NCBI GenBank assembly: GCA_030428615.1
Contig: JAUIDN010000001.1
Coordinates: 248,001-312,000, forward strand
Direction of reading: 5' to 3'
Source: Alphaproteobacteria bacterium
GTDB lineage: Bacteria > Pseudomonadota > Alphaproteobacteria > Sphingomonadales > Emcibacteraceae
DNA: 64,000 bases
The position numbers and the translations under genes were made by a program. The notes under the pieces are model-generated. The model worked only from the letters and a program-made list of their open reading frames with translations. It did not search any database and was not told the DNA's origin. Below, piece after piece: positions 1 to 64,000 of the stretch. Positions within the stretch are counted from its first letter, which is position 1; each line of letters begins with the position of its first letter.

Positions 1-999
1 CTGACCCGACATGGAACTGACAACATCACCTGGACGCTGCGCCGTCCCCGATGGCATATTTTCAACAAGACCGACAACACCTATAACATTTGCTTTTGCT
101 TTCCGTCCGGCGATTGCTTTCATTGCCCCCACTACAGAAGCACTGCCCCCCATGTCAAACTTCATGTCTTCCATACCGGCGCCCGGTTTTATCGATATAC
201 CACCCGTATCGAAAGTGACGCCTTTACCAACAAGTGCTACCGGCGCTTCATCTTTGTTTTTAGAGCCCATCCATTTCATGATAACCATAAGGCTTTCGCT
301 CGCACTACCCTGCCCGACGCCAAGGATTGCCTCCATACCCAGCGCCTCCATCGCGTCTTCATTCAATATTTCAACCTCCACTCCGAGGTTGGTCAATTCT
401 TTAATCTGTTCAGCGTAGCTTTCAGGGTAAATTACATTGCCCGGCTCCGAAACAAGATCTCGCGCCCAGATCACACCATCCGCAATTTTTTCGAGTTCCT
501 CGAACTTGTCTTTTTCCGCTTCTGCTTCAAGGGTAGAAATCAATACCTTCTCTACGGTAGGTTTTTTAACATTTTTTTCCGTTGTGTAATATTTGTCGAA
601 TTTATAATGGCGTAACAAAATGCCAAGTCCGCAGTGCGCAGCAAATTTGCCGATAACGATGGTGACATTTTTATCCCCGCTATACATCAGTTTATGAATT
701 ATCTTACCGCCGACTTGTTCGGCCTTAAGTGGTGTAAACTTATCCATTTCCCCTACGCCAACGAGTAATACTCTCGTCGCTTTGATGCCATTTGGCGCAA
801 GTAGCTCTACAATCTCACCGAATTTACCCTTGAAATTCGATGCTTCTGCTGCTGTAGTAAGGGCTCCTTTTGTTAAATCGTTAAGGGTGACAGCGGGTGG
901 ACGAAATTCATACCCCTCATCTTTTTTAAGCGAAAAAACGACCAGTGCTCCTTCAATATTTTCATATCCGTTTGTAATTTCATTAAAACTTATTTTCAT
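1..999 (-). CDS. pepA: Leucyl aminopeptidase (M17 family), C-terminus cut by window edge
   Basis: This is the first 333 codons of a cytosolic zinc/manganese leucyl aminopeptidase, which removes N-terminal residues from peptides. The start is ATG at 999-997. Residues 259-264 carry the GKGVTFDTGG motif, whose Lys259 and Asp264 match the first two metal ligands of E. coli PepA. A second Asp lies in the following MKFDMGG motif. The family is about 500 residues long, so the NTDAEGR metal/active-site motif and the rest of the catalytic domain lie outside the window. The gene diverges from lptD, leaving about 155 bp for both promoters. Family assignment is firm. Confidence 0.93.
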   Translation of the reverse strand, partial: MKISFNEITNGYENIEGALVVFSLKKDEGYEFRPPAVTLNDLTKGALTTAAEASNFKGKFGEIVELLAPNGIKATRVLLVGVGEMDKFTPLKAEQVGGKIIHKLMYSGDKNVTIVIGKFAAHCGLGILLRHYKFDKYYTTEKNVKKPTVEKVLISTLEAEAEKDKFEELEKIADGVIWARDLVSEPGNVIYPESYAEQIKELTNLGVEVEILNEDAMEALGMEAILGVGQGSASESLMVIMKWMGSKNKDEAPVALVGKGVTFDTGGISIKPGAGMEDMKFDMGGSASVVGAMKAIAGRKAKANVIGVVGLVENMPSGTAQRPGDVVSSMSGQ

Positions 1000-1155
1000 T
1001 TTATGCCTCAATTTCGTCTTGCTTCGCCAATATAGGGGTTCATTATTTTAAGAGATAAAGATAGGTTTAAATGTTATCAAGATAAATAGGAAATATATTT
1101 ATGGATTTTCTATTTAATCCCTGTACCATTTAGTAAAAATATGTAATAGAGCCGC

Positions 1156-3345
1156 ATGAAAAAATTAGTTCACATTGTCTGCTTATCAGTCTCGCTCACG
1201 TTGGCTGCTACGGGTGCAGTGTCAGCGCAGACTTCGCCAACAAGCGGCAAACAAATTGATTTTTCCGCCGACAAAGTCATTTACGACCAAGAAGCTAATA
1301 CAATTACAGCAACTGGTGATGTCGTCCTTCAACAGAATAATAACAGTCTCAATGCGGAAACAGTTCAGTATGATATCAACACCGGACAGGTCACTGCTTT
1401 CGGTGGTATTATCATCCGCGAACCTACTGGTAATGTTCTTTTTATGCAGGATGCCACCCTTGATGGTGATCTTAAACAGGGGTTTATCAATCACACGAGG
1501 GTTATTTTTTCCGACGGCTCAAAACTGATTGCACGGCGTGGCGAACGCAGCGGCCAACTTACAATCCTGCAAAACGCCATTTATACACCATGCGAATTCT
1601 GCCTTGAAAAAGGCAAAGAAAAGCCAACCTGGCAGATACGAGCTGATGAAGTTACCCATGACAGCGATGATAAAACAGTAAGATATAAAAATGTGCGCCT
1701 TGAAGTCGCGGGGATTCCCATTTTATATTCCCCCTACTTCGCACATCCTGACCCAACCGTCCGTGCAAGAACCGGTATTCTACCGCCATCAAAGCTTGGT
1801 CGTTCCACAGAACTGGGCGCATTCATACAAATACCTTATTATTTTAATATCAGCCAATCCAAGGATTTCACGTTCCAGCCAATTATAACGAGCCGCGAGG
1901 GCGTGGTGTTTGACGGGAACTATCGCCAACACACTGGAAATGGAACGTTTTTCGTTAATGGATCTTTCGCGAATGTCAATGAACGTGACAACAATTTTGT
2001 GAAAACAGGAGACCACGAAATTCGCGGTCATTTTTTCTCAGAAGGTGCATTTGACCTTGATAGTCTTGATGAGCTTGGTGGTGACTGGCAGTGGGATTAT
2101 GCCGTTCGCTGGGTCAGCGATGATACTTATCTGCGACGCTATTACGACGATAAATCCGACGTCCTTGAGAGCCACGCCAAAATTGAACGATTCTGGGATA
2201 AAAACTATGCTACGGTCGGAACATATATATTCCAAGGGCTGGACGAAGAAGATGACATCGGCCTGACCGGACAGGCACTCCCTTCCTTTAACGTTAATCT
2301 TAACAAAGACACCGGTTTTTTAAACAGTACCGTTAAATTTGATGCCAGTGGTGTGCAGATATATCGCACTGAAGGCATGAGAAGCCGAAGGTTTAGTGCG
2401 AAGGCATCCTGGGAGCTGCCGTTTCAATCTTCGTTGGGAGACTTTTATAAACTTTCTGCATCCGTCAGAAGCGACCTTTATAATAACAGCAACTCAGAAT
2501 TCCCCGATCAGGTTCAATATGTTGGAATTGACGGCACTCATTCAAGACTTTTGCCCAAACTTGCACTTGACTGGCGCATGCCATTCCTAAAGTCATCCGG
2601 CAGCACCAGTCAGGTTGTCGAGCCACTATTCTCAATTATTGTGGCTCCCACGAAACCAAACTTACCCGAAAATGTTGTAAATTTCTCAAATGAAGACAGC
2701 CGGAATTTTGAATTCGACGAGAACAATCTCTTCAGCCATAACCGATTTAACGGATATGATCGTTGGGAAGGCGGCACAAGGGTTAATTACGGCCTTCGTT
2801 ACAATCTTTATACCAACGATATTAATATGGTCGCCACCATTGGGCAAAGCGTCCGGCTGAACAACACTGAAACTTTCCCCGTCGGATCGGGATATGAGGG
2901 TAAGGCTTCTGACTTTGTGGGGCGGCTTGATGTTACACTTGGCGATTTTGTTGATTATGTGCATCGCTTTCGACTGGATAAAAGAACTTTGCAGTTACGT
3001 CGAAATGAACTCATTTTATCCGCTGGCCCCGAATGGGCGAAACTATCCGTTCGCTATCTAGACCTTGATTTAAACGACGAAGCAGTCCTCGTCGGAACCG
3101 AGCTGGAAAACAGGCGCGAAATTGGAACAGGGGTCGATATAAAATTTGATGAGAAATGGGCCCTCCAGGGTAGTTGGGTCAGAGATATCCTGAATGACAA
3201 AACAATATCATATGACGCTGGTATCGTTTATCGGGACGATTGTCTTGAATTCGGGTTAAGTTATGAAAGACGTTTTACAACCGACCGTGATATCGCCCCT
3301 TCCAGTACCGTTCATTTCCGCATTATCCTGAAAAGTTTGGGGTAA
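1156..3345 (+). CDS. lptD: LPS-assembly protein LptD
   Basis: Outer-membrane translocon that, with LptE, inserts lipopolysaccharide into the outer leaflet. The 729-residue product has a signal peptide (about residues 1-24, ending VSAQ). An LptA-like N-terminal domain follows (about 30-140, with repeated strands such as DKVIYDQEANTITATGD), and then a long beta-barrel. A Cys pair sits in YTPCEFCLEKG and another Cys near the C-terminus (RDDCLEFGLSYERRF). These are where LptD proteins form the disulfide that ties the two domains. It heads a rightward cluster with surA, its likely chaperone. The ATG follows a weak ribosome site. Confidence 0.95.
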   Translation: MKKLVHIVCLSVSLTLAATGAVSAQTSPTSGKQIDFSADKVIYDQEANTITATGDVVLQQNNNSLNAETVQYDINTGQVTAFGGIIIREPTGNVLFMQDATLDGDLKQGFINHTRVIFSDGSKLIARRGERSGQLTILQNAIYTPCEFCLEKGKEKPTWQIRADEVTHDSDDKTVRYKNVRLEVAGIPILYSPYFAHPDPTVRARTGILPPSKLGRSTELGAFIQIPYYFNISQSKDFTFQPIITSREGVVFDGNYRQHTGNGTFFVNGSFANVNERDNNFVKTGDHEIRGHFFSEGAFDLDSLDELGGDWQWDYAVRWVSDDTYLRRYYDDKSDVLESHAKIERFWDKNYATVGTYIFQGLDEEDDIGLTGQALPSFNVNLNKDTGFLNSTVKFDASGVQIYRTEGMRSRRFSAKASWELPFQSSLGDFYKLSASVRSDLYNNSNSEFPDQVQYVGIDGTHSRLLPKLALDWRMPFLKSSGSTSQVVEPLFSIIVAPTKPNLPENVVNFSNEDSRNFEFDENNLFSHNRFNGYDRWEGGTRVNYGLRYNLYTNDINMVATIGQSVRLNNTETFPVGSGYEGKASDFVGRLDVTLGDFVDYVHRFRLDKRTLQLRRNELILSAGPEWAKLSVRYLDLDLNDEAVLVGTELENRREIGTGVDIKFDEKWALQGSWVRDILNDKTISYDAGIVYRDDCLEFGLSYERRFTTDRDIAPSSTVHFRIILKSLG

Positions 3346-3455
3346 ATTGTGATAAATTGGCATAAAATGAACATAATTATGGAACAGATATTTTATCTGC
3401 TATATAAGTACGTCGATTAGTGAACATTAAACAGTTGAGATTTGATTCAAACAAT

Positions 3456-4754
3456 ATGACTATTAAATTCGATCAGAAAAATTATTTGAAAATATTAGCA
3501 CACGTAATTTGCCTGATGTTTTTTTTCTATAAGCCAGCATTCGCTCAAACTCAGAGCAATCTGCAGGATGTTCAGCAAATTGTTGCTATCGTCAATGACG
3601 AGGTTATTTCCTTATTTGATCTAAAGCAACGCGCACTAATGCTTATAGCTACCAGCGGTCAACGTCAGGTCACACCCGAACAACAAAGGTTTATTCAAAG
3701 TCAAGCTATGGACGCTCTGATAGATGATAAACTGAAAATTCAGGAAGCTTCTGAATACAATGCCACTGCGGGTCAGGGCGAACTGGATCAGGCATTTAAT
3801 AACTATGCCAGACAGCTTAATTTAGATCCGGATGAACTTGAAAAACAACTGAATGAGACCGGCATCGAAAAACAGACATTAATTACTCAAATTGCTGCTA
3901 GTATGGCATGGTCGGGGGTAGTTCAAGGTTTGCTCCAACCGCTCGTCAACGTAACTGATGATGAAGTGCAAAACTTAATTGATAAAATGGAACGTGACAA
4001 AGGAAAGCTTCAATATAAAATAAGTGAAATATTTATTCTGGTCACTGACAATGCAAGGCGTGCTGAAACACTGGAAACCGCAAAATTAATAAGTGATCAG
4101 CTTAACCAGGATGTCTCATTCGAAGCTGTGGCGAGACAATTTTCTCAATCCTCTACTGCCGCCGTTGGTGGTGACCTGGGGTGGGTTATGACTGATGAGT
4201 TGCCTGCTGAATTGAAGGAAGCCATACTAAACATGGAAATCGGGCAGGTTTCTGAGCCTATTGAGACTGAAGACGGTATCTATATTGTCAAACTGAATGA
4301 TACAAGCAGAATTCTAGAATTAAACAAGAACGACATCGCCGTCAATTTAAGATTTATCTTTTTTGATCAGAACGAAGATAATAGCCAGACACTCGAAGAA
4401 TTAAACAACCAGTTTTATAGCTCTCTAAGTCAAACTGACACATGCGAAAGGTATGAAGAAAAAGCTGCCGAATTTGGTGCCTCTGATTATGGTGATGTGG
4501 GTAGTATAAAACTCGGGGCAGTGCCGCGGCAATTACATGAGGAAATGCTATCAATGGAGATCGGCGCGGGCACTAAATTATTCGAAGATGACGGAGGATA
4601 CAGGAGTTTAATCCTGTGTGCCAAAGAAATCCCCGAAGTTACTCTTCCTGATTTTGAAACAGTGCTTGAGAATTTGACACAAACACGACTTCAACTCGTG
4701 GCGAGGCGCCATCTTCGCGATTTGCGTAGAGATGCAATTATTGATTATCGCTAA
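3456..4754 (+). CDS. surA: Periplasmic chaperone / peptidyl-prolyl isomerase SurA
   Basis: Periplasmic folding chaperone for outer-membrane proteins such as LptD. From the ATG at 3456 the product has 432 residues. A signal peptide ends PAFAQ (about residue 31). An N-terminal SurA domain follows (BVAIVNDEVI-like strand at about residue 43, then helices). One parvulin/PpiC domain spans about 187-285, with the GGDLGWV and ETEDGIYIVKL signatures, and a weaker second module follows. An upstream in-frame GTG at 3420 would add 12 residues and make the signal n-region unusually long, so I prefer the ATG. Neither start has a strong ribosome site. It is followed directly by pdxA. Confidence 0.9.
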   Translation: MTIKFDQKNYLKILAHVICLMFFFYKPAFAQTQSNLQDVQQIVAIVNDEVISLFDLKQRALMLIATSGQRQVTPEQQRFIQSQAMDALIDDKLKIQEASEYNATAGQGELDQAFNNYARQLNLDPDELEKQLNETGIEKQTLITQIAASMAWSGVVQGLLQPLVNVTDDEVQNLIDKMERDKGKLQYKISEIFILVTDNARRAETLETAKLISDQLNQDVSFEAVARQFSQSSTAAVGGDLGWVMTDELPAELKEAILNMEIGQVSEPIETEDGIYIVKLNDTSRILELNKNDIAVNLRFIFFDQNEDNSQTLEELNNQFYSSLSQTDTCERYEEKAAEFGASDYGDVGSIKLGAVPRQLHEEMLSMEIGAGTKLFEDDGGYRSLILCAKEIPEVTLPDFETVLENLTQTRLQLVARRHLRDLRRDAIIDYR

Positions 4755-5816
4755 ATGGATATCGCAATGGACGATACACCAAACACACTCCCAATTGCAG
4801 TAACAATTGGTGAACCCGCCGGTATCGGTCCAGAAGTTATATTGAAAGCCTGGTTCAAGCGTAAGGAATTTGCCCTCAACCCTTTTTTTGTAATCGGCAG
4901 CGCCGACATTTTACAACAACAGGCATCCTTTCTCAATTTACATGTACCAATTAGCACGATCACTTCGCCTCAGCAAGCCGTCCATGTATTTCAAAGCACC
5001 CTTCCGGTTCTGGATTTGAATTTTCAAAAAGATTTTCAATTTAAGAACCCTATTTCGGAAACAGCTTCCATGGTCATCTCATCAATTGACAAAGCCGTTG
5101 AATTAATCCTCAACGGTGAAGCGAGAGCAATGACAACCGCCCCAATACATAAAGCAGCTCTTTATGAGGAAGGGTTTAATTCACCGGGCCATACCGAATA
5201 TCTGGCTAAATTATGTGAACAACATACTGGAGAGAGCTACTACCCGGTAATGATGCTGGCTAGTGAGCAGCTTTGCGTTGTTCCGCTAACCATTCACGTG
5301 GCGTTAAAAGATGTGCCAGAGCTGATTACACCGAAGCTCCTGATCAGGACAATTGGTATTATCCACGAAGGAATGAAAAAATACTTTGGACTTCCCTTTC
5401 CCAGAATAGCGGTGAGCGGTTTAAACCCACATGCTGGTGAAAATAATTCAATGGGACGTGAAGACAGTGAAGTTATTGCGCCCGCCATAGAAACCTTAAA
5501 GAAACAGGGCATCCATATCAGGGGGCCCATGCCCGCAGATACAATGTTCCATAAAGCCGCGCGTGCGAAATATGATGTTGCACTTTGCATGTATCACGAT
5601 CAGGCACTTATCCCGATAAAAACAATCGACTTCGATGCGGGCGTTAATGTGACTTTAGGTCTTCCAATCGTACGTACATCTCCGGATCATGGAACGGCAA
5701 TGGATATCGCCGGGCGAAGTCTGGCTAACCCCACCAGTATGATTAACGCTTTAAAGCTGGCAGATCGTATGTCCAAATTTCTCCCAATGGCGGAAGTCAC
5801 TGAAAATGAAGAATAA
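4755..5816 (+). CDS. pdxA: 4-hydroxythreonine-4-phosphate dehydrogenase PdxA
   Basis: NAD-dependent oxidation of 4-phosphohydroxy-L-threonine in pyridoxal 5'-phosphate synthesis, in the cytosol. The 353 residues match the family's usual length of about 330. Diagnostic stretches are TIGEPAGIGPEV near the N-terminus, the metal-ligand His in SPGHTEYL, NPHAGE, MYHDQALIPIK and TSPDHGTA. The start codon abuts the surA stop with no gap. A second in-frame ATG at 4767 has a slightly better upstream GGA. The 3' end overlaps rsmA by 11 nt, so the two are probably translationally coupled. The surA-pdxA-rsmA order is common in proteobacteria. Confidence 0.95.
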   Translation: MDIAMDDTPNTLPIAVTIGEPAGIGPEVILKAWFKRKEFALNPFFVIGSADILQQQASFLNLHVPISTITSPQQAVHVFQSTLPVLDLNFQKDFQFKNPISETASMVISSIDKAVELILNGEARAMTTAPIHKAALYEEGFNSPGHTEYLAKLCEQHTGESYYPVMMLASEQLCVVPLTIHVALKDVPELITPKLLIRTIGIIHEGMKKYFGLPFPRIAVSGLNPHAGENNSMGREDSEVIAPAIETLKKQGIHIRGPMPADTMFHKAARAKYDVALCMYHDQALIPIKTIDFDAGVNVTLGLPIVRTSPDHGTAMDIAGRSLANPTSMINALKLADRMSKFLPMAEVTENEE

Positions 5817-6675
5817 TGATGGGTTACCACCACTACGGGACGTCATCAATAAATATGATCTCAAAGCAAAAAAAACGCTTGGTCAGAATTTCCTCACCGA
5901 CTTAAATTTAACTCGAAAAATTGCGCGGTCCGTCGAAAACATCGAACAATCAATAATTTATGAAGTAGGCCCCGGTCCCGGCGCACTTACCCGCGGGCTC
6001 CTGATGACAGGCGCCAACCGGGTTATCGCTGTAGAAATGGATAAACGCTGCATAAGTGCTCTTCATGATATTTCAACGAGTTATGATGGAAAACTCGAAA
6101 TCCACGAAGGTGATGCGATGAAAATGGACGAAATATCTCTCATCGGTGATCCAGAAGGCAGGGATATTCATATTGTTTCAAACCTGCCCTATAATGTTGG
6201 GACAGCACTTCTTGTGAAATGGATGACCTACACACCTTGGAAACCATGGTTTAAGTCCCTCACTTTGATGTTCCAGAAGGAAGTGGGTGAACGGATTATT
6301 GCGCAACCGAATACCAAAGCCTATGGCCGGCTGTCGGTTCTTTGTCAATACCGCGCTGATACCGAAATCCTTTTCGAGATACCGAGACAGGCATTCGTTC
6401 CTCCGCCAAAAGTTACATCATGTATCATACAGATTACGCCACGCGAAGAAGCGCCCGACACGCCAAATCAAAGAATATTGGAAAAAATTGTTGCCACTGC
6501 ATTCAACCAACGACGAAAAATGCTGCGTGCCAGCCTGAAAAGCCTGATAAGCGACCCTATACCCATACTAAACGCAGCAAAAATTGATGAAACGGCACGC
6601 GCGGAAGAATTATCGGTTACTGATTTCCGCCGCCTTGCTTTAGAATATCAAAAACAACAGCATGCTGATAAATAA
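5806..6675 (+). CDS. rsmA: 16S rRNA (adenine1518/1519-N6) dimethyltransferase RsmA (KsgA)
   Basis: SAM-dependent dimethylation of two adjacent adenosines in helix 45 of 16S rRNA, late in 30S assembly. The 289 residues include KKTLGQNFLTD at the N-terminus, the SAM motif EVGPGPGALTRGL, the acidic loop VEMDKRC, the catalytic NLPYNVGT motif (about residue 127), and the C-terminal FNQRRKMLRASLK helix typical of KsgA. It overlaps the end of pdxA and is last in the rightward unit, ending 45 bp from the convergent gmk stop. I see no clear terminator hairpin in that gap. Confidence 0.96.
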   Translation: MKNNDGLPPLRDVINKYDLKAKKTLGQNFLTDLNLTRKIARSVENIEQSIIYEVGPGPGALTRGLLMTGANRVIAVEMDKRCISALHDISTSYDGKLEIHEGDAMKMDEISLIGDPEGRDIHIVSNLPYNVGTALLVKWMTYTPWKPWFKSLTLMFQKEVGERIIAQPNTKAYGRLSVLCQYRADTEILFEIPRQAFVPPPKVTSCIIQITPREEAPDTPNQRILEKIVATAFNQRRKMLRASLKSLISDPIPILNAAKIDETARAEELSVTDFRRLALEYQKQQHADK

Positions 6676-6720
6676 AACCTGATGCGCTCGCCATAAGTTC
6701 TCCCCCAATTTCCGTCCAAA

Positions 6721-7356
6721 TCAATCCTTGGTCAGTTCGCTCACAAATGATGCCAACCCGGACTGACGGAAGCGTTTCATACGTTCCGATTTTAGGATAG
6801 TGAATAATTCAGTTTCCGCTCGTTCAAGATCATCATTAATGATTACATAGTCATATTCCGCCCAGTGGCTTATCTCACTATTTGCTTTCGCCATACGTTT
6901 CGCCACAACCTCATCCGTGTCCTGCGCGCGGGATTTCAAACGCTTTTCAAGTTCATCTTTACTCGGTGGCAGAATAAATACACGTACAAGGTCGGCCCCA
7001 GCTTTCTCATTAAGCTGTTGTGTTCCCTGCCAATCAATATCAAAAAGGACGTCTTTTCCTTGTTTAATCGCTTCCTCAACAGGAGCAGACGGCGTGCCAT
7101 ATGAATATTCAAAAACTGTCGCATGTTCCAAAAACCCGTCTTTCTCAACCAACGTGTCAAATGCTTCCTGACTAAGAAAATTATAATCCTTGCCATCAAC
7201 CTCACCCGGTCGCGGCGGTCGGGTTGTGCTTGAAACCGACAGCGAAATATTATCATCTTTTTCAAGCAATAACCGTGAAAGTGTTGACTTTCCTGCACCC
7301 GAAGGTGAAGAAAGAACGAGAAGCAACCCACGCCTTTTTATTTCATTATTCGACAT
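6721..7356 (-). CDS. gmk: Guanylate kinase
   Basis: ATP-dependent phosphorylation of GMP to GDP in nucleotide salvage and synthesis. I start it at ATG 7356 (MSNNEIKRR), with GGGAG about 10 nt upstream. A longer reading from 7389 would overlap yicC by more and adds no family sequence. The P-loop SSPSGAGKST lies at about residues 16-25. The GMP-binding region has TTRPPRPGEVDGKDY and the Ser/Tyr/Glu set around VFEYSYGTP. The 211 residues suit the family. Its start overlaps the yicC stop by 11 nt, indicating coupling in a leftward yicC-gmk pair. Confidence 0.95.
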   Translation of the reverse strand: MSNNEIKRRGLLLVLSSPSGAGKSTLSRLLLEKDDNISLSVSSTTRPPRPGEVDGKDYNFLSQEAFDTLVEKDGFLEHATVFEYSYGTPSAPVEEAIKQGKDVLFDIDWQGTQQLNEKAGADLVRVFILPPSKDELEKRLKSRAQDTDEVVAKRMAKANSEISHWAEYDYVIINDDLERAETELFTILKSERMKRFRQSGLASFVSELTKD

Positions 7357-8233
7357 TTTGAACCTGCTCCCGCAGTTGATCGACAGCACTCTTTAATGAC
7401 AACCCTATATTTGTTAATGTAATATCTGAGGATTTAGAGCATAATGTATTGGTTTCTCTGTTAAATTCCTGAATTAGAAAATCCATCTTTCGTCCAACGG
7501 GCCCCTTTTCGCTTATTAATAATCTGGCCGCCGCGATATGAGCACGCAGCCTTTCCGTTTCTTCCTTAACATCCGCCTTCGTCGCAAGAATTACTATTTC
7601 CTGAGAAAGTCGCTCCTCATCCAAACCGGAATTGCTTCCAATTAGCTCTTTTACTTTGTCTTCGAATTTCTTTTTTATCAGTTCAGGCTGTGCCGCTGCT
7701 ATTTCCTCACCGTTTTCAAGCAACCGTTCAATATCATCTATTATATTTGATAACATTTTAAAGGTCGCCGCCCCCTCCACATCACGGGATTGCGTTAACG
7801 CTGCCACGGCTTCCTCAAATGATTGCTCCAACGCTTTGTTCCTTGCTTCCAGCGTCTGTTCTTCTTCCTCCATGTCCGTAATCTGTACAACATCACGTAT
7901 TGATAATATGCGATCAATTGCCGGCATCGGCAGATCGTGTTTTTTTGCGGCCTTTTTCGCGACCTCAACCAACTTATCAAGCGCACTCTGATTTATATTT
8001 ACAGCGGACTCTGTAGTATCCTTTTGAAGCTGCAATGATACATTGATATTGCCGCGCGAGATTGATTTTTTGAGTACTGATTTTACATATTGATCAATCG
8101 CATCAAGCCCTGGTGGAATACGCATACGTATATCCAATGCTTTGCCATTTACACTGCGAATTTCCCAAACCCAGCTATAATTTTCAAAATGGCCTTCAGC
8201 GCGACCAAAACCTGTCATACTTGATAATGTCAT
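7346..8233 (-). CDS. yicC: YicC family endoribonuclease-like protein
   Basis: Member of the YicC/YloC family; E. coli YicC is reported to be an endoribonuclease. I place the start at ATG 8233 (MTLSSMTGFGRAEG), because MTGFGRAE is the invariant N-terminus of this family. The longer reading to 8332 would run into the divergent SDR gene. The 295 residues end with the conserved C-terminal module KMDFLIQEFNRETNTLCSKS, which carries the conserved glutamates. It is coupled to gmk, the usual partner in alphaproteobacteria. It is normally next to mltG as well, but here other genes intervene. Confidence 0.92.
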   Translation of the reverse strand: MTLSSMTGFGRAEGHFENYSWVWEIRSVNGKALDIRMRIPPGLDAIDQYVKSVLKKSISRGNINVSLQLQKDTTESAVNINQSALDKLVEVAKKAAKKHDLPMPAIDRILSIRDVVQITDMEEEEQTLEARNKALEQSFEEAVAALTQSRDVEGAATFKMLSNIIDDIERLLENGEEIAAAQPELIKKKFEDKVKELIGSNSGLDEERLSQEIVILATKADVKEETERLRAHIAAARLLISEKGPVGRKMDFLIQEFNRETNTLCSKSSDITLTNIGLSLKSAVDQLREQVQNVE

Positions 8234-8285
8234 ATTACTCAGTATTGTTATTTTAATTAAAACAGATATAGCAGGAAGTTGTCCG

Positions 8286-9047
8286 TTGAAAAACCCCAAA
8301 TCCATTTTGATTACCGGCGCCAGCAGTGGCATCGGCTATGCATTGGCTGTTGAGTATGCCTCTCGTGACATCACTTTGTTTCTATGCGGACGTTCAAAAG
8401 ACAGACTTAATCAAGTAGCTGCCGAGTGCCGCGCGCTTGGCGCAGTTGTTTACGTCAAAACAATAGATTGCGGCGATAAGCAATTGATGAATATGTGGAT
8501 TCAGGAGTGTGATGATAAATGCCCGCTTGATCTTGTAATCGCGAATGCCGGTATCGGAAGGAGTATTAATGCAGAAGAAGATATAACAGAACACACAGAA
8601 CAAATATTCAGGACCAACGTTTACGGTGTTTTCAATACCGTACACCCGGCGATAAATAGGATGAAACCTCGTGAAAAAGGGCAAATTGCCATTATATCGT
8701 CGATTGCCGGTTATCGGGGCTTTCCTTCTGCACCCGCCTATTCAACCAGCAAAGTGACAGTAAAAGCGTACGGCGAAGCTCTTCGTGGTTTTTATCATGC
8801 AAAAGGTATTATGGTGAATGTCATTTGCCCCGGATTTGTCCGCAGCCGAATAACAGATCAGAATAAATTTAGGATGCCTTTTTTCATGGAAGCAGAAAAT
8901 GCTGCTAAGATTATCCGTAGAGACCTCTCTAAAAACAAAGGGTTGATTACCTTTCCCTGGCCAATGCGCATGCTTATGGGAAGTGTGGTGAGGTTTTTAC
9001 CGGAATTTCTGATAGAACGAATACTCAGACAGATTCCGAAAAAGTGA
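8286..9047 (+). CDS. Short-chain dehydrogenase/reductase (SDR), TTG start
   Basis: NAD(P)-dependent oxidoreductase of the classical SDR type; the substrate is not evident. The 253 residues have the cofactor motif TGASSGIG (about 10-17), the NAG motif VIANAGIG, the catalytic Ser in IISSIAGY, and the YSTSK Tyr/Lys pair. The C-terminus carries a hydrophobic stretch (FPWPMRMLMGSVVRFLPEFL) that suggests membrane association. Translation begins at TTG 8286, 5-6 nt after AGGAAG; no ATG precedes the cofactor motif. It diverges from yicC by 52 bp. Relatives of this SDR type occur near lipid or surface-polymer genes, but nothing here proves that role. Confidence 0.88.
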   Translation: MKNPKSILITGASSGIGYALAVEYASRDITLFLCGRSKDRLNQVAAECRALGAVVYVKTIDCGDKQLMNMWIQECDDKCPLDLVIANAGIGRSINAEEDITEHTEQIFRTNVYGVFNTVHPAINRMKPREKGQIAIISSIAGYRGFPSAPAYSTSKVTVKAYGEALRGFYHAKGIMVNVICPGFVRSRITDQNKFRMPFFMEAENAAKIIRRDLSKNKGLITFPWPMRMLMGSVVRFLPEFLIERILRQIPKK

Positions 9048-9102
9048 TTATGAATATTCATGTTGAAATATATAATGACGCGCTCATTAAATCGGAGGAA
9101 AT

Positions 9103-9315
9103 ATGTCTAAAGTTATTCTTACTACTTTATTCGCCGGACCGGTTTTGCTGATCGCGAATACTGCAATTGCTCAGGAAAATAAAAGCATCTGCGAAACATC
9201 GCTATCGGCGACCACGCTGGATTTCTGGTCGAGAAATGGTTATGGCGCAACGAACATAGGATTACCGTCTGCAAAACTGCTAATTTTTAACCATTTGGTT
9301 AAATTTCCGGTATAG
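9103..9315 (+). CDS. Short exported protein or 5' remnant of a secreted-protein gene
   Basis: A 70-residue reading frame with a very good ribosome site (GGAGG a few nt before ATG 9103). It has a convincing Sec signal peptide (MSKVILTTLFAGPVLLIANTA, cleavage near AIAQ-EN). The mature part is only about 46 residues, and its last 25 codons overlap the convergent HxlR-type regulator gene. I do not recognise the mature sequence. Good initiation signals and an export signal, followed by an end buried in another gene, suggest the 5' part of a secreted-protein gene whose remainder was lost when the regulator arrived. It could still be a small functional peptide. Confidence 0.45.
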   Translation: MSKVILTTLFAGPVLLIANTAIAQENKSICETSLSATTLDFWSRNGYGATNIGLPSAKLLIFNHLVKFPV

Positions 9316-9929
9316 ATCGGATCGGCAACAATAATAAGCTTTTCTTCGTCAATGGCGCGCGTGATTGACAATTCTCCATACCATATTTTTGTTAAGTCGG
9401 ACAAAGACGCCGTAATATAGACATCGACATCAAATCCCAGATTCTGTGTGCAAACCTGTGCTTTACCATCACGAATATTTATATACTGCTTCTTAGCATC
9501 GGGTTCATCGCTAAAATTAAATTGAATGACCATATCACAGGCAGGAAGTTCATCCACGTCAAGAGCGCCGGAGATATCCCGCATAAAGCCATATATTGTG
9601 TTTTGCTTATCGGTCATCCCATCGTTAGCATAACGCATTCCCCATTTTCCAAACTCCGTCAGCAATGGTCCCAATGCTTTTCCAGATGGTGTCAGATAAT
9701 ATTCATAACGGTTGGCTGACGCTCCCTTTTTACGCATTATAACACCATTATCTTCAAGCATTCTAAGGCGGTTTTTTAAAAGAGTCGGTGATATATTAGG
9801 GATAAATTTTTGAATTTCTGAATATTTGTGAGCGCCTAAAAACAATTCTCTGATGATTTGCAACGTCCACCGTTCGCAAAGAACTGTTGTCGCCATTGAT
9901 ACCGGGCACGCTTCGCCGTAATCAAACAT
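9240..9929 (-). CDS. HxlR-family transcriptional regulator with C-terminal SCP2-like domain
   Basis: Winged-helix DNA-binding protein of the HxlR family, 229 residues. The N-terminal domain (about 1-100) has the family pattern CPVSMATTVLCERWTLQIIR, including the near-terminal Cys9 that some HxlR proteins use for sensing. Next come the recognition segment ISPTLLKNRLRMLEDNGVI and the wing RYEYYLTPSGKAL. The rest (about 130-220, DVDVYITASLSDLTKIWYG) resembles a sterol-carrier/SCP2-like ligand pocket, an arrangement known for a subgroup of HxlR proteins. It diverges from cysK. A pair of direct repeats just upstream of its start is a likely operator. Confidence 0.88.
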   Translation of the reverse strand: MFDYGEACPVSMATTVLCERWTLQIIRELFLGAHKYSEIQKFIPNISPTLLKNRLRMLEDNGVIMRKKGASANRYEYYLTPSGKALGPLLTEFGKWGMRYANDGMTDKQNTIYGFMRDISGALDVDELPACDMVIQFNFSDEPDAKKQYINIRDGKAQVCTQNLGFDVDVYITASLSDLTKIWYGELSITRAIDEEKLIIVADPIYTGNLTKWLKISSFADGNPMFVAP

Positions 9930-9943
9930 AACATCTCTCCGCT

Positions 9944-9973
9944 TTACTACATTTTTTGTATCGAATTACTACA
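9944..9973. promoter_or_regulatory. Direct repeat TTACTACA x2, candidate HxlR operator
   Basis: The 8-mer TTACTACA occurs at 9944-9951 and again at 9966-9973, 22 bp apart, which puts both copies on the same face of the helix. They lie 15-45 bp upstream of the HxlR-family start (9929), in the region shared with cysK. HxlR proteins are known to bind tandem short direct repeats, so autoregulation, and perhaps control of cysK, is a reasonable inference. Binding is not shown by sequence alone. Confidence 0.4.
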
Positions 9974-10049
9974 ATTCCAAGACTTAAATAAAATACAGCA
10001 TCCTCATAAGATTGCAATTACCACGTCAAACCAAATTGAGGAAAACAAA

Positions 10050-11012
10050 ATGATTTACGAAAATATAACTGAAACAATTGGTAAAACACCTATTGTAAAA
10101 CTTACCCGAGTAGCACCAAAGGGTGTTAATATTTATGTAAAATTGGAAAACATGAATCCTGGCGGTTCTGTAAAAGACCGTCTGGCACGTTCCATAATCG
10201 AAGACGCTGAAAAATCAGGCGCCCTAAAGCCAGGACAAACGGTTATTGAGGCCACATCCGGGAACACCGGTATTGCTCTCGCGATGGTATGCGCTGCCAA
10301 GGGATATCCCTTTGTTGCTACGATGGTCGAAACTTTTTCGATTGAAAGACGAAAAATTATGCGCGCCCTTGGTGCTAAAGTCATTCTGACGCCCGGTTCT
10401 GAAAAAGCGAGCGGTATGGTTAAACGCGCGGAACAACTTGCAAAAGACAATGGCTGGTTTTTGGCCCGTCAATTTGAAAACCCCGCAAACCCACAAGCGC
10501 ACAGAGAAACCACCGCGCCAGAAATTCTTGATGACTTTGAAGGTCGCCCTCTTGATTTTGTTGTATGTGGCTGGGGTTCAGGCGGCACCATTACCGGACT
10601 TGGGGAAGCGATAAAAGCGGTTCGTCCCTCTGTGAGTATCGTCGCCTTTGAACCAGTGCATTCGCAGCTATTAAAAGGAAAAGAATGGTCACCCCACAAA
10701 ATTCAAGGCGTTGGACCAAACTTTATGCCAGATGTTCTTAACCCCGATGTCGTTGACATAATTGAACCTGTCACAGATGAAGAAGCCAAAGAAATGGCTA
10801 TACGCCTTTCAGCTGAAGAAGGCATTTTCGTTGGTCTTTCTGCGGGTGCTGCTGTAGCCGCTGCCATCAAAACAGCGGAAAAAACCGATAGCCCCAATAC
10901 AACACTCCTTGCAATTCTCCCTGATACAGGAGAGCGCTATCTTTCAACATATCTTTTCGAAGATTTAAATGACGGTACAGACGAAGGAATTTTAACCATT
11001 GCTGCCGAATAA
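10050..11012 (+). CDS. cysK: Cysteine synthase A (O-acetylserine sulfhydrylase)
   Basis: PLP enzyme that makes L-cysteine from O-acetylserine and sulfide in the cytosol. The 320 residues include the PLP lysine K42 in NPGGSVKDR, the substrate loop TSGNTGIALA, the phosphate-binding GSGGTITG, and the C-terminal LSAGAAVAAA loop. A ribosome site (GAGGA) lies about 8 nt before ATG 10050. It abuts the convergent mltG stop with only 1 bp between. Its position inside the otherwise conserved fab/yicC region suggests it arrived with its neighbours (HxlR, SDR). CysK and CysM are close; length and motif spelling favour CysK. Confidence 0.93.
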   Translation: MIYENITETIGKTPIVKLTRVAPKGVNIYVKLENMNPGGSVKDRLARSIIEDAEKSGALKPGQTVIEATSGNTGIALAMVCAAKGYPFVATMVETFSIERRKIMRALGAKVILTPGSEKASGMVKRAEQLAKDNGWFLARQFENPANPQAHRETTAPEILDDFEGRPLDFVVCGWGSGGTITGLGEAIKAVRPSVSIVAFEPVHSQLLKGKEWSPHKIQGVGPNFMPDVLNPDVVDIIEPVTDEEAKEMAIRLSAEEGIFVGLSAGAAVAAAIKTAEKTDSPNTTLLAILPDTGERYLSTYLFEDLNDGTDEGILTIAAE

Positions 11013-11013
11013 T

Positions 11014-11994
11014 TCAATTGGTTGCCGCCTCTATTTTACGCCAATTGGCCACGTTTTTCAGATGCTCTTCCAGAGTTTTTGCAAAAACGTGGCCACCCGT
11101 TCCATCTGCAACAAAGTAAAGATCATCAGTCTGCATTGGATCCAGTACCGCTTCTATGGATGCGCGGCCAGGATGCGCAATCGCCGTTGGCGGTAAGCCA
11201 TCATTTTGATAGGTATTATAAGGATTATTTTTGTCATCAATTTCGCTGCGCCGTAAACCACGGTCGAGAAATCCCTTACGGTCAATACCATAAATGATAG
11301 TGGGATCAGATTGAAGCCTCATGCCACGCTTCAGGCGATTAACAAAAACACCGGCGATATGCGGCCTTTCCTGGGGCAATGCCGTTTCCCTTTCAACGAT
11401 AGAAGCCAGTATAATAGCTTCCTCCTTGGTTTTAATTGGAAGATCCGGCTGTCTTTGGTCCCACAAACTATCTACGAGCGCAATGTGATCGCGTGTCATG
11501 CGCGAAATAAGTTCTTCCCTGCTCGTGCCCAAAGTATATTTGTATGTTTCCGGAAGGAGGCTTCCTTCGGGTGGCAATGCCTCAATATCACCCTCCAACC
11601 TGAATAACTCACATAAATATTCAACAATTTGATAGCTGGTCCAACCTTCCGGAATTGTCAGACTGTGTTGAATAACCTCACCTTTAACCAAAATTTCCAT
11701 AATCCCCTGCATTGATAAATTCGCAGGGATCAGAAACTCACCGGCTTTCAGGTTTCTTTCCTGACCTTCTATCATTACACCCAACCTGAATATATCTCGA
11801 TTTGATATCAGACCCTGTTCATTTAGAAGACGTGCAGTGCGGATAAGACCCTGTCCCGGCGGGACAAGAAATACCGTTTCCTTCGCAACATCATTTGGCT
11901 CATGGAATGCGCGGTAGCCCAGAAATGCAAACAGCGCCATAAAAATGACGCTGCCAGCAATTAATAAAATAATATATTTTCTTATCCCGTGCAT
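11014..11994 (-). CDS. mltG: Endolytic murein transglycosylase MltG
   Basis: Inner-membrane lytic transglycosylase that cuts nascent glycan strands and so sets peptidoglycan strand length. The 326 residues have one N-terminal membrane helix (about 7-27, IILLIAGSVIFMALFAFLGY), a LysM-like segment, and the YceG catalytic domain. That domain contains the active-site Glu in ASIVERETALPQERP and the conserved stretches LQSDPTIIYG, NPYNTY and PGRASIEAVL. It starts 6 bp after the fabF stop, so it is the last gene of the leftward fatty-acid operon, as in many alphaproteobacteria. Confidence 0.95.
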   Translation of the reverse strand: MHGIRKYIILLIAGSVIFMALFAFLGYRAFHEPNDVAKETVFLVPPGQGLIRTARLLNEQGLISNRDIFRLGVMIEGQERNLKAGEFLIPANLSMQGIMEILVKGEVIQHSLTIPEGWTSYQIVEYLCELFRLEGDIEALPPEGSLLPETYKYTLGTSREELISRMTRDHIALVDSLWDQRQPDLPIKTKEEAIILASIVERETALPQERPHIAGVFVNRLKRGMRLQSDPTIIYGIDRKGFLDRGLRRSEIDDKNNPYNTYQNDGLPPTAIAHPGRASIEAVLDPMQTDDLYFVADGTGGHVFAKTLEEHLKNVANWRKIEAATN

Positions 11995-12000
11995 CGGGCG

Positions 12001-13266
12001 TCAGGCCCGCTTGATTATAATCGACGCATTTGTACCGCCAAATCCGAAACTGTTTGATAAAACGGCATTGATACCACTTTTCTGCTGTGCTTCATGCGGC
12101 ACCAGATTGATACCATCAATCCCATCTGACGGATTATCCAGATTAAGCGTCGGGGGAAGTTCGCCGCGGTTCATTGCAAGCACGCTGAATATCGCTTCAA
12201 CCGCTCCAGCAGCACCAAGTAAATGACCAATCGCCGACTTGGTCGATGACATGGCAATTGATCCCGCTGCATCTCCAAACAGCCGCTTAACGGCACTAAA
12301 TTCGATTTCATCACCAAGCGGGGTGGATGTACCGTGCGCATTGACATAGCCGATATCACCTGGGCTCATACCGGCACGTTTCAAAGCTGCCTGCATTGCG
12401 CGGTAACCACCGCTTCCATCCGGTGAAGGTGCGGTTACGTGATACGCATCCCCGCTAAGGCCATATCCGACAACCTCGCCATAAATTTGTGCGCCGCGTT
12501 TCTTCGCATGCTCATATTCTTCAAGAACAACAATTCCGGCCCCTTCACCGATAACAAAGCCATCGCGATCGCGATCATAAGGACGCGAAGCCCGCTCCGG
12601 CGTATCATTGAAATGAGTACTCAGTGCTTTCGCCTGATTAAAACCTGCCACACCAACGCGGCAGATAGCCGCTTCCGCGCCGCCGGCAACCATGACGTCC
12701 GCATCATCCAGAGCAATAAGCCGCGCCGCATCACCAATTGCGTGAGTACCACTGGCACATGCGGTGACCACAGCATGATTTGGCCCCTTAAGTCCATGAC
12801 GAATTGACACATTTCCGGAAACGAGATTAATCAGGCAACGGGGAATGAAATGCGGACTTACGCGGCGAACACCGCGTTCATGCATATTAATGCTTTCATC
12901 CTGGATTCCGGGAAGACCGCCGATCCCCGCGCCGATCATTGCTCCGGCGCGCCACTGCTGTTCTTCGGTTTCCGCTTTGTAACCACTATCAGCCAAAGCC
13001 ATTTCTGCCGCAGCAATACCATAAAGGATAAAATCATCGACGCGCTTGCGTTCTTTGGGTGTCATCCAATCTTCGGCATTAAATGTGCCATCGGAACCAT
13101 CACCAAGCGGTACTTCACAGGCCACCTGCGCAGAAAGGCCTTCGGAATCAAATCGCGTGATTGGCCCGGCGCCGGATTGGCCGGCAATAAGCCGTTTCCA
13201 TGATTCTTCCACCCCGCAAGCCAGCGGTGTCACAAGTCCAAGTCCTGTTATAACAACTCGTCTCAT
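12001..13266 (-). CDS. fabF: 3-oxoacyl-[acyl-carrier-protein] synthase II
   Basis: Condensing enzyme that elongates acyl-ACP with malonyl-ACP in type II fatty acid synthesis. The 421 residues carry the catalytic triad of the family: the nucleophile Cys in VTACASGTHAIGDA, His in YVNAHGTSTPLGDE, and His in KSAIGHLLGAAGAVEA. The C-terminal SFGFGGTNASIIIKR is also standard. It follows acpP in the same direction, with a 145-bp gap that holds a long hairpin, and precedes mltG by 6 bp. Confidence 0.97.
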   Translation of the reverse strand: MRRVVITGLGLVTPLACGVEESWKRLIAGQSGAGPITRFDSEGLSAQVACEVPLGDGSDGTFNAEDWMTPKERKRVDDFILYGIAAAEMALADSGYKAETEEQQWRAGAMIGAGIGGLPGIQDESINMHERGVRRVSPHFIPRCLINLVSGNVSIRHGLKGPNHAVVTACASGTHAIGDAARLIALDDADVMVAGGAEAAICRVGVAGFNQAKALSTHFNDTPERASRPYDRDRDGFVIGEGAGIVVLEEYEHAKKRGAQIYGEVVGYGLSGDAYHVTAPSPDGSGGYRAMQAALKRAGMSPGDIGYVNAHGTSTPLGDEIEFSAVKRLFGDAAGSIAMSSTKSAIGHLLGAAGAVEAIFSVLAMNRGELPPTLNLDNPSDGIDGINLVPHEAQQKSGINAVLSNSFGFGGTNASIIIKRA

Positions 13267-13330
13267 TCTCTAAACCTTTTTATTTTTTAATTTATGGAAC
13301 TAGATGCTACCCAAATTCAGTAGACATAAC

Positions 13331-13385
13331 AAGACCGCGAACATCATTTTATCTAAATTTCATAGATAATGCGATTCGCGGTCTT
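13331..13385 (-). terminator. Long hairpin between acpP and fabF
   Basis: An 11-bp perfect inverted repeat (AAGACCGCGAA at 13331-13341 with TTCGCGGTCTT at 13375-13385) encloses a further partial stem (TTATCT/AGATAA). It lies just after the acpP stop in the leftward transcript and before fabF. No strong U-run follows it in that direction, so a partial terminator or RNA-stabilising element is more likely than full termination. Such an element would explain how acpP can be made in large excess over fabF. The structure is seen directly; the role is inferred. Confidence 0.55.
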
Positions 13386-13411
13386 AAAATCGTCAGAGCA
13401 GAACTCTGCTA

Positions 13412-13645
13412 TTAGCCATTGGCTTCGATGAATGCAATAGCGTCTTGAACAGTAAGAATTTTTTCGGCAGCATCGTCAGGAATTTCGCAGCCGAATTCTT
13501 CTTCAAATGCCATTACCAGCTCAACAGTATCAAGGCTATCTGCGCCAAGATCGTCAATAAAGCTTGCAGAATCAGTCACTTTATCCTCGTCAACACCAAG
13601 GTGTTCCACAACGATATTTTTAACGCGTTCAGCTACATTGCTCAT
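13412..13645 (-). CDS. acpP: Acyl carrier protein
   Basis: Small acidic carrier that holds growing acyl chains on a phosphopantetheine arm. The 77-residue four-helix protein has the modification site [19 protein letters not shown], where the Ser of DSLD is the attachment residue. The reading [18 protein letters not shown] from ATG 13645 has AAGGAAT just upstream. It lies between fabG and fabF, as usual. Hairpins on both sides suggest it is expressed at its own level within the operon. Confidence 0.97.
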
Positions 13646-13664
13646 TTCATATTCCTTAAATTAA

Positions 13665-13757
13665 GGGCTTCCATCAAAGCCTATGTTAAACATTCGTAAT
13701 TACTCTTAAAGTGAGTTTGGGGCTTCCTAACACAATTAAACTTAAAATGCAAAGCCC
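13665..13757 (-). promoter_or_regulatory. Alternating GGGCTT/AAGCCC segments ahead of acpP
   Basis: GGGCTTCC is present at 13665-13672 and again at 13720-13727 on the plus strand, and AAGCCC at 13752-13757 is complementary to the core of either copy. In the leftward fabG-acpP transcript the first element could pair with either of two downstream copies, giving two exclusive hairpins. The paired cores are only 6-8 nt, so this may be chance. Confidence 0.2.
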
Positions 13758-14494
13758 TAAATCATCGCCATACCACCATTTATATGCAAAGTCTGTCCGG
13801 TGACATAGGCCGCTTCATCACTGGCAAGGTATAAAACGCCTGCGGCAACCTCATCCCCCCTGCCCAACCGTCCTGCCGGTACATTGGCAAGAAGTGATGA
13901 TTTCTGATCTTCGGTCAGATCATCAGTCATTGGGCTCTCTATAAAACCAGGCGCGATACAGTTAACGGTAATATTTCTTGAGGCAAGTTCATGGGCGAAG
14001 CTTTTTGACATGCCAATCATACCCGCCTTCGACGCTGCATAATTGACCTGACCGGGGTTTCCCGTCACCCCAACGATAGAGGTTATATTGATGATCCGGC
14101 CTGATCTGTTTTTCATCATCCCGCGCATGACCCCCTGAGTCAATTTAAAAGCGGCTTTAAGATTAACCTGCATGACATCATCCCAGTCTTCGTCCTTTAG
14201 ACGCATGGAAATATTGTCCCGGGTAATACCGGCGTTATTGACCAGAATATCAACTGCCCCCATGGCATCTGTAGCAGCTTTGGGAAGGGCGGCGACACTG
14301 TCCGGGTCAGAAAGGTTTGCTGGAACGACAAAAGCACCATCCCCCAGTTCCGCCGCCAATTTCTTCAAGGGGTCTTCGCGGGTGCCGGAAAGCGCCACTT
14401 TTGCGCCCGCCGCGTGAAGCGCTTTTGCAATCGCACTTCCAAGTCCACCGGACGCTCCCGTGACAAGCGCGCATTTTCCCGTTAAATCAAACAT
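13757..14494 (-). CDS. fabG: 3-oxoacyl-[acyl-carrier-protein] reductase
   Basis: NADPH-dependent reduction of 3-oxoacyl-ACP, the first reductive step of each elongation cycle. The 245-residue SDR has TGASGGLGSAIA (about 13-24), NNAGITRDN, the catalytic ITSIVGVTGNPGQVNYAASK region with Ser, Tyr and Lys, and the C-terminal TGQTLHINGGMAMI typical of FabG. This separates it from the other SDRs in the window. It sits 22 bp after fabD and 111 bp before acpP in the leftward fab operon. Confidence 0.96.
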   Translation of the reverse strand: MFDLTGKCALVTGASGGLGSAIAKALHAAGAKVALSGTREDPLKKLAAELGDGAFVVPANLSDPDSVAALPKAATDAMGAVDILVNNAGITRDNISMRLKDEDWDDVMQVNLKAAFKLTQGVMRGMMKNRSGRIINITSIVGVTGNPGQVNYAASKAGMIGMSKSFAHELASRNITVNCIAPGFIESPMTDDLTEDQKSSLLANVPAGRLGRGDEVAAGVLYLASDEAAYVTGQTLHINGGMAMI

Positions 14495-14516
14495 TTATGA
14501 TATTCTCCAACTATTC

Positions 14517-15461
14517 TTATTTTAATTCTTCAGCAAACGCATCGATGTCCGCCATCGTTTGCAGGCTTTTTCCTGTGATCTCGCGGTCAATCCTGCGGAC
14601 AAGCCCGCTAAGAACTTTACCCGTTCCCGCCTCTACAAGTTCCGTGACACCAATTGCACCCATTTTGAGAATACTCTCTCGCCACCGCACACGCCCGGTG
14701 ATTTGTTCAACAAGCAATTCCCTTAGTCTATCCGGTTCTGTTTCCGGCGCCGCGCTCACGTTGGTTATGACCGGAACTGATGGCGCCTTGAAGGTAGCGT
14801 CCGCGAGCGCCGCCGCCATTTCATCGGCAGCTGGCTGCATCAAAGGGCAATGGAATGGGGCACTAACGGGAAGCGGAATGGCCCTTTTTATCCCCCGATC
14901 CTTAGCAATTTCAATGGCGCGCTCCACGGCTCCCTTATGCCCGCTTATAACCACCTGACCATCAGCATTATCATTGGCGGCTGTACAAATCTCCCCTTGT
15001 GACGCTTCGGCGGCAATTTCTTCAATCACGGAAAAATCGGCCCCCATTATTGCAGCCATTGCACCAACACCAACTGGGACGGCGCGCTGCATCGCCTCAC
15101 CCCGAAGTTTTAATAGTTTCGCCGTGTCAGAAAGATTTAACGTCCCTGCCGCGGCAAGTGCCGAATATTCACCCAGCGAATGACCCGCCAAATAATCAGC
15201 AACTTCGGAAATTTTTATACCAAAATCATTTTCCAAAACCCGGACGACCGCAATGCTCGATGCCATCAGTGCGGGCTGCGCGTTAAAGGTTAAAGTGAGT
15301 TCCTCAATAGGGCCATCAAACATCAGTCTGGACAGGTTTTGATCAAGAGCATCATCTACTTCCTGAAATACTTCCCTTGCGGCTTTTGAACTGTCGCCTA
15401 ATTCCTTACCCATTCCAACCGCTTGGCTGCCCTGGCCGGGGAATACAAATGCTCTTGTCAT
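14517..15461 (-). CDS. fabD: Malonyl-CoA:ACP transacylase
   Basis: Transfers malonyl from CoA to ACP, supplying the extender unit for FabF. The 314 residues begin with the family signature TRAFVFPGQGSQAVGMG. The nucleophile Ser is in the GHSLGEYSALAAAG elbow (about residue 95), the acyl-binding Arg in KLRGEAMQ, and the catalytic His in SAPFHCPLM. It is the first gene of the leftward fab operon. AAGGA lies about 10 nt before ATG 15461 and a good promoter lies 40-65 bp upstream. Confidence 0.96.
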   Translation of the reverse strand: MTRAFVFPGQGSQAVGMGKELGDSSKAAREVFQEVDDALDQNLSRLMFDGPIEELTLTFNAQPALMASSIAVVRVLENDFGIKISEVADYLAGHSLGEYSALAAAGTLNLSDTAKLLKLRGEAMQRAVPVGVGAMAAIMGADFSVIEEIAAEASQGEICTAANDNADGQVVISGHKGAVERAIEIAKDRGIKRAIPLPVSAPFHCPLMQPAADEMAAALADATFKAPSVPVITNVSAAPETEPDRLRELLVEQITGRVRWRESILKMGAIGVTELVEAGTGKVLSGLVRRIDREITGKSLQTMADIDAFAEELK

Positions 15462-15498
15462 ATGAAAAAAATCCTTAAAATTTTGGCTTTCCTTACAA

Positions 15499-15526
15499 CT
15501 CTTATCAAATGGGGAATAACTGTCAA
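15499..15526 (-). promoter_or_regulatory. Sigma-70-type promoter for fabD operon
   Basis: On the minus strand TTGACA (15526-15521) is followed after 16 bp by TAAGAG (15504-15499). This lies about 38 bp upstream of the fabD start. The -35 is a perfect consensus and the -10 is weaker. The position and the divergent rpsF promoter about 80 bp away make it the likely driver of fabD-fabG-acpP-fabF-mltG. Confidence 0.55.
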
Positions 15527-15580
15527 GAAAAGTTCAGTTTTAAATAAACCGAAGAAGCAATAAAATATTAGACAACCCCC

Positions 15581-15608
15581 TTGCGTTCCTTAGGGTTTCA
15601 TGTATATT
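15581..15608 (+). promoter_or_regulatory. Promoter for rpsF-rpsR-rplI
   Basis: TTGCGT (15581-15586) and TATATT (15603-15608) are 16 bp apart on the plus strand. Transcription from here would give a leader of roughly 110 nt before rpsF. TTGCG-type -35 elements with TATATT-like -10 elements are common for alphaproteobacterial housekeeping promoters. Confidence 0.5.
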
Positions 15609-15654
15609 GCGCCCTTCTCGTCAGGGTTTCAGGTTTCTGATGCTTTGCGGGAAG

Positions 15655-15703
15655 GTCGGTTAATTTTATAATGTGGCTTTTTGATATTCGATGCCACCCC
15701 GAC
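15655..15703 (+). promoter_or_regulatory. Candidate S6:S18-binding leader RNA of rpsF
   Basis: Just upstream of rpsF the transcript can form a nested hairpin. The outer stem is GTCGG (15655-15659) with CCGAC (15699-15703). The inner stem is GTGGC (15673-15677) with GCCAC (15693-15697), with an asymmetric bulge on the 5' side. A CC/CCG-containing junction beside the inner stem resembles the known rpsF leader element, where the S6:S18 dimer represses its own mRNA in several bacterial phyla. The ribosome site AAAGGAAA follows at 15713-15720. The fold is my hand pairing. Confidence 0.5.
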
Positions 15704-15727
15704 ATATAAACAAAAGGAAATTGCTAA

Positions 15728-16132
15728 ATGTCTTTATATGAATACACATATATCGCTAGGCAGGATATCCAACCGCAACAGGTTGATGCGATTACAGATG
15801 AATTCGCCAAGATCGTTACTGATAATGGTGGAAAAATTGCCAAGACTGAGTCTTGGGGTCTTCGTACTCTTGCTTACCGAATTAAAAAATACAAAAAAGG
15901 TCACTATGTTCATTTGAATATTGATGCCCCTCACGCTGCGATCGCGGAACTTGAGCGTAATGCGCGTCTTCACGAAGACGTCATTCGTTATATGACAATT
16001 CGCGTTGATGAATTTGAAGAAGGCGATAGCGTCGTTCTTCGTTCTAGAGATCGTGACAGTCGCCCGCCCCGCGAAGATCGCGGATCACGTGACTTCACAT
16101 CTAAGTCAGATAAAACCGAGGAGGAAGAATAA
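15728..16132 (+). CDS. rpsF: 30S ribosomal protein S6
   Basis: Primary 30S component that binds 16S rRNA as a dimer with S18. The core (about residues 1-100) has the typical [14 protein letters not shown] start, the [23 protein letters not shown] segment, and [18 protein letters not shown]. The C-terminus (about 101-134) is a charged tail rich in Arg, Asp and Glu, as in many alphaproteobacterial S6 proteins. The TAA stop and the rpsR ATG share one base (16132), so translation is coupled. Confidence 0.97.
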
Positions 16133-16398
16133 TGAGCACAGATCGTCAATCATCAGGTGGAGGCGCAGGAGGCGCACGCCGTCCTTTTTTCCGTCGCCGC
16201 AAAACCTGCCCGTTTTCAGGAAGCCATGCACAAAAAATCGATTATAAAGACGTGCGTATGCTTTCCCGTTACGTGTCCGAGCGCGGAAAAATTGTCCCTA
16301 GCCGTATTACGGCCGTATCCGCTAAGAAACAACGCGAACTTGCGAAGGCCATTAAACGTGCCCGTAATCTCGCCTTGATTTCTTACGTTAATCAATAG
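16132..16398 (+). CDS. rpsR: 30S ribosomal protein S18
   Basis: Small basic 30S protein that pairs with S6 on the platform. The 88 residues include [34 protein letters not shown] and the signature [20 protein letters not shown]. The Gly/Ser-rich N-terminal lead is normal for alphaproteobacteria. It overlaps rpsF by one base and is followed by rplI after 10 bp with a GGAG ribosome site. Confidence 0.97.
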
Positions 16399-16408
16399 GA
16401 GACGCATC

Positions 16409-17077
16409 ATGGAAATTATCTTACTTGAACGCGTCGCGAAACTTGGCCAGATCGGTGATGTAGTAAATGTGAAAAACGGCTATGCCCGTAACTTCCTTTT
16501 ACCGCAACGTAAGGCACTTCGCGCAACCAAAGCCAACATGGCAGTGTTTGAAGCACAGCGCAAGGAAATCGAAGCAAACAACCTTAAGGCCAAAAAAGAA
16601 GCAGAAGCCGTTGCCGCAAAAATGGATGACGTGTCCGTTGTTCTTATTCGCCAGGCCGGTGAAAGCGGCCAGCTTTTCGGTTCTGTTTCATCACGCGATA
16701 TTGCAGCAGCCCTTGAGGAAGCCGGTTATAAGGTTGATAAAAACCAGGTTATTCTTGACCGCGCCATTAAAATTCTTGGCCTTAACGACATCGCAGTTCG
16801 TCTTCACGCCGAAGTGGAAGTGATCGTAACAGTAAATGTTGCCCGCTCCGCTGAGGAAGCTGAAATTCAGGCAGCTGGCGGTGATGTTGATGCCAAAGAA
16901 GAGGAAGAAGAATTCGCAGTAGAAGATTACTTCGAAAAAGAAGAAGATGCGGAAGCAGCCGTTGCTGTGGAAGAAGAAGCGGTTGAAGAAGCTGCTGAAG
17001 CTGCTCCTGTTGAGGAGAACGCAACTGACGAGGAAGTCTCCGCGGAAGAAGAAGCAGAAGAAACAAAATCAGAATAA
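16409..17077 (+). CDS. rplI: 50S ribosomal protein L9 with long acidic C-terminal tail
   Basis: L9 binds 23S rRNA near the L1 stalk base and helps keep the reading frame. The N-terminal domain ([29 protein letters not shown]), the long connecting helix and the C-terminal domain (to about residue 150, [12 protein letters not shown]) are normal. The last 70 or so residues are an added tail made almost entirely of Glu, Asp, Ala and Val. L9 is usually about 150 residues; acidic extensions occur in some alphaproteobacteria, and this one is long. It is the last gene of the operon, with a strong terminator 26 bp after the stop. Confidence 0.95.
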
Positions 17078-17103
17078 ATTCTTTTTTGATTTGAGAATTA
17101 AGA

Positions 17104-17130
17104 AGGCGGGCCCGGTGCCCGCCTTTTTTA
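17104..17130 (+). terminator. Rho-independent terminator of rpsF-rpsR-rplI
   Basis: A 9-bp perfect GC-rich stem (AAGGCGGGC / GCCCGCCTT) with a 5-nt loop runs directly into a T6 tract ending at 17130. It lies 26 bp after the rplI stop. Confidence 0.92.
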
Positions 17131-17221
17131 TTACCTTTTTATATTCATTGCCAAATTTAAAAATTGAAATCCCTGACGATTGTTAGTAACTCTCAAACAT
17201 AAAAAATAACGGGAGATCGTG

Positions 17222-18634
17222 ATGCGTAAATTTCTTTTGGTAATATTATTGTTGTTTCCATTCAAAGAACCCATGGCCCAAACCGTTGAGGAAGCAACGC
17301 ATATGCTTGATGTGTGGCTGGAGGCACAAAAGGATTACAATGATTTACCGAGCCTCTCTGTTTCCTTCATTAATGATCAGAAAATAATTTATGCGCGTTC
17401 CTTCGGTTATGCCAATCCAAATGAAAAGCGTGAAGCCACACCGGACACGCTTTACCGAATTGCCTCCAATTCCAAGCTTTTTACCAGTCTCGCGATCATG
17501 CAGCTTAGGGATGCGGGAAAGTTAAATTTAAGGGATCCGATCAAAAAATATATTCCCTGGCTGAATATAAAACAGAAATATCCCCTTTCAGACGTTATCA
17601 GTATAGAAAGCCTGCTTACCCATTCAAGCGGCCTACCTTACGAGCCGAACCTGGGCTATTGGTCCTATCGGGACGGATATCCATTTCCCGATTTGGAAGA
17701 TCTTAAAAAAGGCACCTCAAACCTTGAGACGCTATACCGCGCCTGGGAACATTATCAATATTCCAATCTTGGCTTTATGCTGCTGGGCCAGGTGGTCGAA
17801 AAGGCATCCGGTATGAGCTATGAAAAATACGTTCATGATCATATTATAAAACCAATGGGCCTGAACAACACCTATACCAATGTTAATCCCAAAAAACATG
17901 GCAATGATCTAGCCATCGGTTACGGGGCGCTTGACCGGAAACGCCAGCGCATGGAAGTGCCCTTTGTTGATGCCAAAGCCACCACATCTGCCGCGGGTGT
18001 ATCCTCCTCGGCCAAAGATCTCGCAAAATTTCTTATGTGGCAGATCAGAACCTATAACGGTGCGGGGAACAAGATCCTGAACCAGAACAGTTTACGGGAA
18101 ATGATGCGGCCCCATGCAATACACGCGGACGAAAATATGGATGTTGGTTACGGGTTCCGTACGAATTATCGAAATGGCAAAAACTATATCGGCCATGGTG
18201 GTGTATATGTCGGCTTCACATCACAGGTTACCATTGAGCCGGAGCAGAAAATCGGCGCCGTCGCGCTTATGAGTACCCATGACTTACCACCAAAACAAAT
18301 CGTTGATCGGATGCTGGATATATTTGGCTCCGTATTGAAAGACAAAAAGCTAAAATCATCCGCCGATTTCATTGAATACCAGGGTATATATGACCAGCAA
18401 CCGTGGGGCGACGAAGATTACATCATGCAATGGGGTGATCATTTAATTTCGTTCCCGTTAAGCAGTGAAAACCCGATGGCCAGCATGACCAAATTCAGAC
18501 ATATCGGTGGTGATAAATTCGTGCGCCTGCGTAGCGACGGCGGTGAAGCCGATGTTATGACGTTTCTTAGAAACGATGCTGGCAAAATCATCGGTTATAA
18601 AGATCAAAGTGATTACATCACGAAGAAGAATTAA
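17222..18634 (+). CDS. Exported serine hydrolase of the beta-lactamase / penicillin-binding (class C) family
   Basis: Periplasmic or secreted serine hydrolase; family members act as esterases, D-aminopeptidases or class C beta-lactamases, and the substrate here is unknown. The start is ATG 17222, 6 nt after GGGAG; an in-frame GTG at 17219 is less well placed. A signal peptide of about 19 residues ends EPMA-QT. The nucleophile motif SxxK is S82-N-S-K85, the second is YSN (about residue 178, YQYSNLGFML), and the third is the HGG triad in IGHGGVYVGF. A C-terminal domain of about 100 residues follows. It stands alone between two essential operons. A housekeeping AmpC is unlikely, because 470 residues is too long. 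Confidence 0.85.
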   Translation: MRKFLLVILLLFPFKEPMAQTVEEATHMLDVWLEAQKDYNDLPSLSVSFINDQKIIYARSFGYANPNEKREATPDTLYRIASNSKLFTSLAIMQLRDAGKLNLRDPIKKYIPWLNIKQKYPLSDVISIESLLTHSSGLPYEPNLGYWSYRDGYPFPDLEDLKKGTSNLETLYRAWEHYQYSNLGFMLLGQVVEKASGMSYEKYVHDHIIKPMGLNNTYTNVNPKKHGNDLAIGYGALDRKRQRMEVPFVDAKATTSAAGVSSSAKDLAKFLMWQIRTYNGAGNKILNQNSLREMMRPHAIHADENMDVGYGFRTNYRNGKNYIGHGGVYVGFTSQVTIEPEQKIGAVALMSTHDLPPKQIVDRMLDIFGSVLKDKKLKSSADFIEYQGIYDQQPWGDEDYIMQWGDHLISFPLSSENPMASMTKFRHIGGDKFVRLRSDGGEADVMTFLRNDAGKIIGYKDQSDYITKKN

Positions 18635-18700
18635 ACTTGCGGTTCATGTTGAAATCGCATTATTATATGGTCACGTATATTTTTGAGAGCACCATTTTAA

Positions 18701-20227
18701 ATGTCAGACACATCAGAAATACCGATTATACAGGATAATGATCGATCCGAAATGTCGGATGAGGATAAAATTACATACAAGGAAATCCCGCACAGCTTGG
18801 AAGCTGAGCAGGCCTTACTTGGAGCGATCCTTGTGAATAATGATGTGATGGAAAAGGTCCAGGATTTTCTGTTGCCGGATCATTTTGCCAATGGCGCCCA
18901 TAAGAAAATTTATGCCGCCTGTCAGACCATGATCGAAAAAGGGCAACTGGTAACCCCTGTGACCCTTAAACCTTTCTTTGCCAAAGACGAACTATTGGAC
19001 GAAGTGGGAGGCGGCACCTACCTTTCCAAGCTCGCGGCTTCTGCAATCACAATCATTAATGCTGTTGATTACGGGTTGCTGATTTATGACCATGCCGTTC
19101 GCCGCAATCTTATTGATCTGGGAACTGAAATTGTCAACAAAGCCTATGCATTTGATGTTGACGAAACATCAAAAGAACAGATCGAAGAAGCGGAAAAGCA
19201 GCTTTATAACATGGCCGACAGCGGCACCGCCGAAGGCGGATTTAAAGATTTCAAAACATCTGCCATTACCGCAGTTAACGTGATTGGTGCCGCGCTTCGC
19301 CGCAAAGGCGACCTTGCGGGCATAACCACAGGATTTGAAAGCATCAACCGGAAAATTGGCGGCCTTCATAAATCAGACCTTCTCATCATTGCCGGACGCC
19401 CGGCGATGGGTAAAACGGCACTAGCAACCAACATTGCGTTTAATGCGGCCAAGGCGTGGAAGCATGACAAAGACCTTGGCATTCCCGACGACGAAAATAA
19501 GGGAGCGGTTGTCGGTTTCTTCTCACTTGAAATGTCATCGGACCAGCTTGCCAGCCGGATACTCGCCGAACAAGCCGGCATGTCATCACAAAATATGCGG
19601 CAGGGAAAACTGACACAGGAAGAATTCAACAAGCTTTCGCGCGTTGCTGTCGAACTGGAAGGATTGCCGCTTTACATTGATGATACACCGGGGCTTACGA
19701 TTGGGGCACTTCGTACCCGCGCACGGCGGCTTCAACGGCAAAAAGGATTGGGACTTTTGATTGTCGATTATCTTCAGCTTCTTCGCGGGACAGGCATTAA
19801 AGGCAAAGGGGTTGAAAACCGCGTTCAGGAAGTCTCGGAAATTACCCGTGGACTAAAGGGTTTGGCCAAGGAACTGTCGATCCCGGTTGTGGCGCTTTCG
19901 CAGCTAAGCCGGACTATTGAAAGCCGGGATAACAAACGCCCTCTTCTTTCCGACCTTCGGGAATCAGGGACCATCGAACAGGATGCGGATATGGTGACCT
20001 TCGTCTACCGTCCGGAATATTACCATAATCAGCAGGAGCCCGATACCGGTACGGCGGAGCATATGAAGTGGCTTGAAGATGGGGAAAAGTTATTTGGTCT
20101 TGCTGAATTTATCATCGGCAAGCAGCGGCATGGCCCGACGGGTATTGTTGAGCTGCAATTTGAGGCGGAAATTACCAAATTCAGCGACCGTCCGTTAAGT
20201 CCGGAATATCACGCGGAAAAACATTAA
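18701..20227 (+). CDS. dnaB: Replicative DNA helicase
   Basis: Hexameric 5'-3' helicase at the replication fork. The 508 residues have the N-terminal DnaB domain (IPHSLEAEQALLGAIL, about 30-135) and a linker. The RecA-like domain has Walker A AGRPAMGKTALATN (about 230), Walker B LLIVDYLQLL, and the ALSQLSRTIESRDNKRP and DLRESGTIEQDADMV motifs. I see no intein or frame break. It heads a long rightward unit, with alr starting 2 bp after its stop. Confidence 0.97.
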   Translation: MSDTSEIPIIQDNDRSEMSDEDKITYKEIPHSLEAEQALLGAILVNNDVMEKVQDFLLPDHFANGAHKKIYAACQTMIEKGQLVTPVTLKPFFAKDELLDEVGGGTYLSKLAASAITIINAVDYGLLIYDHAVRRNLIDLGTEIVNKAYAFDVDETSKEQIEEAEKQLYNMADSGTAEGGFKDFKTSAITAVNVIGAALRRKGDLAGITTGFESINRKIGGLHKSDLLIIAGRPAMGKTALATNIAFNAAKAWKHDKDLGIPDDENKGAVVGFFSLEMSSDQLASRILAEQAGMSSQNMRQGKLTQEEFNKLSRVAVELEGLPLYIDDTPGLTIGALRTRARRLQRQKGLGLLIVDYLQLLRGTGIKGKGVENRVQEVSEITRGLKGLAKELSIPVVALSQLSRTIESRDNKRPLLSDLRESGTIEQDADMVTFVYRPEYYHNQQEPDTGTAEHMKWLEDGEKLFGLAEFIIGKQRHGPTGIVELQFEAEITKFSDRPLSPEYHAEKH

Positions 20228-20229
20228 AT

Positions 20230-21327
20230 ATGGGCACAAAAGACGTTCTCAAGAATTCGTCAGCGTCTCTTAATGTTGACCTGTCGGTAATCATTGATAA
20301 TTATCAAACACTTAAGGGAAAATCCAACACCGCCGATTGCGCCGCGGTCGTCAAGGCGAATGCTTATGGCATCGGTATGGATAAGGTTGCACCTGCCCTT
20401 TATAACCATACGAAATGCAGAATATTTTTTGTTGCCAACCTGGTTGAAGGCGTAAATTTAAGAAAAATTCTATCGGCAGCTACCATTTATGTTTTTAACG
20501 GACTTTTTCCGGATCAGGTTGATACCTATATCGACCATAACATCCGGCCCATATTAAATAACCCCGCGCAAATCGGGCTTTGGCAAAATGAAAAAGCGCC
20601 CTGCGCCATTCATTTTGATACCGGCATCAACAGGCTTGGCCTTAGTGAAGCGCAGACGGATGAATTCCTGAATGAAAAACATCAGCTTAATCTTTCACTT
20701 ATTTTAAGCCATCTTGTTCGTTCCGAAGAAGCGGATCACCCGACAAATAGAACTCAGATGGAAAAATTCAGGAAAATATCTACAGAGCTGCCCAATGTTC
20801 CGGCGAGCATCGCCAATTCAGGCGGCATATTTCTTGGCCCTGATTATCATTTCAATCTGATGCGCCCCGGCATTATGCTTTATGGCGGCAATCCCGGTTT
20901 GCCGAAATTGCCCGATGGAATAAAGCAATCCATTGAAATAAAGGGAAAAATTTTACAAATTCGCGAACTCGATACCGGTATGTCCGTCGGCTATAACGCA
21001 ATCTGGACCGCAAGCCGGCCGTCACGTATAGCGCTGATCAACGTGGGCTATGCAGACGGTCAGTTAAAAGTGAGCGACAGACACGCCAAAGTATTCGTTG
21101 CTGGAAACCTGGCACCGGTAATTGGCAAAGTGTCAATGGATATGGTTGCCATCGACATAACGGATGAAAAATTCGACCGTGTCACCGTCGCGAATGATGT
21201 TGAGCTGCTGGGGGCAAATATAACACTTGAAATGGCGGGCGAAGTGTCTACTTTAGGGCAATATGAACTTTTGACCGGAATAGGCCAAAGATATAATAAA
21301 AACTATAATCTGGGAGCTTACGCTTAA
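20230..21327 (+). CDS. alr: Alanine racemase
   Basis: PLP enzyme converting L- to D-alanine for peptidoglycan. The 365 residues carry the PLP lysine K42 in VVKANAYGIG, the FDTGINRLGL loop, the MRPGIMLYGG segment, and the opposing catalytic Tyr in SVGYNAIWTA followed by NVGYADG. The C-terminal GQYELLTGIGQRY is typical. It begins 2 bp after dnaB, and its stop shares a base with the next start. The dnaB-alr pairing is common, and the order continues as expected. Confidence 0.94.
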   Translation: MGTKDVLKNSSASLNVDLSVIIDNYQTLKGKSNTADCAAVVKANAYGIGMDKVAPALYNHTKCRIFFVANLVEGVNLRKILSAATIYVFNGLFPDQVDTYIDHNIRPILNNPAQIGLWQNEKAPCAIHFDTGINRLGLSEAQTDEFLNEKHQLNLSLILSHLVRSEEADHPTNRTQMEKFRKISTELPNVPASIANSGGIFLGPDYHFNLMRPGIMLYGGNPGLPKLPDGIKQSIEIKGKILQIRELDTGMSVGYNAIWTASRPSRIALINVGYADGQLKVSDRHAKVFVAGNLAPVIGKVSMDMVAIDITDEKFDRVTVANDVELLGANITLEMAGEVSTLGQYELLTGIGQRYNKNYNLGAYA

Positions 21328-22103
21328 TGAATTTCCTTGCCCTCATCGGACGGGTTGTCATTTCGTTTCTCCGGGCCGCCGGGAAAATCGGATTGTTTGC
21401 CGTGAATGGCGTTAGCCATATTTTCACACCCCCCTATTATCCGCGTGAACTACTTCGCCAAATGATAAATATAGGATATTATTCCTTACCGGTTGTAGGA
21501 CTGACTACACTGTTTACCGGTGCGGCGCTGGCGGTCAATATTTATGAGGGCAGTTCACGGTTTAATGCGGAAAGCACACTTCCGACGATTGTTGTGATCG
21601 GTATTGTCCGTGAACTGGGTCCAACGCTTAGCGGATTGATTGTTGCCGGTCGGGTCAGTGCGTCGATGGCCGCAGAGCTTGGCACCATGCGCGTGACGGA
21701 ACAAATCGACGCGCTTGTCACGCTTTCCACCGATCCCTTTAAATATCTGATTGCCCCAAGAATACTCGCGACCGTAATCATGATGCCGCTGATGCTGGTG
21801 ATTGTCGCCGATACCATTGGCGTTCTTGGCGGCTACCTTCTTGCAACAACAAAACTTGGGTTTAACAGCGGGAATTATATTAAATCGACTGTCGATTTTC
21901 TGGAAGCCATTGATGTGATGGCGAGCCTTACCAAAGCCGGCGTTTTTGGCTTCTTCATATCGCTTATGGGATGTTATCACGGGTTTAACACGCGCGGCGG
22001 CGCACAGGGGGTCGGCATTTCAACAACCAATGCCGTTGTTTCCGCCTGTATAATGATCCTTCTTTCCAACTATGTTGTGACGGAGATGTTCTTTTCATCA
22101 TGA
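21327..22103 (+). CDS. MlaE-family ABC transporter permease
   Basis: Inner-membrane permease of the MlaE/Ttg2B family, which moves phospholipids or other lipids between the two membranes. The 258 residues show about five hydrophobic segments and the family signatures TLFTGAALAVNIYEG, RELGPTLSGLIVAGRV, the EQIDALVTLSTDP cytoplasmic loop, and GVFGFFISLMGCYHGF. It is coupled to alr by a one-base overlap and to the ATPase gene by ATGA. No mlaD or mlaC homologue is present here, so the substrate-binding parts would have to be encoded elsewhere. Confidence 0.92.
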   Translation: MNFLALIGRVVISFLRAAGKIGLFAVNGVSHIFTPPYYPRELLRQMINIGYYSLPVVGLTTLFTGAALAVNIYEGSSRFNAESTLPTIVVIGIVRELGPTLSGLIVAGRVSASMAAELGTMRVTEQIDALVTLSTDPFKYLIAPRILATVIMMPLMLVIVADTIGVLGGYLLATTKLGFNSGNYIKSTVDFLEAIDVMASLTKAGVFGFFISLMGCYHGFNTRGGAQGVGISTTNAVVSACIMILLSNYVVTEMFFSS

Positions 22104-22879
22104 ATGAAGTGACACCAAAAATAAGCCTGAAAGGCCTTCGTAAAAGCTTTGGTGACAAGGTGGTTCTGAATAGCGTTGATCTTGACGTAATGCCCGGCGA
22201 AAGCATGGTGATTATTGGTGGCTCCGGATCGGGGAAATCGGTAACGCTTAAATGTATTCTCGGGCTGCTCACACCAAATGGCGGCAGCATCAAGATTGAC
22301 GGTAAGGAAATGATCGGGATAGCGCACAGCGAACGAAAAGAGATACTGACCAAATTCGGCATGCTTTTTCAGGGGGCGGCGTTGTTTGACAGTCTGCCGG
22401 TTTGGGAGAATGTCGCGTTCGGATTACTGGCGCAAAGGCTGCATAACCGCGCGGATGCCAAAGAAATCGCCATTGAAAAATTGCGCCGGGTGGGCCTTGG
22501 CCCCGATGTGGGCAGTTTAAGCCCTGCAGAGCTTTCCGGCGGAATGCAAAAACGGGTCGGACTTGCTCGTGCCATTGCGGCAAACCCGGAAATTATATTC
22601 TTTGATGAACCAACCACGGGACTTGACCCTATCATGTCCGACGTGATCAACGAACTGATCGTTGAATGCGTGAAAGAAGTGGGCGCGACTGCCCTGACCA
22701 TTACGCACGATATGTCCAGTGTTCGTAAAATTGCCGATAAGGTTTCAATGATCTACCACGGAAATATGATATGGACCGGTCCGAAAGACAAAATAGACCA
22801 AAGCGGTAATGACTATATTGACCAATTCATTAACGGCAAGGCCGAAGGTCCAATCAAAATGGAAATACTCAAGGGATAG
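22100..22879 (+). CDS. MlaF-family ABC transporter ATP-binding protein
   Basis: Cytosolic ATPase partner of the preceding MlaE-type permease. The 259 residues have Walker A GGSGSGKSVTLK (about residue 39), Q-loop LFQGAALFDSL, signature LSGGMQKRVGLARAIA, Walker B IIFFDEPTTGLDP and switch His in TITHDMSS. The 'QGAALFD' Q-loop is diagnostic for the MlaF subgroup. It overlaps the permease gene by 4 nt and is followed by radA after 9 bp. Confidence 0.93.
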   Translation: MNEVTPKISLKGLRKSFGDKVVLNSVDLDVMPGESMVIIGGSGSGKSVTLKCILGLLTPNGGSIKIDGKEMIGIAHSERKEILTKFGMLFQGAALFDSLPVWENVAFGLLAQRLHNRADAKEIAIEKLRRVGLGPDVGSLSPAELSGGMQKRVGLARAIAANPEIIFFDEPTTGLDPIMSDVINELIVECVKEVGATALTITHDMSSVRKIADKVSMIYHGNMIWTGPKDKIDQSGNDYIDQFINGKAEGPIKMEILKG

Positions 22880-22888
22880 TCCCAATTC

Positions 22889-24259
22889 ATGGCAAAGCAG
22901 AAACGCATATATGTTTGTAACGCCTGCGGTTCCACATACAGCAAATGGATGGGCCAGTGCGAGGGTTGCGGCGAATGGAACACCCTGATCGAGGAAGCAT
23001 CTGAGAACCTGCCAACGGGGCTGGGCAAAGCATCATCCGCCAAGGGACACATAATTGAACTTTCCGGGCTAAAGGGGGAAGAAGAAGCTTTGCCGCGGAT
23101 GATTTCCAAAATCAGTGAATTTGACCGGGTGACGGGCGGCGGTCTGGTCCCCGGTTCGGCAATTTTAATCGGCGGGGATCCCGGAATTGGTAAATCAACA
23201 ATACTCCTGCAGGCGGCAAGCAATCTTGGAAATACCGGTAATGATGTCGTTTATATAAGCGGTGAAGAATCGGTCGCGCAAGTGCGCATGCGTGCAGAAA
23301 GGCTGGGACTTTCGGAAAGTCCCGTTTCGCTGGCGTCGGAAACCAATCTTCGTGACATACTGGCGACGCTTTCAAAGGGTAAATGCCCGAATATTGTTGT
23401 CATTGACAGTATTCAAACCATGTATGCCGATACAATAGAGAGTGCACCCGGTACCGTGGCGCAGGTACGGACCTGTGCGCAGGAACTGATACAGTTTGCA
23501 AAGAAAAAGAACGTTTGCGTAATCCTTGTCGGACACGTGACGAAGGACGGTCAGATCGCCGGGCCAAGGGTGCTTGAGCATATGGTCGATACGGTCCTTT
23601 ATTTCGAAGGGGACCGCGGACATCAGTTTCGTATTCTTCGCGCGGTTAAAAACCGGTTTGGCGGTACGGACGAAATTGGCGTTTTTGAAATGGGTGAACT
23701 TGGTCTAGCCGAAGTTCCCAACCCATCTGCCCTTTTTCTTGGGGATCGCGACGGTGACGTTGTGGGAAGCGCTGTTTTTGCCGGGATGGAGGGCTCACGC
23801 CCGATGCTGGTTGAAATACAGGCTCTAGTCGCACAAAGCTCCCTTGGCACGCCACGACGGGCTGTGGTCGGTTGGGATAACGCCCGCCTTGCCATGATTA
23901 TTGCCGTTCTGGACGCCCGCTGCGGACTGGGACTTGGCGCTTTTGATATTTATCTTAATGTTGCCGGCGGATTAAAAATCACGGAGCCCGCAGCGGACCT
24001 CGCCGTTGCAGCGGCGCTTATTTCGTCGCTTTCGGGTGACCCGATCGCTGAAGGGACTGTTATTTTTGGTGAAATTGCGCTTTCCGGTGAAATCAGGCCC
24101 GTCGGGCAGGCCGACGCCCGACTGAACGAAGCGGAAAAACTGGGATTTTCACAGGCCTTTATTCCGTCAAAAATAAAGTATAAAAACAAGAAAATTAAAG
24201 CAGCTGAACTAAACCAATTGATAAAACTAGTTGATATTATTGCGCCAAATCTGGAATAA
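22889..24259 (+). CDS. radA: DNA repair protein RadA
   Basis: RecA-like ATPase that drives branch migration during recombination. The 456 residues have the N-terminal zinc finger (C10, C13, C24, C27: CNAC...CEGC), Walker A GGDPGIGKST (about residue 96), Walker B IVVIDSIQTM, the RadA-specific KNRFGGTDEIGVFEM motif, and the C-terminal Lon-protease-like domain (SGEIRPVGQADARL). All parts are intact. It is followed by cvpA, as usual in alphaproteobacteria. Confidence 0.96.
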   Translation: MAKQKRIYVCNACGSTYSKWMGQCEGCGEWNTLIEEASENLPTGLGKASSAKGHIIELSGLKGEEEALPRMISKISEFDRVTGGGLVPGSAILIGGDPGIGKSTILLQAASNLGNTGNDVVYISGEESVAQVRMRAERLGLSESPVSLASETNLRDILATLSKGKCPNIVVIDSIQTMYADTIESAPGTVAQVRTCAQELIQFAKKKNVCVILVGHVTKDGQIAGPRVLEHMVDTVLYFEGDRGHQFRILRAVKNRFGGTDEIGVFEMGELGLAEVPNPSALFLGDRDGDVVGSAVFAGMEGSRPMLVEIQALVAQSSLGTPRRAVVGWDNARLAMIIAVLDARCGLGLGAFDIYLNVAGGLKITEPAADLAVAAALISSLSGDPIAEGTVIFGEIALSGEIRPVGQADARLNEAEKLGFSQAFIPSKIKYKNKKIKAAELNQLIKLVDIIAPNLE

Positions 24260-24285
24260 TAGCGCATTGATAAAAGGATAGAGCC

Positions 24286-24927
24286 ATTAACGCCATTGAT
24301 ATTATAGTCCTTCTGATTTTGGGGGCGTCGATTTTGATTGCCATTGCGCGCGGGTTTACGACCGAGGCGCTCAGCTTGGTCGCATGGGTTGGTGCGCTAT
24401 TTGTGACCTTGCAAGGTCACCCGATATTATTTCCCTATGTCGTCGATCTGGTTCAGCCCGACTTTATGGCCAGCATGATTACCTACGCTGCTTTGGGTAT
24501 CGTCAGTTTGATTATCTTTAAATTTATTGCCGGTATCATCGGCAAAACGATTAAAGAAAGTCATATTGGGGCTCTTGACCGCGGGCTCGGTGTACTATTC
24601 GGCATTGCCCGCGGAATGCTGGTTATCAGTTTTGCATATCTTCTAACGACTCCATTCTTCTCTGCAGATGAATATCCGGACATGTTTATGGAAGCAAAAT
24701 CCAGACCACTGATCGAATACGGTGCCAGCGTCATAAACTCAGTAAATCCATACAAAAACGACATTGATTTCGAAGAAAGACGCAAGGATATTGAGGCCCT
24801 TGATCGTCTAAAAAATATGGTCCCCTCATTCCCTTCCGGAGATGAGAATGACGATCCGCAATCCAACTACGACCAGGAAAACCGTGAGGAACTGGATAAA
24901 TTAATCCGTGACAATACAAAAACGTAA
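24286..24927 (+). CDS. cvpA: CvpA family membrane protein, apparent ATT start
   Basis: Inner-membrane protein of the CvpA family, linked in E. coli to colicin V production and bile resistance. Four hydrophobic helices lie in about the first 150 residues; an acidic, soluble C-terminus follows (DIDFEERRKDIEALDRL, NREELDKLIRD). The family begins MNAIDIIVLLIL-. Here that sequence is encoded, but the Met position is ATT at 24286, with AAAGGA about 8-9 nt upstream. The frame opens after a TAA at 24271, and no ATG, GTG or TTG comes before TTG 24319, which would remove part of the first helix. I therefore start at ATT (213 residues). A true TTG start at 24319 is the fallback. Confidence 0.82.
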   Translation: MNAIDIIVLLILGASILIAIARGFTTEALSLVAWVGALFVTLQGHPILFPYVVDLVQPDFMASMITYAALGIVSLIIFKFIAGIIGKTIKESHIGALDRGLGVLFGIARGMLVISFAYLLTTPFFSADEYPDMFMEAKSRPLIEYGASVINSVNPYKNDIDFEERRKDIEALDRLKNMVPSFPSGDENDDPQSNYDQENREELDKLIRDNTKT

Positions 24928-24996
24928 AAAAAGGTTCACAAAAACTCTAAATCACAATATATAGGTTGGCATACAGACCTCTAATGAGTTGGATTA

Positions 24997-26493
24997 ATGA
25001 CGGATCATATAAATTCCTCGAATTTTACCCCCTCTCCTCTTACTACGAATCAATTTAATGATGACAAATTCCACGACGAATGTGGCGTTTTCGGCGTGTT
25101 CGATACACCAGAAGCGTCAACGCATACGGTACTTGGTCTTCATTCACTCCAACATCGTGGTCAGGAAGCGGCCGGCATTGTCAGTCATAGCGAAGGAGGC
25201 TTTTTTGCCCATAAATCCCTGGGGCATGTCGCCGACAACTTTAATACAAAACCGGTTATAGAATCACTGCCGGGAACAAGCGCGATAGGGCATGTGCGCT
25301 ATTCCACATCGGGTGGCGCCGGACTTCGTAACGTTCAACCATTATTCGCCGATTTGGCCAGTGGCGGGTTTGCTGTTGCCCACAATGGCAATATCACCAA
25401 CGCATTGACATTGAAAAAAAATCTTGTCAATAAGGGCGCAATTTTCCAGTCCACATCCGATTCCGAGGTCGTAATTCATTTAATAGCGACCAGTACATAT
25501 CCAAACCTGCTCGACAAATTTATTGACGCTATGAGACGGATTGAAGGTGCGTTTGCCTTTGTCGCTCTTTCAAAAGATTGTCTGATTGGTGCGCGCGACC
25601 CATTGGGTGTTCGCCCGCTGGTAATCGGTAAACTGCCCAATGAAGCATATCTTTTTGCTTCTGAAACCTGTGCTCTTGATATTATTGGTGCTGAATATAT
25701 TCGTGATGTCGAGCCCGGCGAAGTGGTCAGTGTCACCAAAAAAGGCCTTACAAGCGTTAAACCGTTCCCGGTATCAAATCCACGTCCCTGCATTTTTGAA
25801 CATGTCTATTTTTCCAGGCCCGACAGCCTGACAAATGGAACCAGTATTTATAAAGTGCGTAAGAACATCGGTAAGGAACTGGCAAAGGAATGTAAGCTCA
25901 ATGCTGATCTTGTAGTCCCGGTGCCCGATAGCGGTGTGCCCGCCGCCATTGGATACGCTCAGGAAGCGGGCATACCTTTTGAGCTGGGTATCATCAGAAA
26001 CCATTACGTCGGACGTACATTTATTGAACCATCAGATACGATCCGCCATCTTGGCGTTAAATTAAAACACAATGCCAACCGCGGTGAACTTGACGGTAAA
26101 ATTGTCGTGCTGGTCGACGATAGCATTGTACGCGGTACAACATCTGTAAAAATTGTTGATATGGTCCGTCAGGCCGGCGCCAAAGAAGTACACATGTATA
26201 TCGCAAGTCCACCTACAACAGACCCTTGCTTTTACGGTGTAGATACACCCAATAAGGATCAATTACTTGCGTCTCAAATGTCAGTGGAAGACATGGCTGC
26301 GCATATCGGTGCAGACAGCCTTAAATTTATATCGATTGACGGACTATACCGCGCTGTCGGTGAAGATGGGCGTAATGACATCCTTCCGCAATATTGTGAT
26401 GCCTGTTTCAGCGGCGAATATCCGACATCACTTACGGACAATAATGCATCGGACGATGACAAACAATTTTCACTACTGACGGATAGCCAATAA
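24997..26493 (+). CDS. purF: Amidophosphoribosyltransferase
   Basis: First committed step of purine synthesis: PRPP plus glutamine gives phosphoribosylamine. The 498 residues carry a propeptide of about 28 residues before the glutaminase nucleophile Cys29 (FHDECGVFGVFD), as in the B. subtilis-type enzyme. The PRPP loop is KIVVLVDDSIVRGTTS. Cysteines at PRPCIFEHVYFSRPDS, TTDPCFYGVDT and YCDACFSGEYP match the four ligands of the oxygen-sensitive [4Fe-4S] cluster of that type. It lies 69 bp after cvpA and shares a base with the following SDR gene. Confidence 0.96.
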   Translation: MTDHINSSNFTPSPLTTNQFNDDKFHDECGVFGVFDTPEASTHTVLGLHSLQHRGQEAAGIVSHSEGGFFAHKSLGHVADNFNTKPVIESLPGTSAIGHVRYSTSGGAGLRNVQPLFADLASGGFAVAHNGNITNALTLKKNLVNKGAIFQSTSDSEVVIHLIATSTYPNLLDKFIDAMRRIEGAFAFVALSKDCLIGARDPLGVRPLVIGKLPNEAYLFASETCALDIIGAEYIRDVEPGEVVSVTKKGLTSVKPFPVSNPRPCIFEHVYFSRPDSLTNGTSIYKVRKNIGKELAKECKLNADLVVPVPDSGVPAAIGYAQEAGIPFELGIIRNHYVGRTFIEPSDTIRHLGVKLKHNANRGELDGKIVVLVDDSIVRGTTSVKIVDMVRQAGAKEVHMYIASPPTTDPCFYGVDTPNKDQLLASQMSVEDMAAHIGADSLKFISIDGLYRAVGEDGRNDILPQYCDACFSGEYPTSLTDNNASDDDKQFSLLTDSQ

Positions 26494-27230
26494 TGATGTT
26501 CGAAGACTACATCGCCGTTGTTACCGGCGCATCGCGCGGTATCGGTTATGCAACCGCAAAAGCACTTGCCAAAGAGGGTGCGCATATTATTGCGATTGCG
26601 CGAACTGTCGGCTCGTTGGAAGCCCTTGATGATGATATCAAATCGTTCGGCGGTGAAACAACATTGGTACCGCTGGACATTACGGATTTTGACGCGCTTG
26701 ACCGATTGGGAGGCGTTATCGCCGACAAATACGGCAAGCTTGATATACTTGTCGGCAATGCGGCAACACTTGGTGATATAACACCAATTAGCCATTTAAA
26801 GCCAAAAGTATGGCAGCAACTGATGGATATCAATGTGACTGCAAATTATCGGTTAATCCGATCACTTGATCCGCTGCTTCGCGCTGCTGATCATGGACGT
26901 GCTGTTTTTATTGGCTCTTCACAGGTAGCCAGAAATCCGCGTGCCTTCTGGGGCGGCTATGCAACAAGCAAAGCAGCACTTGAATGCCTGGTAAAAACCT
27001 ATGCGACTGAAGTGGAACAATCCAACCTTCGGGTCAATATCTTAAATCCCGGTGCCATCAGGACCGCCATGCGCGCGCGGGCAATGCCTGGAGAAAACCC
27101 GGACACATTGGACACGCCACAAGATCTCATGCCTTTGATGATAAAGCTTTGCTCACCGGAATTTAATGATAACGGCAAGGTAGCCGATTATCGCATGTTT
27201 AAAAAAAATCCCGGTAATTTCTTTTTTTAG
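26493..27230 (+). CDS. Short-chain dehydrogenase/reductase coupled to purF
   Basis: Classical SDR of 245 residues with TGASRGIGYATA (about 11-22), the GNAATLGD variant of the NNAG motif, a Ser in FIGSSQVARNP, and the YATSK Tyr/Lys pair. The C-terminus (MLMP-like LMPLMIKLCSPEFNDNGKVAD) fits the group found next to purF in many alphaproteobacteria. Its ATG overlaps the purF stop (TAATG), so it is translated from the same mRNA, although no role in purine synthesis is known for it. A second ATG follows immediately. Confidence 0.88.
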   Translation: MMFEDYIAVVTGASRGIGYATAKALAKEGAHIIAIARTVGSLEALDDDIKSFGGETTLVPLDITDFDALDRLGGVIADKYGKLDILVGNAATLGDITPISHLKPKVWQQLMDINVTANYRLIRSLDPLLRAADHGRAVFIGSSQVARNPRAFWGGYATSKAALECLVKTYATEVEQSNLRVNILNPGAIRTAMRARAMPGENPDTLDTPQDLMPLMIKLCSPEFNDNGKVADYRMFKKNPGNFFF

Positions 27231-27234
27231 AACC

Positions 27235-27615
27235 TTATCCGATTTCACCGGTAAAATTAAAAGCTGCAAATTTATTTCCGTCAGGATCACGAAAATAACC
27301 GATATAGAAATTTGGTGTTCTTTCCCCTGGCGCCCCTTCGTCGCTGCCGCCATTTTCAAGCGCGCATTTGTAAATTTCGTCCACCTGTTCCGGTGACATT
27401 GCATTGAACGCGGTCATCACCCCATTTCCAACCGTTGCCTCGTTACCATCATGGGGGAGACACACCGAAAATGACGGCTGGTCTGGCGTAATATTCCACA
27501 CCACGAATGTATCTTCATCCATCATTCTTTTCGCCCCGACAATGCCAAGCACCTTATCAAAAAAAACGCCGGCCCTTTTTATATCTTTGGTGCCAACCAT
27601 AGTGTACCCAATCAT
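27235..27615 (-). CDS. VOC-family (glyoxalase-like) protein, copy A
   Basis: Small beta-alpha-beta-beta-beta protein (126 residues) of the vicinal oxygen chelate superfamily. It shares IGYTMVG-KDIKRA, FFDKVLGIVGAKR, LPHDGNEATVGNG and IGYFRDPDGNKFAAF with the two genes upstream. The usual metal ligands look absent: no His in the first strand, and Ala where DPDGNxxE normally has Glu. It is therefore probably not a glyoxalase-type metalloenzyme. It is last in the leftward TPR-bamB-der-VOC unit and ends 4 bp from the convergent SDR stop. Confidence 0.85.
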   Translation of the reverse strand: MIGYTMVGTKDIKRAGVFFDKVLGIVGAKRMMDEDTFVVWNITPDQPSFSVCLPHDGNEATVGNGVMTAFNAMSPEQVDEIYKCALENGGSDEGAPGERTPNFYIGYFRDPDGNKFAAFNFTGEIG

Positions 27616-27636
27616 CTTCCCTCTCCTATTTGTCAG

Positions 27637-28023
27637 TTATAAATGTTCATCACTGTCATAGTGATACGCTGCCAGTTTGTTTCCGTCAAGATCACGAAAA
27701 TAGCCGATATAATATCCACCATCGCGCATTCCCGGTGCTCCTTCGTCTGTTGCGCCGTTTTCCATCGCACAATCATAGACTTTATGCACTTCCGCCTCAT
27801 TGGCAACGGGGAATGCGATCATTGACCCATTTCCGACTGTGGCTTCATCACCATCATATGGAATACAAATTGAAAATGACGGTTTATCAGCGGCATCGTT
27901 CCAAAGAACGAATTTGTCGTAATTCATTTTTCTCTTGGCGCCCATAATACCGAGCACCTTGTCATAAAATGCCGCTGATTTTTTTATGTCCTTAACACCA
28001 ACCATGGTGTATCCGATCATCAT
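27637..28023 (-). CDS. VOC-family (glyoxalase-like) protein, copy B
   Basis: Second of three tandem paralogues (128 residues). It keeps IGYTMVGVKDIKKS, FYDKVLGIMGAKR, YDGDEATVGNG and IGYFRDLDGNKLAAY, and ends in an acidic/His tail (YDSDEHL). The canonical metal-binding His and Glu positions are again occupied by other residues. Two ATGs lie in tandem at the start (MMIGY). The gap to copy C is only 9 bp, so it is probably translated by reinitiation. It is as similar to copy A as to copy C by eye. Confidence 0.85.
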   Translation of the reverse strand: MMIGYTMVGVKDIKKSAAFYDKVLGIMGAKRKMNYDKFVLWNDAADKPSFSICIPYDGDEATVGNGSMIAFPVANEAEVHKVYDCAMENGATDEGAPGMRDGGYYIGYFRDLDGNKLAAYHYDSDEHL

Positions 28024-28032
28024 CGCCTTTTG

Positions 28033-28404
28033 TTATCCCACAAGGTGAAATAGTGAAAATTTATTACCATCCGGATCACGGAAATAGGCCATATAATAAG
28101 TGTCCCCACGAAAGCCCGGTTCCCCTTCGCTTGTTCCGCCGTTGGCCAGAGCGCATTCGTACATTTCATGGACCTGTTCTTTGGTATCCGCCCCAAAGGA
28201 AATCATCGTCCCGTTACCTACGGTTGCTTCATTGCCATCATGCGGTAAACAGACAGCGAAGAATGGTTTATCCTTATCCGTTGCCCACATGATGGAAGTA
28301 TCCCCTTCCATCGCCCTTTGAGCGCCAACAATTCCAAGTACTTTATCAAAAAATTCCCCTGATCTTTTCAGGTCTTTTGACCCTACCATGGCATAGCTTA
28401 TCAT
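28033..28404 (-). CDS. VOC-family (glyoxalase-like) protein, copy C
   Basis: First of the three tandem paralogues in transcription order (123 residues), starting 30 bp after the der stop. It shares FFDKVLGIVGAQR, LPHDGNEATVGNG and AYFRDPDGNKFSLF. It differs from the others at the N-terminus (ISYAMVGSKDLKRS) and at the dimer-facing strand (SIMWATDKDKPFF). As in its paralogues, the residues that would bind metal in glyoxalase I are missing. The substrate is unknown. Confidence 0.85.
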   Translation of the reverse strand: MISYAMVGSKDLKRSGEFFDKVLGIVGAQRAMEGDTSIMWATDKDKPFFAVCLPHDGNEATVGNGTMISFGADTKEQVHEMYECALANGGTSEGEPGFRGDTYYMAYFRDPDGNKFSLFHLVG

Positions 28405-28434
28405 TTTTCTCTCCCTTTTATTTGTTTTATGAAA

Positions 28435-29850
28435 TTAATCTTTTTTATAGGGGTTATCACCCTTCCTTAACATAATTCTTATCGGCACACCCGGCATATC
28501 AAAATCCCACCGCAATTCATTTAACAGATATCTTATATAACTGTCTGCAACATCCGTCGGTCTATTGGTAAATATAGCGAATGTCGGTGGCCGGGTCTTT
28601 ACCTGTGTTATATAACGCATTTTCGTTCTGCGTCCCTTAACGGACGGTGCAGGATGGTAGGAAAGTGTCTGTGCGAGCCATTTGTTGAGCTTGGCCGTAC
28701 TTATCCGTCTGTTCCATAATTTATAAGTTTCAAATATTTGCGGCATCAGCTTATCAAGCCCGCGCCCCGTTAATGCCGAAATGGGAACAATGGGGATTCC
28801 CTTGATTTGCGGAAGTGAATGTTCAAGTTTATGGGCAATATCTTTCATCACTTCCTGCCGGTTCTCAAGAAGATCGTATTTATTCAGACCTATAACAAGC
28901 GCTCGCCCTTCCTGAACGATCAAACTGGCGATGGATAAATCCTGCTTTTCAAATGGTTGCGTCGCATCAATAAGCAACACAACGACTTCCGCGAAATTAA
29001 GCGCGCGGATGGTATCGGCAACCGAAAGCTTCTCAAGTTTCTCCTGTACCCTTGACTTCCGGCGCATTCCCGCGGTGTCAAAAATTCTTAAATCCCGGCC
29101 TTCATATGTGTAGTTGACCCCTATTGAATCGCGTGTGATACCCGCCTCCGGCCCGGTGAGCATACGTTCTTCACCAAGAAGTTTGTTAATCAGGGTTGAT
29201 TTGCCAACATTTGGCCGCCCGACAATCGCCATTTGAAGTGGCAGTCCGTCATCCTGTGCGCTTAGAAGTTCATCTTCTTCACTTACCTCTCCTTCAATTG
29301 AAACGGATTTGACGCTGATTTCTTCCGGCTCGGCTTCAAACGGGTCTATACCCAAGGCACGAAGTTTTTCATCAAAGGCGTCACTTAAATCTGCAAGCCC
29401 TTCCCCATGTTCTGCGGAAAGTGGAATTGGTTGCCCAAGGCCTAATGAAAATGCTTCATACATGCCAGCTTCACCCGCTTTTCCCTCGGATTTATTTGCG
29501 ATCAGAATAGTCGGCTTTTTACCGCGACGAAGAATATCAGCAAAATGTTTATCAAGTGGCGTCACGCCAGCTCTGGCGTCAATCATGAATAATGAAAAAT
29601 CCGCTTCGTCAATTGCAATTTCCGTTTGCTTTCGCATTCGCGCGGAAAGGGTATCATCTTTCCCTTCCTCAAGACCCGCCGTGTCAATGATCCGGAATTT
29701 ATACTCGCCGAGTGATGCCATGGCATCACGGCGGTCACGTGTAACCCCAGGCGTGTCATCTACAAGAGCAAGCCGCTTGCCAACCAAACGGTTAAACAGT
29801 GTGGATTTACCGACGTTTGGACGGCCAACTATTGCAACTGTGAAAGTCAT
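28435..29850 (-). CDS. der: Ribosome biogenesis GTPase Der (EngA)
   Basis: Essential GTPase with two G domains, needed for 50S maturation. The 471 residues have P-loops [14 protein letters not shown] (about 8-21) and [14 protein letters not shown] (about 210-223), each followed by DTAG ([18 protein letters not shown]). The guanine-specificity motifs are NKSE and NKYD, and the C-terminal KH-like domain contains [11 protein letters not shown]. Der after bamB in one leftward unit is a widespread arrangement, and both spacings are short. Confidence 0.96.
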
Positions 29851-29883
29851 TATAAGTCAATTCTTCATCAAGAATGCATAAGG

Positions 29884-31239
29884 TCAACGAAGGGCGATTA
29901 TTTCGCCATCCTCAACCATGAAATAGAGTGTCCCATCTGATATAATAGGTGCCATTGACGAATTATCCGGCAAATCCATACCCCCCGTTACCTGCCCGGT
30001 ATAAGGCGATAATGTAACCGCGTACCCATGAGACGACGTAACAATAACACGGTCACTTGCGACAACCGGCCCGTTCCAGTGCACTGGCTGCTTACGCACA
30101 TCAGGATCGGCAAACCGTTCAAGCTGCGTGATCCAGCGAACACGACCATCACGTCGGGTCAAACAAACCACTTCCGAATCCGGTGTTACAACATATATGA
30201 ATTCACCCGCGATCCACGGCATATCCTCCGAACCAATATTTTGTTCCCATGCGCGCACACCACTTCTGATATTTATAGCAACCATTCTTCCGCTTTGGCT
30301 TATCAAATAAACGTTGCCATCATAAACAACCGGATGCCCGTCAATATCACGCAAGCTTGCCATAGCCGTTAACTGCCCCTGCCGGCTAAGGGTATCTGTC
30401 CAGAGAACCCGGCCATTTTCAACGCGCATCGCATAAACTTCACCGGATGAATAGGCAACGATAACGGTATTGCCGATAACTGCTGGACTGGCGTTTCCCG
30501 CGAGACCGGCAGTTTCCACTATTCCAACCTCATCCCAGATAATCTCACCCGTTTCAGCATCCATCGCAAATATATGATTATCATGACTTACACCAAAAAC
30601 TCGGCCATCGGCATAAGTCGGCGACCCTCGCATCGGCACACCAATATCCTCGAGCCAAAGTTCACTTCCGTCTTCCAGACTGAGTGCCCCGAAATGTCCA
30701 TAACCGGTTACAAAATAAAGCGCATTATCACCAACCGTTACACCGCCGCCGTATCCAAGCTTGTCGGTCTCACCGTCCATACGATATCTTTTATCCCACA
30801 AACGTTTGCCCGTTTGTGCGTCAAGGGCGGTAATCTTTGAACTGGCATCCATCGCATAGAGAACGCCGTCCTTAACAACCGGTTCTGAAACAAGCGCTTT
30901 TCTTCCGGAAGAACCTTCGCCAATGTCACTGCCCCAAATGCGCTCCGGATTATCCGCAATTTCAAGATGGTGGTGAATATGCTGCATGTTGCCGCCCGGC
31001 TGAGCCCAGTTTTCGTTCCTGTAGGGTTTCGGCAACGTGACCTGCAGACTGCTTACCTGCGGATCAACCTTAAGCTCCTGCTCAAATGTCAAAACTGAAA
31101 AACGCTCACCCTCAATCGTATTCCGGTTGTCGGCGCCGCCGCCGCCACACGATGAAAGCACAAGAACAATCGATAATAAACCAGCCATTTTCATCGCTGG
31201 TCTGAAAATTTCTTCCGGCATTTGAATTTCACTTGCCAT
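29884..31239 (-). CDS. bamB: Outer membrane assembly lipoprotein BamB
   Basis: Eight-bladed beta-propeller lipoprotein of the BAM complex that inserts outer-membrane beta-barrels. A lipobox LVLSSC places the lipidated Cys at residue 31 from ATG 31239, or at residue 16 from the in-frame ATG 31194, which gives a more normal signal length. The longer start has the better ribosome site (AGGT). The rest shows repeated PQQ-like strands (ALDAQTGKRLWDKRY, AMDAETGEIIWDEVG, RVENGRVLWTD, TRRDGRVRWITQ). It lies between the TPR protein gene and der, both common partners. Confidence 0.92.
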   Translation of the reverse strand: MASEIQMPEEIFRPAMKMAGLLSIVLVLSSCGGGGADNRNTIEGERFSVLTFEQELKVDPQVSSLQVTLPKPYRNENWAQPGGNMQHIHHHLEIADNPERIWGSDIGEGSSGRKALVSEPVVKDGVLYAMDASSKITALDAQTGKRLWDKRYRMDGETDKLGYGGGVTVGDNALYFVTGYGHFGALSLEDGSELWLEDIGVPMRGSPTYADGRVFGVSHDNHIFAMDAETGEIIWDEVGIVETAGLAGNASPAVIGNTVIVAYSSGEVYAMRVENGRVLWTDTLSRQGQLTAMASLRDIDGHPVVYDGNVYLISQSGRMVAINIRSGVRAWEQNIGSEDMPWIAGEFIYVVTPDSEVVCLTRRDGRVRWITQLERFADPDVRKQPVHWNGPVVASDRVIVTSSHGYAVTLSPYTGQVTGGMDLPDNSSMAPIISDGTLYFMVEDGEIIALR

Positions 31240-31250
31240 AAATATTTTAC

Positions 31251-31886
31251 CTACTCTTCAAGGACACTCAGATATTGTTCTGCGCGATTTTTAATTGAAC
31301 CCGGTGCTTCAATATCACCAATAAGTGTTTCGAGACGCGTTTTAGAAGCCTCTATATCACCATTACTCATTTCAGAAAGAGCGAGAAGCTCTGTTGCCAG
31401 ATATTTAAATGTTGAATCACCATCCATTATCAGCGCCAATCGTCCTCGAATTTTATCAACCGGTGCCGTGTCCAGCTCAAGAATAGCGGCCTGCATATTT
31501 GCCATATTTTTGTATAGTTCCGGAACCGATGCATTTTCAATAAATTCGTCGTAAATTGCTACCGCGCCCAACTTGTCGCCAGCGCTTAAAGCCATCTCAG
31601 CTTTCTTAAACGCTGCGACAACTTCGTAACCATCAACATCACTTGCGATTATTCTGTCCAATAGTTCCGATTGCTCATTTCCGGTTAATTTCAAAGCTTC
31701 CGCAAAGGCCGCTGCCTGTTCATTATATCGGCTTTCGACAACATAATTATAAATACCCCGCCCGGCTACGATTATCACAATTCCGATCGCGATACCGATT
31801 ACAAATTTACCGTATTTTTTCCACAGGTCATGTAATTGCTTGTGGCGAAGATCTTCATCAACTTCGCGAATAAACGTATCTGACAC
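31251..31886 (-). CDS. YfgM-like membrane-anchored tetratricopeptide protein
   Basis: Inner-membrane protein with a short cytosolic N-terminus, one helix (GKFVIGIAIGIVIIVAGRGIY, about 26-46) and a periplasmic TPR-like domain; E. coli YfgM works with periplasmic chaperones. I start at GTG 31886 (VSDTFIREVDEDLRHKQL), which has GGAG 7 nt upstream and begins where the family begins; the open frame to 31958 adds unrelated residues. The protein is then 211 residues. Helical repeats such as AVAIYDEFIENASVPELYKNMA are visible. It leads the unit with bamB and der. Confidence 0.85.
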   Translation of the reverse strand: MSDTFIREVDEDLRHKQLHDLWKKYGKFVIGIAIGIVIIVAGRGIYNYVVESRYNEQAAAFAEALKLTGNEQSELLDRIIASDVDGYEVVAAFKKAEMALSAGDKLGAVAIYDEFIENASVPELYKNMANMQAAILELDTAPVDKIRGRLALIMDGDSTFKYLATELLALSEMSNGDIEASKTRLETLIGDIEAPGSIKNRAEQYLSVLEE

Positions 31887-32016
31887 CTGTAACTCCTGCA
31901 AATTATATTTTATATTAACGCTAGGCGACAAAATAGCCGACCTTCCCACATAAGGCAACGCCTTTAAAACGAAATAAAATGGTTTAAATATGGCCTTTCA
32001 GCATCGCGATATTGTT

Positions 32017-32172
32017 TTACATCAACTGCATCTTCATCAGGGGTACCATAGCTTTACGAACAAGACGGTATATTTTACCTTTCTCCATCTCTTTGTAGCC
32101 AAGCATTGAGAGAACTTTTGCTAATGCGTCATTCCCACTCGATGGTTCCTGGCGGTTTTGACGTAATATCAT
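32017..32172 (-). CDS. Possible 51-residue basic small protein overlapping guaA 3' end
   Basis: An ATG at 32172, inside the last 44 nt of guaA and in another frame, opens a 51-codon frame that ends at 32017. The product would be basic, with a Met-rich tail ([19 protein letters not shown]). Composition looks protein-like beyond guaA, in a 240-bp gap otherwise without a gene. No good ribosome site precedes it, but translational coupling to guaA could serve. I recognise no family. It may equally be a decayed gene end. Confidence 0.3.
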
Positions 32173-33676
32173 AAACGACCCGGTTTATACCGCGCACTTC
32201 ATTGATAATCCGGGTGGAAACATGACCGAGGAAATCGTGAGGATAGGGATAAAAGTCCGCAGTCATTCCATCTGTAGAGGTCACAGCGCGAAGACCACAC
32301 ACATATTCATAGGTTCTTGCGTCCCCCATCACACCAACGGTGCGAACGGGCAATAACACCGTAAAGGCCTGCCAGATTTCGTTATAAAGACCCGCTTTCT
32401 TAATTTCATCCAGATAAATGACATCCGCTTTGCGTAAAATGTCACATTTTTCTTTCGTTACAGCACCGGGTATGCGGATGGCGAGCCCTGGCCCTGGAAA
32501 CGGATGCCTTTCAATAAATTCTTCAGGAAGTCCGAGTTCCCGGCCAAGTTCACGCACCTCATCCTTAAACAGTTCGCGAAGCGGTTCCACCAAATCCATA
32601 TGCATTCGCTCGGGAAGTCCGCCAACATTGTGATGTGATTTGATCGTTACACTCGGCCCGCCGGTAAAAGAAACGCTTTCTATCACATCGGGATACAGTG
32701 TTCCCTGCGCAAGAAAATCTGCACCGCCAATGGTTTTTGCTTCCTCTTCAAACACATCAATGAACAGGCCACCAATAATTTTGCGTTTCTTTTCAGGGTC
32801 GTCAACGCCCGCCAGCTTTCCAAGGAAAAGGTCTTCAGCATCCACATGAATAAGGTTGATATGATAATGTTCGCGAAATAAAGAAACAACCTGATCGGCT
32901 TCGTTCGCACGCATCAGGCCGTGGTCAACGAATACACAAGTAAGCTGGTCACCAATGGCTTCATGAAGAAGAACCGCAACCACGGAACTGTCAACACCAC
33001 CTGAAAGTCCGCAAATAACTTTCCCATCTCCAACCTGTTCACGTATTTTTAGAATTTCCGTTTCCCGAAATGACGCCATGGTCCAGTCACCGGAACAGCC
33101 AACAATTTTTTCTACGAAATTGGACAAAAGTTTTGACCCGTCAAGGGTATGAACGACTTCTGGATGAAATTGAACGCCGTAAAATTTCTTATCTTCGTTT
33201 GCAATCGCAGCATATGGAGCATTGTTGCTGGTTGCGATAACATTAAAGCCTTCCGGAATCGCATCAATTTTATCGCCGTGGCTCATCCAGACCTGATGCT
33301 TGGTTCCTTTTTGCCAAAAACCTTCGAATAATGGGCTGTCTTCCCTTATATCAATAAACGCACGACCAAATTCCCGTTCGTCGGATGTTTCGACACGGCC
33401 CCCCATTTGTTCACACATGGTTTGTTCACCGTAACAAATACCAAGAACGGGTACACCCATTTTAAAGACAGCATCTGGCGCCCGTGGTGTATCAATATCA
33501 TAAACAGAATTTGGACCGCCGGAAAGAATGATGCCTTTTGGATTAAAGTCTTCGAGAATTTCTTCCGCTTTGTTAAAAGGCACAATTTCGGAATATACGC
33601 CACTTTCGCGTACCCGCCTTGCGATAAGCTGGGTCACCTGTGAGCCAAAATCTATAATCAAAATACGGTCGGTCAT
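32129..33676 (-). CDS. guaA: GMP synthase (glutamine-hydrolysing)
   Basis: Amidates XMP to GMP with glutamine and ATP. The 515 residues contain the class I glutaminase domain, with nucleophile Cys in [11 protein letters not shown] and His/Glu in GVQFHPEV. The ATP pyrophosphatase domain has PP-loop [15 protein letters not shown], and the C-terminal dimer domain ends [17 protein letters not shown]. It acts directly after guaB in the pathway, and guaB lies two genes upstream in the same leftward unit. The first ATG at 33676 directly precedes the family's [12 protein letters not shown]. Confidence 0.97.
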
Positions 33677-33699
33677 CGCGTTTTTCTTTTCCTTATTTA

Positions 33700-34956
33700 T
33701 TATTGCGTTTTTATAGCCTGTTTCTCCAAAATTGCCACAAAAAAACCGTCTGTCCCACGGCTAAAAGGGCTTAATTGCAAACAACTCTCCAGTTGCTCAA
33801 TACCGCGTTTTCGAATTGGTACTAACACAGCGTTTTTATGCGTCTTTAAAAAATCCTCTATCTGATTTTCATTTTCGCTTTTTAATATCGAGCAGGTCAT
33901 ATAAGCGACCCTGCCGCCTTGTTTTGTAGCATTCCATGCTTCTTCTAATAATGATTTCTGCAGCGTAATATAATCGTTCAATTTTTCCGGTGTTATCCGC
34001 CACCGGTTTTCAGGATTTCTGCGCCATGTACCACTTCCGCTGCAGGGTACATCAAGGATCACTCGGTCCATTTTCTCCTTAAATTCATTCAGTTTGGAAG
34101 ACCGGTTCTTATCCGTTAAAATAAAAGACTGAAATATGTGAGAGCCGGATCTTTTTGCCCTTACTCTGAAGGCTTTTAGCCTCGCTTCAACCACATCAAA
34201 AGCGTAAATTTGCCCCTTATTTTGCATATAACCAGCCGATGCCAAGGATTTTCCACCTGCCCCCGCGCATAAATCTATAACCTGCTGCCCGGGTTTCAGT
34301 TCCACATATTTTATCGCCAGTTGCGCCGCTTCATCCTGTATTTCCACCAACCCTTTTCGATAAATTGACCAATCACGAATTTGGTATTGTTCTTCCAGAA
34401 TAAGAGCACTATTTGCATGAACACCGGGATGATATTTAACGCCGCGTTCGTCGAGAAATTCTATTATTTTACTTTTGTTGTTCACGATCCGCAATGTCAG
34501 CGGCGCACGGTCATTCAGCGCGTTCATTTCCTGAATGAATTTTTCACCAAACCGGTCTTTTAAATCAGTTTCCAGCCATTTCGGGTAGTTAAGCCTGTGG
34601 TGTTCTTCTTTTTCCGGCTCTAAACCTTTTATGAAAACGATTTCCGCGTCGCTTAAAACATCTGGTGCGTGTTCTTCGCCGGTAAAATATTTTGCCGGAT
34701 CATCATCCATGAATGAAAGCACCGCTATCACCATAAGGCGGGGATCACTATTTGAAATGTCTGATAGGAAGCCCCAACGGCGGATAATTTCGTATACAAG
34801 GTTCGTCACTCTGCGTCGATCCTTTGAGCCAGCGTAGCGACGCGCATTAAAATACTTACGGACCAAAACATCCGCAGCGGGACCATTTTCCTTTAGGGAT
34901 GAAGCAACCTGCGCCGTAAGTTCGATTACGGCTTCTATTCTTGCGGAAGGTAACAT
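33700..34956 (-). CDS. RsmB/NOP2-family rRNA (cytosine-C5) methyltransferase
   Basis: SAM-dependent RNA m5C methyltransferase of the RsmB/Fmu group, probably acting on 16S rRNA. The 418 residues have an N-terminal NusB-like helical region (about 1-135) and a linker. The Rossmann domain has SAM motif [17 protein letters not shown], motif [19 protein letters not shown] and catalytic motif VI MTCSIL. Both cysteines of the mechanism are present. It sits between guaB (9 bp) and guaA (23 bp), an order also seen in other alphaproteobacteria. Confidence 0.92.
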
Positions 34957-34965
34957 TGGCTTCCC

Positions 34966-36495
<1,530 letters not shown>

Positions 36496-36511
36496 TTATG
36501 ACAATTATTTC

Positions 36512-36937
36512 TTATTGATTTATCATCCGGCGATAACGCTCTGCCTCGCCCTCATCGGGCTTTACCCCGATGCCTTCTGAATAGATTCGCACAAGCATTC
36601 TTTGTGCCCCACGGTGACCCGGCAGTTGTGGTTTCTGATCTTCTTCAAAATAAAGATCCCGCCTTCTATTGGGTTCGGGCGCAAGATAAAGGGGATCTTG
36701 TGTCGCCCTTGGTTTCGCCGCGCGTTTAAACCAATTAATGGCCGTATTATAATCGCCACTTTCAAATGCCGCCATGCCAAGCTCATATTGCGCGACCTGA
36801 TTTCCCTGCGCGGCCATGCATTCCCGGTAGGCATTTCTGTCATCTACGAGCGATGTGCAATCCTGCTGCATAGCACCACAAGATGTCAGGAAGAGTGCTG
36901 CAAAGATTATTGATACGAGCGCGGGTATATATTTCAT
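36512..36937 (-). CDS. Small lipoprotein with Sel1-like repeat
   Basis: A 141-residue product from ATG 36937, which overlaps the tmk stop by 4 nt (ATGA). The lipobox FLTSC gives a lipidated Cys at about residue 20, followed by a Cys-containing segment (DCTSLVDDRNAYRECMAAQ). Two Sel1/TPR-like elements are visible (AQYELGMAAFESGDYNTAINWFKRA and AQRMLVRIYSEGIGVKPDEGEAERY). The second carries the classic Sel1 'GIGVxxDxxxAxxW' pattern with Tyr replacing Trp. The function is unknown. In many relatives the gene after tmk is holB, so its presence here is unusual. Confidence 0.8.
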   Translation of the reverse strand: MKYIPALVSIIFAALFLTSCGAMQQDCTSLVDDRNAYRECMAAQGNQVAQYELGMAAFESGDYNTAINWFKRAAKPRATQDPLYLAPEPNRRRDLYFEEDQKPQLPGHRGAQRMLVRIYSEGIGVKPDEGEAERYRRMINQ

Positions 36938-37581
36938 TGTTTGTTTTCCATCCCAATGGCGCGCCACACCCGTTCGGCCACTTCGTCAATGGTTCCATCG
37001 GCGCTGACGACCACGCAGCGGTCAGGGTTATTTTTTGCGATATCAAGGAAGCTTTCGCGCAGCTTTTCATGGAAGTCATCGCCCATCCGCTCATAGCGGT
37101 CTTCCCGGTCGCTATTTTCATTTTCGCGGGCCTTGGCGCGGTGAAGTTCATGGCCATCAAGAATGACGGTGGTTGCAGGCCAGAAATCGTCGGTGCTTAT
37201 TTTATGAATTTCCAAAAGCGCATTAATATCAACACCTTGTCCGTATCCCTGATAAGCAATGGTTGAATCGGCATAGCGGTCGGATATCACCCATTTTCCC
37301 GCCGCAAGCGCTGGTTTTACCGTTTTTTCAAGATGTTCCGCCCGTGCGGCGTTATGAAGGAGGGCTTCGGTCATCGGTTGCCATTTATCGGTCCCGCCCC
37401 GGACCAGCAGAGCGCGAATTTCTTCCGCACCGGGGGAGCCGCCGGGTTCACGGGTGAGCAGCACATCGATGCCATTTTCAGCCAGTCTTTCAGCGAGGAT
37501 TTTAACCTGGGTGGATTTACCGACCCCTTCGCCGCCCTCAAACGTGATGAATTTTCCGGAACCCGTGGCCGTATCAGTCAC
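36934..37581 (-). CDS. tmk: Thymidylate kinase
   Basis: Phosphorylates dTMP to dTDP. The 215 residues have P-loop FEGGEGVGKSTQ (about residue 15), DRY motif WVISDRYADSTIAYQGYG, TREPGGSPGAEEIR for the dTMP site, and a LID region with the Arg/Lys-rich HRAKARENENSDREDRYERM. The first codons overlap the end of the carboxypeptidase gene by 8 nt, and the stop overlaps the lipoprotein start, so it is tightly coupled on both sides. Confidence 0.95.
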   Translation of the reverse strand: MTDTATGSGKFITFEGGEGVGKSTQVKILAERLAENGIDVLLTREPGGSPGAEEIRALLVRGGTDKWQPMTEALLHNAARAEHLEKTVKPALAAGKWVISDRYADSTIAYQGYGQGVDINALLEIHKISTDDFWPATTVILDGHELHRAKARENENSDREDRYERMGDDFHEKLRESFLDIAKNNPDRCVVVSADGTIDEVAERVWRAIGMENKQ

Positions 37582-38755
37582 CCGCCGAGCCCATCAACAT
37601 GTAGCTAAATGCCGCCTTGATGCGGCTAAACCCGCCAAGGGTATCGACATCAGCACCGGCAACAAGCGGAAATGATTTTGTTTCCATGCCATCCGCGGAA
37701 AGCTCCAATGTGGCGATGGGTTGTCCCTTTTGGATCGGGGCCGCAATCGGGCCGTCATAAATCACTTTCGCGGTCATGTTGCGGCGGGCCTGCTTGTTCA
37801 TGGAAAGGGTGACGTCTTCTTCAGCGACGAGCGGCACGGTCGCGTCTTCACCAAGCCAGACATCGGCCTGATCAATCGTCTGCCCGGCTTTTAACATGTC
37901 ATAGATGCCGAAATTGCGGAACCCATAGTTAAGAAGCCTTTCAGATTCGTTGATACGGGCATTGTCACTGGTCATGCCGTTGACCACCAACACCAAACGA
38001 CGACCATCCATCAATGCGGAAGAGGCAAGACCGTATCCGCCGTCTTCGGTATGGCCGGTTTTAAGGCCGTCTGAATGGACCCGGTCACGGTATAAAAGAC
38101 GGTTTCTGTTTGGCTGATTGACCCCGGCGTAGCTGAACTGTTTTTCAGCAAAAATCGGATAATATTCCGGAAATTCCGTTGCAATCGCAAGGGAAAGCGT
38201 GGCGATATCATGCGCCGACATATAATGTTCGGGATCGGGCCAGCCGTTGGTGTTCATAAAATGGCTGTTCGTCAGGCCAAGATTTGCCGCTTCATCGTTC
38301 ATCATGTTCACGAATACCCCGACATCGCCGGCAATCGCAAGCGCGAGCTGCGCGCAGGCGTCATTGCCGGATTGAACGATAATGCCGCGAAGTAAATCAG
38401 CAATGGTCACGGTGTCGCCGGCATTCACATACATGGTTGAGCCGGTATCATTGGTGCTCGTGTTGCGCCATCTGCGCCAGACGGGGCTGTCTTCAACCGT
38501 AAATTCGTCGTCGAGGGAAAGAGAGCCGCTTTTTAATTGCTGAAAAGCAATATAGACGGTCATCAGTTTGCTCATGGACGACGGGGTCATTTTTTCATCG
38601 GCATTTTTTTCAAACAAAATATCGCCTGTCGACGCTTCAATCAGGATGGCCTGTTTCGCGGGCGTTGACATTGTCTGTGCGGATACGCTTCCCATTAACG
38701 ATGTGGAGGCAATCCCCGCAAGGATAAGAAGACGAAATGATTTTTTAAGTTTCAT
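37574..38755 (-). CDS. D-alanyl-D-alanine carboxypeptidase (PBP5/6 type, S11)
   Basis: Periplasmic penicillin-binding protein that trims the terminal D-Ala from peptidoglycan pentapeptides. The 393 residues have a signal peptide ending SVSAQ (about residue 27). The S11 domain carries SxxK in TPSSMSKLMTVY, SGN in IVQSGNDACAQLA and KTG in GLKTGHTEDGGYGL. A beta-rich PBP5 C-terminal domain follows from about residue 280. A C-terminal amphipathic anchor is likely (RIKAAFSYMLMG). It precedes tmk with overlap and follows rlpA, the usual alphaproteobacterial order. Confidence 0.94.
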   Translation of the reverse strand: MKLKKSFRLLILAGIASTSLMGSVSAQTMSTPAKQAILIEASTGDILFEKNADEKMTPSSMSKLMTVYIAFQQLKSGSLSLDDEFTVEDSPVWRRWRNTSTNDTGSTMYVNAGDTVTIADLLRGIIVQSGNDACAQLALAIAGDVGVFVNMMNDEAANLGLTNSHFMNTNGWPDPEHYMSAHDIATLSLAIATEFPEYYPIFAEKQFSYAGVNQPNRNRLLYRDRVHSDGLKTGHTEDGGYGLASSALMDGRRLVLVVNGMTSDNARINESERLLNYGFRNFGIYDMLKAGQTIDQADVWLGEDATVPLVAEEDVTLSMNKQARRNMTAKVIYDGPIAAPIQKGQPIATLELSADGMETKSFPLVAGADVDTLGGFSRIKAAFSYMLMGSAGD

Positions 38756-38788
38756 ACTTGAACCTTTTTTCTGATTTATTATGCCACA

Positions 38789-39643
38789 TTAATCGAATAT
38801 GACTTTGGCGGTATTATGTCCTAATTTTATAACCTGCTGCAATGCCGCGTTGGCGGTGGTGGAGGTAAACATCGGCCCGATGCGGATTCGGTAAAGTTTG
38901 CGCCCGTTTACGGTAATGCTTTCCATGCCGGTATCACCAAGATGGCTAACGGCCGCCATCACCCGTGATGCGCTGCCGATCTGGCTGTAGGCGCCGACCT
39001 GAACATACATTTCATCGCCCTGTGGCTGCGCGGGAACAGGGGCCAGGCTTGCGATCTGGGTCGGGGCTTCCTGCTGGATTGGCTCAAGCACCTCAAGTGT
39101 TTCGACGGCGACACGGCCGACTTCCTGTTTCGGCAGTGGCGGCGGATCATCGGATCTTGCGATTTGTACCGGGGCGTCGGGGCCGGAGACGGCCTCAACC
39201 CGAACGCGGGTGGTGCCGCGCTTTTCAAAACCAAGGAGCTGCGCGCCGCGGCGGGAAACATCAATCAGACGGTTTCCGACAAAAGGGCCACGGTCATTGA
39301 CACGCAGAATGAGCGAACGGTTATTTTCAAGGTTTGTGACCCGGACCCAGCTTGGCATCGGCAGCGTCGTATGTGCCGCCGTCAGTTTATTCATGTCATA
39401 AACTTCGCCGTTTGCCGTTCGTTTGGCGTGAAAATCCGCGCCGTACCAGGACGCAATCCCCACTTCATTATAGGTAGGGTCTTCTTTCGGCGTGTACCAT
39501 TTACCGGCGACCTTATAAGGTTCACCGATTTTAACCCCCGGCGGCGCGGGCGGCGCCGAAGACTGCATTTGCGGCCCACCACCGGTACAGGCACTGAGCA
39601 ATGCGCTTAAAACAATAAAAATGAGAACACGGTATGATTTCAT
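38789..39643 (-). CDS. rlpA: Septal ring lytic transglycosylase RlpA family lipoprotein
   Basis: Outer-membrane lipoprotein that cuts stem-less glycan strands at the septum. The 284 residues have lipobox ALLSAC (Cys19). The double-psi beta-barrel domain runs from about 60 to 155 (VGIASWYGADFHAKRTANGE, LTAAHTTLPMPSWVRV, VNDRGPFVGNRLIDVSR), with the catalytic Asp in NDRGPF. A Pro-rich linker follows, and a C-terminal SPOR domain (MYVQVGAYSQIGSASRV..., from about 210) targets denuded glycan. It lies 11 bp after mltB, so the three wall enzymes form one group. Confidence 0.94.
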   Translation of the reverse strand: MKSYRVLIFIVLSALLSACTGGGPQMQSSAPPAPPGVKIGEPYKVAGKWYTPKEDPTYNEVGIASWYGADFHAKRTANGEVYDMNKLTAAHTTLPMPSWVRVTNLENNRSLILRVNDRGPFVGNRLIDVSRRGAQLLGFEKRGTTRVRVEAVSGPDAPVQIARSDDPPPLPKQEVGRVAVETLEVLEPIQQEAPTQIASLAPVPAQPQGDEMYVQVGAYSQIGSASRVMAAVSHLGDTGMESITVNGRKLYRIRIGPMFTSTTANAALQQVIKLGHNTAKVIFD

Positions 39644-39654
39644 CTTTAAGTCAC

Positions 39655-40707
39655 CTATTTAAGTTGATCAGAAAGCAAGCTGACCCCCAGCGCATAAAGG
39701 TTTGAACAATTATAGGTCAGGATCGACCGGAAATTCTGATAGGTCAGATAAGCCGGTCCTTCAATCCCCATGGGCATTAACAGCGTTGCTTCAATATTTG
39801 TGTTTTGTACCTTCGGCAGGTCACTGCCGTCAAGGTTACGGACTCCCATTTCCTGCCATTCGTCAAGGGAGTATTTCTTGCTGTGGTCGCTAAGCGCGCG
39901 TTTGCAGGACCGCGGCGGGTTCGGTTCATGGGTCAGGTCCAATAATGCCTGCCGTTCGGCCAGATCATCCGGCAATTTGACTTCGCGGCCCCATGTCTGA
40001 TCCGGTTTCCAGCCGTGAACGGCAAGATAATTACCGATGGAGCCGAAAACGTCCGCTTCGTTGGTCCAGATATCCTTTTTACCGTCACCGTCCATGTCAT
40101 ACGCATAGGCAAAGAAGCTGGTGGGCATGAACTGCCCCTGCCCCATGGCACCGGCCCAGGAACCGATCATTTTATCGGGTGTGATATGCCCTTCTTCCAG
40201 AATGGCGAGCGCTTTTAACAGTTCCTTTCTGAAAAAGGAACTCCTGCGCATGTCATAAGCAAGCGTCATCAGGGAGCGAACGACATTGAAATCACCGGTA
40301 TAGGTGCCGTAATTGGTTTCCATGCCCCAGATCGCGGCGATAAAGCGTTTCTGGACGGCAATATTGCGCGCCGACGGGTTTAGGACGGACGCAAATTCCG
40401 CCATTTTCGTGCGGCCGTTTTTGATGCGGGTCGGGCTTACGCGGCGTTCAAGATATTCTTCTGCGGTCTGTGTGAATTCGGGTTGGCGGCGGTCAAGTTC
40501 CACGACCCGTTCATTGGGGGTGAGCCCTTCAAATGTGATATCAAGGATTTCCTGTGAAATCCCCTGCTGCAGGGCTTCCGCCTTGAGTTCGGCAAGCCAT
40601 TCTTCAAACGGCACAGGGTTATCGGCCACCTGCCGCTGCGCATTGGCCGCAGAAATCCCGATAACAAACGCGGCCGAAAATAAAGTTATAAAAAACGCTC
40701 TGATCAC
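39655..40707 (-). CDS. Lytic murein transglycosylase, MltB family
   Basis: Periplasmic lytic transglycosylase (family GH103). The 350 residues have a signal peptide ending ANAQ (about residue 23) and no lipobox, so unlike E. coli MltB it should be soluble. The catalytic Glu lies in FIAAIWGMETNYGTYTGDFNV split by normal family spacing. Other signatures are GSWAGAMGQGQFMPTSF, YAYDMDGDGKKDIW and the C-terminal peptide-binding segment with LTYQNFRSILTYN. It leads the leftward unit mltB-rlpA-carboxypeptidase-tmk. Confidence 0.93.
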   Translation of the reverse strand: MIRAFFITLFSAAFVIGISAANAQRQVADNPVPFEEWLAELKAEALQQGISQEILDITFEGLTPNERVVELDRRQPEFTQTAEEYLERRVSPTRIKNGRTKMAEFASVLNPSARNIAVQKRFIAAIWGMETNYGTYTGDFNVVRSLMTLAYDMRRSSFFRKELLKALAILEEGHITPDKMIGSWAGAMGQGQFMPTSFFAYAYDMDGDGKKDIWTNEADVFGSIGNYLAVHGWKPDQTWGREVKLPDDLAERQALLDLTHEPNPPRSCKRALSDHSKKYSLDEWQEMGVRNLDGSDLPKVQNTNIEATLLMPMGIEGPAYLTYQNFRSILTYNCSNLYALGVSLLSDQLK

Positions 40708-40847
40708 TGATCTGCCCTTATATATTCGTTCATATTTTGTGATAATATTATTGTTACAATATATAGTTTAAAAATCGTGACGATTCAAAGGCAAATGAGA
40801 AAAAAACTTAAATTTATCAGTGAATGTGAAAAAACAGCATTCTATTC

Positions 40848-40876
40848 TTGACCTAAGGGGGGCTATCCTTTAAATG
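40848..40876 (+). promoter_or_regulatory. Promoter for tRNA-Ser
   Basis: TTGACC (40848-40853) and TAAATG (40871-40876) are separated by 17 bp and lie about 30 bp upstream of the tRNA 5' end. The G run between them and the position fit a stable-RNA promoter. Confidence 0.5.
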
Positions 40877-40908
40877 CTCTTGTCACGCATATCGCAATCA
40901 CATCTTAT

Positions 40909-40998
40909 GGAGAGGTGGCAGAGCGGTTGAATGCACTGGTCTTGAAAACCAGCAAGGGTGCAAGCCCTTCGTGGGTTCGAATCCCACCCTCTCCGCCA
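40909..40998 (+). tRNA. tRNA-Ser (anticodon TGA)
   Basis: A 90-nt class II tRNA with the CCA encoded. The acceptor stem GGAGAGG (40909-40915) pairs with CCTCTCC (40988-40994), followed by G and CCA. The anticodon loop CTTGAAA carries TGA at 40943-40945. The long variable arm (AAGGG/GCCCTT region) identifies a serine tRNA, and the T arm has GGTTCGAATCC. It reads codons UCN, mainly UCA. It stands at the boundary between conserved genes and the accessory right part. Confidence 0.97.
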
Positions 40999-41006
40999 TA
41001 AAAAAG

Positions 41007-41032
41007 GCAGGGCCATTGGTCCTGCATTTTTT
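41007..41032 (+). terminator. Terminator of tRNA-Ser
   Basis: An 8-bp stem GCAGGGCC / GGTCCTGC (one G-T pair) with an ATT loop is followed by ATTTTTT. It begins 9 bp after the tRNA CCA end. Confidence 0.85.
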
Positions 41033-41098
41033 GTATCGGGTATTATTTGGAAGCGGGCTAAAGCAAATTACGTTTCCTTCACTTTATTAAGTATACTG

Positions 41099-41126
41099 TC
41101 CCCCGATTTCCTTCCCCCGATTTCCT
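41099..41126. repeat. Tandem 2 x 14-bp perfect repeat
   Basis: TCCCCCGATTTCCT is present twice, head to tail (41099-41112 and 41113-41126), in the 189-bp gene-free gap between the tRNA-Ser and the end of the sulfatase gene. It may be a slippage product or a scar. Nothing else stands out in this gap. Confidence 0.8.
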
Positions 41127-41187
41127 AACGACCCAAAGCGGGCAGTCAAAACTAGTAAGTGGGTTTAGAGGTAAAGTTATTTTGTAG

Positions 41188-42780
41188 TTAAAGATTTCCT
41201 TGTAATTCTCTAAACCCCTTTTGTCTTAAACTTTGAAGGGTTCGTCGCATTTTCAATAATATTTCTGGTTGCTCGGAGGCAACATTTACGGTTTCACCGG
41301 GATCACTTTCAAGATTATATAGTTGTTCGACTGAACTGAAACCACCTTCAATATCTTTATCTACTGCAACCCATTTATTCCGTATTTGATCTTTCTCAGG
41401 TGTAACTGCAATATATTTCCAATTTTTCATTCTTAGAGAAAGTGTGCCAACAGACTCCTCTATTATGTATTCCCTTCCTAACTGTGATCTGCCGAGCAGA
41501 GCAGGAAGCATATTTAAACTATCGATGGCTTCTCCCTTAGATAGCTCCAGTCCTAAAAGTTCCGCCAACGATGCATAAAGATCAACTTGGGAGAAAAGGG
41601 CATCACTTGTGGCTGGCAAAACAATATCTTCCCAACTAACAATTGTTGGAACTCTAGTGCCAGCCTCATAGGCGCTATATTTACCACCCCGATAAATTCC
41701 CCCAGGCTTATGCCCTTTGAGGAGACTTACAGCGCCATCACTATAACCATCGTCTAGAACCGGACCATTATCACTTGTAAACAACACCAAGGTTTGTTTG
41801 TTAAGGTTAAGTCTTCTTACTTCCTCCATAATTTTACCCACGGCCCAGTCCACCTGTGCGATTGTATCCCCTCTTGGCCCCATATCAGTAATGCCTAAAA
41901 AATCAGGATGAGGAAGTCGCGGGACATGAATATCATGAAAAGAATAATACAAGAAGAAAGGGCTATCACCACTTGACTGTAAAAAATCTATTGCCTTGTT
42001 AGTTAATATAGCTGGTATCTCTTCATCAACCCATAAGGCCTTCTCTCCACCACTCATCGAACCGATACGTGGAACTCCGTTAATAATTGTACCATTATGT
42101 TGTTCGTCAGCAGCGTATCGTACAAGATCGGGCCGTTCATACCCATGCGGTCGATCACCTATCTTGCCTGAGTAGCTTACATTGATAGGGTCATTTTTCT
42201 GTAAATTTATGACATTGTGATTTTCCAGAAAAACGGTAGGAACCCGATCCCCCGTTATTGGCATAAGGAAACTATAGTCAAACCCGATTTCCAATGGGCC
42301 AGAAGTGACTTTGCCATTCCAATCAATATTGCCGTCTCCAAAACCTAGGTGCCACTTTCCGATTACAGCGGTTTTATAACCCTTCTTTTGTAGCATTTTA
42401 GGTAATGTTGGTTTGTCCGGTTTTATCAATGCCGGTGCATCACCTTCAAGAATATCACTATTAACTCGAAACCCATGTTCACCGGTTAACAGTGCGTAGC
42501 GAGATGGTGTGCAAGTTGCAGCTGTGCTATGAACATCTGTGAAATTTATTCCCTCTTTTGCAAGTTGGTCTATATTTGGGGTTTTTACACCAACAGCACC
42601 ATTTATCCCAACATCGCCATACCCAAGATCATCAACATAAAAAATGATAATGTTTGGTCTACTGCTTTTATGATCAACGGTTGATGTTTGAGCAAATGAA
42701 TTATTCGCACAAAATAAAAGCGTTAGTGTTATAAAATTTGCATCAAGCCAAATTTTTTGGGAGAATAACTTTAATATCAT
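41188..42780 (-). CDS. Secreted sulfatase (arylsulfatase family, Cys type)
   Basis: Hydrolyses a sulfate ester, probably in the periplasm. The 530 residues have a signal peptide (ending NSFAQ, about residue 31). Metal ligands sit in FYVDDLGYGD (D50, D51), and the formylglycine motif C90-T-P-S-R is followed by YALLTGEHGF. WHLGF supplies further active-site residues, and VLFTSDNGP supplies the second Asp-Asn metal pair. Activity needs a formylglycine-generating enzyme, which is not in this window. GGAAGG lies 9 nt before ATG 42780. It is visibly more AT-rich than the wall-enzyme genes across the tRNA, consistent with later acquisition. The substrate is unknown. Confidence 0.9.
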   Translation of the reverse strand: MILKLFSQKIWLDANFITLTLLFCANNSFAQTSTVDHKSSRPNIIIFYVDDLGYGDVGINGAVGVKTPNIDQLAKEGINFTDVHSTAATCTPSRYALLTGEHGFRVNSDILEGDAPALIKPDKPTLPKMLQKKGYKTAVIGKWHLGFGDGNIDWNGKVTSGPLEIGFDYSFLMPITGDRVPTVFLENHNVINLQKNDPINVSYSGKIGDRPHGYERPDLVRYAADEQHNGTIINGVPRIGSMSGGEKALWVDEEIPAILTNKAIDFLQSSGDSPFFLYYSFHDIHVPRLPHPDFLGITDMGPRGDTIAQVDWAVGKIMEEVRRLNLNKQTLVLFTSDNGPVLDDGYSDGAVSLLKGHKPGGIYRGGKYSAYEAGTRVPTIVSWEDIVLPATSDALFSQVDLYASLAELLGLELSKGEAIDSLNMLPALLGRSQLGREYIIEESVGTLSLRMKNWKYIAVTPEKDQIRNKWVAVDKDIEGGFSSVEQLYNLESDPGETVNVASEQPEILLKMRRTLQSLRQKGFRELQGNL

Positions 42781-42819
42781 GGTAAATTGCCTTCCAATTA
42801 AACAGCTTATTTTAATCAG

Positions 42820-42839
42820 AACTTTATAGCAATAAAGTT
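42820..42839. promoter_or_regulatory. Inverted repeat upstream of sulfatase
   Basis: AACTTTAT (42820-42827) and ATAAAGTT (42832-42839) form an 8-bp perfect inverted repeat with a 4-bp centre, 40-60 bp upstream of the sulfatase start. The spacing fits a dimeric repressor site overlapping the promoter, but no regulator gene is adjacent. Confidence 0.3.
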
Positions 42840-43019
42840 AAATCCCAAAGCAATTCAGGGCACAGTTTACTTAATTGGGAAATTGATTTTTGCCCTCCTC
42901 ATGACCCAATTACCATTGAATTGGCCATGGTGGTTAAATAAGTATGATGCCTTCTGTGATTTGCGGGTACCGCATAAGAACCGCGCCATAACGGGGCCAC
43001 GGAATTAAACGTGTATCCG

Positions 43020-43619
43020 TTATTGGTTTGACGGCGTAAAGGGCCGCGCCTCCCCGCGGTCAACAAGGAACCAATCCGTTCCTTCGTAGCGTCGTTCGAT
43101 TGTCCAGTCAAAGCCGCCCTGCGGCAGATATGTGGTTTTGGAGCGCAGATCAAATTTGCCATATTGGTCCGCTCCGGAATAGGCGGTGCTGTACCCGTTT
43201 TCATGAAAATTTATGACTTGTGACCTGGCCGACCAGGTCGAATTTTTAGCGGCGAAATAATGCTGATCAACCGCGCCGGTAGCGGGGTTATAGGTGCGGA
43301 TGACCTGCCCGAAAAAGGCGTTGTCATCGTTAGTTCGCCAGGTGCTTTTGATGCCGCGCCCATCAAACACGGGGGAAATTTCGACCCGAAATTTAAGCTG
43401 TGTAAATTCCCCAGGTTTTTGCATGACATCATTTGTTACCTGCCAAAGGCCGATTTCGCCTTCGAATTTTGCCATATAGTCAGCCGGGGTAACGGGGACC
43501 GGTTTTTCCTGTGCCATGGAAGTGGATGAATATATGCCAGTTATGGCAAGAAAAATAAGTGCTACAGATTTTGTACAAAGGTCTTTGGTCATTATGCCCC
43601 CGTCGTTTTTGCGGCTCAT
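43020..43619 (-). CDS. Exported protein of unknown function (DUF1579-like)
   Basis: A 199-residue product with a signal peptide (LIFLAITGIYSSTSMAQE). The mature domain is about 160 residues, rich in Trp and beta strands (GEIGLWQVTNDV, KFRVEISPVFDGRGIKSTW, VIRTYNPATGAVDQHYF, TYLPQGGFDWTIERRYEG). The pattern of 'W' strands resembles DUF1579/lipocalin-like proteins that may bind a small hydrophobic ligand; this is a weak guess. An alternative start at ATG 43592 (MTKDLCTKS) gives a more compact signal peptide. It lies alone, downstream of the heme operon on the same strand, 128 bp after hmuV. Confidence 0.7.
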   Translation of the reverse strand: MSRKNDGGIMTKDLCTKSVALIFLAITGIYSSTSMAQEKPVPVTPADYMAKFEGEIGLWQVTNDVMQKPGEFTQLKFRVEISPVFDGRGIKSTWRTNDDNAFFGQVIRTYNPATGAVDQHYFAAKNSTWSARSQVINFHENGYSTAYSGADQYGKFDLRSKTTYLPQGGFDWTIERRYEGTDWFLVDRGEARPFTPSNQ

Positions 43620-43747
43620 CGCGAGCCTTTCAGAATTATGATATCTGTCACGCTATCATTAGGGGATCAATCATTCAATTCAAGAAAAAGTGAAGTCCGC
43701 ATGGCGTGTTAGGGAATGTCGACGATCAGAAACATGCCGACGGATGG

Positions 43748-44533
43748 TCAAAGCGTAGCGACAATCACCGGGGAGTGATCAGCGCTGCGGCGCAGGATTT
43801 CGGTATTTATACCCCAAACGGTGCGGATCGTTTCCTTATCCAGAACGTCATTCGGAGGGCCGGATCGGTTAAGTTCACCTTCCTTGAGCAAATAAACCTG
43901 ATCGGCGTAGGACATGGCCTGATTTAAATCGTGCAATATGGCGAGCACACCGAAGCCTTTTTCGTTTGCCAGCCAGCGGGCTATTTTGAGTATTTCAAGT
44001 TGATAAAGCGGGTCAAGTGCGCTTGTCGGTTCGTCAAGCAGCAGATATTTATGACCACGGTTATCATCCGTGGGCCAGATTTGCGCGAGCACACGGGCGA
44101 ACTGCACGCGCTGTTTCTCGCCGCCGGACAGGGTCGAAAATTGTTGCTCCATCAGGTATTCGGTCCGGGTCAGCTTTATGATTTCCTTCAGGATAGGGCG
44201 GCTGACCGATGGCGGTTCATCATGGGGAAGTCGGCCCATCAGAACAATATCATAGGCGGTGAAATTAAAGGTCACGTGGGACGATTGCGGTAAAATGGCC
44301 CGGCGTTTGGCGCGCTCCCGATAACCAATCCCCCCAAGTGGTTTTTGGTCAAGCGAGATCGTGCCGCTTGATGGCTTCAGATCACCGGCAAGCAATTTTA
44401 ACATCGTCGATTTTCCCGCCCCGTTCGGGCCGAGGATTACGGAAAACACACCGGGTTTTGTTGACAGGGATATATTTTTTACCAATGCTTTTTTGCCCAC
44501 ATATGCCGATACATTTGTTGCCTGATAAGACAT
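43748..44533 (-). CDS. hmuV: Heme ABC transporter ATP-binding protein
   Basis: Cytosolic ATPase that powers heme import through HmuU. I start at ATG 44533 (MSYQATNVSAYVGKK), whose A overlaps the hmuU stop; the open frame to 44569 adds residues inside hmuU. The 261 residues have Walker A LGPNGAGKSTMLKLL, signature TLSGGEKQRVQFARVLAQ, Walker B YLLLDEPTSALDP and switch LAILHDLNQAMSYAD, typical of the FecE/HmuV type. It is the last gene of the operon. Confidence 0.94.
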   Translation of the reverse strand: MSYQATNVSAYVGKKALVKNISLSTKPGVFSVILGPNGAGKSTMLKLLAGDLKPSSGTISLDQKPLGGIGYRERAKRRAILPQSSHVTFNFTAYDIVLMGRLPHDEPPSVSRPILKEIIKLTRTEYLMEQQFSTLSGGEKQRVQFARVLAQIWPTDDNRGHKYLLLDEPTSALDPLYQLEILKIARWLANEKGFGVLAILHDLNQAMSYADQVYLLKEGELNRSGPPNDVLDKETIRTVWGINTEILRRSADHSPVIVATL

Positions 44534-45582
44534 TATGCTCTTCCTCTGTTTTTTGAAAGCAGCAACCACAGAAAGAACGGGCCGCCAACCGCGCTGCAGA
44601 CAAGACCGATGGGAAGCTCCGCCGGCATGACAACCGTTCGCGCCGCAAGATCAGCCACAAGAGTGACGATCGCGCCAAGCAGCGCTGATGCGGGGATCAC
44701 CAGCCGGTGATCCGGTCCGGAAAATTGCCGCACGATATGTGGGACGATAAGCCCGACAAAGCTGATGATACCCGACACGGCGACGGACGCGCCGACAATC
44801 AGGGCGACGGATAATATAATAATCCTGGTCAGTTTTTTCGTATCGACACCCAGATGCCCTGCTTCGGCGATCCCAAGCAGATAGGCATTTAACGGCACGG
44901 CGCAGCGCCACAAAGAGGCAAGACCAACTACCACCAGCAGCAATGACGGCATAATACCCTGCCATGTCGCGCTGCCAAACCCACCCATCATCCAGAAGGT
45001 AAGCAACCGTAGCTGCGTATCATCGCTGACAAACTGAAAAAGCCCGATGCCCGCCATCGATATGGCATTTATGGCAATACCGATTAGCAGCATGCTCGCC
45101 ACCTTGTCCCCGACCGTGTTTCTTGAAAGAAGATAAATCAGAACGGTCGCGCACACGCCACCGGCAAATGCGGTAATGGGCAACATAAACCCGGACGCAA
45201 AACCAAAGCCGAAGACGATATAGGCAACGGCAAATAACGCTGCACCGCCCGAAACGCCGATCAAGCCCGGCTCCGCCAATGGATTACGGAACAATGCCTG
45301 CAGAACCGCCCCGGAAATACCAAGAGCCGCGCCGACGAATATCCCCAGCACGACACGCGGCATACGAATGGAAAGCAATATGCCCTCTTCGTGCGGTGCG
45401 TAACCCCACGGCAATGTCAGGCCAGCCTGCGCCCCAAGAATAGACAGGATTTTACCGATGGAAAGCCCGTAGCTGCCGATGGTTATATTGACCAGCACCG
45501 TTAAGACGAGGCAGATGGTCAAAATCATCAATAATCCCGGCTTTTCAAACTGCACCTGCTTTACCGCGTTTTCGTTAATCAT
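44533..45582 (-). CDS. hmuU: Heme ABC transporter permease
   Basis: Inner-membrane permease of the BtuC/FecCD family, 349 residues with about ten hydrophobic helices. Characteristic stretches are IRMPRVVLGIFVGAALGISGAVLQALFRNPLAEPGLIGVSGGAALFAV broken across the first helices, and IISFVGLIVPHIVRQFSGPDHR in the ATPase-contact region; only parts of these are diagnostic (RNPLAEPGLIG, GPDHR). It is coupled to hmuV by a one-base overlap and lies 20 bp after hmuT. Confidence 0.94.
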   Translation of the reverse strand: MINENAVKQVQFEKPGLLMILTICLVLTVLVNITIGSYGLSIGKILSILGAQAGLTLPWGYAPHEEGILLSIRMPRVVLGIFVGAALGISGAVLQALFRNPLAEPGLIGVSGGAALFAVAYIVFGFGFASGFMLPITAFAGGVCATVLIYLLSRNTVGDKVASMLLIGIAINAISMAGIGLFQFVSDDTQLRLLTFWMMGGFGSATWQGIMPSLLLVVVGLASLWRCAVPLNAYLLGIAEAGHLGVDTKKLTRIIILSVALIVGASVAVSGIISFVGLIVPHIVRQFSGPDHRLVIPASALLGAIVTLVADLAARTVVMPAELPIGLVCSAVGGPFFLWLLLSKNRGRA

Positions 45583-45602
45583 TATTCCTGCTCACACATG
45601 CA

Positions 45603-46460
45603 TCAGTATATCTGCTCAGCGAGCGATCTTATTGCTTGCGGCGTACGTGGGCCAAAGCCAAGCAGAAGAAGTCCGTCCATCGCGACGAGGTTACCGTTCT
45701 GTCCCGCCGGGGTTAAACGCAGCTGCGGCAATGACAATATTTTTTCCTTCCCGCCGGAGCCTTCGACCACATGCGCCATCATCAGGATGTAATCCGGGGC
45801 GGAGGATGCGGCAATTTCGGGCGATAATGGCTTAAAGCCCGTGAACCCCTCGACCGCATTGACACCGCCGGCCAGTTCAATGATGGCGTTTGCGTCCGTA
45901 TCAGCGCCGGCGGCAACGGGTGTGCCGTCCTGCGCCGATAGCAGAAATAATATTCTGGGTGACTTCCGGGACAATTTTCGAAGCGCCACGAGATTTGCGG
46001 CTTTTTCAAATTCCGCCACGAGCTTGGCGCGCAGTTCCCTGCCCTGTTCCTCAATATTTAAGGCATTTGCGACCTGCTCAACACGGTCAAGGACAGACTT
46101 GGCACTTCCACCCTTGCCGACCTTGCGAACACAAACCCCGACGGCGCCAACCTGATCAAGGGATTCAGGCGGCCCCGCGTCAGGGTCGGCGATAATCATA
46201 TCCGGCCCTAATGATAATAACCCTTCTGCGCCAACACGGCGGTAATAGCCCACTTTCGGAAATTTTTCCGTGTCTTCCGGTACCGTTGATGTGACATCAA
46301 CACCGACAATACGGTCCTGTGCCCCTAAAGCGTAGATAATTTCCGTGACCGCCCCGCCAAGAGCGATCACCCTGTTCGCCGCGCTTTCGCAGACGGCTTG
46401 TGCATTTACCGGCATCCACGTAAAAAAATAAACGGTAAGCATATAAATTACACCCTTCAT
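45603..46460 (-). CDS. hmuT: Periplasmic heme-binding protein
   Basis: Substrate-binding protein that passes heme to HmuUV. I start at ATG 46460 (MKGVIYMLTVYFF), which overlaps the hmuS stop by 4 nt. The 285 residues have a signal peptide ending VNAQA, then the class III binding fold: RVIALGGAVTEIIYALGAQDRIVGVDVTS, VGYYRRVGAEGLLSLGPDMIIA with the Tyr that ligates heme in this family, and ASSAPDYILMMAH. A single rigid linker helix (KSVLDRVEQVANALN) is evident. Confidence 0.92.
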   Translation of the reverse strand: MKGVIYMLTVYFFTWMPVNAQAVCESAANRVIALGGAVTEIIYALGAQDRIVGVDVTSTVPEDTEKFPKVGYYRRVGAEGLLSLGPDMIIADPDAGPPESLDQVGAVGVCVRKVGKGGSAKSVLDRVEQVANALNIEEQGRELRAKLVAEFEKAANLVALRKLSRKSPRILFLLSAQDGTPVAAGADTDANAIIELAGGVNAVEGFTGFKPLSPEIAASSAPDYILMMAHVVEGSGGKEKILSLPQLRLTPAGQNGNLVAMDGLLLLGFGPRTPQAIRSLAEQIY

Positions 46461-47518
46461 TTTGGAAGCTCCGCACACAACGCTGTCCAGTCTTCAAGTT
46501 CAGCTTGGCCGGGTTTTCTTTCGCCAAACATGGTCAGTATCTGCCTTCCGTCAGCATCGAACAATTCAAGCGACGTGACAATGCCGTCACGCGTCGGTTT
46601 GCGCACGACCCACGCTTTGTCGATCTGATCTTCCCGAACATGCAGATCAAAACGCGGGTCAAGTATGTTCAACCATCCCCCCATTTCAATAACCCGGTCG
46701 ATCGGACCGGTGTGAATTTGGATGCACCCTCTGCTACCCACAAAAACCATGATTGAAAGATCCGTTTCCGATGCCTTTTCAAGCGCATACCGAAATGCAG
46801 AAGGCGATACTTCAAAAGCGAGGTCCTCACCAACAAGACGAAGGGCCTGTTGGCGGGAAACACCAAAATCACGCAGAATTTCAATAAAGTCATGAGTATC
46901 CTGAAGAGCCAGCCAATGCTGACGCATACGATCAACTTCGATTTTGTCATCGGATGCTTCAGCGGGCAATGGCGCATGCGGTGTTGTGGTGATTTCATCA
47001 TACTGATTTTCCGCCCTGAACTGCTCCACGAGCTGGTCATAAGCGTCATGATCACTTTCTTCGCGCATATAGACCTTGTGAACGGAGGTCCCGGACAGAT
47101 CAAAGAATTGAAGGCTTTTGCGAATGCCTTTCTTCGTTTCTTCCTGAACAGCAAAACCAAAGTGCCAGTGGCTGAAGAAAATACGTAGGTCAATATCCCT
47201 GTTTACAACAATGGCACTGCCGGGATTCACCGACACAGCGCCAAACTTACCCACTTTTTCATGTACGGCATCATCATTGCGCGTTATGCACAATATTTCG
47301 CCAAGCTTCGGCAGACGCTTCAGTATTTTGCCCCATTCGGGCTTAAGCCGGATGGCCGTTTCACCAATGCCGGTCGCGACCAGTTCTGCTTCGCTAACAT
47401 CAAGTGCTTCCGCCGCGTTGCGGATGCGCACATTTTGGTTTTCTGATTTAAAAGCAGACCATCTGTCTTTCAAGTCTACCATATATTGATTTTCATTTTG
47501 TACTGCTGCCGTTGTCAT
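46457..47518 (-). CDS. hmuS: Hemin-degrading factor HmuS
   Basis: Cytosolic heme-handling protein, described as a heme chaperone or degrading enzyme, that releases iron after uptake. The 353 residues show the typical internal duplication. The first half has LKDRWSAFKSENQNVRIRNAA and MCITRND-like ILCITRNDDAVHEKVG, and the second half mirrors it (MRQHWLALQDTHDFIEILRDFGVSRQQALRLV; FVGSRGCIQIHTGPI). A strong AGGAG site precedes ATG 47518. It lies second after hemP, with a 123-bp gap that carries direct repeats. Confidence 0.93.
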   Translation of the reverse strand: MTTAAVQNENQYMVDLKDRWSAFKSENQNVRIRNAAEALDVSEAELVATGIGETAIRLKPEWGKILKRLPKLGEILCITRNDDAVHEKVGKFGAVSVNPGSAIVVNRDIDLRIFFSHWHFGFAVQEETKKGIRKSLQFFDLSGTSVHKVYMREESDHDAYDQLVEQFRAENQYDEITTTPHAPLPAEASDDKIEVDRMRQHWLALQDTHDFIEILRDFGVSRQQALRLVGEDLAFEVSPSAFRYALEKASETDLSIMVFVGSRGCIQIHTGPIDRVIEMGGWLNILDPRFDLHVREDQIDKAWVVRKPTRDGIVTSLELFDADGRQILTMFGERKPGQAELEDWTALCAELPK

Positions 47519-47544
47519 AAAGATCTCCTGTATTAAAATAAATA

Positions 47545-47631
47545 TGAGGATCAGAACTTTTGTCGGCTGGCTGGCGTTAGCGTTATCTTATCTATCGTTA
47601 TTCGCGCTGGCTGGCGTAACAGTTGCCTGAA
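47545..47631 (+). other. 28-codon antisense ORF with hydrophobic product
   Basis: ATG 47545 opens a 28-codon frame on the plus strand in the hemP-hmuS gap, ending at TGA 47631. The product is a single hydrophobic helix (MRIRTFVGWLALALSYLSLF and eight more residues). There is no good ribosome site, and the frame covers both 12-bp repeats, so the hydrophobic coding may just reflect the repeat. I list it as a possible membrane microprotein only. Confidence 0.15.
47567..47618. repeat. Direct repeat GCTGGCTGGCGT x2 between hemP and hmuS
   Basis: The 12-mer GCTGGCTGGCGT occurs at 47567-47578 and 47607-47618, 40 bp apart (about four helical turns). A related GGCTGGCTTGGC lies in the heme receptor leader near 50040. 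In-phase spacing suggests a protein-binding site for a second, internal control point ahead of hmuS. There is no proof. Confidence 0.35.
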
Positions 47632-47641
47632 TTTTTAATTA

Positions 47642-47827
47642 CTACTTGGTTAAAATGAGCTTATCCTGCGATGTTCTCCTTAATCTGTATTCCACATCAC
47701 CGTGAAGGATAATAATTTCATCTCTACCTTGAAGAAGGTTTTCACTTTTAAGAAATTTACCGGATTTCAATCTGCTTTCCGGTTTCATTTCCTGTGGATC
47801 ATTGTCTTGTGTCATTGCTAAACTCAT
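47642..47827 (-). CDS. hemP: Hemin uptake protein HemP
   Basis: Small protein of the HemP/HmuP family found in heme-uptake operons; in rhizobia and Bradyrhizobium the homologue HmuP acts as a co-activator of the heme receptor gene. The 61-residue product ends with the conserved core LLQGRDEIIILHGDVEYRLR followed by RTSQDKLILTK. The in-frame second ATG (47815) may be the real start, as the spacing to AAGGA is better. It lies 17 bp after the receptor stop. Confidence 0.88.
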   Translation of the reverse strand: MSLAMTQDNDPQEMKPESRLKSGKFLKSENLLQGRDEIIILHGDVEYRLRRTSQDKLILTK

Positions 47828-47843
47828 TCCTTAATCCTAAGTG

Positions 47844-49940
47844 TTAAAACTGATGTGAAACATTAAACCTGAAACTACGCCCCGGCTGGCGAATGACGGT
47901 CGGGTGAACTGAATAATCTTCATCCAATATGTTATCAATCGCGAAACTGAAGACCGTATTTTCAAAAACACCGTCATCGGGCGACCAGTTGGAAAACAAA
48001 TCAACCGTTTGATATCCCTCAGTCGTTACGCTGTCTTCGGGCACATCATTTTGTGCCGCGGTAATTGTCATCCTTGCACCAATCTGAAAACCATATTCAG
48101 GCATTTTTCCCGTTATGCGAATGGTCATACTGTCGGGCGCCACAGATGATAGTCCCTCATCAGTCAAAGGGTTTTTACCACTTGCTGTAAAGCCACTGAC
48201 ACTTGCAGACAAAAATGAGTTTTCATAGCGAATTTCGCCTTCAAACCCGTCAATTGCAGCCTGTGAATTGACATTTTGGGTTGTCCCGTAAAAGGTCATC
48301 GGCCCTGCCGGCGGGATGAACATTGGCGGTTTGGTCGGGTCTACATACATCACCACGGTATCAACGAAATTTTCAACATCCGTTTTGAAATAATTGGCGC
48401 TGATCAGGAAACTATCGCCATCTTCAACAATATCTGTTTGACGAAACCTGATCCCAGCCTCCCAGGATTTTGCCTGCTCGGGCTCCAATAACGGAGTTGG
48501 CGCAAACTCATTGACAACAAATGTACCGGGACCAAACCCGCTCGGTACTGAGAAATGGACACCATCATTATAAAGTTCGGTTAGGGCCGGCGCGCGGAAA
48601 GCTTCCGAATAACTGCCCCATAAATAAATTTGCTCGCTCGGGTTTATGCCAAGTGCAATCCGCGGCGTAACATCGCTTTCTTCTCTCTGCGCAAAAACAC
48701 CGTTTGACGTAAAGTCGAAACTGTCATATCGCACGCCCGGGATGACAGAAACAAGATCATCCATAAGGCTGATTTCCAGCTGAGCATATCCGGCAACGAA
48801 CTGACGCTGCGCATCCGGAAATTCGGGGCGATCCGCACCGTTTCTCGTGCCATCCTGTTTATCCTTGAAATATTCAAAACCGTATGTAAACGCAGCACTC
48901 ACCTGATCAGAAGCAACAATGCGGCTGGTATTATGCAAATCGATACCGTAGGAGCTGAAATTTGAAATGTCCTTGCGATCATCGAATATGCGGTCTTCGG
49001 TCGTTCTTATATCACCATAGTGGATAACCGTTTTAAAGTTTATATAAAGGTTATCGGGATCATTATATGTATAATTACCACGAATATTATATTCTTTGGT
49101 GTCCCTATCCACGACGGTTGTTGATGAAGATACATCATCAGACGCAGTGGGATTTAATCCATTCCCGTTAAAGAAATCTGCATTGATTTCAAAACGTTGG
49201 TGTTCTGTCGGTTCAAACCCAAACTTTGTGTGGCCATTGATAATCCTGTCCTGTGTATCCACGATTGGGTTGCCCGCACCATCAATCAGATCATGATACA
49301 CTTCACGGAAAACAAGATTTGCCAAGACATCCACTTTGTCGGCCTGCCCAAAAACACTACCCGATGCAAAAAAATCTTCGCCATTCGATTGGTATCCAAG
49401 GCTCGTCCGTGCGCCCAAATCCTGCCCCTCGCGAAGCAAATCTTTGGCACCTTTTGTTTCCAGAGACAACACACCACCGATAGCCCCACTGCCATAAAGG
49501 GAAGAAGCCGAACCCCGGATTACTTCAACTCTTTTAACAAGTTGAGGATCAACAAAAAAACGTCCCCTATGCGCCTGATCAAAGTTTTGGCGGGCACCAT
49601 CAATCCTTAAGACCAGTTGCTGGTCGGAGAACCCCCTTATTGAAGGCTCTTCCGCAATCCGGCGGGAGCCCCCCTGAACAGAAATACCAGGCGTTCCCTC
49701 TAGAACATCCTTAAAGGATAGTGGGATAAACCTGTCTATTTCTTCCTGTTCGATAACGGCTACTGCCGTCGGCGTTTTAAAAACACTACGTTCCGTTTTT
49801 GTCGCTGTTACCGTAATAACATCTACATTGGTTTCATTATCTGCCAGTTCTTCTGCAAATGCAGCAGATTGACTAGCGGCAGTCGAAAGCGCCATGACGA
49901 GCGCCAACCCTGAAATACCGTTTAAGTTCTTCACAAGCAT
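47844..49940 (-). CDS. TonB-dependent heme/hemoglobin receptor
   Basis: Outer-membrane beta-barrel for heme import. The 698 residues have a signal peptide (to about residue 29, SAAFA). A TonB box lies at about 40-48 (DVITVTATK). The plug domain includes RRIAEEPSIRGFSDQQLVLRIDGA (cut by normal spacing), VEVIRGSASSLYGSGAIGG, and a 22-strand barrel ending FRFNVSHQF. The heme-receptor FRAP box is present (SEAFRAPALTELY), followed by a His in YNDGVHF, the usual heme ligand region, although the NPNL box is altered (LLEPEQ). GTG 49934 is 7 nt after AGGAG and is probably the real start. It heads the leftward heme operon. Confidence 0.93.
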   Translation of the reverse strand: MLVKNLNGISGLALVMALSTAASQSAAFAEELADNETNVDVITVTATKTERSVFKTPTAVAVIEQEEIDRFIPLSFKDVLEGTPGISVQGGSRRIAEEPSIRGFSDQQLVLRIDGARQNFDQAHRGRFFVDPQLVKRVEVIRGSASSLYGSGAIGGVLSLETKGAKDLLREGQDLGARTSLGYQSNGEDFFASGSVFGQADKVDVLANLVFREVYHDLIDGAGNPIVDTQDRIINGHTKFGFEPTEHQRFEINADFFNGNGLNPTASDDVSSSTTVVDRDTKEYNIRGNYTYNDPDNLYINFKTVIHYGDIRTTEDRIFDDRKDISNFSSYGIDLHNTSRIVASDQVSAAFTYGFEYFKDKQDGTRNGADRPEFPDAQRQFVAGYAQLEISLMDDLVSVIPGVRYDSFDFTSNGVFAQREESDVTPRIALGINPSEQIYLWGSYSEAFRAPALTELYNDGVHFSVPSGFGPGTFVVNEFAPTPLLEPEQAKSWEAGIRFRQTDIVEDGDSFLISANYFKTDVENFVDTVVMYVDPTKPPMFIPPAGPMTFYGTTQNVNSQAAIDGFEGEIRYENSFLSASVSGFTASGKNPLTDEGLSSVAPDSMTIRITGKMPEYGFQIGARMTITAAQNDVPEDSVTTEGYQTVDLFSNWSPDDGVFENTVFSFAIDNILDEDYSVHPTVIRQPGRSFRFNVSHQF

Positions 49941-50038
49941 ACTCCTAAATTACCCTGTACAAGGGAGTTTACGCTTGGCTTGCTTGTCTGAATCAGAGAG
50001 GAAAATGGGTGGCACCCAATCCTGCCCCAAGCAGACAT
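49931..50038 (-). CDS. Possible 35-residue leader ORF coupled to the heme receptor
   Basis: On the minus strand ATG 50038 opens a 35-codon frame. Its TGA (49933-49931) overlaps the GTG at 49934, the best-placed start of the receptor, giving a GTGA junction. The peptide begins MSAWGRIGCHPFSS and has a Cys-His pair. No clear ribosome site precedes it. The exact overlap with the next start suggests translational coupling or a leader-peptide control, but chance is possible in a region this short. Confidence 0.3.
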   Translation of the reverse strand: MSAWGRIGCHPFSSLIQTSKPSVNSLVQGNLGVCL

Positions 50039-50097
50039 CGGCTGGCTTGGCAGTTTGATTAAATTTTACGAATCAACGTATGTTTATTATTAATGAA

Positions 50098-50140
50098 AAT
50101 AATTCTTAATAGCAATTATTATTAATAATAATTCTTAATA
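50098..50140. promoter_or_regulatory. Fur/Irr-like operator: 20-bp palindrome flanked by direct repeats
   Basis: A perfect 20-bp palindrome, AATTATTATTAATAATAATT (50114-50133), lies between two perfect copies of AATAATTCTTAATA (50098-50111 and 50127-50140; the second overlaps the palindrome). NATWAT-type repeats like these make up Fur boxes, and alphaproteobacterial Irr/Fur sites are similarly AT-rich. It is about 160-190 bp upstream of the heme receptor. Iron repression of the whole heme operon is the simple reading. The regulator cannot be decided from the sequence. Confidence 0.55.
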
Positions 50141-50231
50141 TCATATATAATGACGATACCATGCGGGAAAAGTCGCACTTATATCCCTGCCCGGTACGGG
50201 CATAGATTATTTGATAAGCTGTTCTGTAAAT

Positions 50232-51239
50232 TTACTTCCAGACATCCAGGAGTTTTTGATTTCTCTGCTCGTCTTCACTATCCCAAGTGGCTTTTCCTTT
50301 GCCATCCTTAAAATATTTAATCGCCGCTTTATGATAGGGAAAAGTTTGGGCGGGGTGCACAAAATCTTCTACTTTTGACGGGGCAATGCCGGGGAATTCT
50401 TTTTGCATTTCCGGCCATTTGGCGTGCAGGGCATCAAGAATATCCACCACTGTTTCATCTTCCAGGTTTTCCGGCACCATCAAAAATATTTCCATGGCAA
50501 ATATTGTTTTATCGGTTTCTGCCACCGGATATTCAGCGGCCTTTACCGGATAAGTCGTAAATCCCGGTGCCGTGCTGCTGACAAATTGTTTATTTTCGTC
50601 TGTTTGTTTAAGATCCAGAACACGTATACCAACATTGGCATCCGCCTGTCTTACAACGCCCATCCGGAGGCTGCCGGGTGTAGCGTCAGCATTTCCTTCA
50701 ACCAATGCTTCCATGCCTTCAGCAACGCCGGATACATATATAATTTCAACATCGTCCTCGCCCATTCCGGCCGCTTCAAGCATCGCCCCTGCCATCAGAT
50801 TTATGGCGGTCGCAGCAGTGACTTTCAATACGACCTTCCGGCCCTTTAAATCGCTTACGGTTCTGATATCTGAATCCTCGCGGGTCATAAATGCAAACGG
50901 CATCGTCCAAAGCCGTGCGACGGCCCGAATATTGGGATTGGCATCACGACCAATACCTGCATACGCCGTTCCGCCATCAACCATCGACGTAAGCCCTAAA
51001 TCAAGTTCAGAGTTATTTACAAGAGGAATGAATACGCTCGGCCCGATATAAGGCTGCGCTGTTACCCTTATTCTTAATTCTTTTTGTAAATGCTTGGCAA
51101 GGACGGTTCCAAACATATGCATGGAACTTCCGGTAAAGCCAGTTCCTATGGCCAGTTGTTTTCTTGCAGCATCGGCATTTGATCCCAGACTTAGAAAAGA
51201 AATAACCGCTATTAAAGCAATTTTCACGTTATTCGACAT
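50232..51239 (-). CDS. TAXI-family solute-binding protein (TRAP type), orphan
   Basis: Periplasmic binding protein of the TAXI family, which normally feeds a fused DctQM membrane protein and takes up carboxylates or amino acids. I start at ATG 51239 (MSNNVKIALIAVISFLSLG); the signal ends NADA. The 335 residues include KQLAIGTGFTGSSMHMFGTVLA, IGPSVFIPLVNNSELDLGL, the KVVLKVTAATAINLM strand, and AAGMGEDDVEIIYVSGVAEGMEALVEG (broken by normal spacing). No TRAP permease gene is adjacent, so it must use one encoded elsewhere or act alone. It follows the FAH-family gene by 65 bp in the same direction. Confidence 0.88.
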   Translation of the reverse strand: MSNNVKIALIAVISFLSLGSNADAARKQLAIGTGFTGSSMHMFGTVLAKHLQKELRIRVTAQPYIGPSVFIPLVNNSELDLGLTSMVDGGTAYAGIGRDANPNIRAVARLWTMPFAFMTREDSDIRTVSDLKGRKVVLKVTAATAINLMAGAMLEAAGMGEDDVEIIYVSGVAEGMEALVEGNADATPGSLRMGVVRQADANVGIRVLDLKQTDENKQFVSSTAPGFTTYPVKAAEYPVAETDKTIFAMEIFLMVPENLEDETVVDILDALHAKWPEMQKEFPGIAPSKVEDFVHPAQTFPYHKAAIKYFKDGKGKATWDSEDEQRNQKLLDVWK

Positions 51240-51304
51240 AAAGCTGATAATTCTGTGTGGCAATTTTGGTTTCCTCTTACAACGTCATCAATAAATTAAC
51301 ATGG

Positions 51305-52294
51305 TCAATCGCTCGGCGGTGTATATTCCACAACCTTCTGATCAATTTTACCAAAAATAGAGTTGTTTTGCCCATCAAATATCTCAATTTCTATTCTGTC
51401 ACCGAATTTCATAAATGGTGTAGTTGGCTTCCCGTCCCGTACTATTTCCAGACACCTTACCTCGGAGAGGCAGCTTGACCCATCTTTTGAACCCTCATTT
51501 GCTACGGTACCCGACCCGATAACCGTCCCCGCCATCAGGTGTCTTGATTTAGCAGCGTGGGAGATTAGCTGGCAAAAGTTAAAAGTCATATCAACGCCCG
51601 CGTTCGGGGAGCCAATTTTTTTGTCGTTTAGCGTGCTATGAATAGGCAGCGAAAGCTTGCAGCCATCCCACTCATCCCCCAGTTCATCCGGTGTAACGAA
51701 TACGGGGGCAAAAGACGTCCAGGGTTTTGTCTGATAAAAGCCAAACTGTTTTGATATTTCCTGTGGGACGAGGTTCCTCAACGTCACATCATTCAGGAAA
51801 GAAACCAGTTTGATATGTTTTTTTGCCCCTTCAACCGACGTACCGGCGGGAACATCATCAGTGATGATCGCTATTTCAGCTTCAAAATCAATCCCCCAAT
51901 CTTCATTTTCAAATGGCAGATCATCGTTTGGCCCCAGAAAAGCGTCGGATGCCCCCATATACATCAACGGATCAGTCCAGAAATTATCCGGCACAACGGC
52001 ATTGCGTGTTTTGCGAACCAATTCCACATGCGTCACATATGCACTACCATCCGCCCAGTGATATGCGCGGGGAAGCGGGGCGTCACATTCTTTTGCATCA
52101 AACGGTAACGACGACACTTTCTCATCATTTAAATCGTTATAGAGTTTTTCCAGTTTGCTCTTGTTTACTGCCCAGTTATCAAGCGCTGCCTGCATCGTTG
52201 GCGCCACACTTTCAGCACTGACATACCGATTAAGGTCTTTTGAGACAACTATTAATTTTCCGTCCCGGCCAAATTTTAATGATGCGAGCTTCAT
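51305..52294 (-). CDS. Fumarylacetoacetate hydrolase (FAH) family protein
   Basis: C-C bond hydrolase or decarboxylase of aromatic or keto-acid catabolism. The 329 residues have an N-terminal domain (MKLASLKFGRDGKLIVVSKD) and the catalytic FAH domain from about residue 75. The metal-binding acid cluster is in DWGIDFEAEIAIITDD, and further signatures are LRNLVPQEISKQFGFYQTKPW-like and LMAGTVIGSGTVANEG. The KPWTSFAP and GSGTV stretches match the two-domain fumarylacetoacetase-like group that hydrolyses 4-fumarylacetoacetate or maleylpyruvate. Paired with the TAXI gene, it suggests use of an imported carboxylic acid. Confidence 0.87.
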   Translation of the reverse strand: MKLASLKFGRDGKLIVVSKDLNRYVSAESVAPTMQAALDNWAVNKSKLEKLYNDLNDEKVSSLPFDAKECDAPLPRAYHWADGSAYVTHVELVRKTRNAVVPDNFWTDPLMYMGASDAFLGPNDDLPFENEDWGIDFEAEIAIITDDVPAGTSVEGAKKHIKLVSFLNDVTLRNLVPQEISKQFGFYQTKPWTSFAPVFVTPDELGDEWDGCKLSLPIHSTLNDKKIGSPNAGVDMTFNFCQLISHAAKSRHLMAGTVIGSGTVANEGSKDGSSCLSEVRCLEIVRDGKPTTPFMKFGDRIEIEIFDGQNNSIFGKIDQKVVEYTPPSD

Positions 52295-52340
52295 TTATTC
52301 TGAATTCCCTTTAATATTAATTTATCAATTTAACCAAATC

Positions 52341-55300
52341 TTAGAAACGGGCTCTCAAATTCATGTTGGCAGAATGACCAAGATATTGATCACGCCACTC
52401 CGCATCATACCTGATCGTAAAGGCAAAATAATTCGACGTGAAGTAGACCCCCAGCCCAGCCTGGAAATTATTCTTATCAATGGGATCACCAAATACGGTG
52501 AAATAATTATTCTGCCCTTCAAAACTTGTGGAGATTTCAATAGGATCATCATTCAGATGTTGTGACCAGCCCCCCTGAAGCGCAATTCGCATAACGCTAT
52601 CGACCAGATTACCCGTTTTGAATTCGGTTTTGTGGGCGATCTCAAGCTTAAGGTCGGTGGAAAGAAAATTCCTATTATAGTCATCAACACTCAGATTAAA
52701 ACCGGCACCGCCATCGACCTCCGTATACGAATTCTGATGAACATTGTTGTAATTTACACCTGCAGTAGGCGTAATGGACAAAGCGCCAAGATCAAATTCA
52801 TACCCCGCTTTTATGACGCCGGAATACTGGAGCCCATTCCAGTCGGCCGTGGCAAAACGATCCAGTTCACCCAGCACAAGCTCTTTCTCACTTGAAAAAT
52901 CGAGATATCCTATTGACGCCTGATTTTCGAGGAAGAAATTATCTAACCAGAAAGCGCTGTAAAGTCCCAACTGTGTATTCTGAACCGCTAATCTATCTTT
53001 ACCGGATTCCTTAAATTTAACGTCAGATATATTATAGGACAGGTTAACACCTATAACACCACGATCACTTAAGGCAAATTCGTACCCAGCTGCCAGTCCA
53101 AAATTAAAGACGTCTGCACCACGTTCATTTATTCCGTCCTTCTGGTCATAAATACCTGCAAATTCCTGGATCCAAACACCGTTTCGCACCCTTGATGGCG
53201 GTACGGTTTTAATCATATGGCGGAGCCCATCTAACTGTGCGGACACAGCACTGACGGAGAGATCATTGGTATTTTGAATCGCTTGCAAGCTCGCTTGTGA
53301 GAGACTTAAGGGTAATATTTCTTTATAAAACAGATTGAAGTCTTCCGCTGTTTCAATAGAACCAAGATGTTCGGCCATGTCAGCATCATTTGCAAAAGCA
53401 CCTATCGACGCTTCATAAATTGCGGAAAATGTCTCGGACAGCCCTAATTCTTCACTGGTTCTTCTGCGAACAGTAAGATCAATAGTATTTGCCGTAAGTT
53501 CAGTCGATAGGTCATACACGTAGGAATTATTGCCCAAATTCTGGATATTACTGTCTGCGTCTATTATTAAGTTGCTGGCCGTAACAATATTAAACGTTTC
53601 TTCTTTATCCACAACGGCTCCCACCTGGATACTAAGTGTGCTGCCGGTAGAAAAACTAACTGTATTGGAAGCATTTATGCCGCCCGTAAATCCATTCAGA
53701 CTGTTTACGTTCAAATTTATGACTGATTGGTCGTTAATTGTTAAATTATTTACGTCCAATCCCAGGTCCGTATTAACCGTGAGTGCCGATTGATCATTTA
53801 TGGTAACATCTAATTGGCCGTTGGGAGAATAAATCCCTCCACCGAGTACACTATCCCCGCTCATCGCAAGCGTAGAACTTCCATTACCCAAGAAAATAGT
53901 ACCATCTATCACCGAGTCCGTGCCCCCTTGCAAGGTAATCACATTATTACCACTTCCTAAATAGATATCTCCCTGAATTTCATCGCTGTTTAAGAATGTA
54001 ATACCGGTAGTGTTATTTGATAAATCTACAGCTGTTGCTGTTCCTCCTGGACCCGCCAATACGCGGAAAGTTCCCGTATTAATAAATTCGTCAAGCGTTC
54101 CTGAATTATCCACAAGACCATACGCATTTGCATTTTCACCGTCCGCATTCACTAAGAAAAGTCCGTTATTTTCAAAACGGGTTAGCCCACCCCCCTGATC
54201 AACTAATACGCCGTATGCGTCCCCGCCAGTACCCGTAAAATTGTCATCAATATCGACGGCAGCCGATACTATTACATTAATATTACCGTTATTTACAAAC
54301 TCCGGAACTGTTGCATTTGCACCAATATGCAGCAGTGTCGCATCGGCATCGTTCGATCGAGCACTCATGGCGCCCCAAAGGCCATTGTAAATCCCAAAAT
54401 CCAGGGTTGTGGAATAAGTAGTGCCGCCATTTTCAGCACCTGTGATAAATATTGTGGTCACATCCTGACCGCCATTCGTCCCCTCCGCTTTTATGGTTCT
54501 CTGGTTTAATATAGAATAATCACCATAAAAAGAATCCGTGTTACCAATCGTAATGTCTTTCCATCCGGTATTGACTAATTTTTCAGGGGTGACAAATATC
54601 GCGTATCCACCACCAACCGCACTAATCGAACTCTGACCAAAAGAAATACCGGTTACCGAATCACCTTCGGCTATCTGAACGACATCACCGTCACTGTTGG
54701 TCATGACGATGTCGTTGGCCAACCCACCCGTCAGGTCGCCACTGACCCTGACCGACGCAAGGCCGGCAACCGCCGGCACCTCCTGAAAACTACTATTGCG
54801 AGTTATCGGCGTCCCCGTTGCAATTTCACCAATATTTCTGATCATCCCATCAACGTCTGCACCAAGATAGATACCATGATTACCTAGTCCGCCAGCAATA
54901 ATAGCGTCATTGACTTCGATATTTCCGGTGAGGTTGCCAAGAATTTCAATCCCATTACTATTATCACCGGTAACATTGACCGTATCCACAACGATATTTC
55001 CAACCATTTCTGTTTGTAGTGATAATGCCGCGGAATTATTACCATAAACAACTAGTCCAGCGGTCGCGTCTCCCGTTATATCCCCCTGGTAGGTCCCCGC
55101 TCCATCAATTAATATGTCGAAATTGTTGCTGCCATAGTCAGAATCCTGGCTAGTATTTCCAATTCGAATAATCCCTGAAGCAGTGTAGTCAGACGTCCGT
55201 GTCATCCCGTTTTCAGTAGTAATATGAAGACCAACCAAATTGTCATCATTTTCCGTAATTCTGATTTCACCATTGTTTGTTATGTTGTTATCACTATCCA

Positions 55301-55550
55301 CCGTAACAACAGTTCCACCGGTGACAGACACCTCTACATCTTCATTGATCACAACATCTGCAGGATTATTATTGTCTACCGTCGAGGTGGTGATAGAAGT
55401 TTCACGATCCTCTGAAATTGTTACCGTTTGGGCATAGGAAGATGTCAGCATCAATGTGCTCGCAAGAACACATAGAGACACTGTTAATTTAAGCTTGTGT
55501 ATATTACTACCGACTAAAAGAGAGCTACCCAGATATCGAAACTGACTCAT
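52341..55550 (-). CDS. Type V autotransporter with outer-membrane beta-barrel
   Basis: A 1069-residue surface protein. An extended signal peptide ends SSYAQ (residue 40). The passenger (about 41-780) is a predicted right-handed beta-helix, rich in Asn, Gly, Thr and Asp, with recurring 'NNG.I.V / NTGTF' units (ENNGLFLVNADGENANAYGL, INTGTFRVLAGPGGTATAV). The C-terminal translocator (about 790-1069) starts NGVWIQEFAGIYDQKDG, shows typical alternating strands (GLAAGYEFAL, GVNLSYNISDV, VIKAGYEFDLG) and ends in the BAM-recognised ANMNLRARF. No protease or lipase motif is evident in the passenger, so adhesion is more likely than enzymatic work. It is followed by the FAH and TAXI genes. Confidence 0.88.
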   Translation of the reverse strand: MSQFRYLGSSLLVGSNIHKLKLTVSLCVLASTLMLTSSYAQTVTISEDRETSITTSTVDNNNPADVVINEDVEVSVTGGTVVTVDSDNNITNNGEIRITENDDNLVGLHITTENGMTRTSDYTASGIIRIGNTSQDSDYGSNNFDILIDGAGTYQGDITGDATAGLVVYGNNSAALSLQTEMVGNIVVDTVNVTGDNSNGIEILGNLTGNIEVNDAIIAGGLGNHGIYLGADVDGMIRNIGEIATGTPITRNSSFQEVPAVAGLASVRVSGDLTGGLANDIVMTNSDGDVVQIAEGDSVTGISFGQSSISAVGGGYAIFVTPEKLVNTGWKDITIGNTDSFYGDYSILNQRTIKAEGTNGGQDVTTIFITGAENGGTTYSTTLDFGIYNGLWGAMSARSNDADATLLHIGANATVPEFVNNGNINVIVSAAVDIDDNFTGTGGDAYGVLVDQGGGLTRFENNGLFLVNADGENANAYGLVDNSGTLDEFINTGTFRVLAGPGGTATAVDLSNNTTGITFLNSDEIQGDIYLGSGNNVITLQGGTDSVIDGTIFLGNGSSTLAMSGDSVLGGGIYSPNGQLDVTINDQSALTVNTDLGLDVNNLTINDQSVINLNVNSLNGFTGGINASNTVSFSTGSTLSIQVGAVVDKEETFNIVTASNLIIDADSNIQNLGNNSYVYDLSTELTANTIDLTVRRRTSEELGLSETFSAIYEASIGAFANDADMAEHLGSIETAEDFNLFYKEILPLSLSQASLQAIQNTNDLSVSAVSAQLDGLRHMIKTVPPSRVRNGVWIQEFAGIYDQKDGINERGADVFNFGLAAGYEFALSDRGVIGVNLSYNISDVKFKESGKDRLAVQNTQLGLYSAFWLDNFFLENQASIGYLDFSSEKELVLGELDRFATADWNGLQYSGVIKAGYEFDLGALSITPTAGVNYNNVHQNSYTEVDGGAGFNLSVDDYNRNFLSTDLKLEIAHKTEFKTGNLVDSVMRIALQGGWSQHLNDDPIEISTSFEGQNNYFTVFGDPIDKNNFQAGLGVYFTSNYFAFTIRYDAEWRDQYLGHSANMNLRARF

Positions 55551-55846
55551 TTATTTTCCTTGGTGATTATTTTCTCGACTTTATTGTATATTACTATGCC
55601 AATCAAATTGTCATACATTTTTATCAAACTGACTTATAATCGATCTTAAATGCAAAAGCTATCCTGTCGGTCAATAATCTCAGGTAAATGATTTTATATT
55701 GCAAAATCTAAAAAAGATAAGGTATACCTGTAGCAATTTTAACATCGTATTTAGATGATAAATATTACGAATTACAATTAAGAGCTGTGCTTTCAAATAT
55801 CTATTATCCCGACCTGAAAAAAGCCCAAATATTTGATAAATGAAGG
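55551..55846. promoter_or_regulatory. AT-rich divergent intergenic region with palindrome
   Basis: This 296-bp gap separates the autotransporter and the YkgJ-type gene, which are divergent, so it should hold promoters for both. A perfect 10-bp palindrome AGGTATACCT lies at 55720-55729, about 120 bp before the YkgJ gene. No ORF of note, hairpin terminator or repeat is otherwise visible. Confidence 0.35.
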
Positions 55847-56446
55847 ATGGATACATTGAGGAAAAAGGAAAAACAAGTCTATATCGTTCCTGGAAGGGAA
55901 TGTGGAGAATGCACGGCCTGTTGTATAAATTTTACGATTGACTCTCCAGAGCTCGTAAAACTACCAAATATCGCTTGTGAGAATCTTTTGGAATGTGGCG
56001 GTTGCTCTATATATGATAATAGGCCGGATGTCTGTAACAAATGGTTTTGCGCATGGCGAAATTTGCAGGAATTGGATAATTCCTGGAGACCAGATAAGAA
56101 TGGTATCATATTGGAATTCAGTGAAGAAAATTTCCCTGGTGTGTTCGCCGGACGTATCGGCTTTAAGTTCACTGTGATTGACAAAGAGAAGCCTTTTAGA
56201 AATAGGAAGTTTATAAATTTTGTGGAAAAACAGTTAAAAAACAACGTTCCATGTATTTTATCCTATGGCAACAAACCATCTGAGTTACCAGCAGTAGCAT
56301 TTCTAAATTTTGCGCTTCATCATGCCGTTGCATCAGGTAACAAAAATGCGATCAAAAAAGAATTATTAAAGGTGATGGACGCATGCGAAAAACAGCCTAT
56401 TGAAAAGTTAGCTATCGTAAACGGAAAGATTGTAGAAGTATCTTGA
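55847..56446 (+). CDS. Cys-rich YkgJ-type metal-cluster protein
   Basis: A cytosolic 199-residue protein with nine cysteines in the first 70 residues: C19, C22, C25, C26 (RECGECTACC), C44, C50, C53, C63 and C68. The pattern CxxCxxCC...C..Y..RPxxC..W matches the YkgJ/UPF0153 'zinc- or iron-chelating' family, for which no reaction is settled. The C-terminal half is not Cys-rich and ends in a helical region (KNAIKKELLKVMDACEKQ). Start ATG 55847 follows GAAGGA. It is separated from the next gene by 132 bp, so the two may not share a transcript. Confidence 0.75.
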   Translation: MDTLRKKEKQVYIVPGRECGECTACCINFTIDSPELVKLPNIACENLLECGGCSIYDNRPDVCNKWFCAWRNLQELDNSWRPDKNGIILEFSEENFPGVFAGRIGFKFTVIDKEKPFRNRKFINFVEKQLKNNVPCILSYGNKPSELPAVAFLNFALHHAVASGNKNAIKKELLKVMDACEKQPIEKLAIVNGKIVEVS

Positions 56447-56578
56447 CCTAACAGACAAACTTGCACCAATAGCGATAATTAAGTCGTCAAAAAACAAAAT
56501 TCACATCATTGCCACATTTTAGGTTATACTCTGCTTACACTAATGAGAATGAGAAAAAATTTCTTGTTAAGGAGGAGA

Positions 56579-56944
56579 ATGAAATTGACTAACTTAAACA
56601 CAATCTTAAAGACCCTGTTACTTACTTTTACTGCCTTACTGATCACTGCCTGCGGTGATGATGGCGATACAAATAACGCTGCTGAAAGCGCGGCGTCAAG
56701 CACATCAGAGGCTATGAGTTCAGCGGATGATAGCGTCGGCGAAATGGTTGATTACGCGTCAGAAGACGTCATGGAAGAAGCGGGCGATATGGCGGACGAA
56801 GCCATGGACAAAGCGGGTGAAATGGCAGACGATGCTATGGATAAAGCCGAAGAAATGGCAGAAGAAGTGAAAGAAGAAGGCGCCGATGCCATGGAAGCAG
56901 CGAAAGAAAAAGCGGCTGAAATGGGCGTGACACCGCCTCAATAA
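56579..56944 (+). CDS. Lipoprotein with helical EEM/DAMDKA repeats
   Basis: Start ATG 56579 has a perfect AAGGAGG site 5-6 nt upstream; the open frame to 56543 is not needed. The signal ends in lipobox LLITAC (Cys25). The mature part, about 95 residues, is Ala-, Glu- and Met-rich and built of an 11-residue-like unit (MADEAMDKAGE, MADDAMDKAEE, MAEEVKEEGAD), so it should form a long amphipathic helix like a plant LEA protein or an apolipoprotein. It ends VTPPQ. The role could be envelope protection or lipid binding. It is followed by two hairpins that end transcription. Confidence 0.75.
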   Translation: MKLTNLNTILKTLLLTFTALLITACGDDGDTNNAAESAASSTSEAMSSADDSVGEMVDYASEDVMEEAGDMADEAMDKAGEMADDAMDKAEEMAEEVKEEGADAMEAAKEKAAEMGVTPPQ

Positions 56945-56955
56945 TCTTTATAGCC

Positions 56956-57030
56956 TCTCATTCAAAGACAGAATGAGATAGAATTAATGATGGAGAATTT
57001 AATATTTCTCCATCATTAGTTATTTTTTCC
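56956..57030 (+). terminator. Tandem hairpins, bidirectional terminator
   Basis: Hairpin 1: TCTCATTC (56956-56963) with GAATGAGA (56971-56978), 8 bp. Hairpin 2: TAATGATGGAGAA (56985-56997) with TTCTCCATCATTA (57006-57018), 13 bp, followed on the plus strand by GTTATTTTTTCC. It lies between the lipoprotein stop and the convergent dioxygenase stop (57020), so it can serve both. Confidence 0.8.
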
Positions 57031-57823
57031 AGACAACCGGAAATAAATCACTGTCCAGCGGGTCACCCTGTTTGATACCGGGATCGCGGAGGATGTCTGT
57101 CGTCCCTTTTCTTGGATCATAAACCACATCATCACCCGTCCAGCGGGTGGCGTAGCCTCGTCTGCGCAGACCACTGCTTTTATTTCCTTTGGCGCCATGT
57201 ATGGTATTGGCATGATGAATAAGACAGTCACCCGGCAATAAATCATAGCAGATGATCTGGTCGTCCGGCACTGTCGCATCTATGTCAGGCATGGTTTCAA
57301 GGCCCGCTTCATCATATTCGGCATGTCCGCTGCCGCTAAAGCTTTGCGGCCGGTATCTGATACCCGTATTATGGGATCCCTTAACGTAACGAACACCACC
57401 GCTTTCTTCCGTTACTTCATCCATCGCAAACCAGATTGAGCAAATCTGTTCGCCCTTTATCTTCCAGTAGGGCCCGTCCTGATGCCAGGGCGTTGCTTCA
57501 ACGGACCCGGGCTCCTTGACGAGGAGATGATCAAAAAACATGTTTATTTTACTGGACCCCATAAGTTCGGCCGCGATTTCAGCCGCTTCACTTTCAAAAA
57601 CAAATTTTCTAAAATCTTCATTTCTGGTCCAGATAAACTGATCCCCAAAAAAACGGGTTGAATTTTCCGCTTTCGCGTATTCTTCGGCCATTTCACCCGG
57701 GTTTTTCATATTGTCATCAGTTGCCTTGCGCAGAAACTCCACCCATTTTGGGTCGAATGCGCCGCTTAATTTGATGACACCGTCACGGCGATAAATTTCT
57801 TTTTCTTCTTTTGTTATTCGCAT
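57020..57823 (-). CDS. Phytanoyl-CoA dioxygenase (PhyH) family protein
   Basis: Fe(II)/2-oxoglutarate-dependent hydroxylase of the PhyH group. I start at ATG 57823 (MRITKEEKEIYRRDG); the open frame to 57886 runs into the permease gene. The 267 residues contain the iron ligands H114 and D116 in TPWHQDGPYWKIKG. A distal His follows in LIHHANTIHGAKGN, and the 2-oxoglutarate Arg in RRRGYATRWTGDD. A 'GSHNTGIRY' strand is typical of bacterial members that hydroxylate small molecules. It starts 4 bp after the APC-type permease gene, which suggests its substrate is, or derives from, an imported amine or amino acid. Confidence 0.88.
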   Translation of the reverse strand: MRITKEEKEIYRRDGVIKLSGAFDPKWVEFLRKATDDNMKNPGEMAEEYAKAENSTRFFGDQFIWTRNEDFRKFVFESEAAEIAAELMGSSKINMFFDHLLVKEPGSVEATPWHQDGPYWKIKGEQICSIWFAMDEVTEESGGVRYVKGSHNTGIRYRPQSFSGSGHAEYDEAGLETMPDIDATVPDDQIICYDLLPGDCLIHHANTIHGAKGNKSSGLRRRGYATRWTGDDVVYDPRKGTTDILRDPGIKQGDPLDSDLFPVVWKK

Positions 57824-57827
57824 AGAA

Positions 57828-59126
57828 CTATTTCCCCATTTTTGATGAAACTTTATAAAAAACTGCCCCGACCACCAGGACGACAATTACAATTAATCCA
57901 AAAACCGGATCGCCGGATACCATCATAATAATAAAACCTGCGGAGATCACAAAAAGCAATATTGAGACGAGATAGAGAAAAGGTTTTTTCAGCTTAAATT
58001 CAGCATTTTCAAATTCCGTCTTCATAATTTTGGGTACTCGGGCAAGGCTAACGGCAATAAATAATTGCTGTATTAATAAGCCCAGCACAGCAACAAGAGC
58101 ATATTGTTCAATATCACTCCCCGTTGAGATCGCCGCAACGCTTAATAACGTATATGTGATGATAGCGTAATGAGGAGTTTTATATTTTTTTGATATTCGT
58201 GCCAGATATTTTGGAAAAAAACTTGCCTGTGCGATGACGAATATATCACGGGAATACCCGAGTATTAAACCATTCACTGTTGTCGCGGCCGCCGCAATAA
58301 TCGCTAACACCAACGCTGAAATAAGCCACTGCGGCAAAAAACTTCCGGCAACTTCAAGCACCGGTGTTGTCATTCCTTCAAAACCAGCACTTGTATCAAT
58401 CCCGCTCAGAACAAGTGATACCCCACCATATGAACCCAGAACAATTATAAAACTGATCGCCAGCCCAACGGGAATGGTCAAGGATGGCCTTTTGATTTCA
58501 CCGCCAAATTCGAGCAATGAAATAAACCCGGCAAACGAAAAATAACCAAGTGCCGCCGCCTGAAACACGGCCCCGACACCGTTGGGCATAAATGGCGTCA
58601 TGTTGTTAATGTCAAATTCCGGCAACCCCATCAAAATAAAGACACTTAACATGACAAGAAAAATAATCACCATTGCGGTTTGAAATCTTACGACCCAGTC
58701 TGATCCAATAACATTTATCATCCCAAAGAACAGAACGACGCCCGCCGCCGCAAAAGTTTTGTTAAGTGACGGGAAAAAATAAACAATGTAATCAGCAAAC
58801 CCGTACCCGACAAAAGCGTTCACCAAAATGACCGCACACAGAAGAACCCAGACAGCCAGAAAACCGAAGAATGGTGACAGAAGGCGACTGATGGCAATAA
58901 ACGTCCCGCCCTCGGCGGGCATCAACGTGCCGATTTGCGCGGTAGCAAAACATGTGACAACCGCCATCGCCCCGGCAATGCCATAGGCCAAAAGAACAGA
59001 TGGGCCGGTTATTTCAATTAATTGTGCCGGTAAAATAAAAATAGATATGCCAACCACAAAACCGGTAATAGTAAATACGAGCCCCCATAACCCGATGGTT
59101 TTTTCCTGACCCGATTTAGAACTCAT
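57828..59126 (-). CDS. APC-family amino acid/amine permease
   Basis: Inner-membrane transporter, 432 residues with about 12 hydrophobic helices. The APC signature GLVFTITGFVVGISIFILPAQL lies in helix 1, and the family segment ALGYFSFAGFISLLEFGGEIKRP in helix 6, with the conserved E..GGE.K.P. The helix pattern and length fit amino-acid or polyamine permeases of the APC superfamily; the substrate is not evident. It is the first gene of the two-gene unit with the PhyH-family enzyme and has about 170 bp of upstream sequence to the divergent small gene. Confidence 0.88.
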   Translation of the reverse strand: MSSKSGQEKTIGLWGLVFTITGFVVGISIFILPAQLIEITGPSVLLAYGIAGAMAVVTCFATAQIGTLMPAEGGTFIAISRLLSPFFGFLAVWVLLCAVILVNAFVGYGFADYIVYFFPSLNKTFAAAGVVLFFGMINVIGSDWVVRFQTAMVIIFLVMLSVFILMGLPEFDINNMTPFMPNGVGAVFQAAALGYFSFAGFISLLEFGGEIKRPSLTIPVGLAISFIIVLGSYGGVSLVLSGIDTSAGFEGMTTPVLEVAGSFLPQWLISALVLAIIAAAATTVNGLILGYSRDIFVIAQASFFPKYLARISKKYKTPHYAIITYTLLSVAAISTGSDIEQYALVAVLGLLIQQLFIAVSLARVPKIMKTEFENAEFKLKKPFLYLVSILLFVISAGFIIMMVSGDPVFGLIVIVVLVVGAVFYKVSSKMGK

Positions 59127-59296
59127 TCACTTCCCCTTTTTCTCCCTATTGATTTACCCTAGCGTTTTGAACAAAGGCTATCAAGCGATAATAGATGAAC
59201 GATAGATGTCCGTCATATTCATCAGTAGTTCAGGTGAAATATATATTATAGGTAGTGAAGGGTTTCTGGTGAGTAGTATAACAAAGGAGACCGATC

Positions 59297-59638
59297 ATGA
59301 GTAAAAAAGTCAAAATAATAACCTTAATAACCGTCGCAATAGTCGGCTTGTCTCTCGCAACAGCAGCAGACGCAAGAGAGCGCGGAAAAAACCGCAACAA
59401 TGGTTATAATGCTGAAGTAATCATCAAAGGTCACAACGGCGCCATGTACAGTCCATCAAGACATGAGCGGCACGTTATACAACGCCCGGGAAGAGGCCAT
59501 TATGTTAATGACCGAAGATTTCACAAGCGGTTAAAATATAAAAGAAAAATGAGAAAACTGCATCGTATGAGACGCCTCAATAACTACTATCGATATGAGC
59601 GTCCCGTGATCATTATCACCAGACCCCTATACCGATAG
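59297..59638 (+). CDS. Small exported, very basic protein
   Basis: A 113-residue product with a signal peptide (MSKKVKIITLITVAIVGLSL..., ending ADA-RE). The mature part is extremely rich in Arg, Lys, His and Tyr (KRLKYKRKMRKLHRMRRLNN, ERHVIQRPGRGHYVNDRRFH), with no acidic clusters. It should bind polyanions such as LPS, nucleic acid or sulfated glycans. AAAGGAG lies 6-7 nt upstream of ATG 59297. I recognise no family. It is next to an EF-hand lipoprotein on the same strand, but a likely terminator separates them. Confidence 0.7.
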   Translation: MSKKVKIITLITVAIVGLSLATAADARERGKNRNNGYNAEVIIKGHNGAMYSPSRHERHVIQRPGRGHYVNDRRFHKRLKYKRKMRKLHRMRRLNNYYRYERPVIIITRPLYR

Positions 59639-59648
59639 TATAACATTG

Positions 59649-59683
59649 ATCCCGCGCATCATTCAGGGTGTGCGGGATTTATT
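59649..59683 (+). terminator. Hairpin after the basic protein gene
   Basis: ATCCCGCGCA (59649-59658) pairs with TGTGCGGGAT (59669-59678), 10 bp with one G-T, followed by TTTATT. It starts 11 bp after the stop. The U-run is interrupted, so termination may be partial. Confidence 0.6.
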
Positions 59684-59744
59684 CATCCTCCATTCAGATG
59701 AATGCCTTACTGTTCTCATATCCACAGTTAATTCGGAACCAAAA

Positions 59745-60215
59745 TTGAAAAACAGATATTTCCTCTTATTGATTTTTTTGTCGCTCGCTGCCTGTGGTGG
59801 GCGCGGCGGTGTAAACGACCGAGAACGGTTTGAAGAAGCAAAGTCCAGGCTTATAAACCTGTGGGATACAGACAGGAACGGTGTTATCACCTGTTCAGAT
59901 GTAGAGCGCAGAAAAATTCTGCAATTCGGGGTATCTGACGAAAATAACAATGAGCTTCTTGAGGTTGATGAAGTCAAAAAAGCACCATGGGGCAGTCGCG
60001 CTTTTCCCATCGAATTTTTGAATTCCTATGATCTCAATAATGATGGTGAAGTTGACCTGCAGGAATTTATTGATAAGCCCGACGACACATTTCAACGTAT
60101 GGATAACAATCAGGATTGCACCGTGAGTGAGAAAGAAATTGAAACCTTCCTCAAGGAAAGACGTCCCAGGGATGGCGGAGTGAGAGGTCCTGGCGGAAGA
60201 CCTCCCCGTCCATAA
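59745..60215 (+). CDS. EF-hand lipoprotein
   Basis: Start chosen at TTG 59745 (LKNRYFLLLIFLSLAAC), since it opens a lipoprotein signal with the lipid Cys at residue 17 and has CGGAA about 8 nt upstream. The frame upstream to 59646 overlaps a hairpin and adds no signal. Calcium loops: DTDRNGVITCSD (near the start of the mature part), DLNNDGEVDLQEF (about the middle), and DNNQDCTVSEKEIE, where Cys replaces the usual Gly. The protein (157 residues) ends Gly/Arg/Pro-rich (GGVRGPGGRPPRP). It would bind Ca2+ at the cell surface; partners are unknown. Its stop is 4 bp from the convergent sulfatase stop. Confidence 0.75.
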   Translation: MKNRYFLLLIFLSLAACGGRGGVNDRERFEEAKSRLINLWDTDRNGVITCSDVERRKILQFGVSDENNNELLEVDEVKKAPWGSRAFPIEFLNSYDLNNDGEVDLQEFIDKPDDTFQRMDNNQDCTVSEKEIETFLKERRPRDGGVRGPGGRPPRP

Positions 60216-60218
60216 CCA

Positions 60219-61910
60219 TTAAATTTCCGACGTCCAGGTCGCTGGTGCGCCGGGCAAATGAGACCCAAGGTCCATCCCCACTTCCCTCTCAATCAATGTG
60301 TTTAATCGGTCATTCAGCGTTAATATCAGTTCTTTGTGCGCTTCCGGGTCCTGAGCAAGGTTATTTAGCTCCAACGGATCATCTTCAATATCATACAGTT
60401 CAAGATCATTACGGCCGAGAAGTGATGTCCAGCTTTTTGGAATATGATGATCACCCGGTGCAAACCAGCGGGAAAATTTATATTTTTTTGTCATGATACC
60501 ACGGCCAAGCGTCCGGGTATCAAACTGAATAAAATCATCCGGGTATTTAAAGGTTACTTTGGGCCCACCATTCTGCTCGGCAACTTTGGCAAGCATTCTT
60601 TTTCTTTCCAATCTTGGGTTTCCCTGGGTCGTGTTGCTGAAGCAGACAAGAATTTCATCCCTTGTTTCAACATTTTGACCCGTCACCATACCTGAATAAT
60701 CTACCCCTTTCAGGCGCGGCTCCACTTTCTGAAAATCAGCATCCACAAGACCAAGTAGTGTCGGACCAAAATCAATCGCACTCATAAGCGCATTTGATTT
60801 TATCCCTTTTTTCCCGTCCGGATGCTTCACTACAAGGGGGACATTCAGGTTTTCCCTGTACATAAACGGTCCCTTATGGCGCAGCCCGTGTGATCCCCCC
60901 ATTTCACCGTGATCAGATGTTAAAATTACGATGGTATCATCGGTTAATCCCATATCATCGAGAGACAGAAGCAAATCACCAATAACCTTATCAGAATCAA
61001 TCAGGCATGCCGCATAATAATTAAGCACGTTCCGGCACGCTTCTTCGTCCTTCACATCCTGCTCGCCGTAGAAATATTGTCCCAATTTAACATATTCGCG
61101 CTGCGCTTCCGGCTTTGTGTCCAGATCATCATGGAAGTTTTCCGGCACATCAAAGCCAAAGTCATGATTATAAGGATATTTATCCTGAGCCGGTCTCATT
61201 TCACTGACCAGGCCGGGCCGTAATCTTGTTTCCGCCTGCTTTCCGTTGGCGTCCAGCCACATGATGTCATGCGGATTAACAAAATTGACCGCGAGAAACC
61301 ATGGCTGGTCGCTGTTTTGCTGCCGGGAAAGATAATCTTTGGCATTAGCGAGAATTTCCCTGTCTTTTTCCGCCCCCTCATAAACAAGTCCTCCGGTATC
61401 GCCATGTTTATGCCACTCATCGAACCCGTAATCCGCTAGCGCATCCATGTTATCGTCGTCAAAGCCAACCGAAAGATGCCATTTGCCCTTATAAGCGGTT
61501 TTATAGCCGATTTTTTTAAACATCTGGCCAATGGTCGGGGTGTTTTTCACGTTGAGCACCGGGTCTCCTTCCCCCAGCCCCGGGTTAGTAAAAATAGTTG
61601 TGTGTTGAACATGCTGCCCGGTATATATCACCGACCTCGACGGCGCACAGGAAAGTGTTGCAATGTGATACTGCTCAAACGACACCCCGTCGGACGCGAA
61701 TTTTTCACGGACCGGAAGATTAAGCCCTTTTGGCAACGTTTCCCATGAACGTTCCTGATCCATCATAATAAGCAGGACATTCTTACGTTTGGTGGTTTTT
61801 GCCATCTTTTGCGCCTTCGCCATATCCGCGGCAACAATGGTTATGCCTGCCGCCGTTGCGGCGACACCCTTTGAAAAATCACGTCTGGTTATTTTTTTAT
61901 TTTCTGACAT
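60219..61910 (-). CDS. Tat-exported sulfatase (Cys type)
   Basis: Hydrolyses sulfate or phosphonate esters; it is probably folded in the cytosol and exported by Tat (KKITRRDFSKGVAATAAGITIVA, RR at 9-10). The 563 residues carry metal ligands in LLIMMDQERSW, the formylglycine motif C88-A-P-S-R92 (followed by SVIYTGQH), and TIVILTSDHGEMGGSHGLRHKGPF supplying the DH and K positions. A choline-sulfatase-like C-terminal region (GDHHIPKSWTSLLGRNDLELYDI) is present. The motif layout is closer to the choline-sulfatase/arylsulfatase group than to the first sulfatase of the window. It is last in a leftward catabolic operon. No maturation enzyme is present in the window. Confidence 0.9.
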   Translation of the reverse strand: MSENKKITRRDFSKGVAATAAGITIVAADMAKAQKMAKTTKRKNVLLIMMDQERSWETLPKGLNLPVREKFASDGVSFEQYHIATLSCAPSRSVIYTGQHVQHTTIFTNPGLGEGDPVLNVKNTPTIGQMFKKIGYKTAYKGKWHLSVGFDDDNMDALADYGFDEWHKHGDTGGLVYEGAEKDREILANAKDYLSRQQNSDQPWFLAVNFVNPHDIMWLDANGKQAETRLRPGLVSEMRPAQDKYPYNHDFGFDVPENFHDDLDTKPEAQREYVKLGQYFYGEQDVKDEEACRNVLNYYAACLIDSDKVIGDLLLSLDDMGLTDDTIVILTSDHGEMGGSHGLRHKGPFMYRENLNVPLVVKHPDGKKGIKSNALMSAIDFGPTLLGLVDADFQKVEPRLKGVDYSGMVTGQNVETRDEILVCFSNTTQGNPRLERKRMLAKVAEQNGGPKVTFKYPDDFIQFDTRTLGRGIMTKKYKFSRWFAPGDHHIPKSWTSLLGRNDLELYDIEDDPLELNNLAQDPEAHKELILTLNDRLNTLIEREVGMDLGSHLPGAPATWTSEI

Positions 61911-61920
61911 TTCTTATCCT

Positions 61921-62691
61921 TTAAAATCTGCCGCAGCATACTTTCATTTTATCCCCGGTTACAGCGCTTGAGGCGTCTGATGCGTAAAAAAGAGCCGCTT
62001 TTGCCACTTCTTCGGGCTCAACCCACCGTTTTAGCGCCGCCGGATCGGTGTAATTTTCTTTTTCGATTTCTTCGGCGGTTCTACCTTCGGCTTTTGCGCG
62101 CCTTTCCAAGATCCGGTCCATATTTTCACCGGATACCGCACCTGGCAATAGCGCATTGACCCGAACGTTAAAGGGGCCCACTTCCCTTGCTACAGCTTCC
62201 GTCATTCCAACAAGAGCAAATTTTGTTGCCGTGTAGGCAGAACGCATGGGATATCCCTGAATACCCATTAATGACGACATATTTACGATTGAACCGAACC
62301 CCTGCGCGCACATAATCCGTGCCGCTTCACGCATACAATACATGGCCCCAAACAGATTAATTTCAGCGCACGCCTTCCACTGATCAATATTTACTTCCGC
62401 AATCGGGGCAACCGGCCCCGGAACACCAGCGTTGTTGACCAGAATATCTACATGTCCGCTTATTGATTGCACTTTTTGAAACAATCCCTGCACATCATCA
62501 AATTTGGATACGTCACAAACAATCGCCGTGCCATTATTGCGGTTTGCAACAGCCGTCAGGGTTTGAAGGCTGCGTCCCGCAACAACGACATGCGCACCAT
62601 GATCTGCGAACATATCCGCGATCGCGGCACCAATGCCCGTTCCACCGCCGGTTATCACCGCAACTTTATCCTTTAACGTTTCCATATTCAT
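61921..62691 (-). CDS. SDR-family oxidoreductase (catabolic operon)
   Basis: NAD(P)-dependent dehydrogenase of 256 residues: TGGGTGIGAAIA (about 15-26), NNAGVPGP, catalytic Ser in NMSSLMGIQG, YTATK Tyr/Lys pair, and the short C-terminal VTGDKMKVCCGRF with two adjacent Cys instead of the usual 'DGG' end. The ATG at 62691 overlaps the upstream FAD oxidase stop by 4 nt (ATGA); a second ATG at 62685 is also possible. It probably acts on a product of the oxidase or sulfatase. Confidence 0.88.
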   Translation of the reverse strand: MNMETLKDKVAVITGGGTGIGAAIADMFADHGAHVVVAGRSLQTLTAVANRNNGTAIVCDVSKFDDVQGLFQKVQSISGHVDILVNNAGVPGPVAPIAEVNIDQWKACAEINLFGAMYCMREAARIMCAQGFGSIVNMSSLMGIQGYPMRSAYTATKFALVGMTEAVAREVGPFNVRVNALLPGAVSGENMDRILERRAKAEGRTAEEIEKENYTDPAALKRWVEPEEVAKAALFYASDASSAVTGDKMKVCCGRF

Positions 62692-63791
62692 ATTAATCTT
62701 CCTTCCTCAATTTTTCTTGCGGGATCAAAAAGAGGCATTTCCGGCTCCCTCCCCAAAATATAATCGCCCATCAGTTTTGAAATATAGGGGCCAATGGTAT
62801 ATCCCCCCCTGACACATCCGAGAATATAGGCATTATCCTTATTTGGCAGCTTGCCCGCAAGCGGATAAAAGTCCGGTACATTTGCTTCGAAACCTGTCCA
62901 GGACCTTACGATCCGTGTATTCGAAAGTTCGGGTAACGCAAATTGCGCCAGTTGCAGGTTCGGCATCAAACTTTCTATGCTTACGTTGCCTCGACCCTGT
63001 TCGGGAAGCCCTTTTCCCTGCCAGCCACCGCCTATGAGAACTGTACCATTTTCTTTTTGTTTCATCGTAAGCAGCCCGGTTGCATGACCAATAACACCGC
63101 TCATTAGTTTTGGGGCCCTTTCCGTAACAGACACCGTATTGACCCGTGCGCGGATCGGCAGTTCAACATCCATCATTTCTGCTATTTTTTTTGTCCAGCC
63201 CCCCGCAGCCAATAGAATTCGATGGGCAACAACACTCCTATCGCCCGAACGAATTTCCCATCCTTCGGACGTGCTGCGAATATATGTGACCGGGAATTTT
63301 TCAATTAAACCAATGCCCTTTTCATCAATTTTGCGTCGGTAATATTGACCGGTAAGTGATGAATTTGCATATCCGTCATCAGGGCAATAGCTGGCGGCAA
63401 CAATTTTTTTACTTAAGTGCGGCTCAGCCGTGGCCACTTTTTCCGATGAGACAAATTTTATATTTGCGCCGGCCTGCTTTTTTTGCGTCATTCTTTCATG
63501 AAGCAATTCCGCTTCCCGGTCATTAAATGCAAGCGTATAGCCACCAGTCTTTTTAAACCCGACCGCATCCCCCATCTCTTCCCACATTTCATGCCCTTTG
63601 ATCGCGTATGGCATTAACTTCACGCGCTTGATCTGCATTGACAAGGTTCCCGCATTGACGCCCGAAGCGCCCTGGCCAATATCCCCTTGCTCCAGGATAA
63701 TCGCGCTCATACCGCCTTCAGCAACCCTTAGGGCTGTGCCGCATCCCATAATGCCCCCGCCGATGATCGCAATATCGAATATGATATTCAT
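62688..63791 (-). CDS. FAD-dependent amine/amino-acid oxidoreductase (DAO family)
   Basis: Flavoprotein of the D-amino-acid oxidase / sarcosine-oxidase-beta / HcnC type, 367 residues. The FAD fold opens with IIGGGIMGCGTALRVAEGG (about 9-27), with the second FAD loop QGDIGQGASGVNAGTL and the C-terminal FAD contact GCVRGGYTIGPYISKLM. The partner gene upstream encodes a [2Fe-2S]/FAD-type C-terminus, as in opine oxidases and HcnABC. The pair would oxidise a secondary amine or opine-like compound with electrons passed to the iron-sulfur subunit. Start ATG 63791 overlaps the upstream stop by 4 nt. Confidence 0.87.
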   Translation of the reverse strand: MNIIFDIAIIGGGIMGCGTALRVAEGGMSAIILEQGDIGQGASGVNAGTLSMQIKRVKLMPYAIKGHEMWEEMGDAVGFKKTGGYTLAFNDREAELLHERMTQKKQAGANIKFVSSEKVATAEPHLSKKIVAASYCPDDGYANSSLTGQYYRRKIDEKGIGLIEKFPVTYIRSTSEGWEIRSGDRSVVAHRILLAAGGWTKKIAEMMDVELPIRARVNTVSVTERAPKLMSGVIGHATGLLTMKQKENGTVLIGGGWQGKGLPEQGRGNVSIESLMPNLQLAQFALPELSNTRIVRSWTGFEANVPDFYPLAGKLPNKDNAYILGCVRGGYTIGPYISKLMGDYILGREPEMPLFDPARKIEEGRLI

Positions 63792-64000
63792 AAGGGCGAT
63801 ACTCCCGGAATTGGCAGATCATCATAATCCAGATCATCAGTAATTTCCCCCATCACAACAGGTCGAAGCGGCGGCCGGGCCGTTGGCAGACCTATTTCTT
63901 CCCTTGTTTTCCCGGTAAAATCGGACGCCATCAGTGCGACCGTTTCTGAACAGTATCGGCCGCCGCAGGGTCCCATCCCGCATCGCGTGTTTGATTTCAC
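63788..64000 (-). CDS. C-terminus of a [2Fe-2S]-binding oxidoreductase subunit (HcnB/opine-oxidase-like), partial
   Basis: The last 70 codons are in the window. The stretch TRCGMGPCGGRYCSE is the hallmark of the BFD-like [2Fe-2S] domain that ends the FAD subunit of opine oxidases, hydrogen cyanide synthase HcnB and related proteins. After it comes a Pro-rich tail (PTARPPLRPV). The open frame reaches the window edge, so most of the protein is outside. It is coupled by ATGA to the DAO-family gene. Confidence 0.75.
   Translation of the reverse strand: MKSNTRCGMGPCGGRYCSETVALMASDFTGKTREEIGLPTARPPLRPVVMGEITDDLDYDDLPIPGVSPL

Follow-up and report, generated by a model that had tools for sequence, protein, structure and literature searches.

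The window, a stretch of 64,000 nucleotides from an alphaproteobacterial contig, contains three adjacent genes for small VOC proteins, which we call copies A, B and C by their order behind the GTPase gene der. The three are arranged head to tail on the minus strand directly behind der, and their coordinates and those of their neighbours, all taken from the list of open reading frames, are as follows:

26493..27230, plus strand: SDR-like gene, 4 bp from copy C and convergent with it
27235..27615, minus strand: VOC copy C (position 3), 126 aa
27637..28023, minus strand: VOC copy B (position 2), 128 aa
28033..28404, minus strand: VOC copy A (position 1, adjoins der), 123 aa
28435..29850, minus strand: der (GTPase), upstream neighbour of A
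29884..31239, minus strand: bamB-like gene, upstream of der

The name der for the GTPase gene is presumptive and follows a preliminary description of this DNA; the bamB-like label is likewise assumed from that description, and the SDR-like gene and a further neighbour of the array, purF, bear presumptive names. The array may form an operon, for which the short intergenic distances in these coordinates (30 bp between der and A, 9 bp between A and B, 21 bp between B and C) are the one line of evidence; consensus scans counted 14 promoter-like sites (shuffles, 10.5 +/- 3.2) and 8 terminator-like sites (shuffles, 5.7 +/- 2.6), numbers that speak neither for nor against it. The preliminary description had drawn attention to three neighbouring genes of 123-128 residues with shared sequence blocks (DKVLGI-GA-R, DG-EATVGNG and YFRD-DGNK), and these blocks recur in A, B and C, which are 53-63% identical to each other.

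All three proteins score above the PF00903 cut-off of 20.6 bits (A, 34.9; B, 35.5; C, 34.8), and none reaches an NCBIfam cut-off. PF00903 matches 15 stretches in this genome, the trio among them, and a joint profile of the trio returns A, B and C as its sole matches there. The trio falls outside the glyoxalase I families, with best scores of 26.6 bits against 165 (NF050074) and 17 against 120 (TIGR00068), and outside FosA/B/X, where FosG alone is among the matches listed, for copy B at 14.7 bits against 240, and the ligands are missing. AlphaFold2 models of copy A (pLDDT 93.1, pTM 0.88), built of two beta-alpha-beta-beta-beta halves, and of copy B (pLDDT 90.1, pTM 0.85) confidently predict a VOC fold. 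Foldseek placed 4QB5 first and 4Z04 second for both models, with TM scores against 4QB5 of 0.88 (A) and 0.86 (B). Superposition of the A model gave a VIA Z score of 20.1 on 4QB5 (rmsd 1.7 over 119 residues, 38% identity), 18.1 on 4Z04 (rmsd 2.1 over 119, 29% identity) and 14.1 on Escherichia coli GloA (1F9Z); the preliminary description had proposed this comparison with glyoxalase I, and it returned VOC folds for A and B. 4QB5, a glyoxalase/bleomycin resistance protein of Albidiferax ferrireducens, has the same full-length fold as the trio and shares its Pro54/Asn64-Gly65/Arg99/Tyr104/Tyr107/Arg109/Asn114/Lys115 signature; it is without three of the four metal ligands but, unlike the trio, retains the first-strand His. 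4Z04, a probable lactoylglutathione lyase of Brucella melitensis, resembles the trio in its fold, Arg99 and Tyr104, and differs in retaining His67 and Glu117 and in having Phe107 and Asn115.

VOC metalloenzymes require metal ligands that include the first-strand His and the Glu after a DPDGN motif. Both had been described from the window as replaced in all three proteins, and the alignment agrees, with Tyr4 at the former position and Ser (A) or Ala (B and C) at position 117 after D-DGN. The second-half His position is Met67, and the strand-4 Glu position is Cys52 in the larger of two alignments and Ala/Ser50 in the smaller, neither of them a usual VOC ligand. In both alignments, His, Glu and Gln are absent from all four glyoxalase I ligand positions of A, B and C, so that by alignment the trio lacks the ligands in strands 1, 4, 5 and 8 that characterize a VOC metalloenzyme. 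GloA has its fold in common with the trio, in which all four GloA ligands are missing; the GloA-like protein of the same genome (L001), which like the trio has a Gly-Asn-Gly motif before strand 5, retains H/E/H/E in the alignment that gives Tyr4, Cys52, Met67 and Ser/Ala117 for the trio. A complete metal site made from other residues, which the preliminary description had allowed for, is rejected: no His or Cys is invariant or nearly invariant across an alignment of 112 sequences. Cys52 and Cys84 are common to A, B and C.

That the loss of metal is peculiar to the trio is rejected as well, since close relatives are also without the ligands. Among 113 distinct relatives, drawn from 146 domain-covering sequences after removal of shorter and partial hits, 112 have Met at position 67. 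At position 117 there is Ala in 81, Asn in 18, Cys in 7, Ser in 6 and Gly in 1, but never Glu. The 80 named loci had been retrieved by two peptide patterns, one including Tyr4, so the Tyr4 count among them is partly a product of construction; positions 52, 67 and 117 lie outside both patterns. The pattern at positions 67 and 117 suggests that the trio inherited the loss, and since the loss is common to a broad, mostly single-copy clade of relatives, it is, as far as alignments tell, a trait of the subfamily and not a result of the triplication, marking a wide clade with 4QB5 as its nearest solved structure. The earlier proposal of a triplicated non-metal VOC protein holds as regards the missing ligands; the loss itself predates the trio.

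The subfamily is delimited by a 4QB5-type signature (Asn64/Arg99/Tyr104/Tyr107/Lys115) that was defined in this analysis and is not a published family; A, B and C all qualify, and the family profile matches 4QB5 with an E value of 4.4e-32. At the level of the order, 182 of 196 sampled genomes match the trio's profile, usually with one to five matches; outside the genus, the family contributes 19 genomes, of which, at the threshold used, 15 contain a single match, one contains two and three contain none. Local duplication recurs within the subfamily, as adjacent gene pairs in G004 (L027 900-1875) and G220 (L182 945-1872) and as a two-domain fusion in G222 (L171 1069-1950). Clustering of 499 proteins encoded around the named loci L049-L119 does not support a shared gene neighbourhood in single-copy relatives: of the largest 25 clusters, those near the VOC gene came from related taxa, among the taxa listed; one 16-locus cluster spans Pseudomonas, Ensifer and Advenella, about 2.6 kb from the VOC gene and on mixed strands. 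To our knowledge, few metal-free VOC proteins have a known function, and papers on the subfamily or on 4QB5/4Z04 were absent from the matches listed, in which coverage of subscription journals is thin. The available portions of PMC11610580 and PMC4215206 hold nothing on the subfamily.

The wider relatives comprise 47 stretches from 14 plasmid regions and 30 class-level loci; the latter are the best matches to a metal-keeping cousin, which as a query matched 50 of 115 genomes, and metal-keeping sequences are over-represented among them. His67 occurs together with Glu or Gln117 in 27 of the 47. Position 107 is Phe in all 23 sequences with Glu117 and Tyr in all 24 without it, counts that are not independent because the sequences share ancestry; possibly, the metal ligand was exchanged for a tyrosine hydroxyl. 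In a tree built by a quick method with the ligand columns removed (87 of 122 rows, with 36 of 84 inner branches left open), metal-keeping sequences, 4QB5 together with the frm-type plasmid cousins described below, and the trio's clade are largely separate, with four changes between metal-like and metal-less states. Loss of metal rather than gain is the expected direction but is not proven, because the root depends on a single long outgroup branch with three metal-less rows nearby.

Within the genus, 9 of 13 genomes have the complete trio behind der, one of them (G020) a single contig, whereas the other genera of the family mostly have a single copy. The gene der adjoins the VOC gene or genes in all 13 (tblastn), a bamB-like gene stands beside der in the loci long enough to show it, and the co-directional position behind bamB and der, already remarked on from the window, is conserved across the genus loci. 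An SDR-like gene follows downstream of the array in most loci, the exceptions being G020, G021 and G022. Copy A is present in 10 of the 13 genomes, copy B in every one and copy C in 9; because the contig of G023 stops right after B, copy C cannot be judged there. In G024 and G030 the der locus holds B as its sole copy, and in G022 it holds A and B but lacks C. From the absence of A in three genomes and of C in at least three it follows that both are dispensable in places. The named relatives of the array come from MAGs labelled Emcibacteraceae (an NCBI family of Emcibacterales), Kordiimonadaceae or Alphaproteobacteria.

Relics of lost copies were looked for in G024 and G030. The sole sign of one is a weak 18-residue match to a VOC C-terminus (E 0.03) directly behind der in G024 (L123 4851-5043), a trace that would suit a former copy A, since lost, better than a locus with one copy from the start. 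In G028 and G029 (L013, L016, 1087-1494), a 408-bp gap between C and the SDR gene apparently contains a small gene, which we take to be thioesterase-like. Beyond the array, G022 (L126 4974-8765) and G020 (L122 64-3919) carry a block of genes that presumably encode look-alikes of a histone-deacetylase-like amidohydrolase, a class III aminotransferase and a beta-keto acid cleavage enzyme. G020 also has two more array-type copies, dispersed and long-branched, away from der (L120 4024-4446, L121 3908-4360).

On a 73-row tree, the three positions fall into distinct clades (bootstrap/SH-aLRT supports 95/91 for A, 99/99 for B and 99/88 for C), the B clade also including one dispersed, long-branched copy from G020. 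One clade per position argues for a single ancestral triplication followed by divergence, with the copies largely kept, and the local triplication put forward in the preliminary description is borne out in this form; by the tree, it took place once, in the ancestor of the genus. Selection on the copies is purifying, with dN/dS of about 0.02-0.12 in four comparisons. Between G020 and G021 the ratio is about 0.04 for A, 0.07 for B and, at a dS of 2.3, 0.02 for C, and between G024 and G030 it is 0.12 for B; between the window and G028 and G029 dS is saturated and yields no usable ratio. The copies diverge at 15 of the 60 positions that are conserved inside each clade. In a test run post hoc, with the position list already known, 9 of these 15 lie within two residues of the old ligand sites, compared with 18 of all 60 (hypergeometric p 0.006), and 6 lie within one residue, compared with 10 of all 60 (p 0.011), a clustering that fits a possible specialisation of the copies.

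We propose that a single triplication behind der, in the ancestor of the genus, produced the trio from one gene of the metal-less VOC subfamily, and that A, B and C have since diverged, with most copies retained. VOC proteins are usually dimeric, and A, B and C would be small cytoplasmic VOC proteins that presumably form dimers. The former metal cup, which holds Tyr4, Cys52, Met67 and Tyr107, would act as a metal-free ligand pocket, with a subfamily-wide floor (Asn64, Arg99, Tyr104, Tyr107, Arg109 and Lys115) gripping a shared and probably anionic part of the ligand, and with residues specific to A, B or C around the old ligand positions setting the preference of each copy; all these pocket contacts are read from strand register alone. 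Of the functional readings, a metal-free pocket for small molecules, whose floor is common to the copies and whose walls differ among them, has the most support. The trio are most likely metal-free ligand-binding or detoxification proteins, and their role may be to bind or detoxify a reactive or toxic small molecule. Their site behind der would be a matter of joint transcription rather than of a process in common with Der or BamB. Taken whole, from a single triplication behind der through divergence and a metal-free ligand pocket to a binding or detoxifying role, this is an explanation towards which we lean, if only slightly.

Arg99, Lys115 and Tyr107 are each invariant in the 113 distinct relatives, and the wider relatives keep Arg99 in 47 of 47 stretches and Lys115 in 40 of 47. 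This degree of conservation would suit metal-independent enzymes, in which Lys115 and Tyr107 perform acid-base chemistry on a thiol adduct or a carbonyl and the three copies serve three substrates. Invariance by itself, however, fits binding as well as catalysis, and we are not aware of a set of catalytic residues in comparable VOC enzymes that work without metal, nor was one among the matches listed; we consider catalysis an unlikely, though appreciable, alternative to a metal-free binding pocket.

It is also conceivable, but improbable in our estimation, that in this metal-free branch the glyoxalase I pocket became a glutathione-adduct site, with Arg99, Lys115 and Tyr107 replacing the metal, which would detoxify formaldehyde or electrophiles, the trio representing three electrophile preferences. 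The entry title of 4Z04 names a complex with glutathione. Glutathione synthetase scores above cut-off in 13 of 13 genus genomes, suggesting that the genus makes glutathione, and class III ADH does so in 10 of 13. In human glyoxalase I, a strand-1 arginine binds glutathione; this residue has no counterpart in the trio, which has Gly8 there.

Further evidence comes from plasmids. Among 20 plasmid regions selected for variety, seven (L133, L134, L135, L136, L149, L185 and L186) have an frm-type cousin of the trio in the interval from frmA to fghA; in two of these regions a DUF3422 gene separates the VOC gene from fghA. They represent several plasmid types (IncX3, IncHI2, IncN and plasmids of Acinetobacter, Comamonas, Yersinia ruckeri and Providencia), and some bear NDM or IMP in their names. 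The linkage is missing in the other 13 regions, and frm linkage of the whole subfamily is rejected, all seven linked regions being of the frm type. Of 72,556 plasmid records, 587 have a best match that is at least 60% identical to the IncX3 protein. An Aureimonas copy with 80% identity to that protein is without frm linkage. The plasmid frm-operon proteins are about 36-39% identical to copy B and have the same signature as the trio; their metal site is reduced to the first-strand His, and together with 4QB5 they cluster apart from the trio. They are tied to formaldehyde genes, whereas the trio is not: it does not lie between frmA and fghA, the array stands in neither a glutathione nor a formaldehyde operon, and the frmA-fghA pair of its own genome, adjacent to each other, is on another contig than the array. 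No trio-type VOC gene stands within about 1.5 kb of frmA-fghA in three genus genomes, and tblastn found neither frmA nor fghA in the other family loci covered, most of which have flanks of just 1.5 to 4 kb. Relatives that are closer to the trio than frm-type proteins are show mixed gene neighbourhoods. A paper describing the role of the VOC gene between frmA and fghA was absent from the matches listed. PMC13029678, in the portion available, describes plasmid frmA and frmB interspersed with other genes, and the terms 'VOC' and 'vicinal' do not occur in its main text. By analogy, glutathione or one of its adducts is a weakly supported candidate for the ligand of the trio, and the plasmid frm-type cousins offer a testable lead toward glutathione chemistry.

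Bleomycin- and mitomycin-resistance VOC proteins bind their drug in the dimer cleft, and A, B and C could be drug-sequestering resistance proteins of this kind or of the DnrV kind, each directed at one toxic natural product. The structure list includes the phenazine-resistance protein EhpR (Z 13.0 for the A model), the mitomycin-binding proteins 1KLL and 2A4W (Z about 12.5) and a tiancimycin-binding protein (Z 11.3), but these drug binders match far more weakly than 4QB5 and at the level of the fold only. Metal-free VOC proteins that bind drugs do exist: the available part of PMC12979805 describes DnrV as a VOC protein binding doxorubicin and terms the mitomycin resistance determinant a non-metalloprotein VOC. 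Like the trio, these two have a VOC fold without a metal role, and by analogy they may represent the closest known metal-free way of working; they resemble the trio in fold only, however, and belong to a secondary-metabolite context, while the genes around the array (purF, the SDR-like gene, der and the bamB-like gene) are of neither biosynthetic nor efflux type. Copy B is moreover found in 13 of 13 genus genomes, unlike typical acquired resistance, and we assign drug sequestration a low probability.

The constant A-B-C order with short gaps in 9 of 13 genomes would accord with an obligate hetero-oligomer, in which the three proteins build a joint particle or pair into mixed dimers. Copy B, however, stands without A and C, or without C, in the three genomes named above and therefore does not need both partners at the der locus, and such an assembly seems to us similarly doubtful. 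The head-to-tail layout could also be that of assembly duplicates or recent dosage copies lacking separate roles, a possibility considered in the preliminary description, but the identities of 43-64% between positions against within-position means of 66-78% across the genus, the separate clades, the recurrence in 9 of 13 genomes and the intact trio in the single-contig genome G020 reject it and leave it a negligible probability.

Altogether, in the trio an uncharacterised VOC subfamily has undergone an ordinary expansion at the level of a lineage, inside a known superfamily, and this is no new kind of system. The subfamily is common in the order, and a conserved trio with separable copies makes a handy system for the question of its ligand.
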